Below are positions 1 to 64,000 of a stretch of 64,000 nucleotides of DNA, piece by piece; position 1 is the stretch's first letter; every line of letters starts with the position of its first letter. The DNA lies in assembly GCA_017445475.1 (NCBI GenBank), contig JAFSUB010000009.1, positions 1 to 64,000 of the forward strand, written 5' to 3'. The position numbers were made by a program, and so were the translations under genes. Source of the stretch: Alphaproteobacteria bacterium. Lineage in GTDB: Bacteria; Pseudomonadota; Alphaproteobacteria; RF32; CAG-239. The notes below the pieces were generated by a model, which saw only the letters and a list, made by a program, of their open reading frames with translations, made no database searches and was not told the DNA's origin.

Positions 1-111
1 CAACATTTAGAGGTTGTTTTTTTGCTTGATGCCCTCGACCAACGGTCGAGTGTTCAATCCCCGAAAGCCTCAAACAAACATCCGTGAACATCTGTTTTTT
101 TTCGTTTTAAT

Positions 112-187
112 TGGTGGAGCTGAAGGGGATCGAACCCTCGACCTACAGATTGCGAACCTGTCGCTCTCCCAACTGAGCTACAGCCCC
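112..187 (-). tRNA. tRNA-Ala (anticodon CGC)
   Basis: Cloverleaf of 76 nt on the minus strand with encoded CCA. The anticodon loop TTCGCAA gives anticodon CGC, reading GCG. The acceptor stem GGGGCTG pairs with CAGCTCC and contains the G3:U70 wobble pair that marks alanine tRNAs. The D-arm block TAGCTCAGTTGGGAGAGC and the T-loop TTCGATC are intact. A partial copy of its 5' half lies about 200 nt upstream. Confidence 0.95.
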
Positions 188-350
188 ATGTATAACTTAT
201 TCGTTTACAATAATATTTCTCTTACCTTGCAGCGGCAGGTTCCCTGTCGCTTCTTGAAAGCTAAAGCTTTCTTCGGGCACTTGTTTTGTAATCTCGCTGC
301 GGTTGCTGCCGCTTCCCTTGCTCGAAAACAAAACTTCGCCGCTTGCGGTA
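188..350. repeat. GC-rich structured intergenic segment, possible dispersed repeat
   Basis: No gene seen here. The segment from about 228 to 348 is clearly richer in G and C than the surrounding AT-rich spacers and packed with short inverted repeats, for example GCGGCAG..CTGTCGC near 232-250 and GAAAGC..GCTTTC near 256-271, with repeated GCCGC/GCGGC words. Short frames across it on both strands do not look like protein. It separates tRNA-Ala from a tRNA 5'-half remnant. A dispersed palindromic repeat or a structured RNA are both possible; copies elsewhere in the genome would decide. Confidence 0.4.
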
Positions 351-376
351 AAAAAATGCCATTTAGGGCATTTTTT
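351..376. terminator. Rho-independent terminator-like hairpin
   Basis: Ten-base perfect stem AAAAAATGCC / GGCATTTTTT around a short loop, with A and T tracts on both sides so it could work in either direction. Read on the minus strand it comes directly after the duplicated tRNA 5' half. Confidence 0.55.
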
Positions 377-380
377 ATCC

Positions 381-405
381 TCGCGCCCAACTGAGCTACA
401 GTCCC
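381..405 (-). pseudogene. tRNA 5'-half remnant
   Basis: On the minus strand this reads GGGACTGTAGCTCAGTTGGG, matching the acceptor and D-arm half of the neighbouring tRNA-Ala with one substitution. No anticodon arm or 3' half follows; instead a terminator-like hairpin comes within a few bases. It is most simply a duplicated and broken tRNA end. Confidence 0.65.
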
Positions 406-507
406 AAAAAAATTTTTTTTACAAAAACAAAAGCCTTATATATCCAAAAATTTAAATAATCAAGAAAAAAGTTGCTTAAAAGTTTTTGTTGGTTTATATC
501 TTTTTTT

Positions 508-3500
508 ATGGAATTTGATGTTGAAAAATTGAAAGGAAAAACGCTTTCGTGCGTTCCCTTAAGCTATAACGCTTTTTTGCTGGCAGATTTAATTAAAACG
601 AGTGCGCACGATATTTTATACGTCGCAAGCAACGGCGGTGAGTTGGAACAAATTGCCGAGGTGCTTTCGTTTTTGGCGCCAAAGGTTGAAATTTTGAAAT
701 TTCCGGCGTGGGATACCACCCCGTATGACCGCACTTCGCCAAACATCAGCATCATGGGTCAGCGTCTTGAAATGCTTTCAAAACTTGCCTTCGAGCCAAA
801 TGCCCTAAATCCGCGTATCATTGTTGCAAGTGTCGGTTCCGTTTTGCAAAAACTGCCGCCGAAAAAGATATTCTTAAATTCGAAACGCATTTTAAAAACG
901 GGTGCGAATTTTGATTTTAATGCTTTCACACATTATTCCGCCATCAACGGCTACACAAAGGTTGAACAGGTTATGGAGCCTGCCGAATATGCCGTTCGGG
1001 GCGACATTGTCGATATTTTTCCGGTTGGGGCCGAAAAGCCTTTAAGGCTTGATTTATTCGGCGATACAATCGAAAAAATACGTCTTTTTGATGCGCTTTC
1101 GCAAAGAAGCGTTCAAACAATTGAACAATATGAAATCAAAGTTGCAAGCGAAGTTGTTTTAAGCGAACACACCATCAACAATTTTCGTGCCGCCTACCGC
1201 GAAGCCTTTGGTGCTGCGGGCATTAAAGACGAAATTTACGAGAGCATTTCAAACGGTGTGAAATATATTGGCTATGAAAACTGGCTGCCGTTTTTTTATG
1301 ATGAGCCGCTCTGCTCGATTTTTGACTATATACCGCAGGCAAACGTTGTTTTAAGCCAGCATTTCAATGAAGCCGCGGTTGCAAAAGAAGATGCGATTTT
1401 TGACCATTATCGCGCGCGCCTTGACGCCTTAAAGATAAAGCAGACGGCTGACGAAACGGTTTATCGGCCGGTTATGCCACAGTTGATGTATTTAACCAAA
1501 GCCGAAATTGAAACGAACGCGCGGGCAAAGCAGGCAATAGCGCTTTTTGAGTTGAGCCTTGCAGGCGGTGATGATGTGATTAACCTTAACATCACACCGT
1601 CGCGCGATTTTTTTCATGCCAAAAACATATCGCTTTCGGCCGTTTATGAAGATTTGAAAGATTACCTCATCTCTTACGGAAAGCTCAAGCGAATAATTTG
1701 TGCGCCGACGATTGGTGAAAGAGAAAAGCTGCACGCGCTTTTAAATGATTACGGCGTGAAAAATGTTGTTGTTGCAGATAGTTATGAAGAAGCTTTGCGC
1801 TTGAGCGCTTCAAAAAAAATTGCACTTGTCGTGCTTGATCTGCCCCATGGCTTTAAGACAGACGAAATGTGCGTGATTGCCGCGCCGGATATATTCGGTG
1901 AGCGTCAAAACAGGCGCACGCGCAAAATTAAAGCCGAAGACTTTATTTCAGATGTGTCAAGCTTGAATGTCGGCGAGCTTGTTGTGCACGTTGAACACGG
2001 TGTGGGGCGTTTTTTAGGGCTTGAAAACATCACGGCCGGCGGTGCGGCGCACGACTGCCTGAAAATATTGTATGCGCACAATGATAAGCTTTTTGTGCCG
2101 GTTGAAAATATTGAAGTGATTTCACGTTATGGGAGTGAAGATGACAACACACCGCTTGACACATTAGGCGGTGCAGCATGGCAAATGAAAAAGGCCAAAG
2201 CTAAAGAAAAAATTAAAGAAATGGCCGAAGAACTGATTAAAGTTGCGGCCGCGCGCGAGCTGAAAACAACAGATTGCTATGCACCGCCGCAGGGTTTGTA
2301 TGACGATTTTTGTGCCCGCTTTGAATATCACGAAACAGATGACCAGAAAAAAGCGATTGTCGATGTTTTAAAAGATTTGAACACGGGCATTCCGATGGAC
2401 AGACTTGTTTGCGGCGACGTTGGGTTTGGAAAAACGGAAGTTGCTTTAAGAGCCGCGTTTGCCGTGGCAAGCTCGGGCGCACAGGTTGCCTTAATTGTGC
2501 CGACAACGCTTTTGGCGCGTCAACACTTTCTAAACTTTAAAGCGCGTTTTGAAGGTTTTGGCTTAAAAGTTCGAATGCTCTCAAGGCTGACTGGTGCCAA
2601 AGAAGCAAAGCAAACGATTGAGGATTTGAAAAACGGTGCGGTTGAAATTGTCATCGGAACGCATGCACTTTTGTCGGACAATGTGAAGTTTTGCAATTTG
2701 GGGCTTTTGATTGTTGACGAAGAACAGCATTTTGGCGTTGTGCACAAAGAAAAGCTCAAAAAACTGAAATCGGACGTTCATGTCTTGACTTTAAGCGCAA
2801 CACCGATTCCGCGAACGCTGCAGCTTTCGCTGACGGGTGTAAAACAGTTGAGCATCATCGCAACGCCCCCGATTGATCGATTGGCTGCGCGCACGTTTGT
2901 GATGCCCTTTGACAAGGTAATGATAAAAGAAGCCCTTTTGCGCGAAAAATATCGCGGTGGGCAAACTTTTTTTGTGTGTCCGCGCGTTTCTGACATTGCG
3001 CCGCTTGAAAAAATGATAAATGAGCTTACCCCCGACATCAAAGTTGCGGTGGCGCACGGACAAATGCGCGCTGCTGATTTGGAAAATGTGATGACCGATT
3101 TTTCAAACTTTAAATATGATGTTTTGCTTTCAACCACCATCATCGAGTCGGGCATTGATTTACCGAGCGTAAATACAATGATTGTTTATCGTGCGGATAT
3201 GTTCGGCCTTGCCCAGCTTTATCAGCTTAAAGGGCGAATCGGGCGTTCAAAGGTGAGGGGGTATTGCTATTTTACGGTGCCCGAAAAGAAAAAATTAAAA
3301 CCGATTGCTCTCAAAAGGCTCAACATTTTATCGGCGCTTGACACATTAGGTGCGGGTTTTTCGCTTGCCTCGCACGATATGGATATCAGGGGCTCGGGAA
3401 ATGTGTTGGGCTCGGAGCAATCGGGACACATTAAAGATGTCGGAATCGCACTTTATCATCACATGCTCAAAGAAGAAATTGTGCGCCAGAAAGCTTTGAT

Positions 3501-3975
3501 GCAAGAACAAAAAATTGATGACGAGGCGCAAGATTTCAGCCCGCAGATTATCACGGGAATTCCCGTGATGATTCCCGAAGGATATGTTAAAGATTTGGGT
3601 GTGCGCTTGGGGCTTTACAAACGAATCGGCGCGCTTCAAACAGATGATGAAATTTTGGATATGAAGGCCGAACTTGTTGACAGGTTCGGAAAGTTGCCGG
3701 TTGAAGTAGAAAATTTGCTTCAAACCATAAAAATTAAATTGCTCTGTCGTCAGGCAAATATTGCAAAAATTGAAGCCGGCGCAAAAGGTGTTTTAATTTC
3801 GTTTCACAACAACACGTTTAAGGCTGTGGACAAATTGATAGATTTAGTTAATCGTTCGTTCGGTATTGTCAAAATAAGGCCGGATCAAAAGCTGTTCATT
3901 GCGGGCGATTTGTCAAATTATCAAAAACGTGTTGAAATTATCAAAAAATATGTTACAATGCTCTCAAATTTTTAA
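508..3975 (+). CDS. mfd: Transcription-repair coupling factor Mfd
   Basis: DNA translocase that removes RNA polymerase stalled at lesions and recruits UvrA (family knowledge). The 1155-aa length is normal. Visible parts: N-terminal UvrB-like region, the RNA polymerase interaction segment with HVEHGVGRF, then the RecG-like motor with Walker A GDVGFGKTE, DEEQ box in IVDEEQHFGV, motif III LSATPIPRTLQ and the GRIGRS motif VI, ending in the UvrA-gating C-terminal domain. I chose ATG 508, just before the start of homology; an in-frame TTG at 472 would add 12 residues. Neither has a clear ribosome site. It is probably not co-transcribed with the tRNA upstream. The 120-aa gene follows after 19 nt. 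Confidence 0.97.
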   Translation: MEFDVEKLKGKTLSCVPLSYNAFLLADLIKTSAHDILYVASNGGELEQIAEVLSFLAPKVEILKFPAWDTTPYDRTSPNISIMGQRLEMLSKLAFEPNALNPRIIVASVGSVLQKLPPKKIFLNSKRILKTGANFDFNAFTHYSAINGYTKVEQVMEPAEYAVRGDIVDIFPVGAEKPLRLDLFGDTIEKIRLFDALSQRSVQTIEQYEIKVASEVVLSEHTINNFRAAYREAFGAAGIKDEIYESISNGVKYIGYENWLPFFYDEPLCSIFDYIPQANVVLSQHFNEAAVAKEDAIFDHYRARLDALKIKQTADETVYRPVMPQLMYLTKAEIETNARAKQAIALFELSLAGGDDVINLNITPSRDFFHAKNISLSAVYEDLKDYLISYGKLKRIICAPTIGEREKLHALLNDYGVKNVVVADSYEEALRLSASKKIALVVLDLPHGFKTDEMCVIAAPDIFGERQNRRTRKIKAEDFISDVSSLNVGELVVHVEHGVGRFLGLENITAGGAAHDCLKILYAHNDKLFVPVENIEVISRYGSEDDNTPLDTLGGAAWQMKKAKAKEKIKEMAEELIKVAAARELKTTDCYAPPQGLYDDFCARFEYHETDDQKKAIVDVLKDLNTGIPMDRLVCGDVGFGKTEVALRAAFAVASSGAQVALIVPTTLLARQHFLNFKARFEGFGLKVRMLSRLTGAKEAKQTIEDLKNGAVEIVIGTHALLSDNVKFCNLGLLIVDEEQHFGVVHKEKLKKLKSDVHVLTLSATPIPRTLQLSLTGVKQLSIIATPPIDRLAARTFVMPFDKVMIKEALLREKYRGGQTFFVCPRVSDIAPLEKMINELTPDIKVAVAHGQMRAADLENVMTDFSNFKYDVLLSTTIIESGIDLPSVNTMIVYRADMFGLAQLYQLKGRIGRSKVRGYCYFTVPEKKKLKPIALKRLNILSALDTLGAGFSLASHDMDIRGSGNVLGSEQSGHIKDVGIALYHHMLKEEIVRQKALMQEQKIDDEAQDFSPQIITGIPVMIPEGYVKDLGVRLGLYKRIGALQTDDEILDMKAELVDRFGKLPVEVENLLQTIKIKLLCRQANIAKIEAGAKGVLISFHNNTFKAVDKLIDLVNRSFGIVKIRPDQKLFIAGDLSNYQKRVEIIKKYVTMLSNF

Positions 3976-3994
3976 AAATGAGGGAACTTTACCG

Positions 3995-4357
3995 ATGGAA
4001 AAATCTGACTTTAGGCTTTACGAAAAAGACGAAGATGCTGTCAAAGATGTCAACGCATATCGAGATGATTGGGATTTTTATGATATTTTGGCGTATGCGG
4101 CCAAGCATAAAACAGGGTTAAAGCTGCGTATAGAACAAGATGAAGACGGTGAGTTAAATATTGTTTCGGAAAATTTTGCCGAGTGGTCTTATCACATGGC
4201 GCACGACGAAAAAATGTCCGGTCATGAAGTGAGCACCTATAAAAGGCAACTGGCTCAAGAATTTAAGGTTTTGCTTGAAGAAAACGACCGTAAGGCCGGT
4301 GCCATACAAACTTTTTTTCCTTATGCTTTGGCAAAATCTTCTCAAGACAAAAGCTAG
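3995..4357 (+). CDS. Hypothetical acidic protein, 120 aa
   Basis: Not recognised. An acidic, soluble protein without signal peptide or membrane segment; it starts [15 protein letters not shown] and is rich in Asp, Glu and Lys with several aromatic residues ([15 protein letters not shown]). ATG 3995 is chosen because AGGGAACTTT lies just before it and the longer frame only runs back through the end of mfd. It sits 19 nt after mfd, so it is likely co-transcribed with it. Its last 4 nt overlap the end of the convergent J-domain gene. It does not look like SdhE, which often neighbours mfd in alphaproteobacteria. Confidence 0.75.
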
Positions 4358-4890
4358 CGTTTGATTTTGCGGATTAATTCATTGTAAGCAATTGTGATTT
4401 TCTTAAACTTTTCTTCGCAAGTTTTGTCGCCTGCGTTCATATCGGGGTGATATTTTCGGGCAAGTTTTTTATATTGTTTTTTTAAGATTTGTTCATCTAA
4501 ATTTTCAAGCGAAACATCTAAAACAGCGGCGCTTTGTCTGTCGTGCTCGTCAAAATACACACGCTTTTTCCACGCATTGTCATAACGCAACATTTCGCCG
4601 AGCTCGTCAATGAAGTCATATCCGAATTGATATTTGATTTTAGAAGAAAAACCGCCGAAGTGCATTTTTTTTGTTTCGTCTGCCTTAAAATCCTCATCGT
4701 CGTAATAATTCCACTTGGCGTTATATTCAGCCACGTGCTCTAAACAAAACCAATAATATTCTTTTAAGGTTTTATCTTTCGGTGCGCGATATTCTCCCTT
4801 TTTATTGCAGCCCGGAAAATCGCAAACGTGATTTTTGCCCTCGTTTTGAGGTGCAAAATATTTTCGCGATTTTCTTGTTTTGTTCGTCAT
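4354..4890 (-). CDS. J-domain protein with N-terminal zinc-finger-like region
   Basis: 178 aa. The N-terminal third carries CDFPGC and later CLEH (residues about 23-28 and 49-52), a Cys/His arrangement that could bind zinc. The C-terminal ~65 residues are a J domain with the signature HPD in [10 protein letters not shown] followed by a typical third helix, so it should stimulate a DnaK ATPase. The order zinc-like motif then C-terminal J domain is the reverse of classical DnaJ and is a common alphaproteobacterial architecture (family knowledge). Its partner DnaK and substrates are not in the window. Confidence 0.88.
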
Positions 4891-4956
4891 AAATGCCTTT
4901 TTAGCCTATAAATAAAGATTTTACAAAGAATTTTTTACTTTTTTTTAAAATTATTG

Positions 4957-4986
4957 TTGACTTTGTCGCATTTAAACGGTTATAAA
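4957..4986 (+). promoter_or_regulatory. Putative sigma-70-type promoter of rpsT
   Basis: TTGACT, 18-nt spacer, TATAAA, about 48 nt before the rpsT start codon. Seen by eye only. Confidence 0.55.
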
Positions 4987-5034
4987 GCATACCAGCAATA
5001 TTTTTTAGTTAATTTATAAAATAGGAAGAATAAA

Positions 5035-5295
5035 ATGGCCAATCATAAATCGGCAAAAACAAGAATTGTGAGAAACAACAAACGCGCTCTTATCAATTCG
5101 ATGAGAAGAAGTCGCGTGCGCACGTTTGTCAAAAAGGTTGAAGCGCTTATTGCAAGCGGCAACAAAGAAGGCGCTGCCACAGCATTTAAGGTGGCGGAAA
5201 GCGAAATGATGCGTGCCGCTCAAAAAGGCGTTTTCCATAAAAATATGGCTTCGCGCACGGTTTCTCGCTTGGCTCAAAAAATTAAAGCGCTTTAG
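5035..5295 (+). CDS. rpsT: 30S ribosomal protein S20
   Basis: 86-aa basic protein beginning [18 protein letters not shown], the S20 signature; it binds 16S rRNA early in 30S assembly. A good ribosome site (ATAGGAAGAATAAA) precedes the ATG. The gene lies directly before dnaA, an order common in alphaproteobacteria, but is separated from it by its own terminator, so it is probably a single-gene transcript from the promoter at 4957-4986. Confidence 0.98.
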
Positions 5296-5311
5296 TTTTA
5301 TTAAAAGCTTT

Positions 5312-5364
5312 GAAAAAAAACACAAAAAACTCCGTTTCAAACGGTCGGTTTTTTGTGTTTTTTT
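5312..5364 (+). terminator. Terminator of rpsT
   Basis: A-rich and T-rich arms around a GC core (CACAAAAAACTCCG pairing with CGGTTTTTTGTG) followed by a run of T. Confidence 0.7.
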
Positions 5365-5431
5365 CTTTTCTGAAGCTTGTAGAATCGAATAAAAACATCA
5401 AAAATAACTTGTCAAGAAAATTAATTTCAAT

Positions 5432-5446
5432 GTTCTAAAAATGTTC
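5432..5446 (+). promoter_or_regulatory. Candidate LexA box upstream of dnaA
   Basis: GTTC, seven bases (TAAAAAT), GTTC: an exact match to the direct-repeat operator known for alphaproteobacterial LexA. It lies about 105 nt before the dnaA start in a 186-nt AT-rich spacer with no other recognised content. A related but imperfect GAAC-N7-GAAA occurs at about 5479. No canonical DnaA box TTATCCACA was seen here. Confidence 0.4.
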
Positions 5447-5550
5447 TATTGTTTTTAAAAAAAATACCGACTAGTATCAGAACACTTTAAGAAATTATTA
5501 ACTTTGAACAAATCGGGTTAACACACAAGAACTTAAGTAAGGAAACGGAT

Positions 5551-6993
5551 ATGGCTGAACAGGCAATAAAAAATAATGAAGATTCGGTTCAAAACGAGTG
5601 GGGACAAATTTGCAGCCAGTTAAAGATGGAGTTTGGTGAAACGGCTTTTGACAGTTGGCTCAAGCCTTTAAGCGTTGGTCAATATGCCGGTGGGGTGATG
5701 AATATATGTGTGCCGACAACGTTTATGAAAAATTGGGTTTTAACGCACTATTCTGACAGAATCCACAAAATTTGGGAACACAAAAATCCGAACATCAAAA
5801 AAATCAATTTTGTCGTTCAAACGACAAACACCATAAGCAAAATTCACTGTTCCGATTCGTCGCTTTTGAAAAAAATTTCCGGAGCGCCGACGCCTCAAAA
5901 TTTATATATGCCGAACTTTAACAATGTGCGTTCTTTCAACGATTATGGTTCAAAAGAAGGGTTTATGCAACTTTCCGCGCCCTTAAATCCGTTATACACC
6001 TTCGATTCGTTTGTGGTTGGCAAAACAAATGAATTTGCTTGTGCCGCCGCAAGAAAAGTTGCCGAATCGCGTCAGGTTTCGTTCAACCCGCTATTCTTAT
6101 ATTCCGGTGTCGGATTGGGCAAAACGCACCTAATGCACGCGATTGCTTGGCGCATCAAAGAGCTTGATCCGTCGCGTAACGTGATTTATCTTTCCGCCGA
6201 GCAATTTTTGTTCAAATTTGTGAAGGCACTGCGCTACAAAGACACGGCAGCTTTTAAAGAGCAGTTCAGAATGGTTGACGTGTTAATGGTTGATGATGTG
6301 CAGTTTATGAGCAACAAAGAATCAACACAGGAAGAATTTTTCTACACTTTCAATTCGCTGATTGAGGAAGGTCGTCAAATCATTATTTCGGCCGATAAAT
6401 CGCCTTCTGATTTGGAGGGAATCGAGGCGCGGCTTAAGTCGCGTTTGGGCGGAGGCTTGGTTGCCGACATTCACCCAACTGATTTTGATTTGAGAATGGG
6501 CATTTTAAACTATAAGGCCAAGCAAATGGGCATTGAATTGCCCGAAAAAGTCGCCGAGTTTTTGGCGCAGAGAATTACCTCAAACATTCGTGAACTTGAG
6601 GGTTCGCTCAAACGAATCGTTGCGCACTCGCAGCTCTTGTCCAAAAACGAAATTACACTTGATATGACACAGGAAATCTTGAAAGATATGCTGCGTTCGA
6701 TTGATCGCAAAACGACAATTGATGAAATTCAGAAAAAAGTTGCGGAATATTTCAACATTTCGGTTAAGGAACTTCAGTCATCAAGACGTGCCAGAACGGT
6801 TGCCAGACCACGTCAGGTTGCAATGTATTTGGCAAAGCAGCTCACATCACGTTCGCTTCCCGAAATCGGCCGCAAGTTTGACCGTGATCACACAACGGTG
6901 ATGCACGCCGTGCGCAAGGTTGAAGGGCTGATTGGTGAAGACGTGGCTTTGGCTGAAAGCATTAACGCTTTGCGGCGTCTTCTGGAATACTAA
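5551..6993 (+). CDS. dnaA: Chromosomal replication initiator DnaA
   Basis: 480 aa, normal for the family. Domain I occupies about residues 15-80 (WGQICSQLKMEFGE..FDSWLKPL), followed by a linker, then the AAA+ domain III with Walker A GVGLGKTHLMHA, Walker B DVLMVDDVQF and the arginine-finger region GIEARLKSRLGGG, and domain IV with the DNA-binding signature DHTTVMHAV near residue 450. It melts oriC in its ATP form and recruits the helicase. AAGTAAGGAAAC precedes the ATG. Upstream sits a candidate LexA box. A terminator follows. Confidence 0.99.
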   Translation: MAEQAIKNNEDSVQNEWGQICSQLKMEFGETAFDSWLKPLSVGQYAGGVMNICVPTTFMKNWVLTHYSDRIHKIWEHKNPNIKKINFVVQTTNTISKIHCSDSSLLKKISGAPTPQNLYMPNFNNVRSFNDYGSKEGFMQLSAPLNPLYTFDSFVVGKTNEFACAAARKVAESRQVSFNPLFLYSGVGLGKTHLMHAIAWRIKELDPSRNVIYLSAEQFLFKFVKALRYKDTAAFKEQFRMVDVLMVDDVQFMSNKESTQEEFFYTFNSLIEEGRQIIISADKSPSDLEGIEARLKSRLGGGLVADIHPTDFDLRMGILNYKAKQMGIELPEKVAEFLAQRITSNIRELEGSLKRIVAHSQLLSKNEITLDMTQEILKDMLRSIDRKTTIDEIQKKVAEYFNISVKELQSSRRARTVARPRQVAMYLAKQLTSRSLPEIGRKFDRDHTTVMHAVRKVEGLIGEDVALAESINALRRLLEY

Positions 6994-7024
6994 ATTTTCT
7001 TTCTTCATATTTTACACTTTCATC

Positions 7025-7056
7025 AAGCCGGTTTTTTAAAAAAATCGGCTTTTTTA
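7025..7056 (+). terminator. Terminator of dnaA
   Basis: AGCCGGTTTTTT and AAAAAATCGGCT form the stem, followed by five or six T. Confidence 0.8.
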
Positions 7057-7122
7057 TGTTTTTTATGATTGTTTTTTCTTGACAAGCACTCATAAGTTCG
7101 CTATGAATGGTCTCGATTTGAT

Positions 7123-7199
7123 GGCGGGATAGCTCAGTTGGTTAGAGCAGCGGAATCATAATCCGCGTGTCGAGGGTTCGAGTCCCCCTCCCGCTACCA
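7123..7199 (+). tRNA. tRNA-Met (anticodon CAT, elongator type)
   Basis: 77 nt with encoded CCA. The loop ATCATAA gives anticodon CAT. GGCGGGA pairs with TCCCGCT with a terminal G:U, so the 1:72 pair is not the unpaired C:A of an initiator. A tRNA-Ile2 (lysidine-modified CAT) cannot be fully excluded, but the overall sequence fits elongator tRNA-Met. The T-stem has one A:C mismatch. Confidence 0.88.
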
Positions 7200-7284
7200 T
7201 TAGGAAAGCACCTTTTTTACTTGTCAAAACTTTTGAGGACAGTTTGTAAAAGGTGTTTTTTTTTAATCGGTGAAAGGAAAAAAT

Positions 7285-8121
7285 ATGGGAAGAATAAAAA
7301 CGTTTGTGCTGATGCTGGCGTTGATGCTCATTTTTATGTGGGTCGGAAATCTCATCGGGGGCGAAAGCGGTATGCGTGTTGCTTTTTGGCTTGCTGTCGC
7401 GATGAACTTTTTGAGCTATTTTTTCAGCGATAAAATCGTTTTGAAACAATATAAAGCTCAAGAAGTCAATGCCGCCAATGCGCCCGAGCTTTATGCAATT
7501 GTGCAAAAATTGGCGGATAGGGCAGGGCTTGAAATGCCCAAGATTTATATTATTCCCGAAAGAGTTCCCAATGCTTTTGCAACGGGACGTAACCCAAGCC
7601 ATGCCGCCGTGGCCGTAACGCAAGGCCTTTTAGAGTTGATGAACCGGCAGGAAATTGAAGGTGTTTTGGCGCATGAAATGAGCCATATCAAGCATTATGA
7701 CATTTTAACGTCGTCAATTGCGGCTGTTTTTGCCGGTGCCATTGCTATGCTTTCAAATACGGCGCGTTATCAAACATCTTCGGCGCGAAACAGCCGCCAA
7801 AGCGGTCTGTCGCTCATTGTGGGCACAGTTTTAATGCCGATTGCAGCCACGATTATCCGCTTTTCAATCTCGCGCACACGCGAATATGCGGCAGACGCAG
7901 GTTCGGCCGAATTGACAAGACACCCCGAGTGGTTGATTGCCGCGCTTGAAAAATTGGAGTCGTATTCTAAAAAAGGCGTGATGAAAAATGCCACGAATGA
8001 AACGGCGCATATGTTTATTATCAATCCGCTGGCGAGCACAAAATTTGCTTCGCTTTTTTCAACGCATCCCGCGACAAAAGACCGCATTAAACGTTTGGAA
8101 AATATGACGCGAGAGATATAA
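7285..8121 (+). CDS. htpX: Membrane zinc metalloprotease HtpX
   Basis: 278-aa M48 protease of the inner membrane that degrades damaged membrane proteins. Two hydrophobic segments lie at the N-terminus (residues about 5-45), then the zinc motif HEMSH in VLAHEMSHIKHYD near residue 130, a second pair of hydrophobic stretches, and the third-ligand region SRTREYAADAGSAEL. ATG 7285 is chosen because GAAAGGA lies seven bases before it; an in-frame GTG at 7270 would overlap that site. It stands alone between two tRNA genes and has its own terminator. Confidence 0.95.
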   Translation: MGRIKTFVLMLALMLIFMWVGNLIGGESGMRVAFWLAVAMNFLSYFFSDKIVLKQYKAQEVNAANAPELYAIVQKLADRAGLEMPKIYIIPERVPNAFATGRNPSHAAVAVTQGLLELMNRQEIEGVLAHEMSHIKHYDILTSSIAAVFAGAIAMLSNTARYQTSSARNSRQSGLSLIVGTVLMPIAATIIRFSISRTREYAADAGSAELTRHPEWLIAALEKLESYSKKGVMKNATNETAHMFIINPLASTKFASLFSTHPATKDRIKRLENMTREI

Positions 8122-8133
8122 GCCGCGCTTAAT

Positions 8134-8162
8134 AAAAAAAACCACCGCAAGGTGGTTTTTTA
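8134..8162. terminator. Terminator after htpX
   Basis: AAAACCACC-GCAA-GGTGGTTTT with A and T tracts on the two sides, so it may also serve tRNA-Arg on the minus strand. Confidence 0.8.
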
Positions 8163-8163
8163 T

Positions 8164-8240
8164 TGGCGCGCTCTGGGCGATTCGAACGCCCGACCCACAG
8201 CTTAGAAGGCTGTTGCTCTATCCGGCTGAGCTAAGAGCGC
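8164..8240 (-). tRNA. tRNA-Arg (anticodon TCT)
   Basis: 77 nt on the minus strand, CCA encoded. GCGCTCT pairs with AGAGCGC, discriminator G. Anticodon stem ACAGC/GCTGT encloses CTTCTAA, giving TCT, which reads AGA/AGG. Confidence 0.95.
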
Positions 8241-8297
8241 AGAAAACTTTTTTTGTTTCTCGCTCTTTGTTTCACATTTTGATTTTGTTGTCAATAC

Positions 8298-8909
8298 TTA
8301 TTTGCTGTTTTTTTGTTGTGCAATGCGTGCCGCGCGCTTTTTAGCGGTTTTTTTCTTTTCAACAGAAAAACCGAATTTTCCGAGCTGGCGTCCCAATGTG
8401 TAATAAAAGCCGTGCGCATAAGCAAGAAGTCCGGCTTTTTCCAAACAAAACTTTCCGTCTTTATCAAGATATATATCATCAACACGAACAGCCACAATCT
8501 CGGCCAAAAACATATCGTGCGTGCCGTATCGTTCAATTTTTTTAACCTGACATTCAAGGCAAATCGGAGCCTCTTTAATTTGCGGTGCGCTGATTTTTGA
8601 GCTTTTCTCGGCAGTTAAATGACAAACCTCAAACTTGTTGACATCGCGTCCGGATTTAACGCCGCAATAATCCGTTGCCTTTGCAAGCGGCAAATTTGGC
8701 ACATTAATCACGAATTCACCCGATTTTGAGATAAGCTCGTGCGAATAGCGCGATGGTCTGATGGAAACATACGTCAGCGGTGGCTCGGAAGCAATAATGC
8801 CTGTCCATGCAGCCGTCATCACATTAGGCTTTTCAACGCTTCCTGAAGAAACAAGCGCCGGCGGCAAAGGTGCAAGAAGCGTTCCGGCACGCCATTCAAT
8901 TTTAGTCAT
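8298..8909 (-). CDS. Flavin reductase family protein
   Basis: 203 aa with the flavin-reductase-like FMN-binding split-barrel fold: PNVMTAAWTGIIASEPP, PLTYVSIRPSRYSHELI and GEFVINVP are the typical blocks of this group, followed by YCGVKSGRDVNKFE. Members reduce or bind flavin with NAD(P)H; the physiological substrate is not visible. The C-terminus ends in a basic tail (KKKTAKKRAARIAQQ). It begins 5 nt after the ArsR-type regulator gene on the same strand, so the two are almost certainly one transcript and the enzyme probably belongs to whatever response the regulator senses. Confidence 0.85.
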   Translation of the reverse strand: MTKIEWRAGTLLAPLPPALVSSGSVEKPNVMTAAWTGIIASEPPLTYVSIRPSRYSHELISKSGEFVINVPNLPLAKATDYCGVKSGRDVNKFEVCHLTAEKSSKISAPQIKEAPICLECQVKKIERYGTHDMFLAEIVAVRVDDIYLDKDGKFCLEKAGLLAYAHGFYYTLGRQLGKFGFSVEKKKTAKKRAARIAQQKNSK

Positions 8910-8914
8910 CTTTC

Positions 8915-9178
8915 TTATTCTTCTTCCAAAATGTTAAGCAACTTTCTGACGCATTCGTTTTTGAGCTGATAAAAAACGTTTTGCGCCTGACGTCTGGTTT
9001 TAAGAATGTTTGCTTTGCGAAGCAGCGCCAAATGCTGTGAAAGCGCCGACTGCGACAAATCAAGCTTTTTTTCCAAATTGCCGACGTTTTCCTCATTATT
9101 CTGCAAAAGGGTCAAAATTTCAAGTCTTTTTGCATTGGCCATTGCCTTTAAAATGATTGTTTTCTTTTTTAAGGTCAT
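8915..9178 (-). CDS. ArsR-family winged-helix regulator
   Basis: 87 aa. The segment ANAKRLEILTLL..NVGNLEKKLDLSQSALSQHLALLRKANI is a classic ArsR-type winged helix, with the recognition helix QSALSQHLALL. The usual metal motif (ELCVCDL) is missing and only one Cys is present near the C-terminus, so a metal sensor of the SmtB type is unlikely; a redox or sulfur signal is possible but not shown. Start 9178 is preferred over the longer frame because AAGGAGAACAAA precedes it. It sits upstream of the flavin reductase gene. Confidence 0.88.
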   Translation of the reverse strand: MTLKKKTIILKAMANAKRLEILTLLQNNEENVGNLEKKLDLSQSALSQHLALLRKANILKTRRQAQNVFYQLKNECVRKLLNILEEE

Positions 9179-9305
9179 TTTGTTCTCCTTTTTGCTTAAA
9201 ATAATCTTTGACACTTTTTTTTTGAACAAGAATACAGCTAATTGCTATAATGTTGTTGATTTGACGGCAGAACTGGCATAAAAAGAAAGACAATGGAGAC
9301 GAAAA

Positions 9306-9557
9306 ATGAAACAGGAAGATTTGAAAAATTTAACTTTTGAAACCGCTTTGCAAAAACTCGAGCAAATCGTCCAGTCGCTTGAAGCCGGACAAATTAAGCT
9401 TGATGACGCTGTCGAGGCGTATGAAAAAGCAATGTTTTATAAAAAATTTTGCGAAGAAAAATTGAATGCCGCTTCGCTTAAAATTGAAAAAATTGAAAAC
9501 AATCAAGCCGGCAAACTTGAGCTTAAACCGTTTGACCAAGAGGGAGAAAATGCCTAA
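9306..9557 (+). CDS. xseB: Exodeoxyribonuclease VII small subunit
   Basis: 83 aa with the XseB signature: FETALQKLEQIVQSLEAGQIKLDDAVEAYEKAM, then an acidic tail. Partner of XseA in degrading single-stranded DNA; xseA is not in the window. GGAGAC precedes the ATG. It overlaps ispA by 8 nt, the usual xseB-ispA arrangement. Confidence 0.95.
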   Translation: MKQEDLKNLTFETALQKLEQIVQSLEAGQIKLDDAVEAYEKAMFYKKFCEEKLNAASLKIEKIENNQAGKLELKPFDQEGENA

Positions 9558-10443
9558 CATCAAAAAAGAGCTTGCCTCTTTTGGCGCGCGTTTTAACAGC
9601 GATATTGTCGCACTTTTTCAAAATATCACCACCCCCGAAGGACGCGTTTCCCGTGCAATGAAATACAGTGTGTCAAACGGCGGAAAAAGACTGCGCCCCT
9701 TTTTGGTGTGCCAGTGTGCCGCCCTTTTCGGTGTTGATTACACAAAAGCCTTTATGGCGGCAGCGTCGCTTGAAATGCTTCACACATATTCGCTCATTCA
9801 CGATGATTTGCCGGCGATGGACAATGACGATCTGCGGCGCGGCAAACCAACCTGCCACAAGGCTTTTGATGAAGCAACGGCCATCCTTGCGGGCGATGGA
9901 TTGCTCACTTTAGCGTTTGAAATTTTGGCCGATTCAGATTATGCCGATGAGGTCAAGATAAGGCTCATCAAGCTGATGGCGCAAAATGCGGGCGCGTTTG
10001 AGGGTATGGTTGCCGGACAAATGCTAGATTTGTACGCATCGTCTTTAACATCGTGTGATGAGGTTGAAAATGTGATTACCCGCATCGAAAAAATGAAAAC
10101 GGGATGTTTGCTTTTATATGCGTGTCAGGCCGGCGCCATCATCGGCGGGGCAAACAAGCTTCAATTTGAAGCCTTAAGCCGATATGCACGAAAAATCGGT
10201 CAGGCGTTTCAAATTGCAGACGACATTTTAGACGTTGAGGGCAATCAGGCAAAAGTCGGCAAAACGCTCAAGAAAGATTCCGTGCAGGGCAAAATGACGT
10301 TTGTTTCGTGTTATGGGCTTGAAACGGCAAAAAAAATGGCACAAGAACTTGTCAGGCAAGCCAAAGATGAGCTTGTCGTTTTCGGCGGCAAGGCCGAAAC
10401 CTTAAAAGCCTTGGCAGATTTTATCATCAACCGTGAATATTAG
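9550..10443 (+). CDS. ispA: Polyprenyl (farnesyl) diphosphate synthase
   Basis: 297 aa. First Asp-rich motif DDLPAMDND (within HDDLPAMDNDDLRRG) and second motif DDILD, with GGKRLRPFLV near the N-terminus: a trans-prenyltransferase that condenses IPP with DMAPP/GPP. The five residues before the first motif fit a short-chain (C15) enzyme, and position after xseB supports ispA. The start ATG 9550 overlaps the end of xseB by 8 nt and has AGGGAGAAA before it. dxs, often next in other bacteria, is absent here. Confidence 0.95.
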   Translation: MPNIKKELASFGARFNSDIVALFQNITTPEGRVSRAMKYSVSNGGKRLRPFLVCQCAALFGVDYTKAFMAAASLEMLHTYSLIHDDLPAMDNDDLRRGKPTCHKAFDEATAILAGDGLLTLAFEILADSDYADEVKIRLIKLMAQNAGAFEGMVAGQMLDLYASSLTSCDEVENVITRIEKMKTGCLLLYACQAGAIIGGANKLQFEALSRYARKIGQAFQIADDILDVEGNQAKVGKTLKKDSVQGKMTFVSCYGLETAKKMAQELVRQAKDELVVFGGKAETLKALADFIINREY

Positions 10444-10452
10444 CAAAAGTTT

Positions 10453-11346
10453 TTAATCTTTGAGTTCTTCCAAAACTTTGCGGGCATATTGGCGTAAATC
10501 TTTGTTTTTCATTAAAGAAAGTTTGATGTTTGCTTTTGCCAAATCTTGATTGGTGCCGCAATCAAAACGAACAGACTTCGTTAAAACACCTGTTAAAGGC
10601 TCACCTTTCTTTTGCACGGCCAGATTGATGGCATCGGTTAGGTTTATTTCGCCGTTTGTGCCTTTTTGCACTTTGGGGAGCAAATCCATCACAACGTTTG
10701 GCAAAATGTATGGCCCCATGCTTGCAAAGTTTGACGGCACATTTTCAAGCGCCGGTTTTTCAACCAAACCTTTGGCACGAACAATGTTTCCCTCGCGCAC
10801 AGCGTCGACAAGTGCGCCGTAACGCACCATTTCTTCTTTTGGAAATTCCATAATGTTTTCGACAACCCCGCCCGTTTTTTCATAAACATCGCAAAGCTCT
10901 TTTAAAATGCAACCGCCGTCAAGGTTGATATACACATCGTCCGGCCACATCACAACAAAATTGCGTTTGCCGACAATCTCTTTTGCCATTAAAATGGCGT
11001 GGCCGTTGCCCAAAGGTTTTTCCTGAAGCGCAAATGAAAATTTCATATTTTGGGGAACAATATCGAGCAAAATTTTGAGCAAATCAAGCTTGTTTTTTTC
11101 TCTTAAATTGTTTTCTAAAAATTCATAAGGGCTGTAATATTGCTCAAACATATGTTTGCACGATTGGTCGCTGTATATAAACACAATTTCCTTAATGCCG
11201 GCTTGCTTGCAACAATCAACGGCATATCCGATAATCGGAATACTGTTTAAGGTTAAAAAACCTTTATGCAAAACTTTTGTGGCGGGCAGGTTGCGCGTTG
11301 AAAGCCCCGCAACAGGCAAAATGCAAACTTCGGGTTTTTGAAACAT
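10453..11346 (-). CDS. GalU-like nucleotidyltransferase (UTP-glucose-1-phosphate uridylyltransferase family)
   Basis: 297 aa, normal for GalU. It opens with PVAGLSTRNLPATKV, where GalU has AGLGTR..LPATK, and the following PKE motif reads HKG. Other features agree with GalU: PDDVYI in the metal-binding strand, LVEKPALENVPSNFASMGPY, GEINLTDAI and FDCGTNQD. It should make UDP-glucose or a related NDP-sugar for envelope polysaccharide. The altered glycine-rich loop and HKG leave room for a different specificity or reduced activity. It stands alone, convergent with ispA. Confidence 0.8.
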   Translation of the reverse strand: MFQKPEVCILPVAGLSTRNLPATKVLHKGFLTLNSIPIIGYAVDCCKQAGIKEIVFIYSDQSCKHMFEQYYSPYEFLENNLREKNKLDLLKILLDIVPQNMKFSFALQEKPLGNGHAILMAKEIVGKRNFVVMWPDDVYINLDGGCILKELCDVYEKTGGVVENIMEFPKEEMVRYGALVDAVREGNIVRAKGLVEKPALENVPSNFASMGPYILPNVVMDLLPKVQKGTNGEINLTDAINLAVQKKGEPLTGVLTKSVRFDCGTNQDLAKANIKLSLMKNKDLRQYARKVLEELKD

Positions 11347-11450
11347 TTGTCGCCTCTCCTTGAAATAAAATATAAGACGGTTTGAATATAACAGCTTTTT
11401 TGAAACAAAGCAAGACTAGAAAATTTTTTAAAAGTTATCCTAATTTTTTT

Positions 11451-11490
11451 AAAAAAAAGACTCTCTGCCTTGTGGCAAAGAGTCTTTTTT
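11451..11490. terminator. Terminator downstream of gyrA
   Basis: GACTCTCTGCC-TTGT-GGCAAAGAGTC stem flanked by A and T runs. It ends the gyrA transcript on the minus strand. Confidence 0.85.
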
Positions 11491-11506
11491 GATTTGTCTT
11501 AAAGAT

Positions 11507-14299
11507 TTAATCTTCGTTTGTTGTTTCGGGTTCTGAAACAACAGACACATCTTCTGCTTCCAAAACATCCGTTTCTTCAGCATTTTCAATGTCTTCTTCG
11601 TCGCCCTTATCGGCGTCAAGCTTTGTTACCGAAACAACATGCTCGTCTTCGGCCGTTCTGAACAAAATCACGCCTTGCGTTTTGCGCCCGGCAATACGGA
11701 TATCTTCGACGGGCATTCTGATGAGTTTGCCGGCATCGGTAACCATCATAATCTGGTTGTCGTCTTCAATCGGGAAAGAGCTGACAACCTCTTTGTTTCT
11801 GGGCGACATTTCCATATTGGCAATGCCTTGCCCGCCGCGTCCCGTTACGCGATATTCATAAGAAGAGGAACGTTTGCCGTAGCCTGTGGTGGTAACACTT
11901 AAGATAAACTCTTCAAGTTCGGCCATTTCTTTGAATTTTTCGGCCGTCAAAAGGTTTAACAAGCCTGTTTGCTCCGGGCTCACATAAACATCTGTCCCTT
12001 CCTCTGAAATCATATGTTTCATGGCGTTGCTGACTTTAAGATATTCTTCGCGCTCATCAGCGTTGGCTTTGATGTGCTTTAAGATTGACATTGAAATCAC
12101 CTCATCGCCTGTGCCGAGCTTAATGCCGCGCACGCCGGTTGAATTGCGGCCGACAAACACCCTAACATCTGTTACGGCAAAACGAATGCATTTTCCGGAT
12201 TTTGCGGCAAGCATCACATCATTGTCTTCATCGCAAAGCGCCACATTAACAAGCTTATCGCCCTCGTCAAGTTTCATCGCGATTTTGCCATTTGACTGAA
12301 CATTCACAAAATCCATCAAAGAGTTGCGGCGCACGTTGCCTAAAGCTGTGGCAAACATAATCGACAAGTCTTTGCACTCTGCCTCGTTTTCGGGCAGTTT
12401 CATAATCGTTGTGATGTTTTCGCCCTCATCTAAAGGAAGCAAATTCACAAACGGTTTGCCTTTAGAGGTTGGAGAACCGAGCGGCAACTTGTAAACCTTC
12501 ATTTTGTATACCAAACCTTTTGACGAGAAGAACAATACTGGCGTGTGTGTTGAAGCAACAAACAGGCGGGTTACAAAATCTTCCTCTTTGGTTGTCATGC
12601 CCGATTTTCCTTTTCCGCCGCGTTTTTGCGCCTTATAAGCGTTTAAGGGCACGCGCTTAATGTAGCCAGCTTCGGTTACGGTAACCACCATGTCTTCGCG
12701 CTGAATGAGCGATTCGACATCGGTGTCATATTCAATGTCTTCAATTTTGGTCAGTCTCGGTTTGGCATATTCGGTTTTCACCTCAATGAGTTCATCTTTC
12801 ATAATGCCATAAAGCTTTTCACGGCTTGCAAGAACAGATAAAAATTCTTTAATGTCTTCGCCCAAACTTCTTAATTCGTCGTGAATTTTGTCGCGCTCAA
12901 GGCCGGTTAAGCGTTGCAAGCGCAAATCCAAAATCGCTTTAGCTTGGTCTTCCGACAAACGGTAAATGCCGTTTTCAACTTTATGATCCGGTTCATCTAT
13001 AAGCTGGACCAAAGCCTCAACATCACCTGCCGGCCAATCGCGCGAGACAAGAGCATCTTTTGCATCATTCGGGTTTGGTGCGGTGCGAATAAGCTCAATG
13101 ACCGGATCCAAATTTTCAACCGCAATGGCAAGCCCAACCAAAATATGCGCCTTGTCGCGCGCTTTGCCAAGCTTATAAATTGTGCGGCGGCGAATAACAT
13201 CTTCCCTGAACTCAACAAACGCACCGATAATGTCTTTTAAGGTGAGCATCATCGGGCGACCGTGATTGATGGCAAGCATATTCATGCCAAAGCTTGTCTG
13301 AAGCGGGGTGTATTTGTAAAGCTGGTTTAACACAACATCAGATTGAAAGTCTTTTTTAATTTCAATAACAACACGCACACCCTGACGGTCGGATTCATCT
13401 CTGATGTCCGAAATGCCCTCAACGCGTTTTTCCTTGACAAGCTCTGCAATGCGTTGAACAAGCGCCGCTTTGTTGACCTGATAGGGAATTTCGTGAACAA
13501 TAATCGCTTCTTTGTCTTTTCTGATTTCTTCGATGGTGCATTTGGCACGCATCATAATCGAACCGCGTCCGGTTAAATAGGCCTGTTTGGCGCCCGTTTG
13601 TCCCAAAATGAGGCCGCCTGTCGGAAAATCCGGCCCCGGAACAATCGAAATCAGCTCGTCGGGTGTGATGTCCGGATTGTCGATATAAGCACAGCAAGCA
13701 TCAATCACCTCGCCCAAATTATGCGGCGGCATATTGGTAGCCATACCGACGGCAATGCCGTTTGAGCCGTTGACCAAAAGGTTTGGAAAACGCGCAGGCA
13801 AAACGGTCGGTTCTTCAAGCGATTCATCATAGTTCGGCATAAAGTTGACGGTGTCAAACTCAATGTCATCAATCAGTTTTTGCGAAACTTTTGCAAGCCT
13901 TGCTTCCGTATAACGCATGGCTGCCGCGCTGTCGCCGTCCATCGAACCGAAGTTGCCTTGTCCGTCAACAAGTGTTAAACGCATTGAAAAGGGTTGAGCC
14001 ATACGCACCATTGCCTCATAAATCGAGCTGTCGCCGTGGGGGTGATATTTACCCATCACATCGCCGACAATACGCGCCGATTTACGATATGGTTTTGTGC
14101 TGTCATAGCCGTTTTCATACATGCCGTATAAAATGCGGCGGTGAACCGGTTTTAAACCGTCGCGCACATCGGGCAACGCACGCGAGACAATCACACTCAT
14201 GGCATAATCCAAATATGAGCGGCGCATTTCTTCGCAAATGCCGGTGGGGGTGATGTTTTCGGCCGTCTGAACGGCGGAATTGATTTCGTTTTCTTCCAT
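11507..14299 (-). CDS. gyrA: DNA gyrase subunit A
   Basis: 930 aa, somewhat longer than the E. coli protein because of an acidic C-terminal tail (about 35 residues rich in Asp/Glu). Winged-helix catalytic region with [23 protein letters not shown], catalytic Tyr in [10 protein letters not shown], and a C-terminal beta-pinwheel with the GyrA box as QKRGGKG, which separates it from ParC. At the quinolone-region positions 83 and 87 (E. coli numbering) the residues are Ser and Glu, so no classical resistance change at Ser83. AAAGGAAC precedes the ATG. Transcribed alone. Confidence 0.98.
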
Positions 14300-14459
14300 G
14301 ATTTTAAAGTTCCTTTGAGCGATTTGTTTTTCTTGTGCCCTTAAGATAGCAGAAAACGGTTTTGTTTGGATTTTTTTTGCTTTTTATACCCAAAAAAATT
14401 AACCATTTTTTGCTCAAAAGCCAAAAAAACCACCTTAAAATTGATGTTTTCCTGTTTTT

Positions 14460-15854
14460 TTATTGATTATATCCGCCGCCGGTTGCTTTATAAAAAGCAA
14501 TAATGTTTTGATAAACAGAACCGTTACTTTCAACAAGAGCCATTTCTGAAGAAAGCAAATTTTGCTCAGTTGTGAGCAATGCGGCATATTCTATCAAACC
14601 GCTTTCATATTTTTTGCGCATGGCCGAAAAAGCTTTGCGCATATTGTTTGTTGCATTTTGCTGAAAACGATTTTGTGCATAGCTTTTTTGCACGGCGTCG
14701 ATGGCGTTTGAAAGCTCGCTTACCGCATTCAAAAGTGTTTGGCGATAATTTTGATAAGTTTCCGCCATTTTTTGTTTTTCCAGTTCAATTTGTTTTTCAA
14801 GAGCACCCCAATGGAAAATCGGCAAAACGGCAGAGGGCTCGTAGCCATAAGTTTTGCCAGATGAGTTGAAAAGTTTGGAACCGGCGCTTGATTGAAACCC
14901 GAAAAGTGCGCTGACGGAAACGTTCGGATAAACGGCGGCAACAGCTTGCCCGATGGCCGCATTTTGTGCCACCATCGCTTTTTCTTGAGCCTTCACATCG
15001 GGCCGTGTTCTGATGATGTCAACGGGCAAATCGTAAAGCTTGTTTTTTTCAAAACGATACGCTTTTTTAATGGGGTTGTTTGTGGTTTTGAAAACACCTT
15101 CGGGCAAATTTTCGGGCAAGTTACCGGTTAAAACCGCAAGCGCATTTTGATATGCTTTAAGTTGATGTTTTAATGCAAAAATTTTTGCCTTTGTGTCTTC
15201 AAGCAAATATTTTGCCTGTCTGAAAGCGGCTTCATCTTCAAGTCCGGCCAGATATTTGTCTTGTATGCTTTTGAAAATATCGCTTTGAAGAGCTAGATTG
15301 TTTTGTGCAATACGCAGTTTTTCCTGATTTGTTTTAAGCAAAAAATAGGTGTTTGCCGTTTCGGCGACAATGGCAACGGTGATGTTTTGCATAGAGTAAT
15401 AAGCTTCTTGAGTCTTGGCTGATAAACTCTCATTTAATCGCCGTCCGGCGCCCCACAAATCAATTTCCCACGAAGCGTCGAAGCCGACCGAAAAATAGTT
15501 TGTGTTGGCGCTTAAAGGTGTGTTGTCGCTTGCTTTCATATAATCATAAGAGCCGGAAGCATTGAATGCGGGAAGATATTGTGTTTTTGATATGAAAAGA
15601 GCGGTTCGTGCCTGTCTTAACCGTTCAATGCCGATTAAAACGGAAGGGTTTGATGCGCTTGCGCGCTCAATGAGTGCATTGAGGGTTTCGTCTTGAAAAT
15701 CGTGATACCACGTCGGCTCGATTTTTAAGCCACACCCGTTTAATTTAAGGCTTTGCGCAATTTGCACATCTTCATACACGTCTTTTTTTTCAAAATCGGG
15801 ACCAACCGTGCATCCGCTCACGAACAAAACAACAAAAATTAAAATCTTAAGCAT
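14460..15854 (-). CDS. RND efflux outer membrane lipoprotein (NodT/OprM type)
   Basis: 464 aa. The signal peptide ends in the lipobox FVSGC, followed by TVGPDF, the standard opening of this family. Two outer-membrane efflux protein repeats follow, with [10 protein letters not shown] and [19 protein letters not shown] as typical helical-barrel blocks. It forms the outer membrane duct of the tripartite pump. Start 15854 is supported by GGGAGAAG just before it and an 8-nt overlap with the end of the pump gene. Last gene of the operon. Confidence 0.93.
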
Positions 15855-18800
15855 TTTTTTCTTCTCCCGCATTTTGAGGCGCAAATTTTTCTTTTAAGGT
15901 TTCAAAAAAGGCAAACAAAGCCGGAACAAAAATAATGCCCACAAAGGTTGCCGCAATCATACCGAAGAAAACCGATGTGCCGATGGCGCGCTGCGAGGCC
16001 GCGCCGGCACCTTTAACGATAAGCATCGGAAAAATCCCCAAAATAAAGGTTAAGGCTGTCATCAAAACGGCTCTGAATCGTTCGGCCGCACCCTTTTGCG
16101 AGGCTTCTAAAATGCTGTAACCGGCGTCGCGGTAGTTTTTGGTAAACTCCACAATTAAAATGGCGTTTTTGGCGGCAAGTCCGATGAGCATAATCAGGCC
16201 GAGCTGAGCATATATGCTTAAATTTTCGCCCATAAGATGCAAACCGACAAACGCGCCCAAAATGGCAAAAACCGTTGAAAACATAACCGAAAACGCAAGC
16301 AGCCAGCTTTCATAAAGCGCAACCAAAAACAAATAACAAAAAACAAGCGCCATACCAATCAAAACAGCCGCCAAGCCCCGCGCTTCAATTTCTTGAAGCG
16401 ACAGGCCGGTCCACGCAAGGGAAAATGTTTTCGGCAAATATTGCGCTGCTGTTTTGATAATGCCGTCAATGGCCGTTCCGCTTGAAAAGCCTTGCGCACT
16501 TTGTGCATTTATGGAAGCCGCGCTGTAAAGGTTGTAGCGTGATATAATTTTCGGACTAACCTCTGTTTTGATGTTTGCAAAACTTTTGAGCCTGATTTTT
16601 TCACCCGCTCTTGAGCTGACATAAATGTTTTCAACATCTTCCAAATTGCGTCTGTAAGCAAAATCTGCCTGAACAATCACCTTATTGACTTGTCCGTTTA
16701 AGGTCATATTGTTGACATAGCGCGAACCCAAATTGTTTTGCAGGGCGCCAAACAAGTTTGAAACCGGAACATTAAAACTTTCAAGCTTGGTTCGATTGAT
16801 ATCAAGATAAGCGTGTGGTGTGTCGGAAGTGTAAGTGCTGAATGCATATTCAATTTCGGGCAGAGCGTTCAGTTTTTCAAGCAAAAGCTGAAGTTTGTCG
16901 TAAAGTTCATCTGGCGTTGTCGCCCCATCAAGAGCCAAAAGTTCAAAAGTCAAACCGCCCGCTTGTCCCATTCCCGGAATGGCAGGCGGTTCAAAAAAGT
17001 TGATGCTTGCTTCTTTTTGTGCGGAAAATTCTTTTGTTAAACTTGCGGCAATGGCTGCGGCAGATAAATTTTTTGTTTTGCGCTCGTTCCAGTTTTTCAG
17101 ACCGATAACCGCCATGGCCACATTTTCGCCTTGCCCGCCGAGAAGATTGTAGCCGGCGACGGTAACCACAAAATCCACACCTTCTTTTTTCATCACGGCG
17201 GCGGATAATTTATGCAAAACGTCTTGTGTTTTGTTCAAAGGGGCGGTGTTTGAAAGCTGAACGCTTGAAAAGATAATGCCTTGGTCTTCTTCAGGCAAAA
17301 ACGAGGTTGGGGTAAACTTAAAAGCCAAAAAAATCAGTAAAACGGCACCCAAAACGCAAAAGACGGTTCGAAAAAGCTTTGAAGAAAAGAATGTAACAAA
17401 AAAGATATATTTTTGCTCACAATATGATAAGCCGTTGTTGAAAAGTTCAAAAAAACGGTTTTTCTTTTTTTTGAGCACATCTTTCAAAAAAATGGCGCAA
17501 AGAGCCGGGCTTAATGTTAAGGCGTTGATTGCCGAAAAAACAACAGATGTTGCAATAGCCACCGCAAATTGCTGATAAATTTTGCCGGTGATGCCCGCCA
17601 TCAAGCCGACCGGAATAAAAATTGAAAGCAAAACAAACGTTGTGGCGACAATGGCACTTGAAATTTGGCTCATTGCTTTAACCGAGGCTTGATAGGCGTT
17701 CAGCTGTTCTTTTTCCATCAAATATTCAACGCGTTCGACAACGATAATGGCATCATCAACCACCAGACCGATGGCAAGAATAAAAGCAAAAAGCGTTAAA
17801 ACATTAACATCAAAACCAAGAAGATAGACAACGATAAAGGTTGCAATCAGCGAAACGGGAATGGTGAAAAGCGGAATAAGCGTTGTGGTGAATTTTTGCA
17901 AAAACACGAATGTTACAAGCGCCACAAGCGAAAAAGTGATGACAAGCGTTTCAATGATGCCTTCTATTGATGCCGAAACATATTCTGTTGAATCGTATGC
18001 CACCTCAAAGCTCATATCGGGCGGAAAACTTTTTGAAAGCGTGTCCACTTCTTTTTTGATATTTTTCATGATGTTAAGCGCATTTGAATTTGGTGTTTGA
18101 TTTAAGGCAATAATTACGGCAGGTGCATTTTTGAAAGAAGATTCTATGCCGTAGCTGTCGGCACCGAGCTCAACCTTTGCAACATCTTTAAGATAAATTA
18201 AGCCGCCGTTTTCATCGGTTGCCACAACAATGTTTTCAAAATCTTGAACGCTTGTGAGCAGGCCTTTGGCGTTTAAAGATAAAACCATTGTGTTGCCTTC
18301 CTCGGCGGGGGCCGCGCCAATGCTTCCGACCGATGCCTGAACGTTTTGCGTTTTAACAGCTTCAATAACGCTGTCGGCGCTTAAATTAAGAGCGGTCAGC
18401 TGCTCTGTGTCGAGCCAAATGCGCATACTGTATTGCGGTCCGAAAATTAAAATATCGCCGATTCCGTCAACACGTGCGAGCGGATTTTTAAGATTTTCAT
18501 AAGCGTAATTGCTTAAATAAAGGTTTGAATAGGTGCCTTTGGGCGAGCGCAGAACCAAAAACCCCAAAATATTCGGGTTTCTTGTGGAAACATCAATGCC
18601 TTGTTCGTTCACAACACTTGGAAGTTCGGAGGTTACCTGCTGCAAACGGTTTTGAACCTTAACCTGCGACATATCGGGCGAAGCCCCAACATTAAATGTT
18701 ACCGTTAAGTTATAATTGCCGCTGTCATCTGATGTTGAGCTCATATAAAGCATATTTTCAACACCGTTGATTTTGTTTTCAATCGGGGCGGCAACCGTGT

Positions 18801-18981
18801 CAACCAAAACTTCGGCGTTTGCCCCCGGATAGGTTGTTTTAAGCGAAATTTGCGGCGGTGTGATTAAAGGATATTGCGAAATGGGCAAAACAGCCAAGGC
18901 AAGCAATCCGAGCAAAACAAGCACAATCGAAACAACAATGGCAAAACGCGGACGATCAATAAAAATTTTTGAAAACATCAA
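15847..18981 (-). CDS. RND multidrug efflux pump, inner membrane subunit (HAE1/AcrB type)
   Basis: 1044 aa, full length. N-terminal [20 protein letters not shown], the proton relay in helix 4 ([12 protein letters not shown], with the Asp-Asp pair), two large periplasmic loops and the C-terminal half with [13 protein letters not shown] and [18 protein letters not shown] proton-driven trimeric exporter of amphiphilic drugs or bile-salt-like compounds; actual substrates are unknown. Its start overlaps the end of the fusion protein gene by 4 nt (ATGA), so the three genes are translated together. Confidence 0.96.
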
Positions 18982-20105
18982 ATCTTCTCCTTTGAAACAG
19001 CGTGTTTGTTTATTTCAAAGGAGCTCACCTGCTCGAGAATGATTTTATCATCTTTTTGCAAAGTGTTTTTAACAATAAAGCTGTCGTCTTTTGAAGCCAG
19101 AATTTCAACTTGAGCTTTGCTCACAACATCATTGCGAATCAGATATATAAAATTGCCGTTTTCTTCTAAATCGACAATGCTTTTGGGAAGTGTCAGCGCA
19201 TTTTTGAAAATTTTGGTGCAGAGCACATTGACATAGGTGTTCGGCGTTAAAATTTTGCCCACATTTTCAAAATCGGCATAAACGGCCATAGATGTTGTGG
19301 CTTTGTTTAAACGGTTGTCTGTATAGGCAAAATGTCCGGTTTCGGTGAAAATGTCGCCGTTTGGAAGCTCTAATGTGAGTGTTTCGTCTTCGAACGGCCG
19401 ATTTTTTTTAAGCTCATCCAAATATTCTTTGTCGGAAATTGAAAACACAACGCGCATGGGGCTATATTGCACAATGGAAAAAAGCGCGCCGGAGGCGGGG
19501 GAAACATAATTGCCTTCGGTTAAGGATACATCACCGACAATTCCGTCAATGGGCGCATAAATAAACGTGTAATCATAGTTCACCGTTGCCAAATCATAAG
19601 CGGCTTTTGAGGCCTCTAAAGCGGCTTTTGAAGCAAGATACGAAGCTTTTGCCGCTTCAAATTCCGAAGCTGAAACAGATTTTGAGGCTTTTTGAATGCG
19701 TGCAAAATATGATTCCTGATTTTGAAAATCAGCTTCGGCTTGAAGCGTGTTTGCATAAGCGTTTGCAAGTGAGGCTTTGTATTCGTCTTGTTTTAACGTA
19801 ACAAGCAAATCGCCTTTTTTAACTTTCTGGCCGCCGCTTACCTCAACTTTTTGAATGAAGCCGCTGATAAAAGGCTGAACAAAAACCTCATGCTTGGGCA
19901 ATACATAGCCGATGTATTTTTTTGTGAAAGGCACGTCTTGCGGGTTTACGCTTTCGGTTTGAAAAGAAAGTAAGGCCTCCTGATTATGTAGAGGTTGCTC
20001 TTTTGCAAGAAATTTTTTATCTGCAAAACGAACCGCGGCAGCTCCGGCAAGAAAAGACGCCAAAATCATGAAAACAAACAAAAGTCCGATTGTTTTTTTG
20101 CTCAT
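18978..20105 (-). CDS. RND efflux membrane fusion protein (AcrA/MexA type)
   Basis: 375 aa. One N-terminal membrane anchor (residues about 5-25, no lipobox Cys), lipoyl half-motifs [23 protein letters not shown] and [20 protein letters not shown] around a helical hairpin, then the beta-barrel domain. It bridges the inner membrane pump and outer membrane duct. First gene of the mfp-pump-duct operon; no local regulator such as a TetR protein is seen. Confidence 0.94.
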
Positions 20106-20201
20106 AGCACATCACCTTAAAGTTTATAAAACTTCAGGTTTAAATAATAAGCACATTTGTCAATTCAACAAAGCTTATATAAAAAATTTGCGATTGAAGA
20201 C

Positions 20202-21992
20202 TTAAATTGTCGGATCAATGGTTCGCAAGCGCTCAATTAAGAGTTGTTCGTTAAAAGGAATGGGGGTGGCTTTTTCAAGACCGTTTTCAATTTTTTGCAA
20301 AATCTCGTTGGTGTTGATGTCATCTTTATCATCTTTTGCCGAAAGGGCGTGCTTCCATTGAAATTTTGCCTCTGCTTTGCGGCCGACCTGCCAATATGCG
20401 TCGCCCAAATGGTCGAAGACAACGGCGTTTGATGGCAAAAAAGCCGAGGCACGCTCAAGCAGTTTGACGGCTTCATCATAGTTTCCCATTTTATAAAGAG
20501 CCCAGCCGAGACTGTCCGTAATATGTCCGTCCTCGGGGTGAGCACGATGGGCTTCAAAAATCATAAACAGTGCCTCATTATAGTTTGTGCCGCGTTCAAG
20601 CCAGGAATATCCCAAATAATTCAGAACAATCGGGTGCCTTGCGCTCAAATCCAAGGCTTTTTTAAGGGCATTTTCCGCTTTTTCCCAATCGCCCTGTCTT
20701 TCAAAAGCAATTCCCAAAGCATAATAAACAATCCAGCTTGCTTTCGCATCATAACCGTTTTCTTCCAGTGCTTTCCGGTAATAAGAAACGGCGTTTTGGT
20801 ATCTGCCCATCACACGGCTGAGTTCGCCCAAACGAAACATAATATGCTCATCTTCGGGGTGTTTTTTGAGCAGATTTTGCAGCGTCGTGAAAGCTTTTTC
20901 CTGTTCTTCTTGAAGCATATAGCTTTCGGCAATTTTGAGCTGCGCGACATAATATAAAGGCGAAACATCACCGATTTTTTCATATTCCTCAATGGCTTTT
21001 GACAAACGCTGGGAACTTCCGAGCAAATCAGCCGAAGAAAGGCGCGCAGCGTCTAAATCGCTGTTCAGATAAAGCACAAGCGAAGAAAAAAGCTGCGCCA
21101 CATCGTTTTGATAGCCGCGAAACATCGTCCCGACGCTAAAAACGGCTTCTGCCAAGCCTTTTTGCGGGGTGTCGATCAATTTTGGCAGCGCTTGTGCATT
21201 TTGCCTTTCAAACTGCTGATAAAGAGTTTTAAGGACGGGTGCTTGCGCATTTTGTTTGTAATATTTCTTAACGAGTGCAACAATTTCATCTTTTTTGCCG
21301 GTTCTGATGTAAAAATTGCCGATGATTTCAAGGCCATGCACGGAAAGCGGCATTTTTTCATCACCGACAAGCGTTTCAAAAGCTTCCAAAGCCTTGTCGG
21401 GCTTTCCGAAATAATCATACAACATACCGCGGTGCATATAGTAAATCGGCAAAAAGTTCTTGTCTTTTTTCAAAGAAGTGATGCTTTCAAGCGCTTTTTG
21501 CTCATCATTTTGCGCGGCAAAAATCCACCCCTGAAACAGCGGCAACAGCGATTCTTTAAAAGGTCTGTCTTCAATGGCAAGCGTTTGAGCATAAGCGTCA
21601 TCATATTTATTTTTGCTCATTGCCTCACTCATTAAAATGAAACGAATCAAATTGCTTTTGTCGCCTTTTGAAAGTGCCTGATTGGCATATATCGCGGCCT
21701 CATCGATGCGTCCTTCGGAAGCAAGAAGCAGATAAACACTGCCAAGCAAGGCATTGTTTTCGGTGCCGAGCTCAATTGATTTGATGTAATAGTTGGCCGC
21801 CAAATTATAATCTTGGCGCATATGTGCAACTCTTCCGGCCAAATATGTTCCGTAAACGGTATCTTCAATTTTCGTCGGTGCGGCGGAAAGAACATACTCG
21901 GATTCAAAGTTTTTTCGAAACAAAAACTTTTCGCCGCAGGAATTAAAAAAAGCAAGGCTCAAAACAAGCACAAGAGCATATAAAATTTTCAT
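20202..21992 (-). CDS. TPR-repeat lipoprotein
   Basis: 596 aa. Signal peptide with lipobox-like FFNSC at residues 15-19, so probably a membrane-attached lipoprotein. The rest is a solenoid of tetratricopeptide repeats; clear copies are near VSYYRKALEENGYDAKASWIVYY and those containing YLGYSWLERG, DSLGWALYKMGNYDEAVKLL and DHLGDAYWQVGRKAEAKFQW. TPR lipoproteins of this shape scaffold envelope complexes, but no partner is evident. Transcribed alone on the minus strand, 96 nt upstream of the efflux operon. Confidence 0.85.
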   Translation of the reverse strand: MKILYALVLVLSLAFFNSCGEKFLFRKNFESEYVLSAAPTKIEDTVYGTYLAGRVAHMRQDYNLAANYYIKSIELGTENNALLGSVYLLLASEGRIDEAAIYANQALSKGDKSNLIRFILMSEAMSKNKYDDAYAQTLAIEDRPFKESLLPLFQGWIFAAQNDEQKALESITSLKKDKNFLPIYYMHRGMLYDYFGKPDKALEAFETLVGDEKMPLSVHGLEIIGNFYIRTGKKDEIVALVKKYYKQNAQAPVLKTLYQQFERQNAQALPKLIDTPQKGLAEAVFSVGTMFRGYQNDVAQLFSSLVLYLNSDLDAARLSSADLLGSSQRLSKAIEEYEKIGDVSPLYYVAQLKIAESYMLQEEQEKAFTTLQNLLKKHPEDEHIMFRLGELSRVMGRYQNAVSYYRKALEENGYDAKASWIVYYALGIAFERQGDWEKAENALKKALDLSARHPIVLNYLGYSWLERGTNYNEALFMIFEAHRAHPEDGHITDSLGWALYKMGNYDEAVKLLERASAFLPSNAVVFDHLGDAYWQVGRKAEAKFQWKHALSAKDDKDDINTNEILQKIENGLEKATPIPFNEQLLIERLRTIDPTI

Positions 21993-22091
21993 TTTCTCAA
22001 CCGTTTCGTTAAATTTTACCTATTATATCGTCAAATTAAACCAAACTTCAATAAAAAATTCAAAAATGATACAAAAAATAATTTGTTTGAC

Positions 22092-22121
22092 TTGAAATGA
22101 AAATCTTTCTTGTGATATATT
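22092..22121 (+). promoter_or_regulatory. Putative promoter giving a leaderless uracil-DNA glycosylase mRNA
   Basis: TTGAAA, 18-nt spacer, TATATT. The expected transcription start, 6-8 nt after the -10, falls on or next to ATG 22129, which has no Shine-Dalgarno sequence. Confidence 0.4.
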
Positions 22122-22128
22122 GTTTTCT

Positions 22129-22893
22129 ATGGACAGTCAGCTTAACATAGAAAGTGTTTTGAAGTGGTATATTGAAGCCGGCTTAAGTGAAATCTGCGGC
22201 AATGAGCCTCTCAAAATTCAAACCGAAAAACAAAAAAGTCCGCCGCCTTTTTTGCGGCAGGCCACAACGGATTTGGCGCAAAATATGATTGCCTCGCGTC
22301 AAAACGCGCGTGAATTGTCAGGGAGCGCCAAAACGCTTTCCGAGCTCAAAGAAGTTGTGTCTTCATTTGAAGGCTGCGGCCTAAAACTGACGGCCAAATC
22401 AACCGTGTTCGGCGCGGGCAATGAGCACGCCTCTTTGATGATTATCGGCGAAGCTCCCGGCGCAGATGAAGACAGGCTTGGGCTTCCTTTTGTCGGACGA
22501 AGCGGCAGGCTTTTGGAAAAAATGTTGCATGCCGTTTGTTTGAAACGCGATGAGGTTTACATCACAAACGTTCTGCCGTGGCGGCCTCCCGGCAACAGAA
22601 CCCCGACAGATGCGGAAGTTGCGGTGTGTTTGCCTTTTTTAAAGCGTCAGATTGAGCTGATTGAGCCGAAGATTATTTTGCTTTTGGGCGGAAGTGCTGC
22701 AAATGCGCTTTTGGAAAACAGCGATTCGATTTCGCGGCTTCGCGGCCAATGGCTTGAATATGGCGTGTCCGTAAAAAAGAAGATTCCCGCTCTTGCAAGC
22801 TTTCATCCTGCTTTTTTGCTTCGAAACGGGGCGCAAAAAGCCAAAGCGTGGTCTGATTTTTTGCGTGTTTTAAAAAAATTAAAGGAAAATTAA
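22129..22893 (+). CDS. Uracil-DNA glycosylase, family 4-like
   Basis: 254 aa. Motif A GEAPGADEDRLGLPFVGRSG and motif B ASFHPAFLLRN (family 4 usually has HPS) identify a family 4/5-type uracil-DNA glycosylase that excises uracil from DNA. Candidate Fe-S cysteines are in FEGCGLK, HAVCLKR and AEVAVCLPF. The first ~85 residues are a variable extension common in alphaproteobacterial members. ATG 22129 fits the homologous start; the TTG nine bases earlier lacks a ribosome site too. A promoter ends right before it, suggesting leaderless translation. Confidence 0.92.
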   Translation: MDSQLNIESVLKWYIEAGLSEICGNEPLKIQTEKQKSPPPFLRQATTDLAQNMIASRQNARELSGSAKTLSELKEVVSSFEGCGLKLTAKSTVFGAGNEHASLMIIGEAPGADEDRLGLPFVGRSGRLLEKMLHAVCLKRDEVYITNVLPWRPPGNRTPTDAEVAVCLPFLKRQIELIEPKIILLLGGSAANALLENSDSISRLRGQWLEYGVSVKKKIPALASFHPAFLLRNGAQKAKAWSDFLRVLKKLKEN

Positions 22894-22947
22894 GTAACGG
22901 CGTTGTATAACGTAGGAAGCGAACTTTATTTTAAGAAAGGGATAAAT

Positions 22948-23730
22948 ATGAAACAGTTGTTTAAAACATCATTTTTCTTGGTGCCTTCGGCTTTGCTTTT
23001 GATTGATCAGGCATAAGCTCAAACTGCCGAAAAGGCTGTCGCAAAAGAACAAAAAGCTGAAACTTCGGCCGAATTGCAAGAAAAGCCCAATGCCATTTTG
23101 TTTAAAATTCACGATATTACACCGGTTAAAAATGCTGAAGATGTTGTAGCATCTTGCCAATATGTGGTAACTTTTTACAATCGCACGCCGTTTAATTTGC
23201 GTCAGGCAAAAATTGATTTCGGTTGGACCGATACTGTTTCCGACCTGTTTTTAGCTGAAGATGATGAGCAAGAAGAGGTTGAGGGTAAAAAAGCAAAAAA
23301 TGCGGCTGCACAAAAAGCGGCACAAAAGGCTCTCGGAAACGTTCTCTCAAGCGTTGAGCTTCCGGCACTCGGCTCATTAAAGCAAATCAGCGTTCAAGGA
23401 ACGGTTGAAACGGAAAAATGCTTTGTTTTGCTTGATGCGATGCGCTTTAACGTGTCAGAGTGCTCTTTCTTGGGACAAGAAACGACAGGCACGTCGCGTC
23501 GTGGGCGGGCAGATGCCTTGCGCTCAAGGTCAGGTTGTGCCGAGCTGTTTTCGCACGTAACACCTCAAAATCCGGAATATTACGGCACATTTAAGGAAAT
23601 TTCATATTCCGAGCAGCAAACCGAAGAGAAAGCTGCCGAAGAAGCCGAAAAGGAGGCTATTGAAAATTTCAAAAAGGCTGTTTCGGAAAATTTTGAAAAA
23701 ACGAACGAGATTTTGAGTAATATCAAATAA
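22948..23730 (+). pseudogene. Secreted four-Cys protein gene with in-frame TAA in the signal peptide
   Basis: Function unknown. ATG 22948 with AAGAAAGGGATAAAT before it starts a typical signal peptide (MKQLFKTSFFLVPSALLLID), but codon 23 (23014-23016) is TAA; the frame then stays open to 23730. A C-to-T change from CAA would explain it and would restore a signal-peptidase site A-Q-A before QTAEKA. The remaining frame could only restart at TTG 23074 without export signal. The mature part holds four cysteines and an inserted Ala/Lys/Glu-rich stretch (near residues 110-130), and matches the next gene in Cys spacing. Readthrough, a recent mutation or a sequencing error are all possible. Confidence 0.7.
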
Positions 23731-23736
23731 GAATCG

Positions 23737-24321
23737 ATGATGGAAAAAAGTTGTTTGAAATCAAAAATACAAATCGGCAGCCTCGCTTTTGGGCTGTCGA
23801 TTGCGTTTTTAAGCGCTTCGGCCAGCGCCCAGCTTTTTAGTGTTGACGGTTCGGATTCGCAAAATCAGCGTTTGGCACCGACAAATTTGGTTTCACAAAA
23901 GGCGCGTCAAGATAATATTGAGGCGCGTGGCGAGTTAAAAGAAAACGTCAGAATTGAATCTGTCAAGCAAAGCTCAAGGGCTGATTTGGCAAGCAATACG
24001 CAAGAAATAAGGCTTGCTTTGCGCGATTTCAAAATTTCCAAAAACTTAAACGGTTCAATTACCTGCGATATGAAGTTTTATGTTTATTCAACGATGAAAG
24101 AAAACATTTCCAACATCAGCTATCGCTTAAAGTGGCCGGATATGGAAACACCGTTGAGCTTTGACAATGTTGCCCCAGCCAAAGCGCAATTTCGAAAATA
24201 TGCGCTTCTTGGGAAAGGCTGTTATAATGTGGATAAAATCCCGAACATCATTGTTAACCGATGCCGCATTAAAGGTATGTCGCAGCAAGATTGCGCAAAT
24301 GCCATTCGTTGGGTGAAATAA
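23737..24321 (+). CDS. Secreted four-Cys protein, paralogue of the preceding gene
   Basis: 194 aa, not recognised as a named family. N-terminal signal peptide (LAFGLSIAFLSASASA, cleavage before QLFSVDG), so periplasmic or secreted. The C-terminal domain (residues about 85-194) has four cysteines: SITCDMKFYVY, GKGCYNVD, VNRCRIKG and QQDCANAI. Cys2 and Cys3 are 13 residues apart in both this and the upstream protein, and Cys4 is followed by Ala in both. It starts 6 nt after the upstream gene and ends before a strong terminator, so the two form one transcript. A disulfide-stabilised beta-rich domain is likely. Confidence 0.82.
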   Translation: MMEKSCLKSKIQIGSLAFGLSIAFLSASASAQLFSVDGSDSQNQRLAPTNLVSQKARQDNIEARGELKENVRIESVKQSSRADLASNTQEIRLALRDFKISKNLNGSITCDMKFYVYSTMKENISNISYRLKWPDMETPLSFDNVAPAKAQFRKYALLGKGCYNVDKIPNIIVNRCRIKGMSQQDCANAIRWVK

Positions 24322-24352
24322 AGCCTTTCTTTCGAAAGGCCTTATTTTTTTA
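24317..24352. terminator. Bidirectional terminator between convergent genes
   Basis: AATAAAGCCTTTC-TTTC-GAAAGGCCTTATT followed by T residues. Confidence 0.85.
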
Positions 24353-24363
24353 AGAAAAGAATT

Positions 24364-24810
24364 CTAGTAAGCAATCAGCCTTGAGGGGTTGCCGAGCAAA
24401 ATCATACATCTTTGTCCCGGTGAAAGCAAAACATCTGTGCCTTGCGTTAAGGTCATCACCTGACCATTGTCCAAACGAACAACATATTCATAGCCGGTTT
24501 GCGATGATAAAGCACCTTGAGCTTTGTCGCCCGCATAGCCGCCAAGTGCCGCACCGCCGATGGCGCCCAAATTGTGTGCCGTTTTGCCGCTGCCGATGGC
24601 ATATCCGCCGACACCGCCGGCAACAGCGCCCAAAAGCATTCCCGCGTTGTTGTCCGACTTAACATTAACTTGACGCACACTGATAACCGAGCAGGGACTT
24701 GCCGCTGCCGCTCTGCCCACCGAGCTTGTGCCGTATTGGTTGGTGTTGATGTCGGCCTGACAAGCTGAAAGCACGGTGATGGCTGCAAGTGTTGTAAAAA
24801 TTTTTTTCAT
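24364..24810 (-). CDS. Glycine-zipper 17-kDa-type outer membrane lipoprotein
   Basis: 148 aa. Lipobox LSAC at residues 14-17, then a glycine-zipper hairpin (GMLLGAVAGGVGGYAIGSG and LGAIGGAALGGYAGDKAQG), then a C-terminal domain YEYVVRLDNGQVMTLTQG ending near GQRCMILLG. This is the SlyB/Rickettsia 17-kDa antigen pattern; such proteins help keep outer membrane integrity. ATG 24810 is chosen because homology and the signal peptide begin there; the longer open frame upstream is chance. Divergent from asnS. Confidence 0.9.
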   Translation of the reverse strand: MKKIFTTLAAITVLSACQADINTNQYGTSSVGRAAAASPCSVISVRQVNVKSDNNAGMLLGAVAGGVGGYAIGSGKTAHNLGAIGGAALGGYAGDKAQGALSSQTGYEYVVRLDNGQVMTLTQGTDVLLSPGQRCMILLGNPSRLIAY

Positions 24811-24872
24811 TTCGTTAAACTCCGCTAAAAAAAATTGGTTAAAAGATACGTCTATAATTATACAAATATTTT

Positions 24873-24895
24873 TTGTTGTCAATGCTGGACAACAA
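24873..24895. promoter_or_regulatory. Inverted repeat in the asnS/lipoprotein divergent spacer
   Basis: TTGTTGTC, seven bases, GACAACAA: perfect 8-bp arms. It lies about 65 nt from each start codon. No factor can be assigned. Confidence 0.35.
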
Positions 24896-24961
24896 AACTT
24901 TGTTGATGTATAGTGCATAAGGTTTAAAAACATTTTTTTGGAAGATAAGGAAATTTTGAAT

Positions 24962-26350
24962 ATGTTAAAACGTTCGAAGATTGCTGATTTGCTGCGTTCG
25001 ACTTGTGCGCAGGAAAATGTGCTGATTAAAGGCTGGGTAAAAACGCGCCGCGATTCTAAAGATTTTTCGTTTATTGAAGTCGGTGATGGCAGCTGCCTTA
25101 AAAATATGCAGGTGATTGCGTTGAACACACTTGAAAATTATGAGGAAATCAAAAAACTATCCACAGGCTCATCGTTGGCAGTTAGGGGTGATTTGGTTTC
25201 ATCAATCGGCGGCAATCAAAAATTTGAAATTAAGGCCAAAAACATTGAAATATATGCCATTGCGCCCGATGACTTTCCGCTTCAAAAGAAAAAAATGACG
25301 GACGAATATCTGCGCAGCATTGCTCATCTTCGCCCAAGAACAAACAAATACGGTGCCGCATTTCGGATTCGTTCGGAATTGTCGTTTGCCATTCATAAAT
25401 TCTTTCACGAAAGAGGGTTTTCTTATGTGCACACGCCGATTATCACGGGTTCCGATTGCGAAGGTGCCGGTGAAATGTTTCAGGTTACAACGCTTGATTT
25501 GAACAATTTGCCAAAAACAAAAGAAGGGGCTGTTGATTATGGACAAGACTTTTTCGGTAAACCCGCGCATTTAACCGTTTCGGGGCAGCTAAACGGTGAG
25601 ATGTATGCCTGCGCCCTTGGCGACATATACACTTTTGGGCCGACTTTCCGTGCCGAAAATTCCAACACGCCGCGCCATGCCGCCGAGTTTTGGATGATTG
25701 AGCCGGAAATGGCATTTGCAGACATTTTTGACGATATGGACATTGCCGAAGACATGGTGCGCACGTGCACCAAACACATTATGGAAAACTGCGATGAAGA
25801 TTTGCAGCTTTTTGAAAAATTTGTTGATCCGACCTTGAAACAAACGCTTGAAAACATCGTTCACAACAGCTTTGCACGCGTTACATACACCGAAGCTGTC
25901 GAGCTGATGAAAAAATCGGGCAAAAAGTTTGAGTATGCGCCCGAATACGGCATTGATTTGCAAACCGAGCATGAGCGCTTTTTGGCGGAAGAACACTTCA
26001 AAAAACCGGTGATTGTGTATAACTATCCTAAAGAAATCAAGGCTTTTTATATGCGCTTGAACGATGACGGCAAAACAGTTGCCGCAATGGACGTTTTGGT
26101 GCCGAGAATCGGCGAACTTATCGGCGGTTCACAACGTGAAGAACGTTATGATGTTTTAACAAAACGCATTCAAGAGCTTGGTATGAATGTCAAAGACTAC
26201 GAGTGGTATCTCGATTCGCGCAAGTTCGGAACGGTGCCGCATGCGGGTTTCGGGCTTGGTTTTGAACGAATGATGATGCTTGTTACGGGAATTTCGAACA
26301 TTCGTGATGTTCTGCCGTTTCCGCGAACACCGAAATCGGTTAATTTTTAA
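24962..26350 (+). CDS. asnS: Asparaginyl-tRNA synthetase
   Basis: 462 aa class IIb synthetase. OB-fold anticodon domain in the first ~110 residues (IKGWVKTRRDSKDFSFIEV), motif 2 around TFRAENSNTPRHAAEFWMIEPEM, and motif 3 GFGLGFERMMMLVTGISNIRDVLPFPRTPKS, where the Asn-type ending separates it from AspRS and LysRS. It charges tRNA-Asn directly. ATG 24962 chosen over TTG 24938, since AAGATAAGGA lies between them. The next gene follows after 12 nt. Confidence 0.97.
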   Translation: MLKRSKIADLLRSTCAQENVLIKGWVKTRRDSKDFSFIEVGDGSCLKNMQVIALNTLENYEEIKKLSTGSSLAVRGDLVSSIGGNQKFEIKAKNIEIYAIAPDDFPLQKKKMTDEYLRSIAHLRPRTNKYGAAFRIRSELSFAIHKFFHERGFSYVHTPIITGSDCEGAGEMFQVTTLDLNNLPKTKEGAVDYGQDFFGKPAHLTVSGQLNGEMYACALGDIYTFGPTFRAENSNTPRHAAEFWMIEPEMAFADIFDDMDIAEDMVRTCTKHIMENCDEDLQLFEKFVDPTLKQTLENIVHNSFARVTYTEAVELMKKSGKKFEYAPEYGIDLQTEHERFLAEEHFKKPVIVYNYPKEIKAFYMRLNDDGKTVAAMDVLVPRIGELIGGSQREERYDVLTKRIQELGMNVKDYEWYLDSRKFGTVPHAGFGLGFERMMMLVTGISNIRDVLPFPRTPKSVNF

Positions 26351-26362
26351 AGGAGTTTATAT

Positions 26363-26848
26363 TTGAAAAAACTTTTGCCCATTTTACTATACGCACTTTT
26401 GCCGTTCACAACCGCTGTGTGTGCCGATGATTTTGCGTTCAACCGGCTCGGGCAAGTCAAGACGATTGAGCGGCCCTCTTGTGATGATGCGCTTTTCAAA
26501 TCAAAGGCGCTTGGCACGATTGAGACTTATTTGAGCAAAAAGCCGGCGCTTTCAATTATGCAAAAACGCGACAAAGCCTTAAAGCTTGCGCGCATTTCCG
26601 ATTTTGAGGAAGTTGATGTTCAAAACATTGACTATCAAAAAGCATATCACACGGCCAGTGCGCTGATGATGATTAAAATCAATAAACAAATTGATGAGGC
26701 TGACATCTTGGTCTGCCGGCAAAAAAATGAAAAAAAGAATCCGATAGATATTGTTGTGTATCCCTACATGGACAATTTTAAGGCCGACATCATCAATTTG
26801 GAACAAAACGAGCAAGATTACGAACGTGTTTTCTTCATCTATCCTTGA
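26363..26848 (+). CDS. Hypothetical secreted protein, 161 aa
   Basis: Not recognised. Begins with TTG preceded by AGGAG, then a signal peptide (LLPILLYALLPFTTAVCA, cut before DDFAFN). The mature part of ~140 residues is charged, has two cysteines (RPSCDDAL and ILVCRQKN) that could pair, and no repeat. It lies between asnS and rpoH with tight spacing (12 nt and 8 nt), so it is probably transcribed with them. Periplasmic location is the only inference possible. Confidence 0.75.
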   Translation: MKKLLPILLYALLPFTTAVCADDFAFNRLGQVKTIERPSCDDALFKSKALGTIETYLSKKPALSIMQKRDKALKLARISDFEEVDVQNIDYQKAYHTASALMMIKINKQIDEADILVCRQKNEKKNPIDIVVYPYMDNFKADIINLEQNEQDYERVFFIYP

Positions 26849-26856
26849 GAAAAAAT

Positions 26857-27762
26857 ATGAGTGAGCGCAAAGATTTAGTTGTTGTCAATCAAAACAAAAA
26901 TCTGCCCGTCGTCGCCATTGATGACGGTCTTGGCTCTTATTTGGAACAAATCAAGAAATTTCCGGTTTTAAGCGAGGCGGAAGAAAGCCGTTTGATTGAT
27001 GATTTTGTGAAAAACGGCAATTTGGAGTCGGCGCAAAAATTGATTACGTCGCATTTAAGACTGGCGGCAAAAATTGCTTTAACATACCGACGCTATGGCT
27101 TACCGATGTCGGATATGATATCTGAAGCCAACATCGGGCTGATGCAGGCGGTCAAAAAATTTGATCCAAACAAAAAGGTCAGGCTTGCAACCTATGCCCT
27201 TTGGTGGATTAAAGCCGCGATTCATGATTATATTCTGCGCTCTTGGTCGCTTGTGAAAATCGGCACGATTGCGGCGCAAAAAAAACTTTTTTATAATCTC
27301 GGACGCCTCAAGGCGAAGCTTGGCATTTATGAAAATAAAGAACTTGAGCCGCAGGTTGTCAAACAAATTGCGCATGAGTTGGTGGTGGAAGAAAAAGATG
27401 TTGTTGAGATGAACAGGCGAATGCTTGGCGACAAATCGCTTAATACGCCCGTTTATGCCACCTCAGATGAAGAAATGAAAGAACACATCGATATGCTTTC
27501 CGATTCAAGAGAAAATATTGAAGGCAAACTTGCCGGCAAACAGGAAGCGTTGATGCGCCGCAAGATTTTGTTTGAATGTTTGAGCGCCTTAAACGAGCGC
27601 GAGCAGTTTGTTTTGAAAAATCATGTGCTCACCGAAAATCCCCTAACATTAGATGAAATCGGGGCAAAATTTGACATCAGCCGCGAGCGTGTGCGCCAAA
27701 TCGAAAAACGCGCGCTTGAAAAATTAAGCCAAGCCGTGAAGGCAAAAATGGCAGCCGAGTGA
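26857..27762 (+). CDS. rpoH: RNA polymerase heat-shock sigma factor (sigma-32)
   Basis: 301 aa. Region 1.2/2 shows LGSYLEQIKKFPVLSEAEE and the core 2.3-2.4 block RLATYALWWIKAAIHDYILRSWSLVKI; next comes QKKLFYNLG, matching the RpoH box (QRKLFFNLR) with conservative changes. Region 4.2 helix-turn-helix is LDEIGAKFDISRERVRQIEKRALEKL. It directs transcription of chaperone and protease genes; clpP-clpX, htpX and others in this window are plausible targets but no promoter was demonstrated. ATG 26857 is used; the upstream in-frame start overlaps the previous gene. Confidence 0.96.
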   Translation: MSERKDLVVVNQNKNLPVVAIDDGLGSYLEQIKKFPVLSEAEESRLIDDFVKNGNLESAQKLITSHLRLAAKIALTYRRYGLPMSDMISEANIGLMQAVKKFDPNKKVRLATYALWWIKAAIHDYILRSWSLVKIGTIAAQKKLFYNLGRLKAKLGIYENKELEPQVVKQIAHELVVEEKDVVEMNRRMLGDKSLNTPVYATSDEEMKEHIDMLSDSRENIEGKLAGKQEALMRRKILFECLSALNEREQFVLKNHVLTENPLTLDEIGAKFDISRERVRQIEKRALEKLSQAVKAKMAAE

Positions 27763-27766
27763 AAAA

Positions 27767-28621
27767 ATGGCAAATTGTTCGATTTTTGAAAATTTGGTTC
27801 AGCGGCTTGCTTCTGCCGGCGTTTCTTCACCGCGATTGGAAGCACGTATTTTAATCGCAAACATTTTAAATGTAGATCCCAATTCGGTTACGTCCGGCAT
27901 TTGCATTCCGCCTCAATCTCAAAAAGAGCTTGAAAATCACGTTCAGCGACGTCTCAATCATGAACCGATAGATAAAATTATCGGTCTGAAAAGTTTTTAT
28001 AAATATACTTTTTTAACCTCATCTGATGTTCTGTCGCCGCGTCCGGAAACGGAGATTTTGCTTGAAAAGGCAATTAAGCTTGCAAAGCAAAACGGGTTTG
28101 AAAACACCCTTGAGCTTGGTGTCGGTTCGGGCTGTGTGCTTCTTTCGCTTTTAAGGGAAATATCGGCTTTGAAGGGCGTTGGTGTTGATGTTTCAAAAAA
28201 AGCGCTTAACGTGTGCAAAAAAAATGCCGAAGCGCTCGGTGTTGAAAAAAGGTGCAAACTTGTTTGCAAAAGCTGGTTTGATGCCGATTTTTTAAGCATT
28301 TTTGAACATCCGTTTGATTTGATTGTTTCGAATCCTCCCTACATTAAAACCGCTGACATTGAAAAACTTGAAAAAGAAGTTTGGCTGTTTGATCCTTGGG
28401 TTGCGCTCGACGGTGGCAATGACGGCCTTGAAAGTTATGTTCAGATTGCAAAACTTGCCCCGCATTTGTTAAAAAATAAAGGATATCTTTTACTTGAAAT
28501 CGGGTGTGGCCAAATGCAAGATGTTAAAAAAACATTTGAAAAACAAGGTCTTGAATATGTTACAACACTTTTCGATTTGGCCGGTATCGCGCGCGTTGTC
28601 GTTTTTTCAAAGGAAAAATAA
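27767..28621 (+). CDS. prmC: Release factor glutamine methyltransferase PrmC
   Basis: 284 aa. SAM-binding motif I ELGVGSGCVLLSLL and the catalytic NPPY in LIVSNPPYIK, which binds the Gln side chain of the release-factor GGQ motif; N-terminal helical domain with SPRLEARILIA. Methylates RF1/RF2. Starts 4 nt after rpoH and is probably co-transcribed with it. prfA, its usual neighbour, is not here; DUF4167 downstream is the normal alphaproteobacterial neighbour. Confidence 0.94.
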   Translation: MANCSIFENLVQRLASAGVSSPRLEARILIANILNVDPNSVTSGICIPPQSQKELENHVQRRLNHEPIDKIIGLKSFYKYTFLTSSDVLSPRPETEILLEKAIKLAKQNGFENTLELGVGSGCVLLSLLREISALKGVGVDVSKKALNVCKKNAEALGVEKRCKLVCKSWFDADFLSIFEHPFDLIVSNPPYIKTADIEKLEKEVWLFDPWVALDGGNDGLESYVQIAKLAPHLLKNKGYLLLEIGCGQMQDVKKTFEKQGLEYVTTLFDLAGIARVVVFSKEK

Positions 28622-28769
28622 AAACACTTGCAATTGTTGTTTTAATGGTGTAGATTGTGCGCAAGATGTTTGCAGAAGTTGAATTTTGGTTTTGCATGTC
28701 TTATTTCCGATTTTAAATGATTTTGACTTTTTTAACAAAAGCGTGAACGCTTTAATTTTGTGGTGTTTA

Positions 28770-29270
28770 ATGATGAAAAAAAACAACAATAAATATAGAA
28801 ACAATAACAACAATATGTATAATTTGAACTATCGCTTTGATAGTCTCAGTCCGGCAGGAAAATGTTCCGGTACGGCGCTTGATTTGATTAAGCGATACAA
28901 CGATCTTGCCAAAGAGGCACACTCGGGCGGAAACTATGTTGAGATGGAGGTTTTTCGCCAATATGCCGAGCATTATCGTAAAATTGTAACAGAGATTAAC
29001 GAACGCAAAAACAATGCGCAATCTCAACAGCCAAATCCTTCGCAGCAAGAGGCAGCACAGCCCTTTGAAGAAAAAACCGCCACAGATGAGAAAGAAAACT
29101 TAAACGCCGAAGAAGCCATCACGCAAAAACCGCTTTCTTACAAGAAAAAGACTCTTAAGATTGTTGAGGTTAAAGAAAGCGAAATTTTGCCCTCGGATGA
29201 AAAGCCTCAAACAAAAAAACGAACATACAGAAAAAAATCCGATGAACAGGCCGATGCGGCTGCCGTGTAA
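28770..29270 (+). CDS. DUF4167 domain protein
   Basis: 166 aa. An Asn-rich basic N-terminus (KKNNNKYRNNNNNMYN) is followed by GTALDLIKRYNDLAKEAHSGGNYVEMEVF and QYAEHYRKIV, the DUF4167 pattern, then a long charged tail of low complexity. The family is alphaproteobacterial, commonly next to prmC, and the basic N-terminus suggests RNA or nucleic acid binding; the function is not established. Two adjacent ATG codons (28770, 28773) are possible starts; no ribosome site is evident. The longer upstream frame is not supported. Confidence 0.85.
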   Translation: MMKKNNNKYRNNNNNMYNLNYRFDSLSPAGKCSGTALDLIKRYNDLAKEAHSGGNYVEMEVFRQYAEHYRKIVTEINERKNNAQSQQPNPSQQEAAQPFEEKTATDEKENLNAEEAITQKPLSYKKKTLKIVEVKESEILPSDEKPQTKKRTYRKKSDEQADAAAV

Positions 29271-29286
29271 GAGTTGACTATTTAAA

Positions 29287-30417
29287 ATGAGGCTCAAAAT
29301 GTTTTTTATCACGATGCTTGTTTTTGTTGTTATCGCGATTGGCGTAACGTATAAGGTTATGGTCGGATACACAAACTTCGGCTGGCCGGTGCGTTCGGCT
29401 GTTTTTTTGCTTCTCGGCGCGGCGTGGTTTTCGCCCCTTCTTATTCGGCTGATACGCAAATTGCCGCCGGCTTTTAACGGCACATTCTATGACATTTCAT
29501 ACAAAACGCTTTATTTTATGATGGGTTTGGCGCTTGTTTTGTTTTTGATGATTGTGGTGCGCGACATCATCTGGCAGATCATTTATTTTGTCTCAAAAAA
29601 TCAAAGCCTTAATCCGAATAATGTGCGTGCAATTAACATTTTGAACGTCATCACGCTCTCCTTTGCGCTTATCGTTTGTTTATACGGGGTTTATGAGGCG
29701 CACAAAGCACCCGAGGTTTACACGCTGAACATTCAGGACGCGCGCGTTAAAAAACCTGTGAACATTGTGGTTGCAAGCGATTTTCACATCAATCAGTCAA
29801 CGCCGGTGCGGCATATCAACAAAATCATTGCGCAAATCAACGCGCAAAATCCGGATTATGTTTTGCTTGTGGGCGACACAGCCGATGACGAGCCCGAACA
29901 TGCGCTCAAAAAAATTAAACACCTCAAGAAAATCCGCGCGAAAAAGGTTTATGTGAGTTTGGGCAATCACGAATATTATCACAGGCCATATTCTTGGATG
30001 GTGGCTTTTTTTGATTTGGGCTTTACGATTTTGCACAACAGCGGTGAAAAACTTGAAGATACGGGTGTTTTTGTTGCCGGTGTGCCTGATGTTGGTTCGG
30101 CAAGAGTTTCGTATGAACGTGCGTTTGAAGAGGTGGGTGATGAATATAAAATTTTGATGTCGCATTCGCCGTCTGATTTTAAAACGCTCAATCAGGATAT
30201 GTTTGACATTCAAGTTTCCGGACACACGCACGGCGGGCAGATTTTTCCGTTTCAATACATCACAAAACAGGTCAACGACGGCTATTTGAGCGGATTATAT
30301 CAAGAAAAAGCCAAACTTTTTGTTTCAAAGGGGGCGGGTTATTGGGGGCCGCCGATACGCCTTAACGCCGCACCGGATATTGCCGTTTTGAAATTGTCTC
30401 CGAAAAAAGAAAATTAA
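29287..30417 (+). CDS. Membrane-anchored metallophosphoesterase (YkuE/YaeI-like)
   Basis: 376 aa. About four hydrophobic segments in residues 1-135, then a calcineurin-like phosphoesterase domain with the metal motifs SDFHIN, VGDTADD, GNHEYY and SGHTHGGQ (the usual first motif is D-x-H, present). The domain would face one side of the inner membrane; substrates in the family include UDP-sugar lipids and cyclic nucleotides, so none can be assigned. Starts 16 nt after the DUF4167 gene. It overlaps the end of the convergent hypothetical gene by 4 nt. Confidence 0.9.
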   Translation: MRLKMFFITMLVFVVIAIGVTYKVMVGYTNFGWPVRSAVFLLLGAAWFSPLLIRLIRKLPPAFNGTFYDISYKTLYFMMGLALVLFLMIVVRDIIWQIIYFVSKNQSLNPNNVRAINILNVITLSFALIVCLYGVYEAHKAPEVYTLNIQDARVKKPVNIVVASDFHINQSTPVRHINKIIAQINAQNPDYVLLVGDTADDEPEHALKKIKHLKKIRAKKVYVSLGNHEYYHRPYSWMVAFFDLGFTILHNSGEKLEDTGVFVAGVPDVGSARVSYERAFEEVGDEYKILMSHSPSDFKTLNQDMFDIQVSGHTHGGQIFPFQYITKQVNDGYLSGLYQEKAKLFVSKGAGYWGPPIRLNAAPDIAVLKLSPKKEN

Positions 30418-30866
30418 GCATTTTTGAGCATTGATTTGAAAGTGTTTTCAGCCAAACTGATTTGCTCTCGCGAGAGCGTTTGGTTTAAGGGCAGTTTAGG
30501 CTTTAAAACCAAATTAACAAGACAAAGAAGCAGCTTTTCCTGAACAAGGTTCAAAAATCTTTCTTTTGTCGGTTCTCTTTTGTCGTATAGCATTTCCAAG
30601 AAAGCTTGCCGCCGGCAACAGCTAACAATGTTTTCCTTTAAGTTTTGCGTTTGGTGGGGCATTGTTTGCCTGTTATTGTCAATAACGCACAAAGAATCAA
30701 TCACCTTTTGATAAGGCTCAAATTCAGGATATTTCAAAACTTTAAGGCCATTTAAATCGACAATTTCGAAAAGGTCAAAGTCCATAATTTTATCAAGCTT
30801 TGTTTTGTGTCGAGCAAACAAAGCGCTCATTGGGTCCAATTTTTCGGTGTTTTTCTTTTCAAACAT
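30414..30866 (-). CDS. Hypothetical protein, 150 aa
   Basis: Not recognised. Soluble, mixed charge, no signal peptide or membrane helix. It contains a central NIVSCCRRQAFLEMLYDKREPTKERF and a C-terminal helix-rich half (LLLCLVNLVLKPKLPLNQ). Divergent from clpP with a 117-nt AT-rich spacer, convergent with the phosphoesterase gene. The long clean frame with the same codon style as neighbours supports a real gene. Confidence 0.65.
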   Translation of the reverse strand: MFEKKNTEKLDPMSALFARHKTKLDKIMDFDLFEIVDLNGLKVLKYPEFEPYQKVIDSLCVIDNNRQTMPHQTQNLKENIVSCCRRQAFLEMLYDKREPTKERFLNLVQEKLLLCLVNLVLKPKLPLNQTLSREQISLAENTFKSMLKNA

Positions 30867-30983
30867 ATTTGTTTCTGCTTTTTTAACGCGTTCAAACTGA
30901 AAAATAATATTTTTATTTACAATTTGTTGATTAAATATAGAATATATTTGTTAAAAAATCGTAATTGCTGAAGGATAAGGAAG

Positions 30984-31607
30984 ATGATAAAAAACGGTGC
31001 TCAAATTTATGACAATTCGCTCATTCCGATGGTTGTGGAACAAACTTCAAAAGGAGAGCGTTCCTTTGACATATATTCAAGACTCTTAAAAGAGCGAATC
31101 ATTTTTTTAACAGGCGAGGTGAATGACGAAGTTTCGTCTCTTGTATGCGCACAACTTTTGTTTTTAGAATCGGAAGATCCGAAAAAAGACATCTTTTTAT
31201 ACATCAACTCTCCGGGCGGTGTCATTACTTCAGGAATGGCCATCTATGACACAATGCAATATGTTTCGTGCGATGTTTCAACGCTTTGCATCGGGCAGGC
31301 ATGTTCCATGGGTTCGTTTTTGCTTGCAGGCGGCGCAAAGGGCAAGCGTTTTTCACTGCCTCATTCGCAGATTATGATTCATCAGCCCTCCGGCGGCGCA
31401 AAAGGCCAAGCGGCGGACATTGAAATTCAGGCCAAGCTTATTTTGGATATGCGCAAACGTTTGAATGAAATTTATGCCTTAAACACGGGACAATCTCTTA
31501 AGGTCATTGAAAAAGCGATGGACAGAGATAATTTTATGACACCGATTGAGGCAAAAAAGTTCGGTTTGATTGATGAGATTGTTTCGAACCGCCTTAAAAC
31601 AAAATAG
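30984..31607 (+). CDS. clpP: ATP-dependent Clp protease proteolytic subunit
   Basis: 207 aa. Catalytic Ser in [14 protein letters not shown], His in [14 protein letters not shown] and Asp in [25 protein letters not shown] opens the fold. Forms the tetradecameric peptidase chamber fed by ClpX. AAGGATAAGGAAG precedes the ATG. clpX follows after 10 nt, so the two are one operon and likely heat-shock controlled. Confidence 0.98.
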
Positions 31608-31617
31608 GAAAGAAAAA

Positions 31618-32874
31618 ATGACAGATAAAGAAAATGAAAATGCAACGCTCTGCTGTTCTTTTTGCGGCAAAAGCCAAAACGAAGTGAAAAAGCTGATTGC
31701 CGGACGCGGGGTTTATATTTGTGACGAGTGCATAGATGTTTGCATCAACATTGTTGCCGACGAATTGCGCCAAGAAAAATCGAACGCTCCGATATTTGAA
31801 GGTGCGCTTCCCACCCCTTCGAAAATTAAAGAATTTTTAGATCAATATGTCATTGGCCAGGACGAGGCCAAAAAAGTTTTGTCTGTCGCGGTTTATAACC
31901 ACTACAAACGCCTAAACTGTAAAACAGAACACAAAGATGTTGAGGTTTCAAAATCAAACGTCATTCTCATCGGCCCGACAGGTTCGGGCAAAACGCTTTT
32001 GGCACAAACGCTTGCACGCATTTTGGACGTGCCGTTTGCCATATCTGATGCCACAACTTTAACCGAGGCTGGTTATGTCGGAGAAGATGTCGAAAACATC
32101 ATCTTAAAGCTGGTTCAGGCAGCAGATTATGACATTGAAGAAGCTGAACGCGGTATTGTGTATATTGATGAAATTGATAAAATCACGCGCAAAACAGACG
32201 GCCCATCGATTACGCGCGATGTTTCGGGCGAGGGCGTTCAACAGGCGCTTTTGAAAATTATTGAAGGGACAATTGCCAATGTTCCGCCGCAGGGCGGGCG
32301 AAAACACCCTCAGCAGGAATTTTTGCACGTGGACACAACAAACATTCTGTTTATTTGCGGTGGGGCGTTTGCCGGACTTGAAAAAATCATTGAAAAACGC
32401 GGAAAAGACACTTCCATCGGTTTCGGTGCAAAAGTTTCGAGCAAAGACAGTTCGGGCATCGGCACGGTTTTAAAAGATGTGCAATCCGAAGATTTGCTCA
32501 AATACGGTCTTATTCCTGAAATTATCGGTCGCTTGCCGATTATTGCCACGTTAAATGATTTGGATGAACAAGCCTTGATGAAGGTTTTAACCGAGCCGAA
32601 AAATGCTTTGCTTAAGCAATATGCGGCGCTGTTTGATATGGAAAACGTGAAGCTGACCATAACCGATGAGGCAATGCGCGCCATTGCCAAAATGGCGATT
32701 GAAAAGAAGACAGGCGCGCGGGGTTTGCGTGCCATTATGGAAGGCATTTTGCTTGATTTGATGTATGAAATTCCCGATATGAAAGGCGTCAGCGAGGTTG
32801 TGATTAACGAAAAAGTCATTGAAAAAAAGGCAAAGCCTGTTTTGGTTCATAAAACAAAAAGCAAAAGCGCCTAA
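31618..32874 (+). CDS. clpX: ATP-dependent Clp protease ATP-binding subunit ClpX
   Basis: 418 aa. N-terminal zinc-binding domain with CSFCGKSQ and CDECIDVC, then AAA+ with Walker [13 protein letters not shown], Walker [11 protein letters not shown], sensor and GARGLRA motif, and the pore and IGF-type loop in the region [11 protein letters not shown] that docks ClpP. Unfolds tagged substrates. ATG 31618 after TAGGAAAGAAAAA; the longer frame overlaps clpP. lon does not follow, unlike in many alphaproteobacteria. Confidence 0.98.
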
Positions 32875-32879
32875 GTGTT

Positions 32880-34226
32880 TCATAAATCAGCGATAATTTC
32901 TTCAGTAACTTTTTTTGCATCGCCGTAAAGCATCATTGTGTTTTCGGCAAAAAAGAGCGGATTTTGAGCGCCCGAATAGCCTGTGCCGCTTGAGCGCTTT
33001 ACAAAAAAGACCGTTTTTGCCTTAAAAACATCTAATACGGGCATACCGAAAAGCGGCGAAGAAGGATCTGTTTTTGCTGCTGGGTTTGTGATGTCGTTAG
33101 CACCCACCACATAAGCCACATCGGCTGTTTCAAAATCAGGATTGATGTCATCAAGCAAAAACACTTTGTCATAGTCAATTTTTGCTTCGGCAAGCAAAAC
33201 GTTCATATGACCGGGCATACGGCCCGCAACGGGATGAATGGCAAACTTCACCCGAACGTGATATTTGTTTTCCAAAATACCGGCAAGAGTTTTAAGGGCG
33301 TGTTGTGCGCCGGACACGGCCATACCGTAGCCCGGAACAATAATAACCAAGTTTGCGTTCTGCATTAAAAAAGCCGCATCGGCAGGGCTTGAAACCTTTG
33401 CAATTTGATTTGTTTGTGCAAGTTTTTGCTTGTTTTGACCGCCACCAAAAAACACTTGACTAACGCTCTTATTCATAGCCTTTGTCATTTTGTGCGACAA
33501 AACAAGGCCGCTCGTGCCGACAATTGCACCCGTGATAATCAAGACAATGTTTGAAAACGAAAAACCAATAGCAGACGCGGCAAAGCCCGAACAGGAATTT
33601 AAAAGCGAAATGACGATGGGCATATCCGCTCCACCGACGCCAAAAGTGAGTCCGAAACCGAACACCAAACTTGCCGCAGAAAGCATCAAAAGGGCATTTG
33701 TTTGGTGATAAACGGCAAACAATGCCCAAAAAAAGATGGTGGCCGCAAAACTTAAAATGGTGATGAAATGGCGCAATTTCACAAACTGATCGGGCAAAAA
33801 ATTTGGTGCCTGAAATTTTACATAAGCCACCATCGAACCCGAAAAAGCAATGCCGCCTGCGGTTATGCCCAAAGCCAAATCAAAAGAGTAACCTTTGCCG
33901 CCGACAAGCTGTGCCAAAGCCACCAAGACGGAAGACAAACCGCCGAAACCATTTAAAAGCGCAATCATTTGCGCCAGCTTTGTAATTTGAACTTTGTTTG
34001 CCCAAAAAACACCGACGAGCGCCGCCAAAAGACCAAACAGCAAAATGCCCAAATCATTTCGTGTGGGCAAAACAAGAAGCGTTGCAAAAACGGCCAAAAC
34101 CATACCCGATATGCCGAAATTATTTCCGCGCAACGCGGTTTTGGGTGTTGCCAAGCCTTGGGTGGCGCCGATAAACAAAAGAGCAGATATAAAATAGATG
34201 ATGTAAAGCAGATTGTGCGCAATCAT
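32880..34226 (-). CDS. pntB: NAD(P) transhydrogenase subunit beta
   Basis: 448 aa. Eight or nine membrane helices in the first ~260 residues, then the NADP(H)-binding domain III with VPGYGMAVSGAQHAL, HPVAGRMPGHMNVLLAEA and VGANDITNPAA. Couples proton entry to hydride transfer from NADH to NADP+. It overlaps pntAb by 4 nt and is the last gene of a three-gene operon laid out like that of Rhodospirillum rubrum. Confidence 0.97.
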   Translation of the reverse strand: MIAHNLLYIIYFISALLFIGATQGLATPKTALRGNNFGISGMVLAVFATLLVLPTRNDLGILLFGLLAALVGVFWANKVQITKLAQMIALLNGFGGLSSVLVALAQLVGGKGYSFDLALGITAGGIAFSGSMVAYVKFQAPNFLPDQFVKLRHFITILSFAATIFFWALFAVYHQTNALLMLSAASLVFGFGLTFGVGGADMPIVISLLNSCSGFAASAIGFSFSNIVLIITGAIVGTSGLVLSHKMTKAMNKSVSQVFFGGGQNKQKLAQTNQIAKVSSPADAAFLMQNANLVIIVPGYGMAVSGAQHALKTLAGILENKYHVRVKFAIHPVAGRMPGHMNVLLAEAKIDYDKVFLLDDINPDFETADVAYVVGANDITNPAAKTDPSSPLFGMPVLDVFKAKTVFFVKRSSGTGYSGAQNPLFFAENTMMLYGDAKKVTEEIIADL

Positions 34227-34510
34227 TTTTCTTTCCTTTTTTTAAACAAACGAAGCATTCGCCACGAAATCACAAAACCGCCGAAAATATTAAGGCTTGC
34301 AAAAAACACCCCGAAAAGGCTGATGATTTCTTGTGTGTTGAAACCGTTGGCATAAGCGGCACTTGACAGTGCGCCGATGATGACAATGCCCGAAATGGCG
34401 TTTGAAACGCTCATTAAGGGCGAATGAAGGGCCGGCGTAACGTCTTTGGCAATCAAAATACCGATGAGGCAGGACAAAACAAAAATGCTGATTAAAAAAA
34501 GGGTGGTCAT
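34223..34510 (-). CDS. pntAb: NAD(P) transhydrogenase subunit alpha part 2
   Basis: 95 aa, nearly all membrane: three hydrophobic helices (LFLISIFVLSCLIGILI, SVSNAISGIVIIGALSS, IISLFGVFFASLNIFGGF) with the conserved HSPLMSVSNAISG. It is the membrane part that is fused to PntA in E. coli. Start 34510 overlaps the end of pntAa by 4 nt; the longer frame upstream is inside pntAa. Confidence 0.95.
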   Translation of the reverse strand: MTTLFLISIFVLSCLIGILIAKDVTPALHSPLMSVSNAISGIVIIGALSSAAYANGFNTQEIISLFGVFFASLNIFGGFVISWRMLRLFKKRKEK

Positions 34511-35505
34511 CTGATTTTTCCTCTTAAAAAACCGCCAAAACAAATGCAAACCGCCGAAAAAAGTTCATCTTCAAAATCAGCATGCTCGGAAAAAAAGTCA
34601 AAAGCGCTTAAAAAATGATACACATTGTTTGCAAACAAAAAACTTGCAGATTGGGCAATTTTGCGTTCAAAAAACCTGTCTTGGGCAAAAAAGATGTCTG
34701 GCCTGTCATCGCTTTTTTCGATATTTGCACCGGATAAATCGATGGCAACGGCGCCAAAGGGAAGCAAATTGAAATGGGCTTTATCAATCAAAAGGGGCGC
34801 TTTTTTTCCGTAAGAAAATGCACATGTTATCAAAATATCGCTTGTCGGGAGTTCTTCAAAAAAGTTTTGCGTAAATTTTGCACCGACCGATTGCACTTCG
34901 CTCATTGTTTCCTGCCTGATATCGCTTGCAATGACGTTTGCGCCCATACGTTTTAAGCTTGAGGCCGCCTGCAAACCGGCCACACCCGCACCGACAACAA
35001 GCGCTTGAGCAGGAGGCAAAGTTCCTGCCGCTGTCATCAAAAGCGGAACGCTTTTATTTAAGCAGTCTATGGCAAACAGGGCCGCTTTATAGCCGGCAAG
35101 TGCCGATTGAGAAGATAAAACATCCATACTTTGCGCGCGTGAGATTCTGGGCATTTTGCTCAAATCAATAAGGCCGATGTCTGATTGCACAAGCTCTTTA
35201 AGCTGTGCTTGCGCAAAAGAAAGCCCTAAATTGCCGATAAACCACTGATTTTTACGAAACGCCGAAAAATCTTGCTCTGCCGGCGCGCCGACAGATAAGA
35301 TGATGTCAGATGTCAAAACCTCGCCGCGGTCTTTGATGTGTGCGCCGGCTTTTTGATAAAGCAAATCGCTAAAACCGGCTTTTGAGCCGCACAAAGTTTC
35401 GCACAAAACTTTGTGGCCGGCTTTAACATATTTTTGAACCGTTTGCGGTGTGGCCGACACGCGCGTTTCGCCATCAAAAGAATCGTTTAAAACACCAATA
35501 TTCAT
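34507..35505 (-). CDS. pntAa: NAD(P) transhydrogenase subunit alpha part 1
   Basis: 332 aa soluble NAD(H)-binding domain I. ETRVSATPQTVQKYVKAGH, RISRAQSMDVLSSQSALAGYKA and the Rossmann loop VVGAGVAGLQAASSLKRMGA are the family blocks. Slightly shorter than usual, with the C-terminal part trimmed. ATG 35505 is preferred; a TTG five codons upstream is possible. First gene of pntAa-pntAb-pntB, with 4-nt overlaps throughout. Confidence 0.95.
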   Translation of the reverse strand: MNIGVLNDSFDGETRVSATPQTVQKYVKAGHKVLCETLCGSKAGFSDLLYQKAGAHIKDRGEVLTSDIILSVGAPAEQDFSAFRKNQWFIGNLGLSFAQAQLKELVQSDIGLIDLSKMPRISRAQSMDVLSSQSALAGYKAALFAIDCLNKSVPLLMTAAGTLPPAQALVVGAGVAGLQAASSLKRMGANVIASDIRQETMSEVQSVGAKFTQNFFEELPTSDILITCAFSYGKKAPLLIDKAHFNLLPFGAVAIDLSGANIEKSDDRPDIFFAQDRFFERKIAQSASFLFANNVYHFLSAFDFFSEHADFEDELFSAVCICFGGFLRGKIR

Positions 35506-35588
35506 TTTTTTCTCATTCAAAAACAGGTTGTCAATGATATTTTAATATAATCGCGGTTTTGTATAAATAAACGTCGGGAGATTTTTGA

Positions 35589-36143
35589 ATGCGTGTTTTG
35601 CTTGATTTGTTTTTTTGCTTTTTTAAAACGGGCTTGTTTACCTTTGGCGGCGGGTATGCGATGCTTGCAATCTTAAAGGATGAGCTGACCGATAAGAAAA
35701 AATGGATCAGCAATGACGAACTGATGAACTTTTTTGCACTTTCACAATGCACCCCCGATGTGATTGCCATCAATATTGCAACATTTTGCGGCTATAAGCT
35801 CAAAAAAACGGCGGGGGCCGTTGCGGCAACTTTGGGGGTTGTTACGCCGTCTGTCATCATTATTTTGCTGATTGCATCGCTCTTTAAGCATATGATGGAA
35901 AATCCGAACGTGGTGCATATTTTAAACGGTGTGCGCATCGGTGTTGTCGCGCTTCTTTGCAAAATTATGTTTGATTTGCTTGCAAAAATATGGCAGAAAA
36001 ACCTTAAAAAAGGACTTTCCTGCGCCATTTTTTGTGTGGCGCTTGTCGAGCTGTTTGTCTTTAAGCTTTCCGCTGTGTTGGTTGTGCTGAGCGCAATTGG
36101 TTTATATGGTCTTGACATTTGCTTTAAAAGGGTTAAAAAATGA
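35589..36143 (+). CDS. Chromate transporter family protein, first half (short CHR)
   Basis: 184 aa membrane protein with the CHR block FTFGGGYAMLAIL and QCTPDVIAINIATFCGY, about five or six helices. Short CHR proteins work as pairs of opposite orientation in the membrane. A GGGAG site precedes the ATG. It overlaps the next gene by 4 nt. Some CHR proteins export chromate in exchange for sulfate, but the natural substrate here is not shown. Divergent from pntAa. Confidence 0.88.
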   Translation: MRVLLDLFFCFFKTGLFTFGGGYAMLAILKDELTDKKKWISNDELMNFFALSQCTPDVIAINIATFCGYKLKKTAGAVAATLGVVTPSVIIILLIASLFKHMMENPNVVHILNGVRIGVVALLCKIMFDLLAKIWQKNLKKGLSCAIFCVALVELFVFKLSAVLVVLSAIGLYGLDICFKRVKK

Positions 36144-36658
36144 TATACATCACATTGTTTTATCAATTTTTTTTAATCGGACTTTTTGCCATCGGCGGCG
36201 GTGCCGCAACAATTCCCTTTTTGTTTGACTTAAGCAAAAAATACGGCTGGTTTTCTGTTTTTCAGCTTTCGGATATGATAGCTATTTCCGAATCAACACC
36301 GGGAGCTGTCGGGGTGAATATGGCAACCTTTGCCGGTTTTCAGGCTGGCGGATTTTTGGGCGGCGTTGTTGCAACGCTTGGTCTTATTTGCCCTTCTGTT
36401 ATAGTGATTGTTGCTGTTTCGAAGCTTATGATGAAGTTTCAATCAAAAGAGGGTATAGACAGTTTTTTCAATGCGCTTCAGGTTGCGGCAACAGCGCTCA
36501 TTTTGTTTGCCGCTTACCATATTGCGGCCTTATGTGGCGATAACATCTTAAATTTTGTGGTTTTCGCTCTTGTTTTAACCTTAATGTTTGTCTGTCCGAA
36601 AAGTGCCATATTTTATCTTGTCCTTTCGGGCATACTTGGTATGGTCTTAAAATTGTGA
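36140..36658 (+). CDS. Chromate transporter family protein, second half (short CHR)
   Basis: 172 aa, paralogous to the preceding protein: FAIGGGAATIPFL aligns with FTFGGGYAMLAIL, and ESTPGAVGVNMATFAGF with QCTPDVIAINIATFCGY. The ATGA overlap means the two halves are translated together and presumably form a heterodimer. Convergent with polA, with six bases between them. Confidence 0.88.
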   Translation: MIYITLFYQFFLIGLFAIGGGAATIPFLFDLSKKYGWFSVFQLSDMIAISESTPGAVGVNMATFAGFQAGGFLGGVVATLGLICPSVIVIVAVSKLMMKFQSKEGIDSFFNALQVAATALILFAAYHIAALCGDNILNFVVFALVLTLMFVCPKSAIFYLVLSGILGMVLKL

Positions 36659-36664
36659 AACTTT

Positions 36665-39412
36665 CTAATGCGCCTCACGCCAATTGTCGCCAAAACCGAC
36701 TTCGGCCACAAAGGGTATGTCAAATTGAACAACACTTTCCATTGCGTTTTTAATGAGCGGCTGAACGGTTTGCAGCTCATCTAAAGGCGCCTCAAACACA
36801 AGCTCGTCATGCACTTGAAGCAACATCTTGGTTTGAAAACCGCCCTGTCTTAAAAGATTTTCTGTTTTGCGCATGGAAAGTTTTATAATATCCGAAGCAC
36901 CGCCTTGAATAGGGGCGTTGATTGCCGCGCGCTCGGCAAATGAGGCCGTGCGTTTGTTGCTCTCATTAATGCCCGAAATAAAACATTTTCTGCCAAATGG
37001 TGTTACGACATAACCGTGTTTGTGGGCAAAATCAATTGTTTGCTGCATATATTGCCTGATTTCCGGCATGGCGGCAAAATATGAGTCGATATAGGCTTTG
37101 GCCTCTGCGTTTGAAATGCCGAGCTGGCGAGCCAAACCATATTGCGAAATACCATATATAATACCAAAATTGATGGCTTTTGCGTCGCGTCGTTTTGAAG
37201 AATCGACTTTGTCAATGTCAATATGAAACACACGACTTGCCGTTAAAGCATGAATATCAACACCCTTGTTGAAAGCTTCTTTTAAGGCTTTCACGTCGGC
37301 AACCTCAGCCAAAAGCCTGAGTTCCACTTGGCTGTAATCGGCCGAGATGAGCTTAAAACCTTTCTTTGCAACAAAAGCTTGCCTTATTTTTTGGCCGTCT
37401 TCCGTGCGAATAGGTATATTTTGCAAATTCGGGTTTGAAGAGGCAAGCCTTCCCGTGCCCACAACCGTTTGCGAAAAAGTGGTGTGCACGCGGCTTTGCG
37501 CATCAGAATCTTCCAAAAGCGCCGAAGTGTAGGTCGATTTGAGCTTTTGATAAGCGCGCCAGTCCAAAATTTTTTGCGCCAGCTCGTGTTCTTGTGCAAG
37601 GTTTTCCAAAACATCAGCGCCTGTCTGAAAGCTTCCGGACGCTGTTTTTTTGCCTTTAATGCCCATTTTCACAAACAAAATATCGCCGATTTGTTTAGGG
37701 GAAGCGAGGTTAAATTCTTGTCCCGCCAGCGTAAAAATCTGTTTTTCAAGCGCGCGCATCTGATTTTCAAAATGCGTATCAAGTGCCATCAGCGCATGAG
37801 CGTCAATCATCACGCCTTCCTGCTCCATTTTTTGCAAAATAGAAACAAGCGGCCTGTCAAAATTTTCATAGAGGGCAACCTTTTTTTCGCTTATCAAACG
37901 CGGTTTGAACTTGTTATAAAGCCGAAGCGTGATGTCTGCATCTTCGGCGGCATAATCAAGCGCCTTATCAAGAGAAACTTCGTCAAAGCTGATTTTGTTT
38001 TTGCCGATGCCGCAAACATCTTCATATTTAATGGTTTGATAAGAAAGGAAAATGTCGGCAAGCTCGTCCAAACCGTGCCCGTGTTCGGAGCTGTCCAAAA
38101 CATAACTCATCACCGCCGTGTCATCATAAGGAGAAACGGTGGTGTCTTTTCCGATAAGCTGGGCTAAAAAGTGCATATCAAACTTAATGTTGTGGCCGAT
38201 TTTTAAAATCGCTTCATCTTCTAAAATCGGCTTTAAGTGTTTTTTTACCACTTCAAAAGAAAGCTGCTTCGGTGCATTGGGCGCAGATGAAAACAAGTCT
38301 TGAGCCTCTTGTTTCATGCCGTGCTTTAAGGGAACATAACACGCCTTGCCCTCTTCATAAGCCATTGAAAAACCAACAATTTTATCTTTGAAAGGATTAA
38401 GCCCCGTTGTTTCGGTGTCAATGGCCAACATACGCGCTTTTTTGATGTTGTCAATAAAGCTTATAAGCGCTTCTTCATCTTGAATCAGAACATATTCTTT
38501 TTGAATTTCCCGAACGGCGATTTTTGGCGTGCAAGCTAAAGCCGCATCTTGCTCATCAACCCATTTTTCTGCTCTTGCGCGAAGGCTTTTTAAGGCATAT
38601 TTATCAAGAAATCCGAGCACTTTTTGCTTGTCGGGCGCACGGCAGACAAAAGAATCAATATCTTGTGAAACGGGAACATCTTTTTTTAAGCTGACGAGCT
38701 GTTTTGAAATTTTTGCATTTTCAATGTTTTGCAAAATTGCCTCACGGCGCTTGGTTTGCTTGATTTCGGAGGCTCTTTTTAAAACTTCGTCAAGGCTTCC
38801 GAACGTGTTGACAAGTTCTGCTGCCGTTTTCGGTCCGATGCCCGGCACACCTGGAACATTGTCAATCGAATCGCCTGAAAGCGCTTGAACATCAACAACC
38901 TTGTCAGGCAAAACGCCGAATTTTTCTTTGACATCATCGTCGGTAAAAAATTTTTCTTTCATAGCGTCATAATATTGCACGCCGTCTTTAATGAGTTGCA
39001 TCAAATCTTTATCTGCCGAAACAACAACAGCTTCATAACCTTTTTTCAAGGCAAGTTCGGCATATGTTGCAATCAAGTCATCGGCTTCATAACCTTCTAT
39101 TTCCAAAAAATGAAGGTTGAGTGCCTCAACGGCTTCTCTGATAATCGGAAATTGGGGAACAAGCTCAGGCGGCGTTTCTTTTCGAGTTGCCTTATAGTCT
39201 TTGAAAATTTCATTTCGAAAATTTTGCCGCTTGGCATCAAACAGCACAAGGCACAAGTCGCATTGAATTTTGGCGCGAAGTTTCATAAACATATTCACAA
39301 AACCCAACACGGCATTGACCGGCACACCGTCGGGCGATGTTAAAATCGGCAAAGCGTAAAAAGCTCTGAAAATATAGCCCGAACCGTCAATCAAACAAAT
39401 TTTCTTTGTCAT
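36665..39412 (-). CDS. polA: DNA polymerase I
   Basis: 915 aa with all three activities. 5'-3' exonuclease at the N-terminus (LIDGSGYIFRAFYALP, EADDLIATYA, GDSIDNVPGVPGIGPKTA), 3'-5' exonuclease with intact acidic residues (AIDTETTGLNP, GHNIKFDMHFL, YAAEDADIT), and family A polymerase motifs (SADYSQVELRLLAE, RRDAKAINFGIIYG, VHDELVFE). Fills gaps from Okazaki fragments and excision repair. ATG 39412 begins the conserved sequence; the 47-residue upstream extension is not supported. Confidence 0.98.
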   Translation of the reverse strand: MTKKICLIDGSGYIFRAFYALPILTSPDGVPVNAVLGFVNMFMKLRAKIQCDLCLVLFDAKRQNFRNEIFKDYKATRKETPPELVPQFPIIREAVEALNLHFLEIEGYEADDLIATYAELALKKGYEAVVVSADKDLMQLIKDGVQYYDAMKEKFFTDDDVKEKFGVLPDKVVDVQALSGDSIDNVPGVPGIGPKTAAELVNTFGSLDEVLKRASEIKQTKRREAILQNIENAKISKQLVSLKKDVPVSQDIDSFVCRAPDKQKVLGFLDKYALKSLRARAEKWVDEQDAALACTPKIAVREIQKEYVLIQDEEALISFIDNIKKARMLAIDTETTGLNPFKDKIVGFSMAYEEGKACYVPLKHGMKQEAQDLFSSAPNAPKQLSFEVVKKHLKPILEDEAILKIGHNIKFDMHFLAQLIGKDTTVSPYDDTAVMSYVLDSSEHGHGLDELADIFLSYQTIKYEDVCGIGKNKISFDEVSLDKALDYAAEDADITLRLYNKFKPRLISEKKVALYENFDRPLVSILQKMEQEGVMIDAHALMALDTHFENQMRALEKQIFTLAGQEFNLASPKQIGDILFVKMGIKGKKTASGSFQTGADVLENLAQEHELAQKILDWRAYQKLKSTYTSALLEDSDAQSRVHTTFSQTVVGTGRLASSNPNLQNIPIRTEDGQKIRQAFVAKKGFKLISADYSQVELRLLAEVADVKALKEAFNKGVDIHALTASRVFHIDIDKVDSSKRRDAKAINFGIIYGISQYGLARQLGISNAEAKAYIDSYFAAMPEIRQYMQQTIDFAHKHGYVVTPFGRKCFISGINESNKRTASFAERAAINAPIQGGASDIIKLSMRKTENLLRQGGFQTKMLLQVHDELVFEAPLDELQTVQPLIKNAMESVVQFDIPFVAEVGFGDNWREAH

Positions 39413-39544
39413 TTTTGTTTTCCAATCATCAATTTTGAAGGCACTGATGCTGCGAATATAACGAATATTTTTGTTTTCGCCAAGATATAAAAAATTTTTT
39501 AAGACATTTATTCTAAAATGCGCTGAAATTAAGCGGAGATAAAA

Positions 39545-41344
39545 ATGGTTCAAAAAACAAAAACAAGAAAGCGCACGAAAACGCGCAAAACCAAAAAAAA
39601 GACATTAAAGCGCTTCTTTGTTAAGGCGGTGTTTTGGTGTTTGTGTTTCTTTTTTGTTGTGCTCGGTGCCTTTGTTTTTTATTGTTATGAAACATTGCCC
39701 GACATTGATGTCGCGCTTTCCAAAACGCGTCAGCCCTCCACAACAATCATTGCCGAAAACGGCAATGAAATTCACACATTCGGCAATTCTTTTGCGGAGG
39801 TGATATATTTAAAAGACCTGCCGTCATATGTTCCGGAAGCAATTATTGATGTTGAAGACAGGCGTTTTTTTTCGCATTTCGGCTTTGATGTCATCGGTTT
39901 TGTTCGTGCGATGGCAACAAATGTTTTTAAAAGGCGTTATGCGCAAGGGGCATCAACCATCACGCAACAAGTTGCAAAAAATCTGTTTTTAACGCCAAAA
40001 AAAAATCTCAAGCGCAAGGTTCAAGAGCTTTTGCTTGCTTTTTGGCTTGAAAAAAAGTTCAGCAAAGAGCAGATTTTAACGCTTTATCTTAATCGTGTTT
40101 ATTTAGGTGCGGGCACATACGGCATTGAGGCGGCTTCAAACAGATATTTTGGCAAAAGCTCACGAGATTTAAGCTTGAAAGAAGCTGCTGTTTTGGCGGG
40201 CATGCTGAAAGCACCCTCGCGTTACAACCCGATATACAGCAAGCAAAATGCGCTCAATCGTGCGAAGGTTGTTTTGAATTTGATGCTTAATCATGGCAGC
40301 ATCAGTGAAACGGAATTTAAAAAAGCCGAAAAAGAGCCGCTTGTTGACATAACACAATATAAGGTTGCGGGCGGAAGGCACTTTGCCGATATGGTTTATG
40401 CTGAGGTAAATGCCTACATTGGCGAGCGTGATGAAGATGTTTATGTGAGCACAACGCTTGACCAAGATTTGCAGCAAAAAGCCGAGTGGATTTTGAAAGA
40501 TATGGTGCGTGCAAACGCAAAAAACAACGTTAGTGAGGGCGCGCTTATCATTTTAGATTATGGTGGTGCCATCAAGGCGATGGTGGGCGGTGTCGATTAT
40601 TCAAAAAGCCAGTTCAACAGAGCAGATCAGGCATTGCGCCAGCCCGGTTCCGCTTTCAAAACATTTGTTTATTTAACGGCACTCGAAAAAGGTTTTGAGC
40701 CGTTTGATACAATTTCGGACACACCAATTGCCATCGGCTCGTGGCATCCCGAAAATTACGGCAAAAAATATTACGGCGATGTAACGCTCGATTTTGCTTT
40801 TTCAAATTCGCTTAATTTGGCGACGGTTCATCTGGCGCAAAAACTGGGGCTTGGCGACGTTGTTCGAAACGCCAAACGAATGGGTATTACCACAACGCTG
40901 AAAAAAAATCCGGCACTTTCACTGGGTGCAAGTGAGGTGAAGCTCATTGATATGGCGACGGCATATTTAAGCATTGCAAACGGCGGTTTTGCGGCTTTTG
41001 TTTATGCCATAGATGGCATATATTCCAAAGACGGTCGCGAGCTTTATGGCCGTGCCGAGGACAGCGCAATACGCATCATCAAAAAAGACGTTGCCGCAAA
41101 AATGACGAAGATGCTTGAAAATGTTGTTGCTTTCGGCACGGGAAAAAATGCGCAGACCGGTGAATTTGTTGCCGGCAAAACGGGTACATCTCAAGATTTC
41201 AGAGATGCATGGTTTGTGGGCTTTACAAAAAAATATGTCGTTGCTGTTTGGGTTGGAAACGATGACAATTCGCCGATGAAAAATGTAACGGGCGGAACGG
41301 TGCCTGCACAGATTTTCAAAAAAATTATGCTTTCCGCACCTTGA
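39545..41344 (+). CDS. Class A penicillin-binding protein (PBP1-type)
   Basis: 599 aa bifunctional peptidoglycan synthase. A very basic cytoplasmic tail (KTKTRKRTKTRKTKKKTLKR) precedes one membrane helix; the glycosyltransferase domain has EDRRFFSHFGFD and QGASTITQQVAKN; the transpeptidase has SAFK (PGSAFKTFVYL), SNSLN and KTGTS. Shorter than E. coli PBP1a (~850 aa), with no room for an OB-fold insert, resembling the compact PBP1a/2d group. AGCGGAGAT precedes the ATG. Confidence 0.95.
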   Translation: MVQKTKTRKRTKTRKTKKKTLKRFFVKAVFWCLCFFFVVLGAFVFYCYETLPDIDVALSKTRQPSTTIIAENGNEIHTFGNSFAEVIYLKDLPSYVPEAIIDVEDRRFFSHFGFDVIGFVRAMATNVFKRRYAQGASTITQQVAKNLFLTPKKNLKRKVQELLLAFWLEKKFSKEQILTLYLNRVYLGAGTYGIEAASNRYFGKSSRDLSLKEAAVLAGMLKAPSRYNPIYSKQNALNRAKVVLNLMLNHGSISETEFKKAEKEPLVDITQYKVAGGRHFADMVYAEVNAYIGERDEDVYVSTTLDQDLQQKAEWILKDMVRANAKNNVSEGALIILDYGGAIKAMVGGVDYSKSQFNRADQALRQPGSAFKTFVYLTALEKGFEPFDTISDTPIAIGSWHPENYGKKYYGDVTLDFAFSNSLNLATVHLAQKLGLGDVVRNAKRMGITTTLKKNPALSLGASEVKLIDMATAYLSIANGGFAAFVYAIDGIYSKDGRELYGRAEDSAIRIIKKDVAAKMTKMLENVVAFGTGKNAQTGEFVAGKTGTSQDFRDAWFVGFTKKYVVAVWVGNDDNSPMKNVTGGTVPAQIFKKIMLSAP

Positions 41345-41419
41345 AAAACTTTTTTCTGGACAAGCTTAGAAAAAAGGCCTAACATAAAAAAAGAAAGACA
41401 TTTTAAGGAGGACTTGACA

Positions 41420-41653
41420 ATGAAAAAGATTTTTTTAAGCTTTTTGTTGTTGCCGTTTTTGTTTATCAGCCCCACATCGTCAAGGGTTGTGTTTTTGCCA
41501 AACGCGCCTGAAAGCGTTGGACGCGTTCCTCAAGGTGTGCAAAGATGTGTTACTTTGGGCTACACGCAAACAGCAGAAACTTGCACTGACGGTGTTCTTG
41601 AAGAGGCTTGTCCTTATCAATTGGGCTACTACAAATATTGCCGTGAAAATTAA
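41420..41653 (+). CDS. Small secreted cysteine protein, 77 aa
   Basis: Not a named family. AAGGAGG, a strong ribosome site, stands eight bases before ATG 41420. A signal peptide (IFLSFLLLPFLFISPTSS) is followed by a ~55-residue mature part with four cysteines in CVTLGYTQTAETC..ACPYQLGYYKYC. The even number of Cys suggests two disulfides. It lies 75 nt after the PBP gene and convergent with rlmH. A peptide-like or cell-surface protein is plausible. Confidence 0.7.
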   Translation: MKKIFLSFLLLPFLFISPTSSRVVFLPNAPESVGRVPQGVQRCVTLGYTQTAETCTDGVLEEACPYQLGYYKYCREN

Positions 41654-41659
41654 GCTAAA

Positions 41660-42100
41660 TCACTCTCTATGATAGGGGTGGCCGTCTAAAATGGTTTGTG
41701 CGCGGTAGATTTGTTCGGCCAAAACGGCGCGTATGAGCATATGCGGCATCGTGAGTTTCCCAAAAGACAACAATAAATCTGCCCGCTTTCGCACAATTTC
41801 CGTATGTCCGTCTGCACCGCCGATTAAAAAGCATATTTCCGACACACCTTCGTTTTGCCAGTTTCTGATTTTTGAAGCAAAAGCAAGGCTTGATATGTTT
41901 TCGCCCCGCTCGTCTAACACAACAACCTTTGCGCCTCTTTGAATATTCTCAAGCAAAAATTCGGCTTCTTTTTTTTGAGTGTCGTTATCTTTTTCTTTGA
42001 TGATTAAATTCCACGACAGCCGTTTTTGATATTCTTCAATCAAAGCATATTCCGGCGAGCCTTTTTTGCATTTTCCGATGGCAAGAATGAGTATTTTCAT
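41660..42100 (-). CDS. rlmH: 23S rRNA pseudouridine1915 N3-methyltransferase RlmH
   Basis: 146 aa SPOUT methyltransferase. FLIGGADGH is the SAM-binding loop and the C-terminus LAEQIYRAQTILDGHPYHRE is diagnostic. Modifies helix 69 on the assembled ribosome. Its start overlaps the end of the M20 hydrolase gene by 4 nt. Confidence 0.97.
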   Translation of the reverse strand: MKILILAIGKCKKGSPEYALIEEYQKRLSWNLIIKEKDNDTQKKEAEFLLENIQRGAKVVVLDERGENISSLAFASKIRNWQNEGVSEICFLIGGADGHTEIVRKRADLLLSFGKLTMPHMLIRAVLAEQIYRAQTILDGHPYHRE

Positions 42101-43206
42101 TTTTTTTGCCCCAAGTTTCTTAAAAATTGAATTTGAATGTCGGCCAGTTTCATCACGGAGTTAATGTCAACCCATTCATTTGCTGCGTGCATACCGTCGC
42201 CTGTGCCCGAGTGCATAATAATCACCGCACCGCGTTCATAAAATGCACGCGAATCGGTCGCTCCGCCGATATATTCAAAGAGGGTTGGTTTTTGCAAAAC
42301 GTGCTCGGCCAGATTTTTATAAGCCAAAAGGTGAGGGTGGTTTTCATCGATGACAACGGGAATGCTTTGCATGACAACTTCGAAAGCGACGCCGTCTTCC
42401 ATCAAAGGCAAAAGCTTGTTTTTTAACTCTTGAACGGTTGATTTTTCGGTTAGTCTGAAGTCAAGCAAAGCTTCAGCCGAATCGGAAATGATGTTTGCAA
42501 CATTGCCGCCGGAAATTTTTGCAAAATGAAGCGTGTCAATCCAAGTTTGTTTCGGCTTTCCGGACAATTCGGAATAGTGCGGAAAAACTTTTCTGATGTT
42601 CTGCCACGTTTTAAGGAGCTGTTCGTTGGCATCTATGCCCTCCCAAGGCGTTGAACCGTGCGCTGCTTTGCCTTTGGCGACAAGTTTCACATAAACGGGA
42701 TTTTTACAGCGCACAACAATTTTTGTAATATCGCCGCCGACATCGTTGTCTAAAACAATGTCAGACTTAAGGTTTGGATGTGTTTTTAAAAAAGCTTCCA
42801 AACTTTTGCTGCCCTGTTCTTCATCTGTTGAAAAAATGAGGCCGAATTTCAGGTCGAGCTTTTTTTCCATCACATAGGCCATTGAGTTGATGGCAACGGC
42901 GGCAAACGATTTCATATCCAAAGCACCTCTGGCATATAGCCTGCCGTTTTTTTGCTTGGCGCAAAACATTTCATTTGTGCCTTCCACAACATCAATATGC
43001 CCCAAAACAAGCGCGTCAAAATGTTCGCTGTTTTGGTTGCGCGCAAACAAAACGGGAGAAGCATCTTTAAATGAAAAAATATCAACAAGCGCGCCGGTAG
43101 GTTCAAGCGTTTGTTTGATATATTCAAGACATTTTTGAATTTGTTCACGATTTCCGGTGATGGTTTGAAAAGAAATTAAATTTTTGGAAAGTGAAAGAAT
43201 ATCCAT
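42097..43206 (-). CDS. M20 family metallohydrolase (ArgE/DapE-like)
   Basis: 369 aa. Metal-site motifs: GHIDVVEG, RGALDMKSF, STDEEQGS and, near the end, GMHAANEWVDI; AAHGSTPWEG lies at the lid domain. These are di-zinc amide hydrolases; the family includes acetylornithine deacetylase and succinyl-diaminopimelate desuccinylase, and the sequence alone does not decide. ATG 43206 matches the homologous start. First gene of a two-gene unit with rlmH; a biosynthetic arg or dap context is lacking. Confidence 0.88.
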   Translation of the reverse strand: MDILSLSKNLISFQTITGNREQIQKCLEYIKQTLEPTGALVDIFSFKDASPVLFARNQNSEHFDALVLGHIDVVEGTNEMFCAKQKNGRLYARGALDMKSFAAVAINSMAYVMEKKLDLKFGLIFSTDEEQGSKSLEAFLKTHPNLKSDIVLDNDVGGDITKIVVRCKNPVYVKLVAKGKAAHGSTPWEGIDANEQLLKTWQNIRKVFPHYSELSGKPKQTWIDTLHFAKISGGNVANIISDSAEALLDFRLTEKSTVQELKNKLLPLMEDGVAFEVVMQSIPVVIDENHPHLLAYKNLAEHVLQKPTLFEYIGGATDSRAFYERGAVIIMHSGTGDGMHAANEWVDINSVMKLADIQIQFLRNLGQKK

Positions 43207-43272
43207 TGTTTTTACCTTTTTTTTAATATCTTTAATATAATCTGTTTTCAAAGTAAATCAAAAGGGAAGAAA

Positions 43273-43776
43273 ATGAAAGTATTTTTAAGCGCGTTTGCAG
43301 TTTTATTTGCTTTTTTTGCGGTGGCAAAAGCCGAGGTTTCCGATTCGAGTGAAAGCGGTCTTTCTTTGCCACGTATGGTTTCAATTCGCGCCGACAACAT
43401 CAACGCGCGTTCGGGACCCGGCACAAAATATCCGATAGAGTGGATTTACAAACAAAAAGGCGCACCCCTTGAAATTATCAATGAGTTTGAGCTTTGGCGT
43501 CAGGTCAGAGATTGGGAAGGCTCTGTTTCGTGGATTCATAAAACACGGCTTTCCGGAAAGCGGTTTGTTAAGGTGATTACGCCCGGAGAAAACAACATTT
43601 ACAACAACAGCCATTATGATTCGCGCGTGATTGCGAAGGTTGAAGACGGTGTTGTCGGCGAAATCAAAAAATGCCCCAAGAAAAATGAGTTTTGTCTCAT
43701 CAAGTTTGAAACCATTGAAGGCTGGGTGTCTAAAAAAAATCTCTTTGGCGTTTATGAAAACGAAGTGATTAAATAG
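43273..43776 (+). CDS. Secreted SH3-domain protein
   Basis: 167 aa. Signal peptide (MKVFLSAFAVLFAFFAVAKA), then a bacterial SH3 domain with DNINARSGPGTKYPIEWIY and WIHKTRLSG, and a second SH3-like half ending EGWVSKKNLFGVY. Such proteins bind or sense peptidoglycan in the periplasm. A ribosome site AAGGGAAGAAA precedes the ATG. Its end overlaps the convergent tilS by 8 nt. Confidence 0.9.
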   Translation: MKVFLSAFAVLFAFFAVAKAEVSDSSESGLSLPRMVSIRADNINARSGPGTKYPIEWIYKQKGAPLEIINEFELWRQVRDWEGSVSWIHKTRLSGKRFVKVITPGENNIYNNSHYDSRVIAKVEDGVVGEIKKCPKKNEFCLIKFETIEGWVSKKNLFGVYENEVIK

Positions 43777-44845
43777 AACATTCGCCGCCTGTTAAAATTT
43801 TTTTGACGGGCAGGGGAATTTTTTGTGCTTTGTATTGCGGGTTTTCTTTTATAAAATCGTTCCACTTTTGGCGGCTGTATGTCATGTTCTGTATGTGCTC
43901 GGGAACAAACCATAAAAAACCGTTCATACAAATCATTTGACAGTGGCCCAGTGTCGCAGCCTTAAAGTTTGGCTTTCCAAGCTTTTTCAAAAGCTTAAAA
44001 ATTTTTTGTGCCTCGGGTGCATAATCTGTCTGTGCCGTTGTTTGAATGATAAAACAAAGCAGGCGATAGGCAATTTCGTCATCAAGGGCTTGAAAAAAAA
44101 CCTTTGAACAGCGAAAGGCTTTGTTTTTATATGACTTAAAATTGTTTTTGAAAAGTTTGCTTATCAATCGATCAAAATAATTTCGTGAGCCCTGAAGCCT
44201 CAGCATTGTTTGTGCAATCTTTGAAGGCGTAATACCTGTTTGTTTTTCGAAAACAGGCAAAAATTTTCGAATTTTCACACGAAGCAGGCTTGAATCATTG
44301 TTGCTTTCGTCCTCAACCCAAGCAATTGAGCGTTTTTTCAAATAATCTTTCAAAACATCAGGGTGCGTTGAAAGAAGCGGCCGCAAAACGGTTATGCCGT
44401 GATGGTGCGTTGCCTCATTCATACCGCACAAACCGCTCAAACCGCTGCCGCGCTCCAAACGCATAAAAAAAGTTTCCGCCTGATCAAGCAGATGATGCGC
44501 CGTCATCAAAAAGCGCACGTTGTGTTCGACACACCAATTTTTGATAAGCCGATACCGCGCCTGCCGTGCGGCTTCTTCAATGCCGGTTTTCGGCTTTTGC
44601 CCTTTCCAGATAAGAATGTGGTGTTCAATGCCGTTTTTTTTCATAATGTCCGCAACATATTGTGCCTCTTTTTTTGAAGACGGACGCAGACCATGATCGA
44701 CGGTTAGTGCGATGATGCGGTTTTTTTGAGCTTTGAGTTCATCGCAAAGCATTAGTGCGAGCGCAAGCGAATCCGCCCCGCCCGAAACACCTACGGCAAT
44801 TGTTTCTTGAGCCAAATCGTGCCTTGTCAAAAAATCCTTAAACAT
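43769..44845 (-). CDS. tilS: tRNA(Ile)-lysidine synthase
   Basis: 358 aa. PP-loop ATP pyrophosphatase motif GVSGGADSLALAL at the N-terminus, with LTVDHGLR and TAHHLLDQAETFFMRL. Converts the CAT anticodon of tRNA-Ile2 to lysidine so it reads ATA. The C-terminal domain is shorter than in E. coli. ATG 44845 lies 3 nt after the cpoB stop, so the two are coupled; ftsH, the usual next gene, is absent. Confidence 0.93.
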   Translation of the reverse strand: MFKDFLTRHDLAQETIAVGVSGGADSLALALMLCDELKAQKNRIIALTVDHGLRPSSKKEAQYVADIMKKNGIEHHILIWKGQKPKTGIEEAARQARYRLIKNWCVEHNVRFLMTAHHLLDQAETFFMRLERGSGLSGLCGMNEATHHHGITVLRPLLSTHPDVLKDYLKKRSIAWVEDESNNDSSLLRVKIRKFLPVFEKQTGITPSKIAQTMLRLQGSRNYFDRLISKLFKNNFKSYKNKAFRCSKVFFQALDDEIAYRLLCFIIQTTAQTDYAPEAQKIFKLLKKLGKPNFKAATLGHCQMICMNGFLWFVPEHIQNMTYSRQKWNDFIKENPQYKAQKIPLPVKKILTGGECSI

Positions 44846-44848
44846 CAA

Positions 44849-45697
44849 TTATCGGCATCCGAGTTGTGTCAGCTGATTTTTTGCCTTTTGCTTCAAATCG
44901 GCCGACGCATTTGCAAATTCTTTCGGAAGCTCCCTAAAAGCTGCGCAAGCGCCGTCTTTTTTGCCGAGTTGCGCCATAGAAAGCCCGAGTTTATATAAGC
45001 AATCAGCGCCTTTGTTGCCGCCTTTATAGTTTTCATAGCCTTTTTTGAAAGCAACGGCGGCTTTGGCATAATCTTTTTCTTTGTAATACACTTCGCCGAG
45101 CCAATATTGCGCATTAGAGGCAAGCTTGTCGGAGGGGTGATTTGTTAAAATGAGCTGAAAATTTTGTTCCGCAAGCCCCGTGTCGCCAAGTTTTAAGGCT
45201 TCTAAACCCTGTGTGTAAAGGTCTGAAACGTCAGACATACTGCCGCCTAAATCGTTCAGCGCACCTGATGTAACTTCATCACCGACAATTGAACGCGGCG
45301 CGCCGGTTGCAACCGTCGGTGCGAATCTTTGCATTTGAGAAAGTGAACCCGTCGCTGCGGCAATAGGTTTACCCTCAAGCATATTAAAACGTGTTTCCAT
45401 ATCTTTGCCGAGCGCGTCAATTCTTTCATTTGTTTGTTTTAGCTTAAATTCAAGCTCTTCGATTTTACCATTTAAATTGCGGATAATTTCATCATATTCG
45501 CCAAGATGAGCCACCCCGCTTGAACCGATACCGACCGCCGAATCCGTTTTGTCGCGATAAAGTTTGCGATTGATGACAACCAATTCCTCTTTAATGTCGT
45601 CAATTTGGTTTTGAAAACCCGAAAAATCTTGCGCAAAAGCAGAAAAAGCAACACCGGTGCTTGCGGCAAAACTCAAAATATAGAACATTTTTTTCAT
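44849..45697 (-). CDS. cpoB: Cell division coordinator CpoB (YbgF)
   Basis: 282 aa periplasmic protein. Signal peptide ending AFAQDFSG, a coiled-coil N-terminal region (KIEELEFKLKQTNERIDAL) that trimerises, then TPR repeats LYTQGLEALKLGDTGLAEQNF and NAQYWLGEVYYKEKDYAKAA. It connects Tol-Pal action with septal peptidoglycan synthesis. ATG 45697 is preferred over GTG 45703 since GAGGTG stands before it. Placed between pal and tilS. Confidence 0.93.
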   Translation of the reverse strand: MKKMFYILSFAASTGVAFSAFAQDFSGFQNQIDDIKEELVVINRKLYRDKTDSAVGIGSSGVAHLGEYDEIIRNLNGKIEELEFKLKQTNERIDALGKDMETRFNMLEGKPIAAATGSLSQMQRFAPTVATGAPRSIVGDEVTSGALNDLGGSMSDVSDLYTQGLEALKLGDTGLAEQNFQLILTNHPSDKLASNAQYWLGEVYYKEKDYAKAAVAFKKGYENYKGGNKGADCLYKLGLSMAQLGKKDGACAAFRELPKEFANASADLKQKAKNQLTQLGCR

Positions 45698-45764
45698 ACA
45701 CACACCTCGTTTATATAGCAGTTGATTTGTTTCATATATAAATGAAAAGTTTAAGTTTCACAAC

Positions 45765-45801
45765 AAAAAAACGCACACTTTAAGCAAAGCGTGCGCTTTT
45801 T
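45765..45801 (-). terminator. Terminator of pal
   Basis: On the minus strand AAGCGCACGCTTTG-CTT-AAAGTGTGCG followed by seven T (one G:T pair in the stem). Confidence 0.75.
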
Positions 45802-45819
45802 AAGCTTTTGCGTGCGAAA

Positions 45820-46290
45820 TTACATGTCGCTTGTTCTGACAACTGTAACGGCACGACGGTTTTGAGCCCAAGCCGCTTCATTGCTTCCCAAAACGGCAGG
45901 TCTTTCTTTGCCGTATGAGATTGTTGCAATGCGGTCGGCATCAACACCGTGAGAAACCAAATATTCCTTAACGGCGTTTGCACGGCGCTCACCTAAAGCC
46001 AAGTTATATTCACGTGTTCCGCGTTCATCGCAGTAACCTTGAACAATAACATTAACTTTGTTGTGGCGCTTTGATGTCAGCCAGTTCACTTGCGTGTCCA
46101 AAACTTCTTGAGCGTTTTGCGTTAAAGCAGAGCTGTCCAAAGCAAAGAACACACGATCTTCGGCATTAGCCATAAAATCACGGGCTTCTTTTGCTTCGCA
46201 GTCAACACCGCCAAACAAACCGCCGTTTGAACTCATTGATGAACAACCGGCAAGCACCATCACACAGAATAAACCTAAAAGTTTTTTCAT
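45820..46290 (-). CDS. pal: Peptidoglycan-associated lipoprotein Pal
   Basis: 156 aa. Lipobox VLAGC at residues 12-16, then an OmpA-like peptidoglycan-binding domain with VNVIVQGYCDERGTREYNLA and LGERRANAVKEYLVSHGV. Anchors the outer membrane to the wall and works with TolB, which is not in the window. ATG 46290 with GGAG before it; the upstream part of the open frame is non-coding. A terminator separates pal from cpoB, and an 18-bp palindrome sits 36 nt upstream of the start. Confidence 0.96.
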   Translation of the reverse strand: MKKLLGLFCVMVLAGCSSMSSNGGLFGGVDCEAKEARDFMANAEDRVFFALDSSALTQNAQEVLDTQVNWLTSKRHNKVNVIVQGYCDERGTREYNLALGERRANAVKEYLVSHGVDADRIATISYGKERPAVLGSNEAAWAQNRRAVTVVRTSDM

Positions 46291-46325
46291 ATATTTTCTC
46301 CATATGGGTTTAATAACATTCATTC

Positions 46326-46343
46326 TTCGTGAATATTCACGAA
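46326..46343. promoter_or_regulatory. 18-bp perfect palindrome upstream of pal
   Basis: TTCGTGAATATTCACGAA is its own reverse complement. It lies in the 197-nt AT-rich spacer between ftsI and pal, 36 nt before the pal start. Operator for a dimeric repressor, or a hairpin in the pal leader. The rest of the spacer shows no gene. Confidence 0.4.
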
Positions 46344-46487
46344 AACTTAATTGCAATACAACTAATACAAAACCAAACATAAGCAATAAAAATAAATTTT
46401 TCAATAAGAAAATGCAAAAAATTCCCAAAAATTTCACCAAAAGTTTTATTTTTTGCGCTTTGATGAGGATAAAGGATTCCGATAAGC

Positions 46488-48227
46488 TTATTGCATAGCT
46501 TTGATATGGGCACGCTGGGCTTGAAGGTCAAAATTTGCCTTAAGCCCGAGTTGCGGTGCAATTTCGGATATAATTTTGCCGGCTGTCGGTGCGGCGTTCC
46601 AACCCGAAGTAATAAAACCCCATGTTTCTTTTGTGGCCTTGGGTTCGTCAATAATCACAAGCAAGGCATATTTCGGATTCGATGCCGGAAAAGCCGACAA
46701 AAACGAATTTGTAACACGTCTTTTGGCATAGCCTCCGTTAACGGCTTTTTCGGCCGTGCCGGTTTTTCCGGCAACCTCATAGCCTTTCACTTCGGCTTTT
46801 TTGCCCGAACCATACAACACGACATCGCGCAACAGCGGCCGCATTTGTTCGGACGTGCGTTCGGAAATCACGCGTTTTGAAGGTTTCTTAACGCTTGATT
46901 TGATAAGCGTCGGTGCGTGATATATGCCACCGTTCATCAAAGCTGAAAAAGCCGTGATGATGTGCATCGGCGTAACCGATATGCCGTGGCCGTATGCAAC
47001 GGTTGCCATGGTAATATCCGTCCAGTTCTTTTGGCTTTGAAACAAAGGTTTTGCCTTTTCGGGAATTTCAAAATCGGTTAGGGGTGCAAAAAAGCCAAGG
47101 TTTTCCAAAAACTTGCGCTGATCTTTGCGCCCGACGCGCGACACAAGCTGAACAGAGCCGATGTTTGAGGAATAAATTAAAATTTCGCCGACGGTCAACC
47201 ATCTGTTTTCGCCATGAAAATCGCTGATTTTACGACGCTGAATCGTGATGGGTTTTGTGGCGTCGAACTTATCTGTAACTTTAACTTTACCGCTTTCCAA
47301 TCCGAGTGCCGTGTTAAAAGTTTTGAAAACCGAGCCGGGTTCATAGGTGCCGAGAGTCGTAAAATTAAAAAGTGCTTTATCGCCCAAGGGAATATTGATG
47401 TTCGGGTTGAAATCGGGCAGGGAAACCATCGAAATCACCTCGCCGGTGTTAATGTCCATTAAAACGGCGCTCGCACCTTCGGCACTAAATTTTTCAATTG
47501 CGGCCAGAAGTTCCTGCCTGATGGTGTCTTGAATACCCAAATCGACGGTCAATTCAAGCGGTTTGGTCGATTCGGTTAAGCGTTTGTGCATAAATTTTTC
47601 AATACCGGCTTGGCCGACATTGTCTACGTTTGTATAGCCCAAAACGTGCGCAAATAAATTGTCGTGCAGATAAACGCGTTTTTCGCTTGTCAAAAATTCA
47701 AGCGCGGGAATGCCCAAAGCATTAACTTCGGATTGTTTTGCGGGCGATAAGTCGTGTTTGAGCATCACAAAAGACGTTTTTTTTGTGAGCTTTGCATACA
47801 AATCGTCATATTTCATATCCGGAAAAACAAACGAAAGCTTTTCGGCCGCGTCTTTGGCATCTTGAATTTTTTTCGGGTTGGCATATAAATCAACTGTCGG
47901 TAGCGATGTTGCAATCACAACACCGTTTCGGTCAACAATATCGGCGCGCGAAATCGGGGCTTTGATGAGAATCTCGCGTTGCTGCGTTTCATCTTCGGGC
48001 AGTTTAATTTCAATGCCGTGGGGCAGACAAACCATAAAAACACGCACGGCGATAACGGCATAAACGGCAAAAAACAGGGCAATTGCGATGTTGACGCGTT
48101 TACGGCATATTTCAAGTGCGCCGGCACTGTATGTTTCTTCAAACAACGAGTTTTGCAGGCTCATAGAGCGCTGATTTTTGAAATCGTAAGAATTGTTTTT
48201 TCTTTTAGAAAACCCGACCTGTAACAC
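46488..48227 (-). CDS. ftsI: Septal peptidoglycan transpeptidase FtsI (PBP3)
   Basis: 579 aa. One membrane helix near residues 45-70, a dimerisation domain (RADIVDRNGVVIATSLPTVD) and the transpeptidase with SVFK (PGSVFKTFN), SSN (YSSNIGSVQ) and KTGTA. Cross-links septal peptidoglycan. The start is either GTG 48227, right after the ftsL stop and preceded by AGAG, or ATG 48164, which has no ribosome site; I prefer the GTG. It ends the cluster: murE does not follow, unlike in the usual dcw order. Confidence 0.94.
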   Translation of the reverse strand: MLQVGFSKRKNNSYDFKNQRSMSLQNSLFEETYSAGALEICRKRVNIAIALFFAVYAVIAVRVFMVCLPHGIEIKLPEDETQQREILIKAPISRADIVDRNGVVIATSLPTVDLYANPKKIQDAKDAAEKLSFVFPDMKYDDLYAKLTKKTSFVMLKHDLSPAKQSEVNALGIPALEFLTSEKRVYLHDNLFAHVLGYTNVDNVGQAGIEKFMHKRLTESTKPLELTVDLGIQDTIRQELLAAIEKFSAEGASAVLMDINTGEVISMVSLPDFNPNINIPLGDKALFNFTTLGTYEPGSVFKTFNTALGLESGKVKVTDKFDATKPITIQRRKISDFHGENRWLTVGEILIYSSNIGSVQLVSRVGRKDQRKFLENLGFFAPLTDFEIPEKAKPLFQSQKNWTDITMATVAYGHGISVTPMHIITAFSALMNGGIYHAPTLIKSSVKKPSKRVISERTSEQMRPLLRDVVLYGSGKKAEVKGYEVAGKTGTAEKAVNGGYAKRRVTNSFLSAFPASNPKYALLVIIDEPKATKETWGFITSGWNAAPTAGKIISEIAPQLGLKANFDLQAQRAHIKAMQ

Positions 48228-48229
48228 GT

Positions 48230-48592
48230 TTAATCTCTATGCGTTTTGATAAGTTTCTTGTATTCGCTCGAGCCTTTTGTTGAAGCAAGATCAACAGAAG
48301 ACGATTCGTTTTCAAATGGTAACGCAGAATAGTTAATAATTTGTTCCGCTCTGATTTTATCTAAAGCAATATGCTCAAAAGCAAGTTTTCGCAATCTTTC
48401 CGGCGTGTTAAGGCGGCCCCATTCGGCTTTCAAGACGTGGATATTGCGAACATCGGTTGAGATGTTTTGATTGATTTTCTTGAGCTCTGTTTCAAGTTCG
48501 TGCACCTGATTTTTTAAGATGAAACATCCGAAAATAATGAAGCTGGTTACTGTAAACCATAAAGCCGTTACGGCTGTTTTTGTGCTAATCAT
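48230..48592 (-). CDS. ftsL: Cell division protein FtsL
   Basis: 120 aa. Short cytoplasmic N-terminus, one helix (VTALWFTVTSFIIFGCFIL) and a periplasmic leucine-zipper-like coil (NQVHELETELKKINQNI) with LKAEWGRLNTPERLRKLA, the usual FtsL ending. Part of the FtsQLB trigger of septal synthesis. Recognised by position between rsmH and ftsI and by topology. AGGAG precedes ATG 48592, which overlaps rsmH by 8 nt. Confidence 0.88.
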   Translation of the reverse strand: MISTKTAVTALWFTVTSFIIFGCFILKNQVHELETELKKINQNISTDVRNIHVLKAEWGRLNTPERLRKLAFEHIALDKIRAEQIINYSALPFENESSSVDLASTKGSSEYKKLIKTHRD

Positions 48593-49514
48593 TTTTTTCT
48601 CCTTTGCTTTTAATGGCGTAACGCAATTTTGCCGAATGCGCGCGCGGATTAGAGGATATTTCTTCTTTTGTGGGCAGGACAACATCGGAAACAAACGAAA
48701 AAGGCATTTGAGGAGCCGAGTTTGAAATGCCGTAACGCGAAGTGTGCACCTTTTTGGGTGCATTAGCTTTCAAAAAGTTTTTCACGATTCTGTCCTCAAG
48801 CGAGTGAAAATCGACCACGACAAGACGTGCGCCGACATCTAAAATTTCAAGCGCGCCGTTTAAGGCTTTTTCAAGTTCGGACAATTCGTCATTAACCGCA
48901 ATTCTTAAGGCTTGGAAAGAACGCGTGGCGGGGTTTTGTTTGCCAAACCGAACAGGTAAAACACAGCAGATAATCTCTGCCAGTTCGGTTGTTGTTTCAA
49001 TCGGCTTTTTTTGCCGCGTCAGAACAATTTTTTTTGCAATCTGCCGTGCTTTTTTTTCTTCGCCGAAATAATACAAAATGTCTGCAAGTTCGTTTTCGTC
49101 GTATGTGTTGACAATATCATAGGCACTCAAACCGGTTTGCGACATACGCATATCAAGTTTGGCCTCTTTTGAAAAAGAAAAACCGCGTTCGGCCTCATCA
49201 AGCTGCATTGAAGATACGCCGATGTCAAACACAATGCCGTCAACCTTTTCATCAATCACATCAAAAATAGCCGAAAAACAAGTTTGCCGAAAATCAAAAC
49301 GCTCGGCATATTTTTCTTTGAGTTCCTGTGCGCGAGCCAATACGGCCGGATCGCGATCAAGCGCAATCACACGGCAATTTGCTTTTTCTAAAATAGCGCG
49401 GCTGTAACCGCCATTGCCGAAAGTTGCATCAACATATACGCCGCCGTCTTTAACGGATAAGGCTTGTAAAACCTCACAAAGCATAACGGGAATATGTTTT
49501 TGCGCCTCTTGCAT
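48585..49514 (-). CDS. rsmH: 16S rRNA cytosine-1402 N4-methyltransferase RsmH
   Basis: 309 aa. HIPVMLCEVLQAL, the SAM loop DATFGNGGYSRAIL, and the C-terminal VVDFHSLEDRIVKNFLKAN are the MraW/RsmH signature. Methylates C1402 in the ribosomal P site. Starts one base after the mraZ stop and belongs to the mraZ-rsmH-ftsL-ftsI operon. Confidence 0.97.
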   Translation of the reverse strand: MQEAQKHIPVMLCEVLQALSVKDGGVYVDATFGNGGYSRAILEKANCRVIALDRDPAVLARAQELKEKYAERFDFRQTCFSAIFDVIDEKVDGIVFDIGVSSMQLDEAERGFSFSKEAKLDMRMSQTGLSAYDIVNTYDENELADILYYFGEEKKARQIAKKIVLTRQKKPIETTTELAEIICCVLPVRFGKQNPATRSFQALRIAVNDELSELEKALNGALEILDVGARLVVVDFHSLEDRIVKNFLKANAPKKVHTSRYGISNSAPQMPFSFVSDVVLPTKEEISSNPRAHSAKLRYAIKSKGEKND

Positions 49515-49515
49515 T

Positions 49516-49989
49516 TTAATTTTTCTCTCCCGTTTTGTTCCAATTCAAAACCGGTCTTTTTTTCAAAACTTCCGCACGGATTCTTTTTTCTTCCACAGCC
49601 CAATTTTCGGGATTCCAAATTTGAAACTTGCGCCCTTTGCCCACAAAAACCGCCATATCCGTGATGTTTGCGTGGCTTAAAAGTTTATCGCTTAAAACAA
49701 TGCGCCCCGTGCTGTCAAAACTAAAACGCTTGGCATCACCGAAAATGAGATTTGTCAGGTCATCTTGCGTTTGCGAGAAAAAGTCGTTTGAATCTTCAAT
49801 TTCTGCGGCAAGTTTTTCGAGCAAATCTTCGGCACAGCCCTCAATGCAGGGCGAAACAAGGCTTCGATAACACACAATTTCAGTGCCGAGCTCTTTGACA
49901 ATGGCGCGATAATCAGCAGGAAGCGAAACACGGCCTTTTGAATCGACCTTGTTATATATGGTGTCCATAAAAAGGAACGTTTTTCTCAA
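49516..49989 (-). CDS. mraZ: Transcriptional regulator MraZ
   Basis: 157 aa. Two SpoVT/AbrB-like halves: VDSKGRVSLPADYRA and FDSTGRIVLSDKLLSHA. MraZ represses its own dcw operon by binding short direct repeats. TTG 49989 is chosen as the start because GGGAGG lies six bases before it, while ATG 49968 has no ribosome site. The matching repeats are found just upstream (50021-50054). First gene of the division cluster. Confidence 0.93.
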   Translation of the reverse strand: MRKTFLFMDTIYNKVDSKGRVSLPADYRAIVKELGTEIVCYRSLVSPCIEGCAEDLLEKLAAEIEDSNDFFSQTQDDLTNLIFGDAKRFSFDSTGRIVLSDKLLSHANITDMAVFVGKGRKFQIWNPENWAVEEKRIRAEVLKKRPVLNWNKTGEKN

Positions 49990-50020
49990 AGTTTGCCTCC
50001 CGATAAAAAAGATATTGCCT

Positions 50021-50054
50021 ATGGTATATCATGGTAATTTATGGGAATCAATGG
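50021..50054. promoter_or_regulatory. MraZ operator: four ATGG repeats with 10-bp period
   Basis: ATGG occurs at 50021, 50031, 50041 and 50051, exactly ten bases apart, the third as ATGGG. MraZ of E. coli binds GTGGG repeats with the same 10-bp period. They lie 32-65 nt before the mraZ start, on the strand opposite to the gene. Confidence 0.6.
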
Positions 50055-50077
50055 AAAATTTTAGGATTTTATTAACT

Positions 50078-50092
50078 GTTCTTGATTTGTTC
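50078..50092 (+). promoter_or_regulatory. Candidate LexA box upstream of mraZ
   Basis: GTTC, seven bases (TTGATTT), GTTC, an exact match to the alphaproteobacterial LexA direct repeat, about 90 nt before the mraZ start and 24 nt from the MraZ repeats. Confidence 0.4.
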
Positions 50093-50131
50093 TTGAGCGT
50101 AGTGTGTGTAAATATTGCAAATTAAGGCTGT

Positions 50132-50155
50132 CAAAAAATGCAAAAAAAATTGCAT
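50132..50155 (-). terminator. AT-rich terminator of tadA
   Basis: On the minus strand ATGCAA-TTTTTT-TTGCAT followed by a run of T. Weak stem, but correctly placed after tadA. Confidence 0.45.
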
Positions 50156-50173
50156 AATTTGTGAACATTTTTT

Positions 50174-50629
50174 TCAGCCGCGTTTGTTTTTGAAAAAATC
50201 TTTAAGAAGTTCGGCAGATTTTTTTTCCAAGACACCACTGATTATCTGCGGTTTAAAATGGCAGGTTTTGCTTTCAAAAAAGCGAACGCCGTTTAAAACC
50301 GCGCCGCTTTTTTCATCTGTCGCGCCGATGACAAGGTTTTCAATGCGTGCAAAAGAAATGGCAGCGGCACACATTGCGCACGGCTCTAATGTAACAAAAA
50401 GCGTTGTGCCCCACAAACGTTTTGTTTTCAGTTTTTTTGAGGCTTTTCTGATAACCGAAATCTCGGCATGTGCGGTGGGATCGAGGCCGTGTTCGGTTTT
50501 GTTGTGTGCTTTGGCAATAATTTTGCCCGTTTGGCTGTCAACCAAAACAGCACCGACCGGAACTTCGTCGGCAATCGCGGCCTTTTGAGCCTCTTTAAGC
50601 GCAAGCAGCATATATTTTTCGTTGTCCAT
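50174..50629 (-). CDS. tadA: tRNA-specific adenosine deaminase TadA
   Basis: 151 aa. Zinc deaminase motifs HAE (PTAHAEISVIR) and PCAMC (TLEPCAMCAAAIS), with VPVGAVLVD near the start. Makes inosine at the wobble position of tRNA-Arg(ACG). ATG 50629 is preferred, with AAAGGAT before it. Stands alone on the minus strand. Confidence 0.93.
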   Translation of the reverse strand: MDNEKYMLLALKEAQKAAIADEVPVGAVLVDSQTGKIIAKAHNKTEHGLDPTAHAEISVIRKASKKLKTKRLWGTTLFVTLEPCAMCAAAISFARIENLVIGATDEKSGAVLNGVRFFESKTCHFKPQIISGVLEKKSAELLKDFFKNKRG

Positions 50630-50675
50630 AAATATCCTTTGCTTTTTAAGTTTATATGCATTATGATATGCCAAA

Positions 50676-50840
50676 TTTCATAAGGATAAGTTAAGATGCA
50701 AAAAGAAATGCAAGCCTCATTTCCAAACCTGTCCCTTCAAGGGGATAGTGCACTTCATCCAAACCTGTCCCTTCAAGGGGGAGGATAAGCTGAAAGGGGC
50801 TATCAAAATAAGAATGGATTATTCATAAGGATAAGTTAAA
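50676..50840 (+). repeat. Duplicated leader and palindromic direct repeats before rluB
   Basis: CATAAGGATAAGTTAA plus ATG occurs twice, at about 50680-50698 and 50823-50843, the second being the real rluB start. Between them CCAAACCTGTCCCTTCAAGG occurs twice (about 50722 and 50758), each copy containing the near-palindrome CCCTTCAAGGGG. This looks like a short inserted or amplified repeat with a copied ribosome site. Confidence 0.7.
50696..50788 (+). CDS. Possible 30-codon leader ORF in the repeat
   Basis: ATG 50696 has the same AAGGATAAG ribosome site as rluB. The frame reads MQKEMQASF, then PNLSLQGD, SALH, PNLSLQGG and stops at 50786-50788, so the DNA repeat gives a peptide repeat. It ends 52 nt before rluB. 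It is either a by-product of the duplication or a translated leader affecting rluB; there is no other evidence for a protein. Confidence 0.3.
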   Translation: MQKEMQASFPNLSLQGDSALHPNLSLQGGG

Positions 50841-51563
50841 ATGAAACAAAGACTCGCAAAATTTATGGCGCGAAGCGGCGTTTGCTCGCGAAGACAGGCC
50901 GAAGAGCTCATCGTTCAGGGCCGTGTCAGCGTCAACGGGCAACTCATTGAAACGCCGGCATTTAATGTTGAAGGTGATGAACAAATTTTGCTTGACGGTG
51001 AAAAACTGCCAGCCCTTGAGCAAACGAGAATGTGGGTTTATTACAAGCCCGTCGGCCTTATTACAACGCATCATGATGAAAAGAGCAGGCCAACCGTTTT
51101 TGAAAATCTGCCGGCTTCTATGCCGCGTGTTGTCAGTGTCGGGCGGCTTGACATCAATTCAGAAGGGCTTTTGCTCTTAACCAACAACGGCGATTTGGCG
51201 CGAGCGCTCGAACTGCCGCAAAATGCTTGGTCGCGCAAATACCGTGTGCGCGTGCATGGCAAAATAGACACGCAAAAACTTCAAGCCATTGAGGGCGGTG
51301 TGGCCATAGACGGTGTACATTACGGCAAAGTTAAAATCGATGTTGATCAGCAAATCGGCACAAATGCGTGGCTTTCCGTTTCTTTAAGCGAGGGAAAAAA
51401 CCGCGAAATCAGAAAATTGATGAAATTTGCGGGGCTGGAAGTCGCAAGGTTAATCAGAACGTCATACGGTCCTTTTCAGCTCGGAAATTTGAAAAAAGGC
51501 GAGGTTCGAGAGGTGTCGCAAAAAGTTTTAAAAGAACAACTCGGCGGGAGGTTTGAAATTTGA
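50841..51563 (+). CDS. 23S rRNA pseudouridine synthase (RluB/RsuA family)
   Basis: 240 aa. S4 RNA-binding domain in the first 60 residues (RLAKFMARSGVCSRRQAEEL), then the catalytic core with GRLDINSEGLLLLTNNGD containing the active Asp, and EGKNREIRKL. RluB is favoured over RsuA or RluE by the sequence as a whole. The stop overlaps the start of rsmD (TTGA), so both rRNA-modification genes are translated together. Confidence 0.93.
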   Translation: MKQRLAKFMARSGVCSRRQAEELIVQGRVSVNGQLIETPAFNVEGDEQILLDGEKLPALEQTRMWVYYKPVGLITTHHDEKSRPTVFENLPASMPRVVSVGRLDINSEGLLLLTNNGDLARALELPQNAWSRKYRVRVHGKIDTQKLQAIEGGVAIDGVHYGKVKIDVDQQIGTNAWLSVSLSEGKNREIRKLMKFAGLEVARLIRTSYGPFQLGNLKKGEVREVSQKVLKEQLGGRFEI

Positions 51564-52108
51564 GGATTGTGGCCGGAAAATATCGCGCCAAAAAGCTGAT
51601 TGCGCCCGAAAATGATGCCATCAGACCAACATCAGACAGAGCGCGCGAAGCGCTGTTTAACATTTTATATTCAAAATTCGGCTCCATGGAAGGCAAAACG
51701 GTTTTAGACATCTTTGCCGGCACGGGTGCCTTGGGCTTTGAGGCACTTTCACGCGGTGCGGCAAGCGTTTGTTTTGTTGACGTCGATATTCAAACGCTTC
51801 AAAAAAACGCACGGTTGTTTGCCCTTGAAAAAGAAAAAATACGCCTTATTAAGGCAGATGTGTCAAAACCGCTTCACATCGGTGCACAGTTTGATTTTGT
51901 TTTTTCGGATGCGCCATATGACAAAGGCTTAAATGAGATTGCGCTTCAATGCTTGGAAAAAAACGGCGCACTCAAAGACGGCGCGATATGCGTTGTTGAA
52001 ACAAGAAAAAACGAAACCGTGCGCCTGCCGCAAAATTTTGTTTTGATATGTGAGAGAGTATATGGCATGGCAAAAATACACATCTGTATTTTTCATCAAA
52101 ACGTTTGA
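51560..52108 (+). CDS. rsmD: 16S rRNA guanine-966 N2-methyltransferase RsmD
   Basis: 182 aa, TTG start with GGGAGG nine bases before. MRIVAGKYRAKKL is the family's opening; SAM motif VLDIFAGTGALGFEALSRGA; catalytic motif reads DAPY (FSDAPYDKGL) instead of the more frequent DPPY. Methylates G966 of 16S rRNA. Second gene after rluB with a 4-nt overlap. Confidence 0.95.
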   Translation: MRIVAGKYRAKKLIAPENDAIRPTSDRAREALFNILYSKFGSMEGKTVLDIFAGTGALGFEALSRGAASVCFVDVDIQTLQKNARLFALEKEKIRLIKADVSKPLHIGAQFDFVFSDAPYDKGLNEIALQCLEKNGALKDGAICVVETRKNETVRLPQNFVLICERVYGMAKIHICIFHQNV

Positions 52109-52182
52109 CAAAATGCTTGCAATCGTTTTAAAAACGTGATAATCTCTGAACAGATTTGCAAAAGATAAGGAGTGCTCATAAA

Positions 52183-54303
52183 ATGGCAAACACATATTTG
52201 GAAGTTTCGAAAGTTAATCATAATTTTGAGGAATATTCGGTTGATAAACTTCACGACCAACTGGCGCGTATGTATGCTCTTAACGAGGAAAGCGGCAAAG
52301 AGGCTTCAACGGCGGAAGAAAAGGAAAAATATGAGTGGTCCAAAAAAGAGATTGAGCGATATGAAGCTTTTTTAGCCGACGAACAAAACGCTTTTGCCGA
52401 TGAAATTTCGGTTTTGCTTCGGGTTCAGATGCAATCGGCTTTGGTCGAAGAAGGGGCGGATAGGGTTTTAACGGAAATTCACAACATTTCATATCGCAAA
52501 CCCGATGTTGAGCCGGAAGAATATGATGTCGCCGGAAAAACCGAACAGCTTGAGCTTAGGTGCACTTTTGAAGATGACGGCACAACGTTCGGTCTGTCTG
52601 CCTTAAAACGCGGCGATGGGCAAATGATGGGACAAATCAGCATTGATGAAGACGTCATCAAAAACCAAGATGAAGAAAAATTTGCCCGCATCATGGAATT
52701 TTGCCACAAATACGGTTTTTCAACGTTCGGGCTTGATTTGCCGCGTAAAAACGGCGAAATTGACGTTGATGAAAAATTAAAGGAGCTGATGGAAAAATAT
52801 CTTGAAAATCAGGCAAAACTTGCCTCCGAAAATCCGGGGCCGAAACCGAGCGAAAATGACGATACGGGTTATGATCCGGCGGAATATCATGTTGCCAATA
52901 AAGATGAAATGCCGCCCGCAACAAAAGCCCGCGCAAAAAAGCCCGCAAAAAAACCGCTTTCGTTTGAAGAGCTTTGCGAAAATATGCGAAACTATTTGGA
53001 AAAAGATTTGTTTAAAGAACGTGGTTTCACATATTGGGAACACACAAAAACAATCGGCGGGCGCAAAACGCATGTTTTCAGCGTTTATGACAAGCGCGAT
53101 CCGGACAACTATAACAATGACGGCAGGCCTGATCCGAAAAATCCGAAAGTTTTTGTGCCGACGTATGCATATCGTTTGTATGTGTCGCAAGATAAAGATG
53201 GCAAGTTTTATTTCGGTTATGCCACCCCCGGCAGAAAAGCAATGGATGCGGGAATTTTGGGCGACTTTGTGGGCGAAATGAAAAAAACGGGCATTACGCA
53301 CCTTAACTTAGTCAACATTCCAAACGCAGATAAAATGAATTGGCTTATCGCGTGCGCCGAAAAGGGCATTGTGCCGACAGGCGTGAGCGTTGACATGGCA
53401 AAAGCCGAAAAAATGCTCGCGGCAGCCAAGGCCAAGCTGACGACACAAGGTTACGCCGATTTTGAAATGAGCTTGATGGAACAAATGGAAGAAAATGCGG
53501 CAAGCAAAGGAAAAGAGCTGGAAATTAGTGAAAAAGAGTATATAAGAAAGCACAAAAACGAGGCCAAAAAATTGCTTGAAAAACAGCAAGATTTGCTTGA
53601 AGCGGCAACATTTGAGCAGAAATTTGAAAACTTCAGGAAAGCGTATGAGGCTTCTGACGGTTTATATAATATGGTAACACAAGAAATACGCGATGGCGCT
53701 TTAGACACAGACACAGGCGCGGCAACGGCCATTTCTGCCGTTTTCACACTTGCCAGAACGTTTGATGTTGTGATGGGCGATGACCACGATTTGGAAACAA
53801 CTTTCGGCAATCGGTTAGACTATCTTTTGAAAAACCCGAAAAAGAACAAAGACAAAATTACCCAAATACGCTTGACCGACGAAGAAAAAAATGCCTTGTC
53901 AACAATTTTGCCAAACACCAAAATTAAAGATTTAACCCAAAAAGATTGGTTGTTGATATACAGCGTTTTGAGCAAAAGGCAAAAACAATATACAGATGCG
54001 CGAATTGATGATATGGTTCGCAAAAGCGAAGCTTCAAACACAAAGCGTGCACCGTCTGTTTTGTTGGGTGATTTGTGGAACTCTGCCGTCGGACAGCAAA
54101 ATAAAATCAATGAAACCTTAACAAATGTTATCGGCCTTGAAAAAGGTTTGAAATTGCCGGACAGACATTTTAACTTGCCGTATGACCACGCCTTTGAGAT
54201 TATTGCCGAAGAAAAAGCCAAAAAAGACGAGGCTGCAAAAGCCGCAGAAGGGGCTTTAAAGGCCGGCGCGGTTAAAACATCGGCCGAACGCGGCAGCCGA
54301 TAA
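52183..54303 (+). CDS. Large cytoplasmic protein of unknown function, 706 aa
   Basis: No family recognised with confidence. No signal peptide or membrane helix; highly charged. Layout: helical N-terminus (1-90), alpha/beta segment (about 115-205) ending YGFSTFGLDLPRKNGE, a Lys/Pro/Ala linker (about 230-265, KARAKKPAKKP), a second alpha/beta segment (about 300-430) with TGITHLNLVNIPNADKMNW and LIACAEKGIVPTGVSVD, then long helices to a basic-acidic tail. The second segment vaguely resembles LPD7-type domains of large mobile-element proteins, and the two segments look like distant copies of each other. ATG 52183 with AAGGAG before it; own terminator. Ordinary codon use for this genome. Confidence 0.8.
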   Translation: MANTYLEVSKVNHNFEEYSVDKLHDQLARMYALNEESGKEASTAEEKEKYEWSKKEIERYEAFLADEQNAFADEISVLLRVQMQSALVEEGADRVLTEIHNISYRKPDVEPEEYDVAGKTEQLELRCTFEDDGTTFGLSALKRGDGQMMGQISIDEDVIKNQDEEKFARIMEFCHKYGFSTFGLDLPRKNGEIDVDEKLKELMEKYLENQAKLASENPGPKPSENDDTGYDPAEYHVANKDEMPPATKARAKKPAKKPLSFEELCENMRNYLEKDLFKERGFTYWEHTKTIGGRKTHVFSVYDKRDPDNYNNDGRPDPKNPKVFVPTYAYRLYVSQDKDGKFYFGYATPGRKAMDAGILGDFVGEMKKTGITHLNLVNIPNADKMNWLIACAEKGIVPTGVSVDMAKAEKMLAAAKAKLTTQGYADFEMSLMEQMEENAASKGKELEISEKEYIRKHKNEAKKLLEKQQDLLEAATFEQKFENFRKAYEASDGLYNMVTQEIRDGALDTDTGAATAISAVFTLARTFDVVMGDDHDLETTFGNRLDYLLKNPKKNKDKITQIRLTDEEKNALSTILPNTKIKDLTQKDWLLIYSVLSKRQKQYTDARIDDMVRKSEASNTKRAPSVLLGDLWNSAVGQQNKINETLTNVIGLEKGLKLPDRHFNLPYDHAFEIIAEEKAKKDEAAKAAEGALKAGAVKTSAERGSR

Positions 54304-54327
54304 GGTTTTTAAAAAAATCTCGGCTCA

Positions 54328-54366
54328 TTAAAACCGCCCTTTTTTCAATCGCGGCGGTTTTTTTAA
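54328..54366 (+). terminator. Terminator after the 706-aa gene
   Basis: AAAACCGCC and GGCGGTTTTT arms with a 14-nt loop, followed by T residues. Confidence 0.8.
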
Positions 54367-54434
54367 GTTTTTTCGTTGCAATTTAAATTGAGGTTTATAT
54401 AATAGGCTCAAATTTTGATTTGAGGACAATTTTA

Positions 54435-55757
54435 ATGACAAACATAAAGGTAAGGTTTGCACCGTCGCCGACCGGACACATGCACATCGGCAATACAAGA
54501 ACGGCGCTTTTTAACTGGCTATGGGCAAAAAAAATGGGCGGGCAGTTTATGCTCCGTATTGACGACACAGATTTTGCAAGGTCTAAAAAAGAATATGAAG
54601 ATTCCATGCGCGAAAGCCTTGAATGGCTCGGACTAACGTGGTCATCTGAAGCGCGCCAATCCGCACGTTTCGAGCGATATAAACAGGCAACCGAACAGTT
54701 GATAAAAGACGGGCGCATTTACGCGTGTTATGAAACCCCAGAAGAATTAGAGTTCAAAAGAAAACGCGCCCTTTCAAAAGGCCTTCCGCCGATTTATGAC
54801 CGTCAGGCTTTGACATATACAAGTCAAGACATCGAAGGCTTTATCCGCGAGGGGCGCAAACCGCACTATCGCTTTAAGCTGAACGGCGGCATCATCTCGT
54901 GGCAAGATGAAGTCAGGGGTGAAGTCAAATATGACGCCTCAAAATTAAGCGATCCGATTATCATCAGAGAAGACGGCTCATATCTTTATCACCTTCCATC
55001 GGTCATAGATGATGTCGATTTTCAAATCACGCACATTCTGCGCGGTGAAGACCACGTAACAAACACCGCCTCGCAAATTCAGATGTTTGAAGCCTTAGGA
55101 GGTGTTGTGCCTGTTTTTGCGCATTTGCCGCTCTTAACCGGCAAAGAAGGCAAACTTTCAAAGCGTTTGGGCAGTTTGGGTGTGAGAGAGTTAAGGGCAG
55201 AGGGCATTGAAAATATGGCAATATGCTCATATCTTGCCAAGCTCGGCACATCGGAGGATATTCGCTCGTTTTATGATTTGGAAACGTTGGCGCAAACACT
55301 CGATTTTTCAAAAATCGGGCATTCTCAGCCGAAATTTGACGTTGAAGACTTAAAACATTTTAACACCAAGCATATTCACGCAATGCCCTATAAAGCGATT
55401 CAAAACCGCACCAAAGTTGATGAGGATTTTTGGGAGAAAGTAAAGGCAAATTTAAGCATTGTGGCAGATGTTGATGTTTGGAACAAAATCTGCAACGGTG
55501 AAATTGTCCCCATCATTGAAAACAAAGCCTTAACCGATATGGCGGCAGATTTGTTGCCGCAAGGCGCCATCAGTGATGAAACATTCGGCATTTGGATGAA
55601 TACCCTTAAAGAAAAAACAGGCCTTAAAGGCAAAGATTTGTTTCATCCCATCAGGCTTGCTTTAACGGGCGAGCCGAGCGGTCCCGAGCTTAAAACGCTT
55701 TTGCCTTTAATCGGCCGTCAAAAAGCGGTTGCACGTTTAAAAGGCCTGAAGGCTTAA
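54435..55757 (+). CDS. gltX: Glutamyl-tRNA synthetase
   Basis: 440 aa class I synthetase. HIGH motif region RFAPSPTGHMHIGNTRTALF, KMSKS-like KLSKRLGS, and an alpha-helical C-terminal anticodon domain, shorter than in E. coli (471 aa). Alphaproteobacteria often carry two GluRS genes; KLSKR resembles the second type, so a paralogue elsewhere is possible. ATG 54435 with AGGA before it. The PHP-domain gene follows after 6 nt. Confidence 0.96.
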   Translation: MTNIKVRFAPSPTGHMHIGNTRTALFNWLWAKKMGGQFMLRIDDTDFARSKKEYEDSMRESLEWLGLTWSSEARQSARFERYKQATEQLIKDGRIYACYETPEELEFKRKRALSKGLPPIYDRQALTYTSQDIEGFIREGRKPHYRFKLNGGIISWQDEVRGEVKYDASKLSDPIIIREDGSYLYHLPSVIDDVDFQITHILRGEDHVTNTASQIQMFEALGGVVPVFAHLPLLTGKEGKLSKRLGSLGVRELRAEGIENMAICSYLAKLGTSEDIRSFYDLETLAQTLDFSKIGHSQPKFDVEDLKHFNTKHIHAMPYKAIQNRTKVDEDFWEKVKANLSIVADVDVWNKICNGEIVPIIENKALTDMAADLLPQGAISDETFGIWMNTLKEKTGLKGKDLFHPIRLALTGEPSGPELKTLLPLIGRQKAVARLKGLKA

Positions 55758-55763
55758 GAGAAA

Positions 55764-56642
55764 ATGCAGAATTTTTCGTTTCACATGCACACCATTGGTT
55801 TTGATGGAAGAAACACCGTTGAAGAGATGGTTCAAGCGGCGCGTGATACGGGTTTGAAAAAAATCGGTATTTCAAATCACTTTATCGTGCATCAAAACAT
55901 CAAAGATTCGAAGATGTATCAATATGCCGTGAGGGGAAACTATCACACCATTTATAATGCTTCGTTTGAAGAGGCAGTGGAAAAATTTAAATCTCATTAT
56001 GAAGAAATTGACCGCGTGAAAGAAAAAACAGGGTTTCCGGTTTATAAAGGTATGGAGGCAGATTTTTTCTTGGATAATCGGTGGAAAGAGGGTTTTGAAA
56101 AGGCATGTGAAATTTTAAAGCCGGATTACATCATCGGCGCAACACATTTTGTTGTTTTAAAAGGCGAAGTTTCCAATTCGCACGATTTGAAGAATGCTGC
56201 AAAAGAAGAGCAAAATATGCTCTTATATAAATATTATCAAAACATTAGAGCGGCGGCAAAAAGCAAGATGTTTGATTTTTTTGCCCATCTCGATTTGATG
56301 AAAAAAGTCGGATTAGGTCTTGAATCGGTGTGGGAAGATATTGAGCGCCAAACGGTTGAAGTCCTTGCGTTACACGATGCACGCGTCGAAATCAACACAA
56401 GCGGTTTTCATCTTCCTTGCGGCGAGCCATATCCTTCAATGCGCCTTTTAAAAATGCTTGCAAAATATGATGTGCCGGTTATTATCAGCGATGATGCCCA
56501 CAATAAAGAACGTATTGCCGACCGGTTTGATGCGGCAGAAAACCTAGCCATTGATGCCGGCATTGAAAATTTTTACGAGCCGTTTACCGGCACCCAAAGC
56601 TCAATTAACGTCAAAGAAATTTCTACGGGGCGTCAAGCCTAA
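55764..56642 (+). CDS. PHP-domain phosphatase (histidinol-phosphatase-like)
   Basis: 292 aa. PHP metal motifs: FHMHTIGFDG at the start, GISNHF, GMEADFF, GATHFV, FFAHLDLMKK and ISDDAHNKERI near the end, so the trinuclear metal site is complete. HisK-type histidinol phosphatases have this size and order, but no his genes are near and other phosphoesters are possible. Six bases after gltX and likely co-transcribed; overlaps prfC tail-to-tail by 4 nt. Confidence 0.85.
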   Translation: MQNFSFHMHTIGFDGRNTVEEMVQAARDTGLKKIGISNHFIVHQNIKDSKMYQYAVRGNYHTIYNASFEEAVEKFKSHYEEIDRVKEKTGFPVYKGMEADFFLDNRWKEGFEKACEILKPDYIIGATHFVVLKGEVSNSHDLKNAAKEEQNMLLYKYYQNIRAAAKSKMFDFFAHLDLMKKVGLGLESVWEDIERQTVEVLALHDARVEINTSGFHLPCGEPYPSMRLLKMLAKYDVPVIISDDAHNKERIADRFDAAENLAIDAGIENFYEPFTGTQSSINVKEISTGRQA

Positions 56643-58228
56643 AGCGTTTGTTCTTTGGTTTTTGCAAACGTGATGTGTGCAAAATCTTCCTGTGTTTTGT
56701 TCAAGTGCCACGCGTTTCGCGCCAAAAAGACATCATCATCATTATAGTCTTTTGCAACATTTAGTCTGTTGGTGTCCAAAAATTTTTGTAGCTCGGCTTT
56801 GTCGTCTGCTTTAATCCAACGCGCCGTGAAATATTGCGTTGGCTCAAAAACAACGGGAATGCCAAATTCGGTGCGGATTCTGTCAGCCATCACTTCAAAC
56901 TGCAAATTGCCGACAACGCCGACAATCCACTCCGAGCCGACGGAGGGCTTAAAAATGCTTGCACCGCCTTCTTCGGCAATTTGATTAAGGGCGTTTGCAA
57001 GATGTTTTGATTTTAGAGGATCTACCGCCCGAACAGATTTTAAAGGTTCCGGCGCAAAAGAGGGAATACCCGTAAAATGTAAATTTTCGCCCTCGGTTAG
57101 GGTGTCGCCGATACGCAGATTGCCATGGTTTGGAATGCCGATAATGTCGCCGGCATAAGCATCTTCGGCAAGCTCACGCTCTTGTGCCAAAAACATCACA
57201 GGCGTCGGAACTTTAATTTCCTTTGATGTGCGAATTTGTTTTAAGGCCATGCCGCGCTTAAAATGGCCGGAAGCAAGGCGCATAAATGCAATTCGGTCGC
57301 GGTGTTTCGGGTCCATATTGGCCTGAATCTTAAAAACAAAGCCCGTAACTTTAGGCTCATCTGCCATAACTTCGCGCTCAAGTGCTTTTTGCGGACGCGG
57401 CGTCGGGGCAATTGCAACCAAACCTTCCAAAATTTCCTGAACGCCGAAATTATTGATGGCACTTCCGAAGAAAACCGGTGTTAAAGCGCCGGAAAGATAA
57501 AGCTCTAAATCAAATTTCGGGCAAAGTTCTTTTGCCATCAAAACATCTTCGCGCAGTCTTTTCACAGCATGTGCAGGCAACAACTTGTCAAGTTTTTCAT
57601 CATCAAGCCCGTTGCATGTTTCAATCGTGGCATTGATTTTTGATTTATCGCCCGATTTTTCCATCAAAATCAATCTATCGTTCAATATATCATAACAGCC
57701 CAAAAAATCTTTGCCGCTGCCAATCGGCCAGCTCGCGGGCGTAACGTCAAGCGCCAAAGTTTTTTCAATGTCATCAAGCAAAACAAACGGGTCCAAACCT
57801 TCGCGGTCAAGCTTGTTGATAAACGTTAAAATCGGAATGTTGCGGAGCCGGCAAACCTCAAAAAGCTTTTTGGTTTGGCTTTCAATACCTTTGGCCGAAT
57901 CTAAAACCATCACTGCCGAATCAACGGCTGTCAACACACGGTATGTGTCTTCCGAAAAGTCTTCGTGGCCGGGTGTGTCAAGCAAATTAAAGGTGATGTT
58001 TTTATATTCGAATGTCATCACAGATGAGGCAACCGAAATGCCGCGTTCCTGCTCAACCTTCATCCAGTCAGAATGTGCGCGCCTGTTTTCGCCGCGTGCT
58101 TTCACGGCACCGGCCGCATTGATTGCTCCGCCAAACAGCAAAAGTTTTTCGGTAAGCGTTGTTTTACCGGCGTCAGGGTGCGAAATAATCGCAAAGGTTT
58201 TGCGCGGATTTGGTTTATTTTGAAGCAT
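56639..58228 (-). CDS. prfC: Peptide chain release factor 3
   Basis: 529 aa translational GTPase. G1 SHPDAGKTTLTEKLL, switch region RGISVASSVM, G3 DTPGHEDFSEDTYR, G4 NKLDRE, then domains II and III. Recycles RF1/RF2 from the ribosome. ATG 58228 with GAGGAAAAA before it; the longer frame enters the spacer. Downstream of the 676-aa gene on the same strand with a 40-nt gap, so possibly co-transcribed. Confidence 0.97.
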   Translation of the reverse strand: MLQNKPNPRKTFAIISHPDAGKTTLTEKLLLFGGAINAAGAVKARGENRRAHSDWMKVEQERGISVASSVMTFEYKNITFNLLDTPGHEDFSEDTYRVLTAVDSAVMVLDSAKGIESQTKKLFEVCRLRNIPILTFINKLDREGLDPFVLLDDIEKTLALDVTPASWPIGSGKDFLGCYDILNDRLILMEKSGDKSKINATIETCNGLDDEKLDKLLPAHAVKRLREDVLMAKELCPKFDLELYLSGALTPVFFGSAINNFGVQEILEGLVAIAPTPRPQKALEREVMADEPKVTGFVFKIQANMDPKHRDRIAFMRLASGHFKRGMALKQIRTSKEIKVPTPVMFLAQERELAEDAYAGDIIGIPNHGNLRIGDTLTEGENLHFTGIPSFAPEPLKSVRAVDPLKSKHLANALNQIAEEGGASIFKPSVGSEWIVGVVGNLQFEVMADRIRTEFGIPVVFEPTQYFTARWIKADDKAELQKFLDTNRLNVAKDYNDDDVFLARNAWHLNKTQEDFAHITFAKTKEQTL

Positions 58229-58268
58229 TTTTTCCTCTTGTTTTTGTTCAAATTGAGCCAAACCGCTG

Positions 58269-60299
58269 TTATCGCGCCTGCGCATTTTCTTTGATGCGTT
58301 TCAAATCAACAGTTGATTGAGAGGCATCTTTGTCCGTTGTTGTGTTCGGCGCCGCTTTGCCGAGACTGCGCATTTGGCTGACCGTTTCATAAAGACTTTT
58401 AACAGACATATCTTTACCCTCGGGCGCATTTTTCCTGATTTTTTCTTTTAAGGCTAAAATATCAATACCGACATCGTTTTGTGCGTCTTTCACACCCGAA
58501 GTTTCACGCGCGGTTTGCCTTAAACCGACCTCGGCGTGCATTTGCTCTTGTATTTTGCCTTGCGCCGCCAGATATAAACCATTAATTTTTTCAAAAAACG
58601 CAATTCTTTCTTCATTTGCTTGTTTGGCATAATACTTATATTGTCCCTCGCGCGAATCTCTCATCGCATATGCTTCATTCACACTTTTTCGCAAAGTTTC
58701 GTATGAATCGATGTTTTCAACCAGCGGTTCGTTTTTATATTTTTGAGCAAAAGTTTCAATAAATTTGTTGGCCGCTTCATAAGCTTGTTTTTTGTGCGCA
58801 ATATCTTGAGCTTCGGCTTCTTTTGCCGACTTTTTCATAAACAAGCCTTTAATGCCTTTTGTGGGCGTATCCTCACAAACAAAAGGCTTAACGTCTTTTC
58901 CGGCTCTTTTTTCGAGTGCCAAACGCAAAATTTCATCACTTGACACATATTTCTTAAAATCGCCGGCACAAACCGCATCAAGCGAATCTCTCATTGCGCT
59001 CAATGTTTCATACGTATTCTTAATCTCTTGAGCTTTCGCCTCTTTTTTCAAGCATTCTTCATGCTCTTTTTTAACCTCTTCAATTCCATCACGCCGTGCA
59101 TCTAAATAAGCACCAACCTTTGATGTGATGAAATCTGCGCCATAACCCGCATTCAAACCTTTTTCGGCAATTTCTTTAAGTGAGCTTTCGGCAGAAGAAA
59201 TGTTGCCGTCAGCTAAATGCTCTGCCTCAATCAAAAACTTAAAATCGGGGTTGTTTTTAAAGGTTTCTTCCTTTGCAACAACGTTTATGAGGCCGCTGTC
59301 AATGTTTGCGCCAAAAGCTTTAAGCGCTTGGAGGTTGTCCTTATAACCGCGAATAACATCTTCGTCTTTATAGCGATAGGCATCAAAGCCTTTCTCGGCA
59401 ATTTCTTCAACAACGAGCTGACCTCGGACAGAAGCGGCAGATTCGTTTTCCTTTGGTGCTTTTTTTAATAAATCATACACACTCGTATTGAAATTCTTTG
59501 TATATTCTTTGGCGTCTTCGAGTGTTAAATTCGGTTTTTCTAAAAACGATTGTAGGCTTAAATTGCCCGCGTTTGATTTTGAAAGATATGTTGTTTTATC
59601 CATACCTGTTTTTTGAAGAATTAAATCCTCTATTTTTTGTTTTGCTTTATCATCAAGTCCCGACATATCGGCTTTCATTAAAGCCGGAGCAAGCGCGCGT
59701 ATTGTTGAATCGCTCAATTGATGATTGCGGTCGGTGCTTTCAAGCAAAACAGACAAATGCTGAACAGATTTTTTTGAAAGCGTATCGCCGCGCTTCATGC
59801 GCTCATTGATGTAATCAGGGCCAAACCATTCGAGGGGCATATATCTTTCTTTCGGGTTTTCATACACATATCTTGAAGCAGCAATCACGGCATCAAGCGA
59901 TTTTTCCTGTTGATCGCTGCTAAAAGCTTGTAACAAACCTTTTTCCATTCCTGTCGGCCAAGCAGGGGGGATATCTTGCGCCAAAACAAATTTTTCAAGC
60001 TTACTGCTGTCATATTTTTCAATTTGCTGTGTCATCGCCTTTTGAAATTCACTGCTGTTTCCTTCATCATCTTCAATAAACAAGCCATAAGTCCAACCGA
60101 AGTTTTTTTGTGTGCAATCCGGAAAATCAATATCATCAAAAGGCGCTTTGTTTTGAGCCTTGTTTTCTCTGATTTTTTCAAGCATCGCGTCGCGATATTT
60201 GATAATGCCTAATCTGCCTTCATTCAGCGAAAGCAAATCTTCCGCCGTCTTAATTTCGACATCGTTGCCGTTTGCGTCTTTAATGCTGATATAACTCAC
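58269..60299 (-). CDS. Large helical cytoplasmic protein of unknown function, 676 aa
   Basis: Not recognised. GTG start 60299 with AAGGA seven bases before; no signal peptide or membrane segment. N-terminal SYISIKDANGNDVEIKTAED may be a small beta-rich cap; the rest is predicted largely helical, with repeated units of about 35-60 residues containing EEIAEKGFDAYRYKDED, LKEIAEKGLNAGYGADF and similar EIAEKG words that suggest an alpha-solenoid (about residues 290-400), followed by coiled-coil-like charged helices. The C-terminus is polar and low complexity. No mobile-element neighbours. It resembles the 706-aa protein only in size and style. Confidence 0.8.
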   Translation of the reverse strand: MSYISIKDANGNDVEIKTAEDLLSLNEGRLGIIKYRDAMLEKIRENKAQNKAPFDDIDFPDCTQKNFGWTYGLFIEDDEGNSSEFQKAMTQQIEKYDSSKLEKFVLAQDIPPAWPTGMEKGLLQAFSSDQQEKSLDAVIAASRYVYENPKERYMPLEWFGPDYINERMKRGDTLSKKSVQHLSVLLESTDRNHQLSDSTIRALAPALMKADMSGLDDKAKQKIEDLILQKTGMDKTTYLSKSNAGNLSLQSFLEKPNLTLEDAKEYTKNFNTSVYDLLKKAPKENESAASVRGQLVVEEIAEKGFDAYRYKDEDVIRGYKDNLQALKAFGANIDSGLINVVAKEETFKNNPDFKFLIEAEHLADGNISSAESSLKEIAEKGLNAGYGADFITSKVGAYLDARRDGIEEVKKEHEECLKKEAKAQEIKNTYETLSAMRDSLDAVCAGDFKKYVSSDEILRLALEKRAGKDVKPFVCEDTPTKGIKGLFMKKSAKEAEAQDIAHKKQAYEAANKFIETFAQKYKNEPLVENIDSYETLRKSVNEAYAMRDSREGQYKYYAKQANEERIAFFEKINGLYLAAQGKIQEQMHAEVGLRQTARETSGVKDAQNDVGIDILALKEKIRKNAPEGKDMSVKSLYETVSQMRSLGKAAPNTTTDKDASQSTVDLKRIKENAQAR

Positions 60300-60474
60300 G
60301 TCATTTTCCTTATCTAAAAACCAATGAAACTAACCCGATTGTAGCACACACTAAAATTTTGTCAACAATAAAAAATAAATTTCTATTTTTAAGTGATTGT
60401 GCAATGGGTGTGATTATTTTCTTGATTTTAAGATTTTTTTTTCTTAATATCCCACCAGTCAATAAAGATTAACC

Positions 60475-60559
60475 GCGGACGTGGCGAAATTGGCAGACGC
60501 GCCAGACTTAGGATCTGGTGCCGAAAGGCGTGCGGGTTCAAGTCCCTCCGTCCGCACCA
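60475..60559 (+). tRNA. tRNA-Leu (anticodon TAG)
   Basis: 85 nt with encoded CCA and a long variable arm (GGTGCCGAAAGGCGTGC), as in class II tRNAs. GCGGACG pairs with CGTCCGC. Loop CTTAGGA gives anticodon TAG, reading CTN. The spacer before it (60300-60474) shows no gene. Confidence 0.96.
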
Positions 60560-60578
60560 TTTTGAAAAGAGTGAAACA

Positions 60579-61922
60579 ATGAAAGCGACAGAAGAAAAAT
60601 CAAAAGGTTTAACAAAAAAGTTTAAAGCTGTTATTGCGGCTGCCGATTTTGAAAAAGAGGTGGAAAAGCGCATTGAAAAGCTTGCAAAAACAACAAAACT
60701 TCCGGGTTTTCGCCCCGGTAAAGCTCCCAAAGCGATGCTCGAGCAAAAATATCGTTCGGCGGTTTTGGGCGAAGCGCTTGACTTTGTGGTTCAAGATGCG
60801 GTAAGTCAAATTGTCAAAGACAACAAATTGCGTCTTGCGTTTGAACCGAGCGTGAAACTTGAAAAATTTGAAGACGGCAAAGACATCACTTTTGTGATGG
60901 AAGCTGAGGTTTTGCCCGAAATCAAGCTTTCCGATTTTTCTTCGCTCAAGCTTGAAAGGTTTGTGGCAGATGTGAGCGAAGATGAAATTCAAAAGTCGCT
61001 TGAATATATTGCTTCAACACGTCGTGAAACCGAAAGCGTTCAAACAAAGCGCAAAAGCAAAAAGGGCGATGTTGTGTCAATAGATTTTAAGGGCACGATT
61101 GGCGGGGTTGAGTTTGCCGGCGGCAAGGGACAGGATTATCCTTTAGAGCTTGGCTCAAATTCGTTTATCGCAGGCTTTGAAGACCAGCTCATCGGCCACC
61201 AAAAAGGCGATAAAGTTGATGTGAAAGTTCAATTTCCGAAAAACTATCATGCCAAAGATTTGGCCGGAAAAGATGCCGTTTTCGCCGTTGAAATTAAAGA
61301 TTTGAAAGTTTATAAAAAACCGGAAATCAATGATGAATTTGCCGTTAAGCTCGGCGAAAAAGATTTGGCGGCGCTCAAACAAAAAATTTCGCAGCGCATT
61401 GGGCAAGATCATGATGCGGCATCAAAGATGAAACTTAAAAGGGCTTTGCTTGATGTTTTGGACAAGGCATATTCTTTTGACGTTCCTTCAAAATTGGTTG
61501 ATGCCGAATATGAAGGCATTGTCAAGCAATATGAACATGCCAAAGAGCACAATCATCTTGATGAATATGAAAAATCAAAAAGCGAAAAAGATTTGCTTAA
61601 AGAATATAAAGAAATTGCCGTTCGCCGCGTTAAATTGGGGCTTTTGCTTTCCGAAGTCGGTATAAAAGAAAAAATTGGCGTTACGTCCGATGACCTCAAC
61701 AAAGCCATTATGGCCGAGGCCAAAAAATATCTCGGACAGGAAAAAGCCGTTTTTGACTATTATCTTAAAAACAAAAACGCGGTTGAAGCCTTAAAAGCAC
61801 CGGTTATGGAAGAAAAAATCGTTGATTTTATCTTAAGCAAAGTGCAGATGAAAGACAAAAAAGTAACCGCCGAGGCTTTATATTCTTTTGATGAAGATAA
61901 AAAGCCTGCTTCTAAAAAATAA
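60579..61922 (+). CDS. tig: Trigger factor
   Basis: 447 aa ribosome-bound chaperone and prolyl isomerase. Ribosome-binding signature GFRPGKAP in the N-terminal domain, FKBP-type PPIase (about 165-245, with GDVVSIDFKGTIGGVEFAGG), and the helical substrate-binding C-terminal domain. It starts 19 nt after tRNA-Leu and ends before its own terminator; clpP-clpX, often next to tig, is far away here. Confidence 0.96.
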   Translation: MKATEEKSKGLTKKFKAVIAAADFEKEVEKRIEKLAKTTKLPGFRPGKAPKAMLEQKYRSAVLGEALDFVVQDAVSQIVKDNKLRLAFEPSVKLEKFEDGKDITFVMEAEVLPEIKLSDFSSLKLERFVADVSEDEIQKSLEYIASTRRETESVQTKRKSKKGDVVSIDFKGTIGGVEFAGGKGQDYPLELGSNSFIAGFEDQLIGHQKGDKVDVKVQFPKNYHAKDLAGKDAVFAVEIKDLKVYKKPEINDEFAVKLGEKDLAALKQKISQRIGQDHDAASKMKLKRALLDVLDKAYSFDVPSKLVDAEYEGIVKQYEHAKEHNHLDEYEKSKSEKDLLKEYKEIAVRRVKLGLLLSEVGIKEKIGVTSDDLNKAIMAEAKKYLGQEKAVFDYYLKNKNAVEALKAPVMEEKIVDFILSKVQMKDKKVTAEALYSFDEDKKPASKK

Positions 61923-61940
61923 AGCAAGGCAAAAACAATA

Positions 61941-61976
61941 GAAAAGGCACTGAACAATCGGTGCCTTTTCTTGTTT
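61941..61976 (+). terminator. Terminator of tig
   Basis: Perfect 10-bp stem GAAAAGGCAC / GTGCCTTTTC followed by TTGTTT. Confidence 0.8.
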
Positions 61977-62010
61977 AACAGGTCGGAAAATGTTGCTTAA
62001 TCTCTCGCCA

Positions 62011-62964
62011 CTAACAATCCTTCCAAATTTTGCGCTTATCAAAGTCTTTCGGTTGAATAACTTTGACATGTTTACCCCAAGTGTAAAGATGCCAATCCAT
62101 TTCACGTGCTCCACCTGCGCGGAATTTAACCGTTAAAGTGCCATCGGGATTGGAAATCATCTCTTGTGTCGGATGGAAGATATATTTTGCGGCCTCATTT
62201 GCAACCTCTTTATCAAACAGCCATTCCACGTCAAACGGCTCTTCCTGATACACCCCGAAAGACTGCCTGCTGAACTCTTCTAATGAAAAATTCACGTCGC
62301 GGATGAAATATTCATCTAAAACTTCAATATTTTGGATATTATTTAAGTCAAAACTGCACATTTTCTTGCGTTTGGTGTGCCACGCAATCAGATAATGCTT
62401 GTTGCCGTAAAGAAAGCCATACGGATACACTGTTCGCCATTCGTCTTTAGTCTTGGATTGATACTTGATTTTAATGATTTTGCAGGCAATTACAGCATTA
62501 CGAAGCTTTTGCATGAATTTATCGTCAATTTTGATTTTCGGCCCTGGACGCAAAGCATAACCTTCAGCTTCTAGCAAAGCTTCAGCGTCTGGTTCAATGC
62601 GATTTAAGGCTTCGCTACTCATAGATGCTTTTATTTTATGCATAACTGTTTCAATTGCAGCAACATCCTCAGGCATTTTAGTTTTCATCAGCTTAATAGC
62701 GTTTTGCAGAGCATTTATTTCAGTTAGTGAGAATCCAACGTATTGTCCCAATGAACCTTGAGGAATATACCAGCGTTTGCTATTGTGTGCTCCATTAATC
62801 TCTTTAATTTGCGGAAACTGTTCTTTGACCATATCCTTCATACGAATAGCCGTACGTTTGGAAACCTTGAATTTCTGCATAATATCTGTAATCGAAACGC
62901 CATTTTCAGCATTTTGCATCCAAAGCGACATTTCTAACAACTTCTGTGTCTTTTGATAAAACAT
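62011..62964 (-). CDS. WYL-domain transcriptional regulator
   Basis: 317 aa. N-terminal winged helix (QKTQKLLEMSLWMQNAENGV, SITDIMQKFKVSKRTAIRMK), then a WYL domain with the ligand loop in YGFLYGNKHYLIAWHTKRKK and a WCX-like C-terminal extension (EWLFDKEVANEAAKYIF). Proteins of this build sense nucleic-acid ligands and often control phage-defence operons (CapW, BrxR). GGAGG precedes the ATG. Divergent from an AT-rich gene, with a perfect palindrome in the 146-nt spacer. The first gene of what looks like an acquired region. Confidence 0.9.
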   Translation of the reverse strand: MFYQKTQKLLEMSLWMQNAENGVSITDIMQKFKVSKRTAIRMKDMVKEQFPQIKEINGAHNSKRWYIPQGSLGQYVGFSLTEINALQNAIKLMKTKMPEDVAAIETVMHKIKASMSSEALNRIEPDAEALLEAEGYALRPGPKIKIDDKFMQKLRNAVIACKIIKIKYQSKTKDEWRTVYPYGFLYGNKHYLIAWHTKRKKMCSFDLNNIQNIEVLDEYFIRDVNFSLEEFSRQSFGVYQEEPFDVEWLFDKEVANEAAKYIFHPTQEMISNPDGTLTVKFRAGGAREMDWHLYTWGKHVKVIQPKDFDKRKIWKDC

Positions 62965-63024
62965 ATCAAACCTCCATTTTTTGAGCTATTTTAGATGAAC
63001 TGCATTTACAAATGGTTAATACTG

Positions 63025-63039
63025 TGTCATAATATGACA
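63025..63039. promoter_or_regulatory. Palindromic operator between the WYL regulator and the divergent gene
   Basis: TGTCATA-A-TATGACA, perfect 7-bp arms with a single central base, midway in the divergent spacer. A dimeric winged-helix regulator such as the adjacent WYL protein would suit it. Confidence 0.55.
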
Positions 63040-63058
63040 ATTCTAAACCCGAATCTTC

Positions 63059-63086
63059 TTGCAAACAGACATAAACCGTGTACAAT
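63059..63086 (+). promoter_or_regulatory. Putative promoter of the right-edge gene
   Basis: TTGCAA, 16-nt spacer, TACAAT, 24 nt before ATG 63111 and 19 nt downstream of the palindrome, so a repressor on the palindrome could block it. Confidence 0.45.
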
Positions 63087-63110
63087 AAAAGAAAATTACG
63101 GAGAAAAACC

Positions 63111-64000
63111 ATGAATTTGCAAAAGCGTGATTGTCCGATAAAATTTGAAATAACCAACTGTGATTCTGGCTGGCTCAATGTTTCATTGCATATTGGAAAA
63201 GATATTCACGATATAAGCATCCCATATATAGGCAACGGAATTAATGCTCTACTTGAATCTCTCGTCTATTTACACCCAGACTATAATGAACATGGACGTG
63301 AAAGCCAATATATGGAATATAAAAAAGTAGAAATTGATGGCAAAGAATATTACATACCGTATATTGCAAAATTTGACTGGAATGAAGAAGGTTCAGAAGT
63401 ATCCTGGAAAATAGCAAAATACCCTGATAATAAAGATAATTTTAGTGTAATGGTCGATCTAAACATTATTCGCCAAACAAATGGAGGAGTATTTAAGTAT
63501 AAAGTTGATTATAGGGATTTATGTTATGCAACAGCAGATCTTTGCACAAATTTACTTAAAAATTTAGGGTTCAATGGATATTTTAATAGTTATTGGCAAA
63601 AGAACATAAATATTTACGATTTGCTATTTGTTAAAGCTTATGCCCTAAAGGCTATGTATTTGTTAAATCTCAAATATTCAGATAAATACTCATGGTACTC
63701 AGATATTAATAAAGAATTGGAACTTCTGTTGTTTGATATGGATAAGAAGAAAAACTTTCCTAAACATTATGATAATATAGATGTTGAGATAATTCCAGAA
63801 AAAGATTACAAAAAGGTATCATATTATTATTCAGGTGCCCGTGCAAATATTATAATCAATGGTCGCTCATTTTTGGAAATTATTACAGAAAGAGAAGAAA
63901 AGATATTTAGTAGTGAAGGATTTAAGAGATATCGTCGAACAATTCCTAAAGCAGGAGATTATAATTATCTCACTGTATCAGAATTATTTTCATGGCTTGA
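63111..64000 (+). CDS. Unknown AT-rich gene, truncated by the window end
   Basis: Not recognised. ATG 63111 with GGAG seven bases before opens a frame without stop to the last base (296 codons so far). It begins MNLQKRDCPIKFEITNC and continues with many Tyr, Asn, Ile and Lys residues: GWLNVSLHIGKDIHDI, VDYRDLCYATADLCTNLLKN and VSELFSWL. Codon use (many ATA, TTA, AGA, TAT) is clearly more AT-rich than in the core genes, a sign of recent acquisition. No signal peptide. The position opposite a WYL regulator suggests a defence or mobile-element gene; the function cannot be called from this part. Confidence 0.8.
   Translation, partial: MNLQKRDCPIKFEITNCDSGWLNVSLHIGKDIHDISIPYIGNGINALLESLVYLHPDYNEHGRESQYMEYKKVEIDGKEYYIPYIAKFDWNEEGSEVSWKIAKYPDNKDNFSVMVDLNIIRQTNGGVFKYKVDYRDLCYATADLCTNLLKNLGFNGYFNSYWQKNINIYDLLFVKAYALKAMYLLNLKYSDKYSWYSDINKELELLLFDMDKKKNFPKHYDNIDVEIIPEKDYKKVSYYYSGARANIIINGRSFLEIITEREEKIFSSEGFKRYRRTIPKAGDYNYLTVSELFSWL

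Follow-up and report, generated by a model that had tools for sequence, protein, structure and literature searches.

A mobile DriD-type WYL switch, with a predicted operator and a phased promoter, in front of an undescribed gene

The window analysed here comprises bases 1-64000 of a 101,476-bp contig, from a genome of 1.33 Mb. Over most of the window the GC content per 2 kb is about 0.40-0.47, and in the final 2 kb it is 0.346. At that end, past the last core gene, lies a gene for a WYL transcription regulator, and facing it across a palindrome and a predicted promoter is an AT-rich gene that continues beyond the window (Table 1); the original description of these features is confirmed throughout. 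GC content is 0.390 in the WYL gene and 0.309 in the facing gene, and GC3 is 0.396 and 0.237, respectively, differences that place the shift in composition and codon use just after the WYL gene, where the original prediction had put it. Two long ORFs among the core genes, at 52156-54303 (715 aa) and 58269-60299 (676 aa), have no Pfam match above the cut-off.

Table 1. Features at the right-hand end of the window; operator and promoter are sequence predictions.
Feature	Coordinates	Strand	Description
tig (trigger factor)	60579..61922	+	left border of the accessory stretch and the final core gene ahead of it; convergent with the WYL gene
DriD-type WYL transcription regulator gene (type assigned by homology)	62011..62964	-	317 aa, intact; N-terminal HTH, 3-helix-bundle region, WYL, WCX
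Predicted operator, perfect palindrome TGTCATAATATGACA	63025..63039	.	family consensus GNCA-N5-TGNC
Predicted -35 hexamer TTGCAA, divergent promoter	63059..63064	+	start at exactly 27 nt from the operator centre; six relatives have the same distance
Predicted -10 hexamer TACAAT, divergent promoter	63081..63086	+	16-nt spacer
Unknown AT-rich gene	63111..64000, to contig 64235	+	374 aa; N module ~1-209 fused to C-x-x-C-x4-C C module ~207-374

This place was originally taken for the edge of an island, and that view is upheld. Past 64000 the contig continues with accessory AT-rich DNA, ~19 kb in all, no housekeeping genes following directly, and core genes resume at ~82,250. The region after tig is different in every relative examined, and in none of them does a WYL gene follow tig; conservation of the gene pair at this one locus was therefore rejected.

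The facing gene is followed by an ORF of 86 aa with two apparent membrane segments (contig 64316-64576), which probably belongs to the same operon, and then by a DUF378-like gene, a DUF2147 gene and an isochorismatase-family gene. A second AT-rich block carries genes for a large serine recombinase, a small resolvase, a weakly metallo-beta-lactamase-like protein, bacterial-PH, ankyrin and DUF3768 proteins, a second recombinase (Recombinase domain only, with no match to the N-terminal Resolvase domain), a 662-aa C5 methyltransferase, a nuclease-like protein and an XRE protein. The serine recombinase at L002:6275-7924 (Resolvase 9e-20, Recombinase 5e-14, phrog integrase 3.6e-68) also has a zinc-ribbon, and the presence of Recombinase and zinc-ribbon domains in an AT-rich stretch would mark a mobile element of the large-serine-recombinase kind. 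The block that contains it (contig C23:67454-81957, or L002:5455-19958) is flanked by 73-nt direct repeats, 79% identical. Relatives of the DUF2147 and DUF378 genes are present in congeners, whereas the repeats bounding the recombinase block are only 79% identical; the ~19-kb stretch is acquired DNA, probably made up of several pieces.

Extending the contig past 64000 and searching the genes that follow, as the original prediction advised, turned up integrases (the serine recombinases) and a nuclease-like gene, but no recognised complete defence system within the following 19 kb. The only strong PADLOC match in the stretch, besides ankyrin repeats, is the orphan C5 methyltransferase, ~14 kb away. 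Rfam finds no family on the island, only a tRNA beyond it. A short non-coding stretch at contig C23:81734-82096, single-copy in its own genome, is 88-97% identical over 76-147 nt to sites in other genomes (L030, L032, L035, L087 and L088), other genera included; it is possibly a mobile or structured element.

Pfam recognises WYL (1.7e-11) and WCX (1e-7) in the regulator, which had been assigned to the CapW/BrxR family. A profile of 20 WYL copies matches the DriD structures 9pfq and 8tp8 over their full length (positions 1-310) with an E-value of 3e-66, and the single protein compared with DriD gives 2e-48. The same profile matches BrxR (7qfz) and CapW (9c5g) with E-values of 0.017 and 0.043, in both cases over the WYL domain only. 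I take 9pfq and 8tp8 to be DriD and 7qfz to be BrxR in view of their molecule names and of the papers on the two regulators; the table labels say only WYL or DeoR-family proteins. As judged by sequence homology, the regulator is of the DriD type and not of the CapW/BrxR type, so that the original assignment does not stand. The window protein is collinear with DriD of Caulobacter crescentus over residues 2-307, through HTH, linker/3-helix bundle, WYL and WCX, and within the HTH its VSKRTAIRMKDMV pairs with VGRRTAERMRDAV of DriD. What it shares with BrxR and CapW is the HTH-WYL-WCX layout, an association with many unrelated defence systems, and a palindromic operator, often divergent (PMC9122601, PMC9122588).

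DriD is a chromosomal DNA-damage regulator, whereas the copy in the window is defence-linked and, by the following comparison, clearly mobile between genera of the bacterial family. WYL copies of 93-94% protein identity are found in genomes of two other genera (g3 and g12), while trigger factor, 70-75% identical within the genus, falls to 58% between genera g1 and g3. A horizontally moving WYL lineage is thus supported. A copy more than 80% identical is present in only 2 of 10 congeners. Nucleotide homology to five other loci (L061, L062, L065, L066 and L023) begins at 62016, runs through the gene and upstream to 63040-63046, just past the palindrome, and then ends, so the mobile unit is the regulator plus its operator. 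A peptide-pattern scan found no WYL relatives in viral contigs.

Unrelated immune systems adjoin the copies of this regulator. PADLOC, the one defence library used, gives a match at E <= 1e-40 in 15 of the 19 tested loci whose WYL copy has 60% identity or more, a count that is a lower bound, since mainly the largest genes per locus within the fetched stretch were scanned, yet no blind sample, and one that comes from draft genomes whose orthologous WYL loci are only partly independent. The matches are to Cas10 of CRISPR III-A (L063), Cas9 (L069), BREX PglZ or BrxC (L026, L072), type I restriction enzymes (L025, L027, L070, L074), type III restriction plus DrmD/TmtA-like genes (L065), Druantia III DruH (L025), SspC and PbeC (L073), HEC-05 (L061, L023), HEC-06/Orf5 (L067, L068) and PDC-S26 (L022). 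Three further tested loci (L062, L064, L071) have no PADLOC match at that threshold, and L024 has a weak one, to PDC-S02; L066 stood outside the 19. Among ten arbitrary 20-kb loci taken from these genomes as a control (66 large proteins), three at most had comparable matches (Fisher p 0.015). The WYL lineage is defence-linked, and here the original prediction, mistaken about the family, was right.

The link extends to the divergent slot itself. In L023, L067 and L068 the phased promoter described below points at the operon carrying HEC-05 or HEC-06/Orf5, and the gene divergent from WYL is PDC-S26 in L022 and PDC-S02-like in L024. This is the slot that the undescribed gene fills in the window. 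A long stretch with no clear large gene separates the WYL-controlled promoter from the HEC-05 or HEC-06/Orf5 operon at L023:9330-11000 and L068:9440-10150; Rfam has no match in either stretch, and both could hold unannotated RNA or small genes.

The palindrome TGTCATAATATGACA is the sole match in the window within 2 mismatches, where 0.08 would be expected, and it is fully symmetric (GTC-ATAATAT-GAC, with G-x-C half-sites 7 nt apart). The family consensus is found in 23 of 26 regions upstream of WYL copies, at near-constant positions, whereas 300 shuffles gave 0.23 on average and never more than 2. The palindrome is, by this prediction, a conserved operator. Half-sites are separated by the same 7-nt gap in the DriD site, ATACGAC-N7-GTCGTAT, but here they are of a different kind, GTC-N7-GAC/GGC, and DriD also resembles the window regulator in that its gene faces a divergent operon (PMC12340889).

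Downstream of the palindrome is a predicted sigma-70-like promoter, TTGCAA-16-TACAAT. Counting the window, 7 of 10 close loci have a -35 whose start is exactly 27 nt from the centre of the operator (26 nt in L024), despite divergence of the intervening 19 nt, of which only 2-8 are identical to the window's. In 500 shuffles no -35 offset was common to more than 3 loci. An operator with a promoter just downstream, the layout originally described, recurs in close relatives. The operator centre would lie about 62-63 nt upstream of the predicted transcription start, a position typical of activators that contact the alpha subunit of RNA polymerase.

The composite of operator and promoter occurs 2.56 times per genome in those with a close WYL copy and 1.13 times in those without (p 0.004), and the reversed pattern, as a control, 1.0 and 0.59 times. 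With 1.13 occurrences per genome even where there is no close WYL copy, the composite by itself was rejected as a specific marker: the WYL gene or the gene context is needed as well.

The facing gene, predicted to have at least 296 codons, is open for exactly 296 from its ATG to the end of the window and is complete on the contig. It has no match in Pfam, PADLOC or PHROGs, nor among plasmids, phages or PDB sequences, and no relative was confirmed in a search of genome contigs. Among 128 family genomes the full-length protein has no second occurrence, and the notion that it forms a fixed pair with WYL was rejected accordingly.

The protein is a fusion of two modules, each of which occurs alone elsewhere. 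A relative of the N module is a stand-alone protein of 223 aa, 36% identical, encoded beside core genes in another family (G340). Relatives of the C module are proteins of 145-166 aa with an invariant C-x-x-C-x4-C (window numbering) and a V...W pair, and their neighbours are mixed: RtcB in two genomes, ankyrin genes in one, and in another a WYL-bearing type I restriction island. In three genomes (L074, L090, L091) the C-module gene is preceded by the same operator and then, at an equal spacing or one that differs by about 1 base, a TTG box. In L074 it forms an operon with a gene for 259 aa, across from WYL; in L090 and L091 there is no WYL adjacent to it, but one elsewhere in the genome. The layout is absent at four other C-module loci. 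The shared layout, together with the enrichment of the composite pattern, indicates that the C module recurs in the WYL regulon, and such recurrence supports a possible defence role.

Two of the C-module loci (L092:6721-8411 and L093:6422-8163) consist of an RtcB-like RNA ligase gene and then the C-module gene, without a WYL operator. At L090:7213-10224 there is a run of small same-strand genes (the C module, two ankyrin proteins and unknowns), at least two of which have a WYL-type operator upstream, with no WYL gene adjacent.

The predicted structure of the full-length protein is poor (pLDDT 59, with the N module at ~30-50), and its fold search was uninformative. The model of the C module is good (pLDDT 86). 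Compared with the PDB it has no significant relative, the top matches being Whirly and CdiI immunity proteins at E > 0.1; a single unnamed viral match has E 4e-4, with poor superposition (rmsd 12). The weak Whirly and CdiI matches leave room for another reading, possible though somewhat doubtful, in which the facing gene is an immunity-like or toxin-neutralising fusion in a small accessory-gene cluster, not an anti-phage effector, and WYL drives it by chance. This would suit the C-module relatives that are single genes set among small and ankyrin-repeat genes (L090) or next to a WG-repeat-like gene (L114), and it would suit the N module standing alone in G340. Yet the fold matches fall short of significance, no toxin gene is recognised nearby, and the C-module genes under WYL operators in three genomes point to shared, damage-linked regulation. 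The facing gene is a promising candidate to encode a defence protein not described before. That it is the entry to an undescribed defence system, as first suggested, is plausible: the defence flavour of the suggestion holds through the WYL lineage, but an identifiable system does not emerge from a gene without a family match or from the next 19 kb.

I propose, with moderate confidence, that the locus is a mobile switch, responsive to damage or phage and consisting of a DriD-type WYL protein, its operator and a phased sigma-70 promoter, that drives an unclassified, probably defence-type gene. DriD is turned on by single-stranded DNA and works as an activator, and the divergent operon facing the gene for DriD is among its targets (PMC12340889). 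If the same is true here, then in the undamaged state the WYL dimer would be autoinhibited. Phage replication or DNA breakage would yield single-stranded DNA, which would bind the WYL domains, and the activated dimer would occupy the palindrome. RNA polymerase would then be recruited to the divergent promoter, and the facing gene turned on, as an inducible defence or stress effector.

Some observations count against this proposal. The promoters that DriD activates are weak, and its sites overlap their -35 (PMC12340889), whereas here a fairly good -35 lies 27 nt downstream of the operator, which would make for an activation geometry unlike that of DriD. The facing gene has no defence-family match, and elsewhere its modules have core genes or RtcB as neighbours, with no WYL. 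Finally, a second promoter-like match (63005-63033) puts a -10-like CATAAT inside the palindrome, which would suit repression. The same mobile module might then carry a WYL protein that acts in the manner of CapW or BrxR, blocking its own or the divergent promoter until released by single-stranded DNA. I consider this rather unlikely. CapW and BrxR, the defence-linked WYL factors characterised so far, are indeed repressors (PMC9122588, PMC9122601), and in L069, L070 and L071 the operator overlaps the -35 of the WYL-ward promoter. But the promoter that overlaps the palindrome is kept in no close relative, while the -35 at +27, outside the operator, is kept. CapW sites overlap the -10 (PMC9122588), whereas the operator here lies clear of the -10 of the promoter that relatives conserve. 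The closest characterised homologue, moreover, is an activator, and I infer activation rather than repression.

It is improbable that WYL is a solitary remnant at a post-tig integration hot spot, where the facing gene arrived independently and without functional link: the end of DNA homology just past the palindrome, the variability of the post-tig region in all relatives and the accessory blocks of different composition that follow would fit such a history, yet the facing-gene promoter keeps the exact phasing of six relatives across a diverged spacer, and the layout recurs at C-module relatives elsewhere.

Of most use is the mobile DriD-type switch itself, with its conserved (predicted) operator and phased promoter, in front of an undescribed gene. 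Here the DriD branch, of activator type, travels as a unit and is met next to CRISPR, BREX, Druantia, restriction, Ssp and candidate systems. CapH+CapP and CapK+CapS are a precedent (PMC13373217), being portable regulators that respond to single-stranded DNA or DNA damage and adjoin immune operons of various kinds, but those are unrelated proteins (protease plus HTH; kinase plus STAS-HTH), whereas here there is a single WYL protein. A bolder idea, which I advance only tentatively, is that the mobile WYL cassette is a general single-stranded-DNA-responsive inducible switch for unrelated immune systems of this bacterial family, working both in cis and in trans, and that the 374-aa protein, with its separate C-module relatives under the same operators, is the first of an undescribed family of damage-induced defence effectors. 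Whether single-stranded DNA is the shared signal that turns on many immune systems becomes a testable question. The spacing of operator and promoter is regular enough to serve as a search pattern, and so gives a handle on unannotated defence genes in the family, the facing gene included.

At several loci more than one WYL-type operator is clustered near a single WYL gene (L065:10356-10440, L070:9208-10330, L067:8921-11757 and L074:8595-10017), and some of these operators adjoin genes other than the divergent one.
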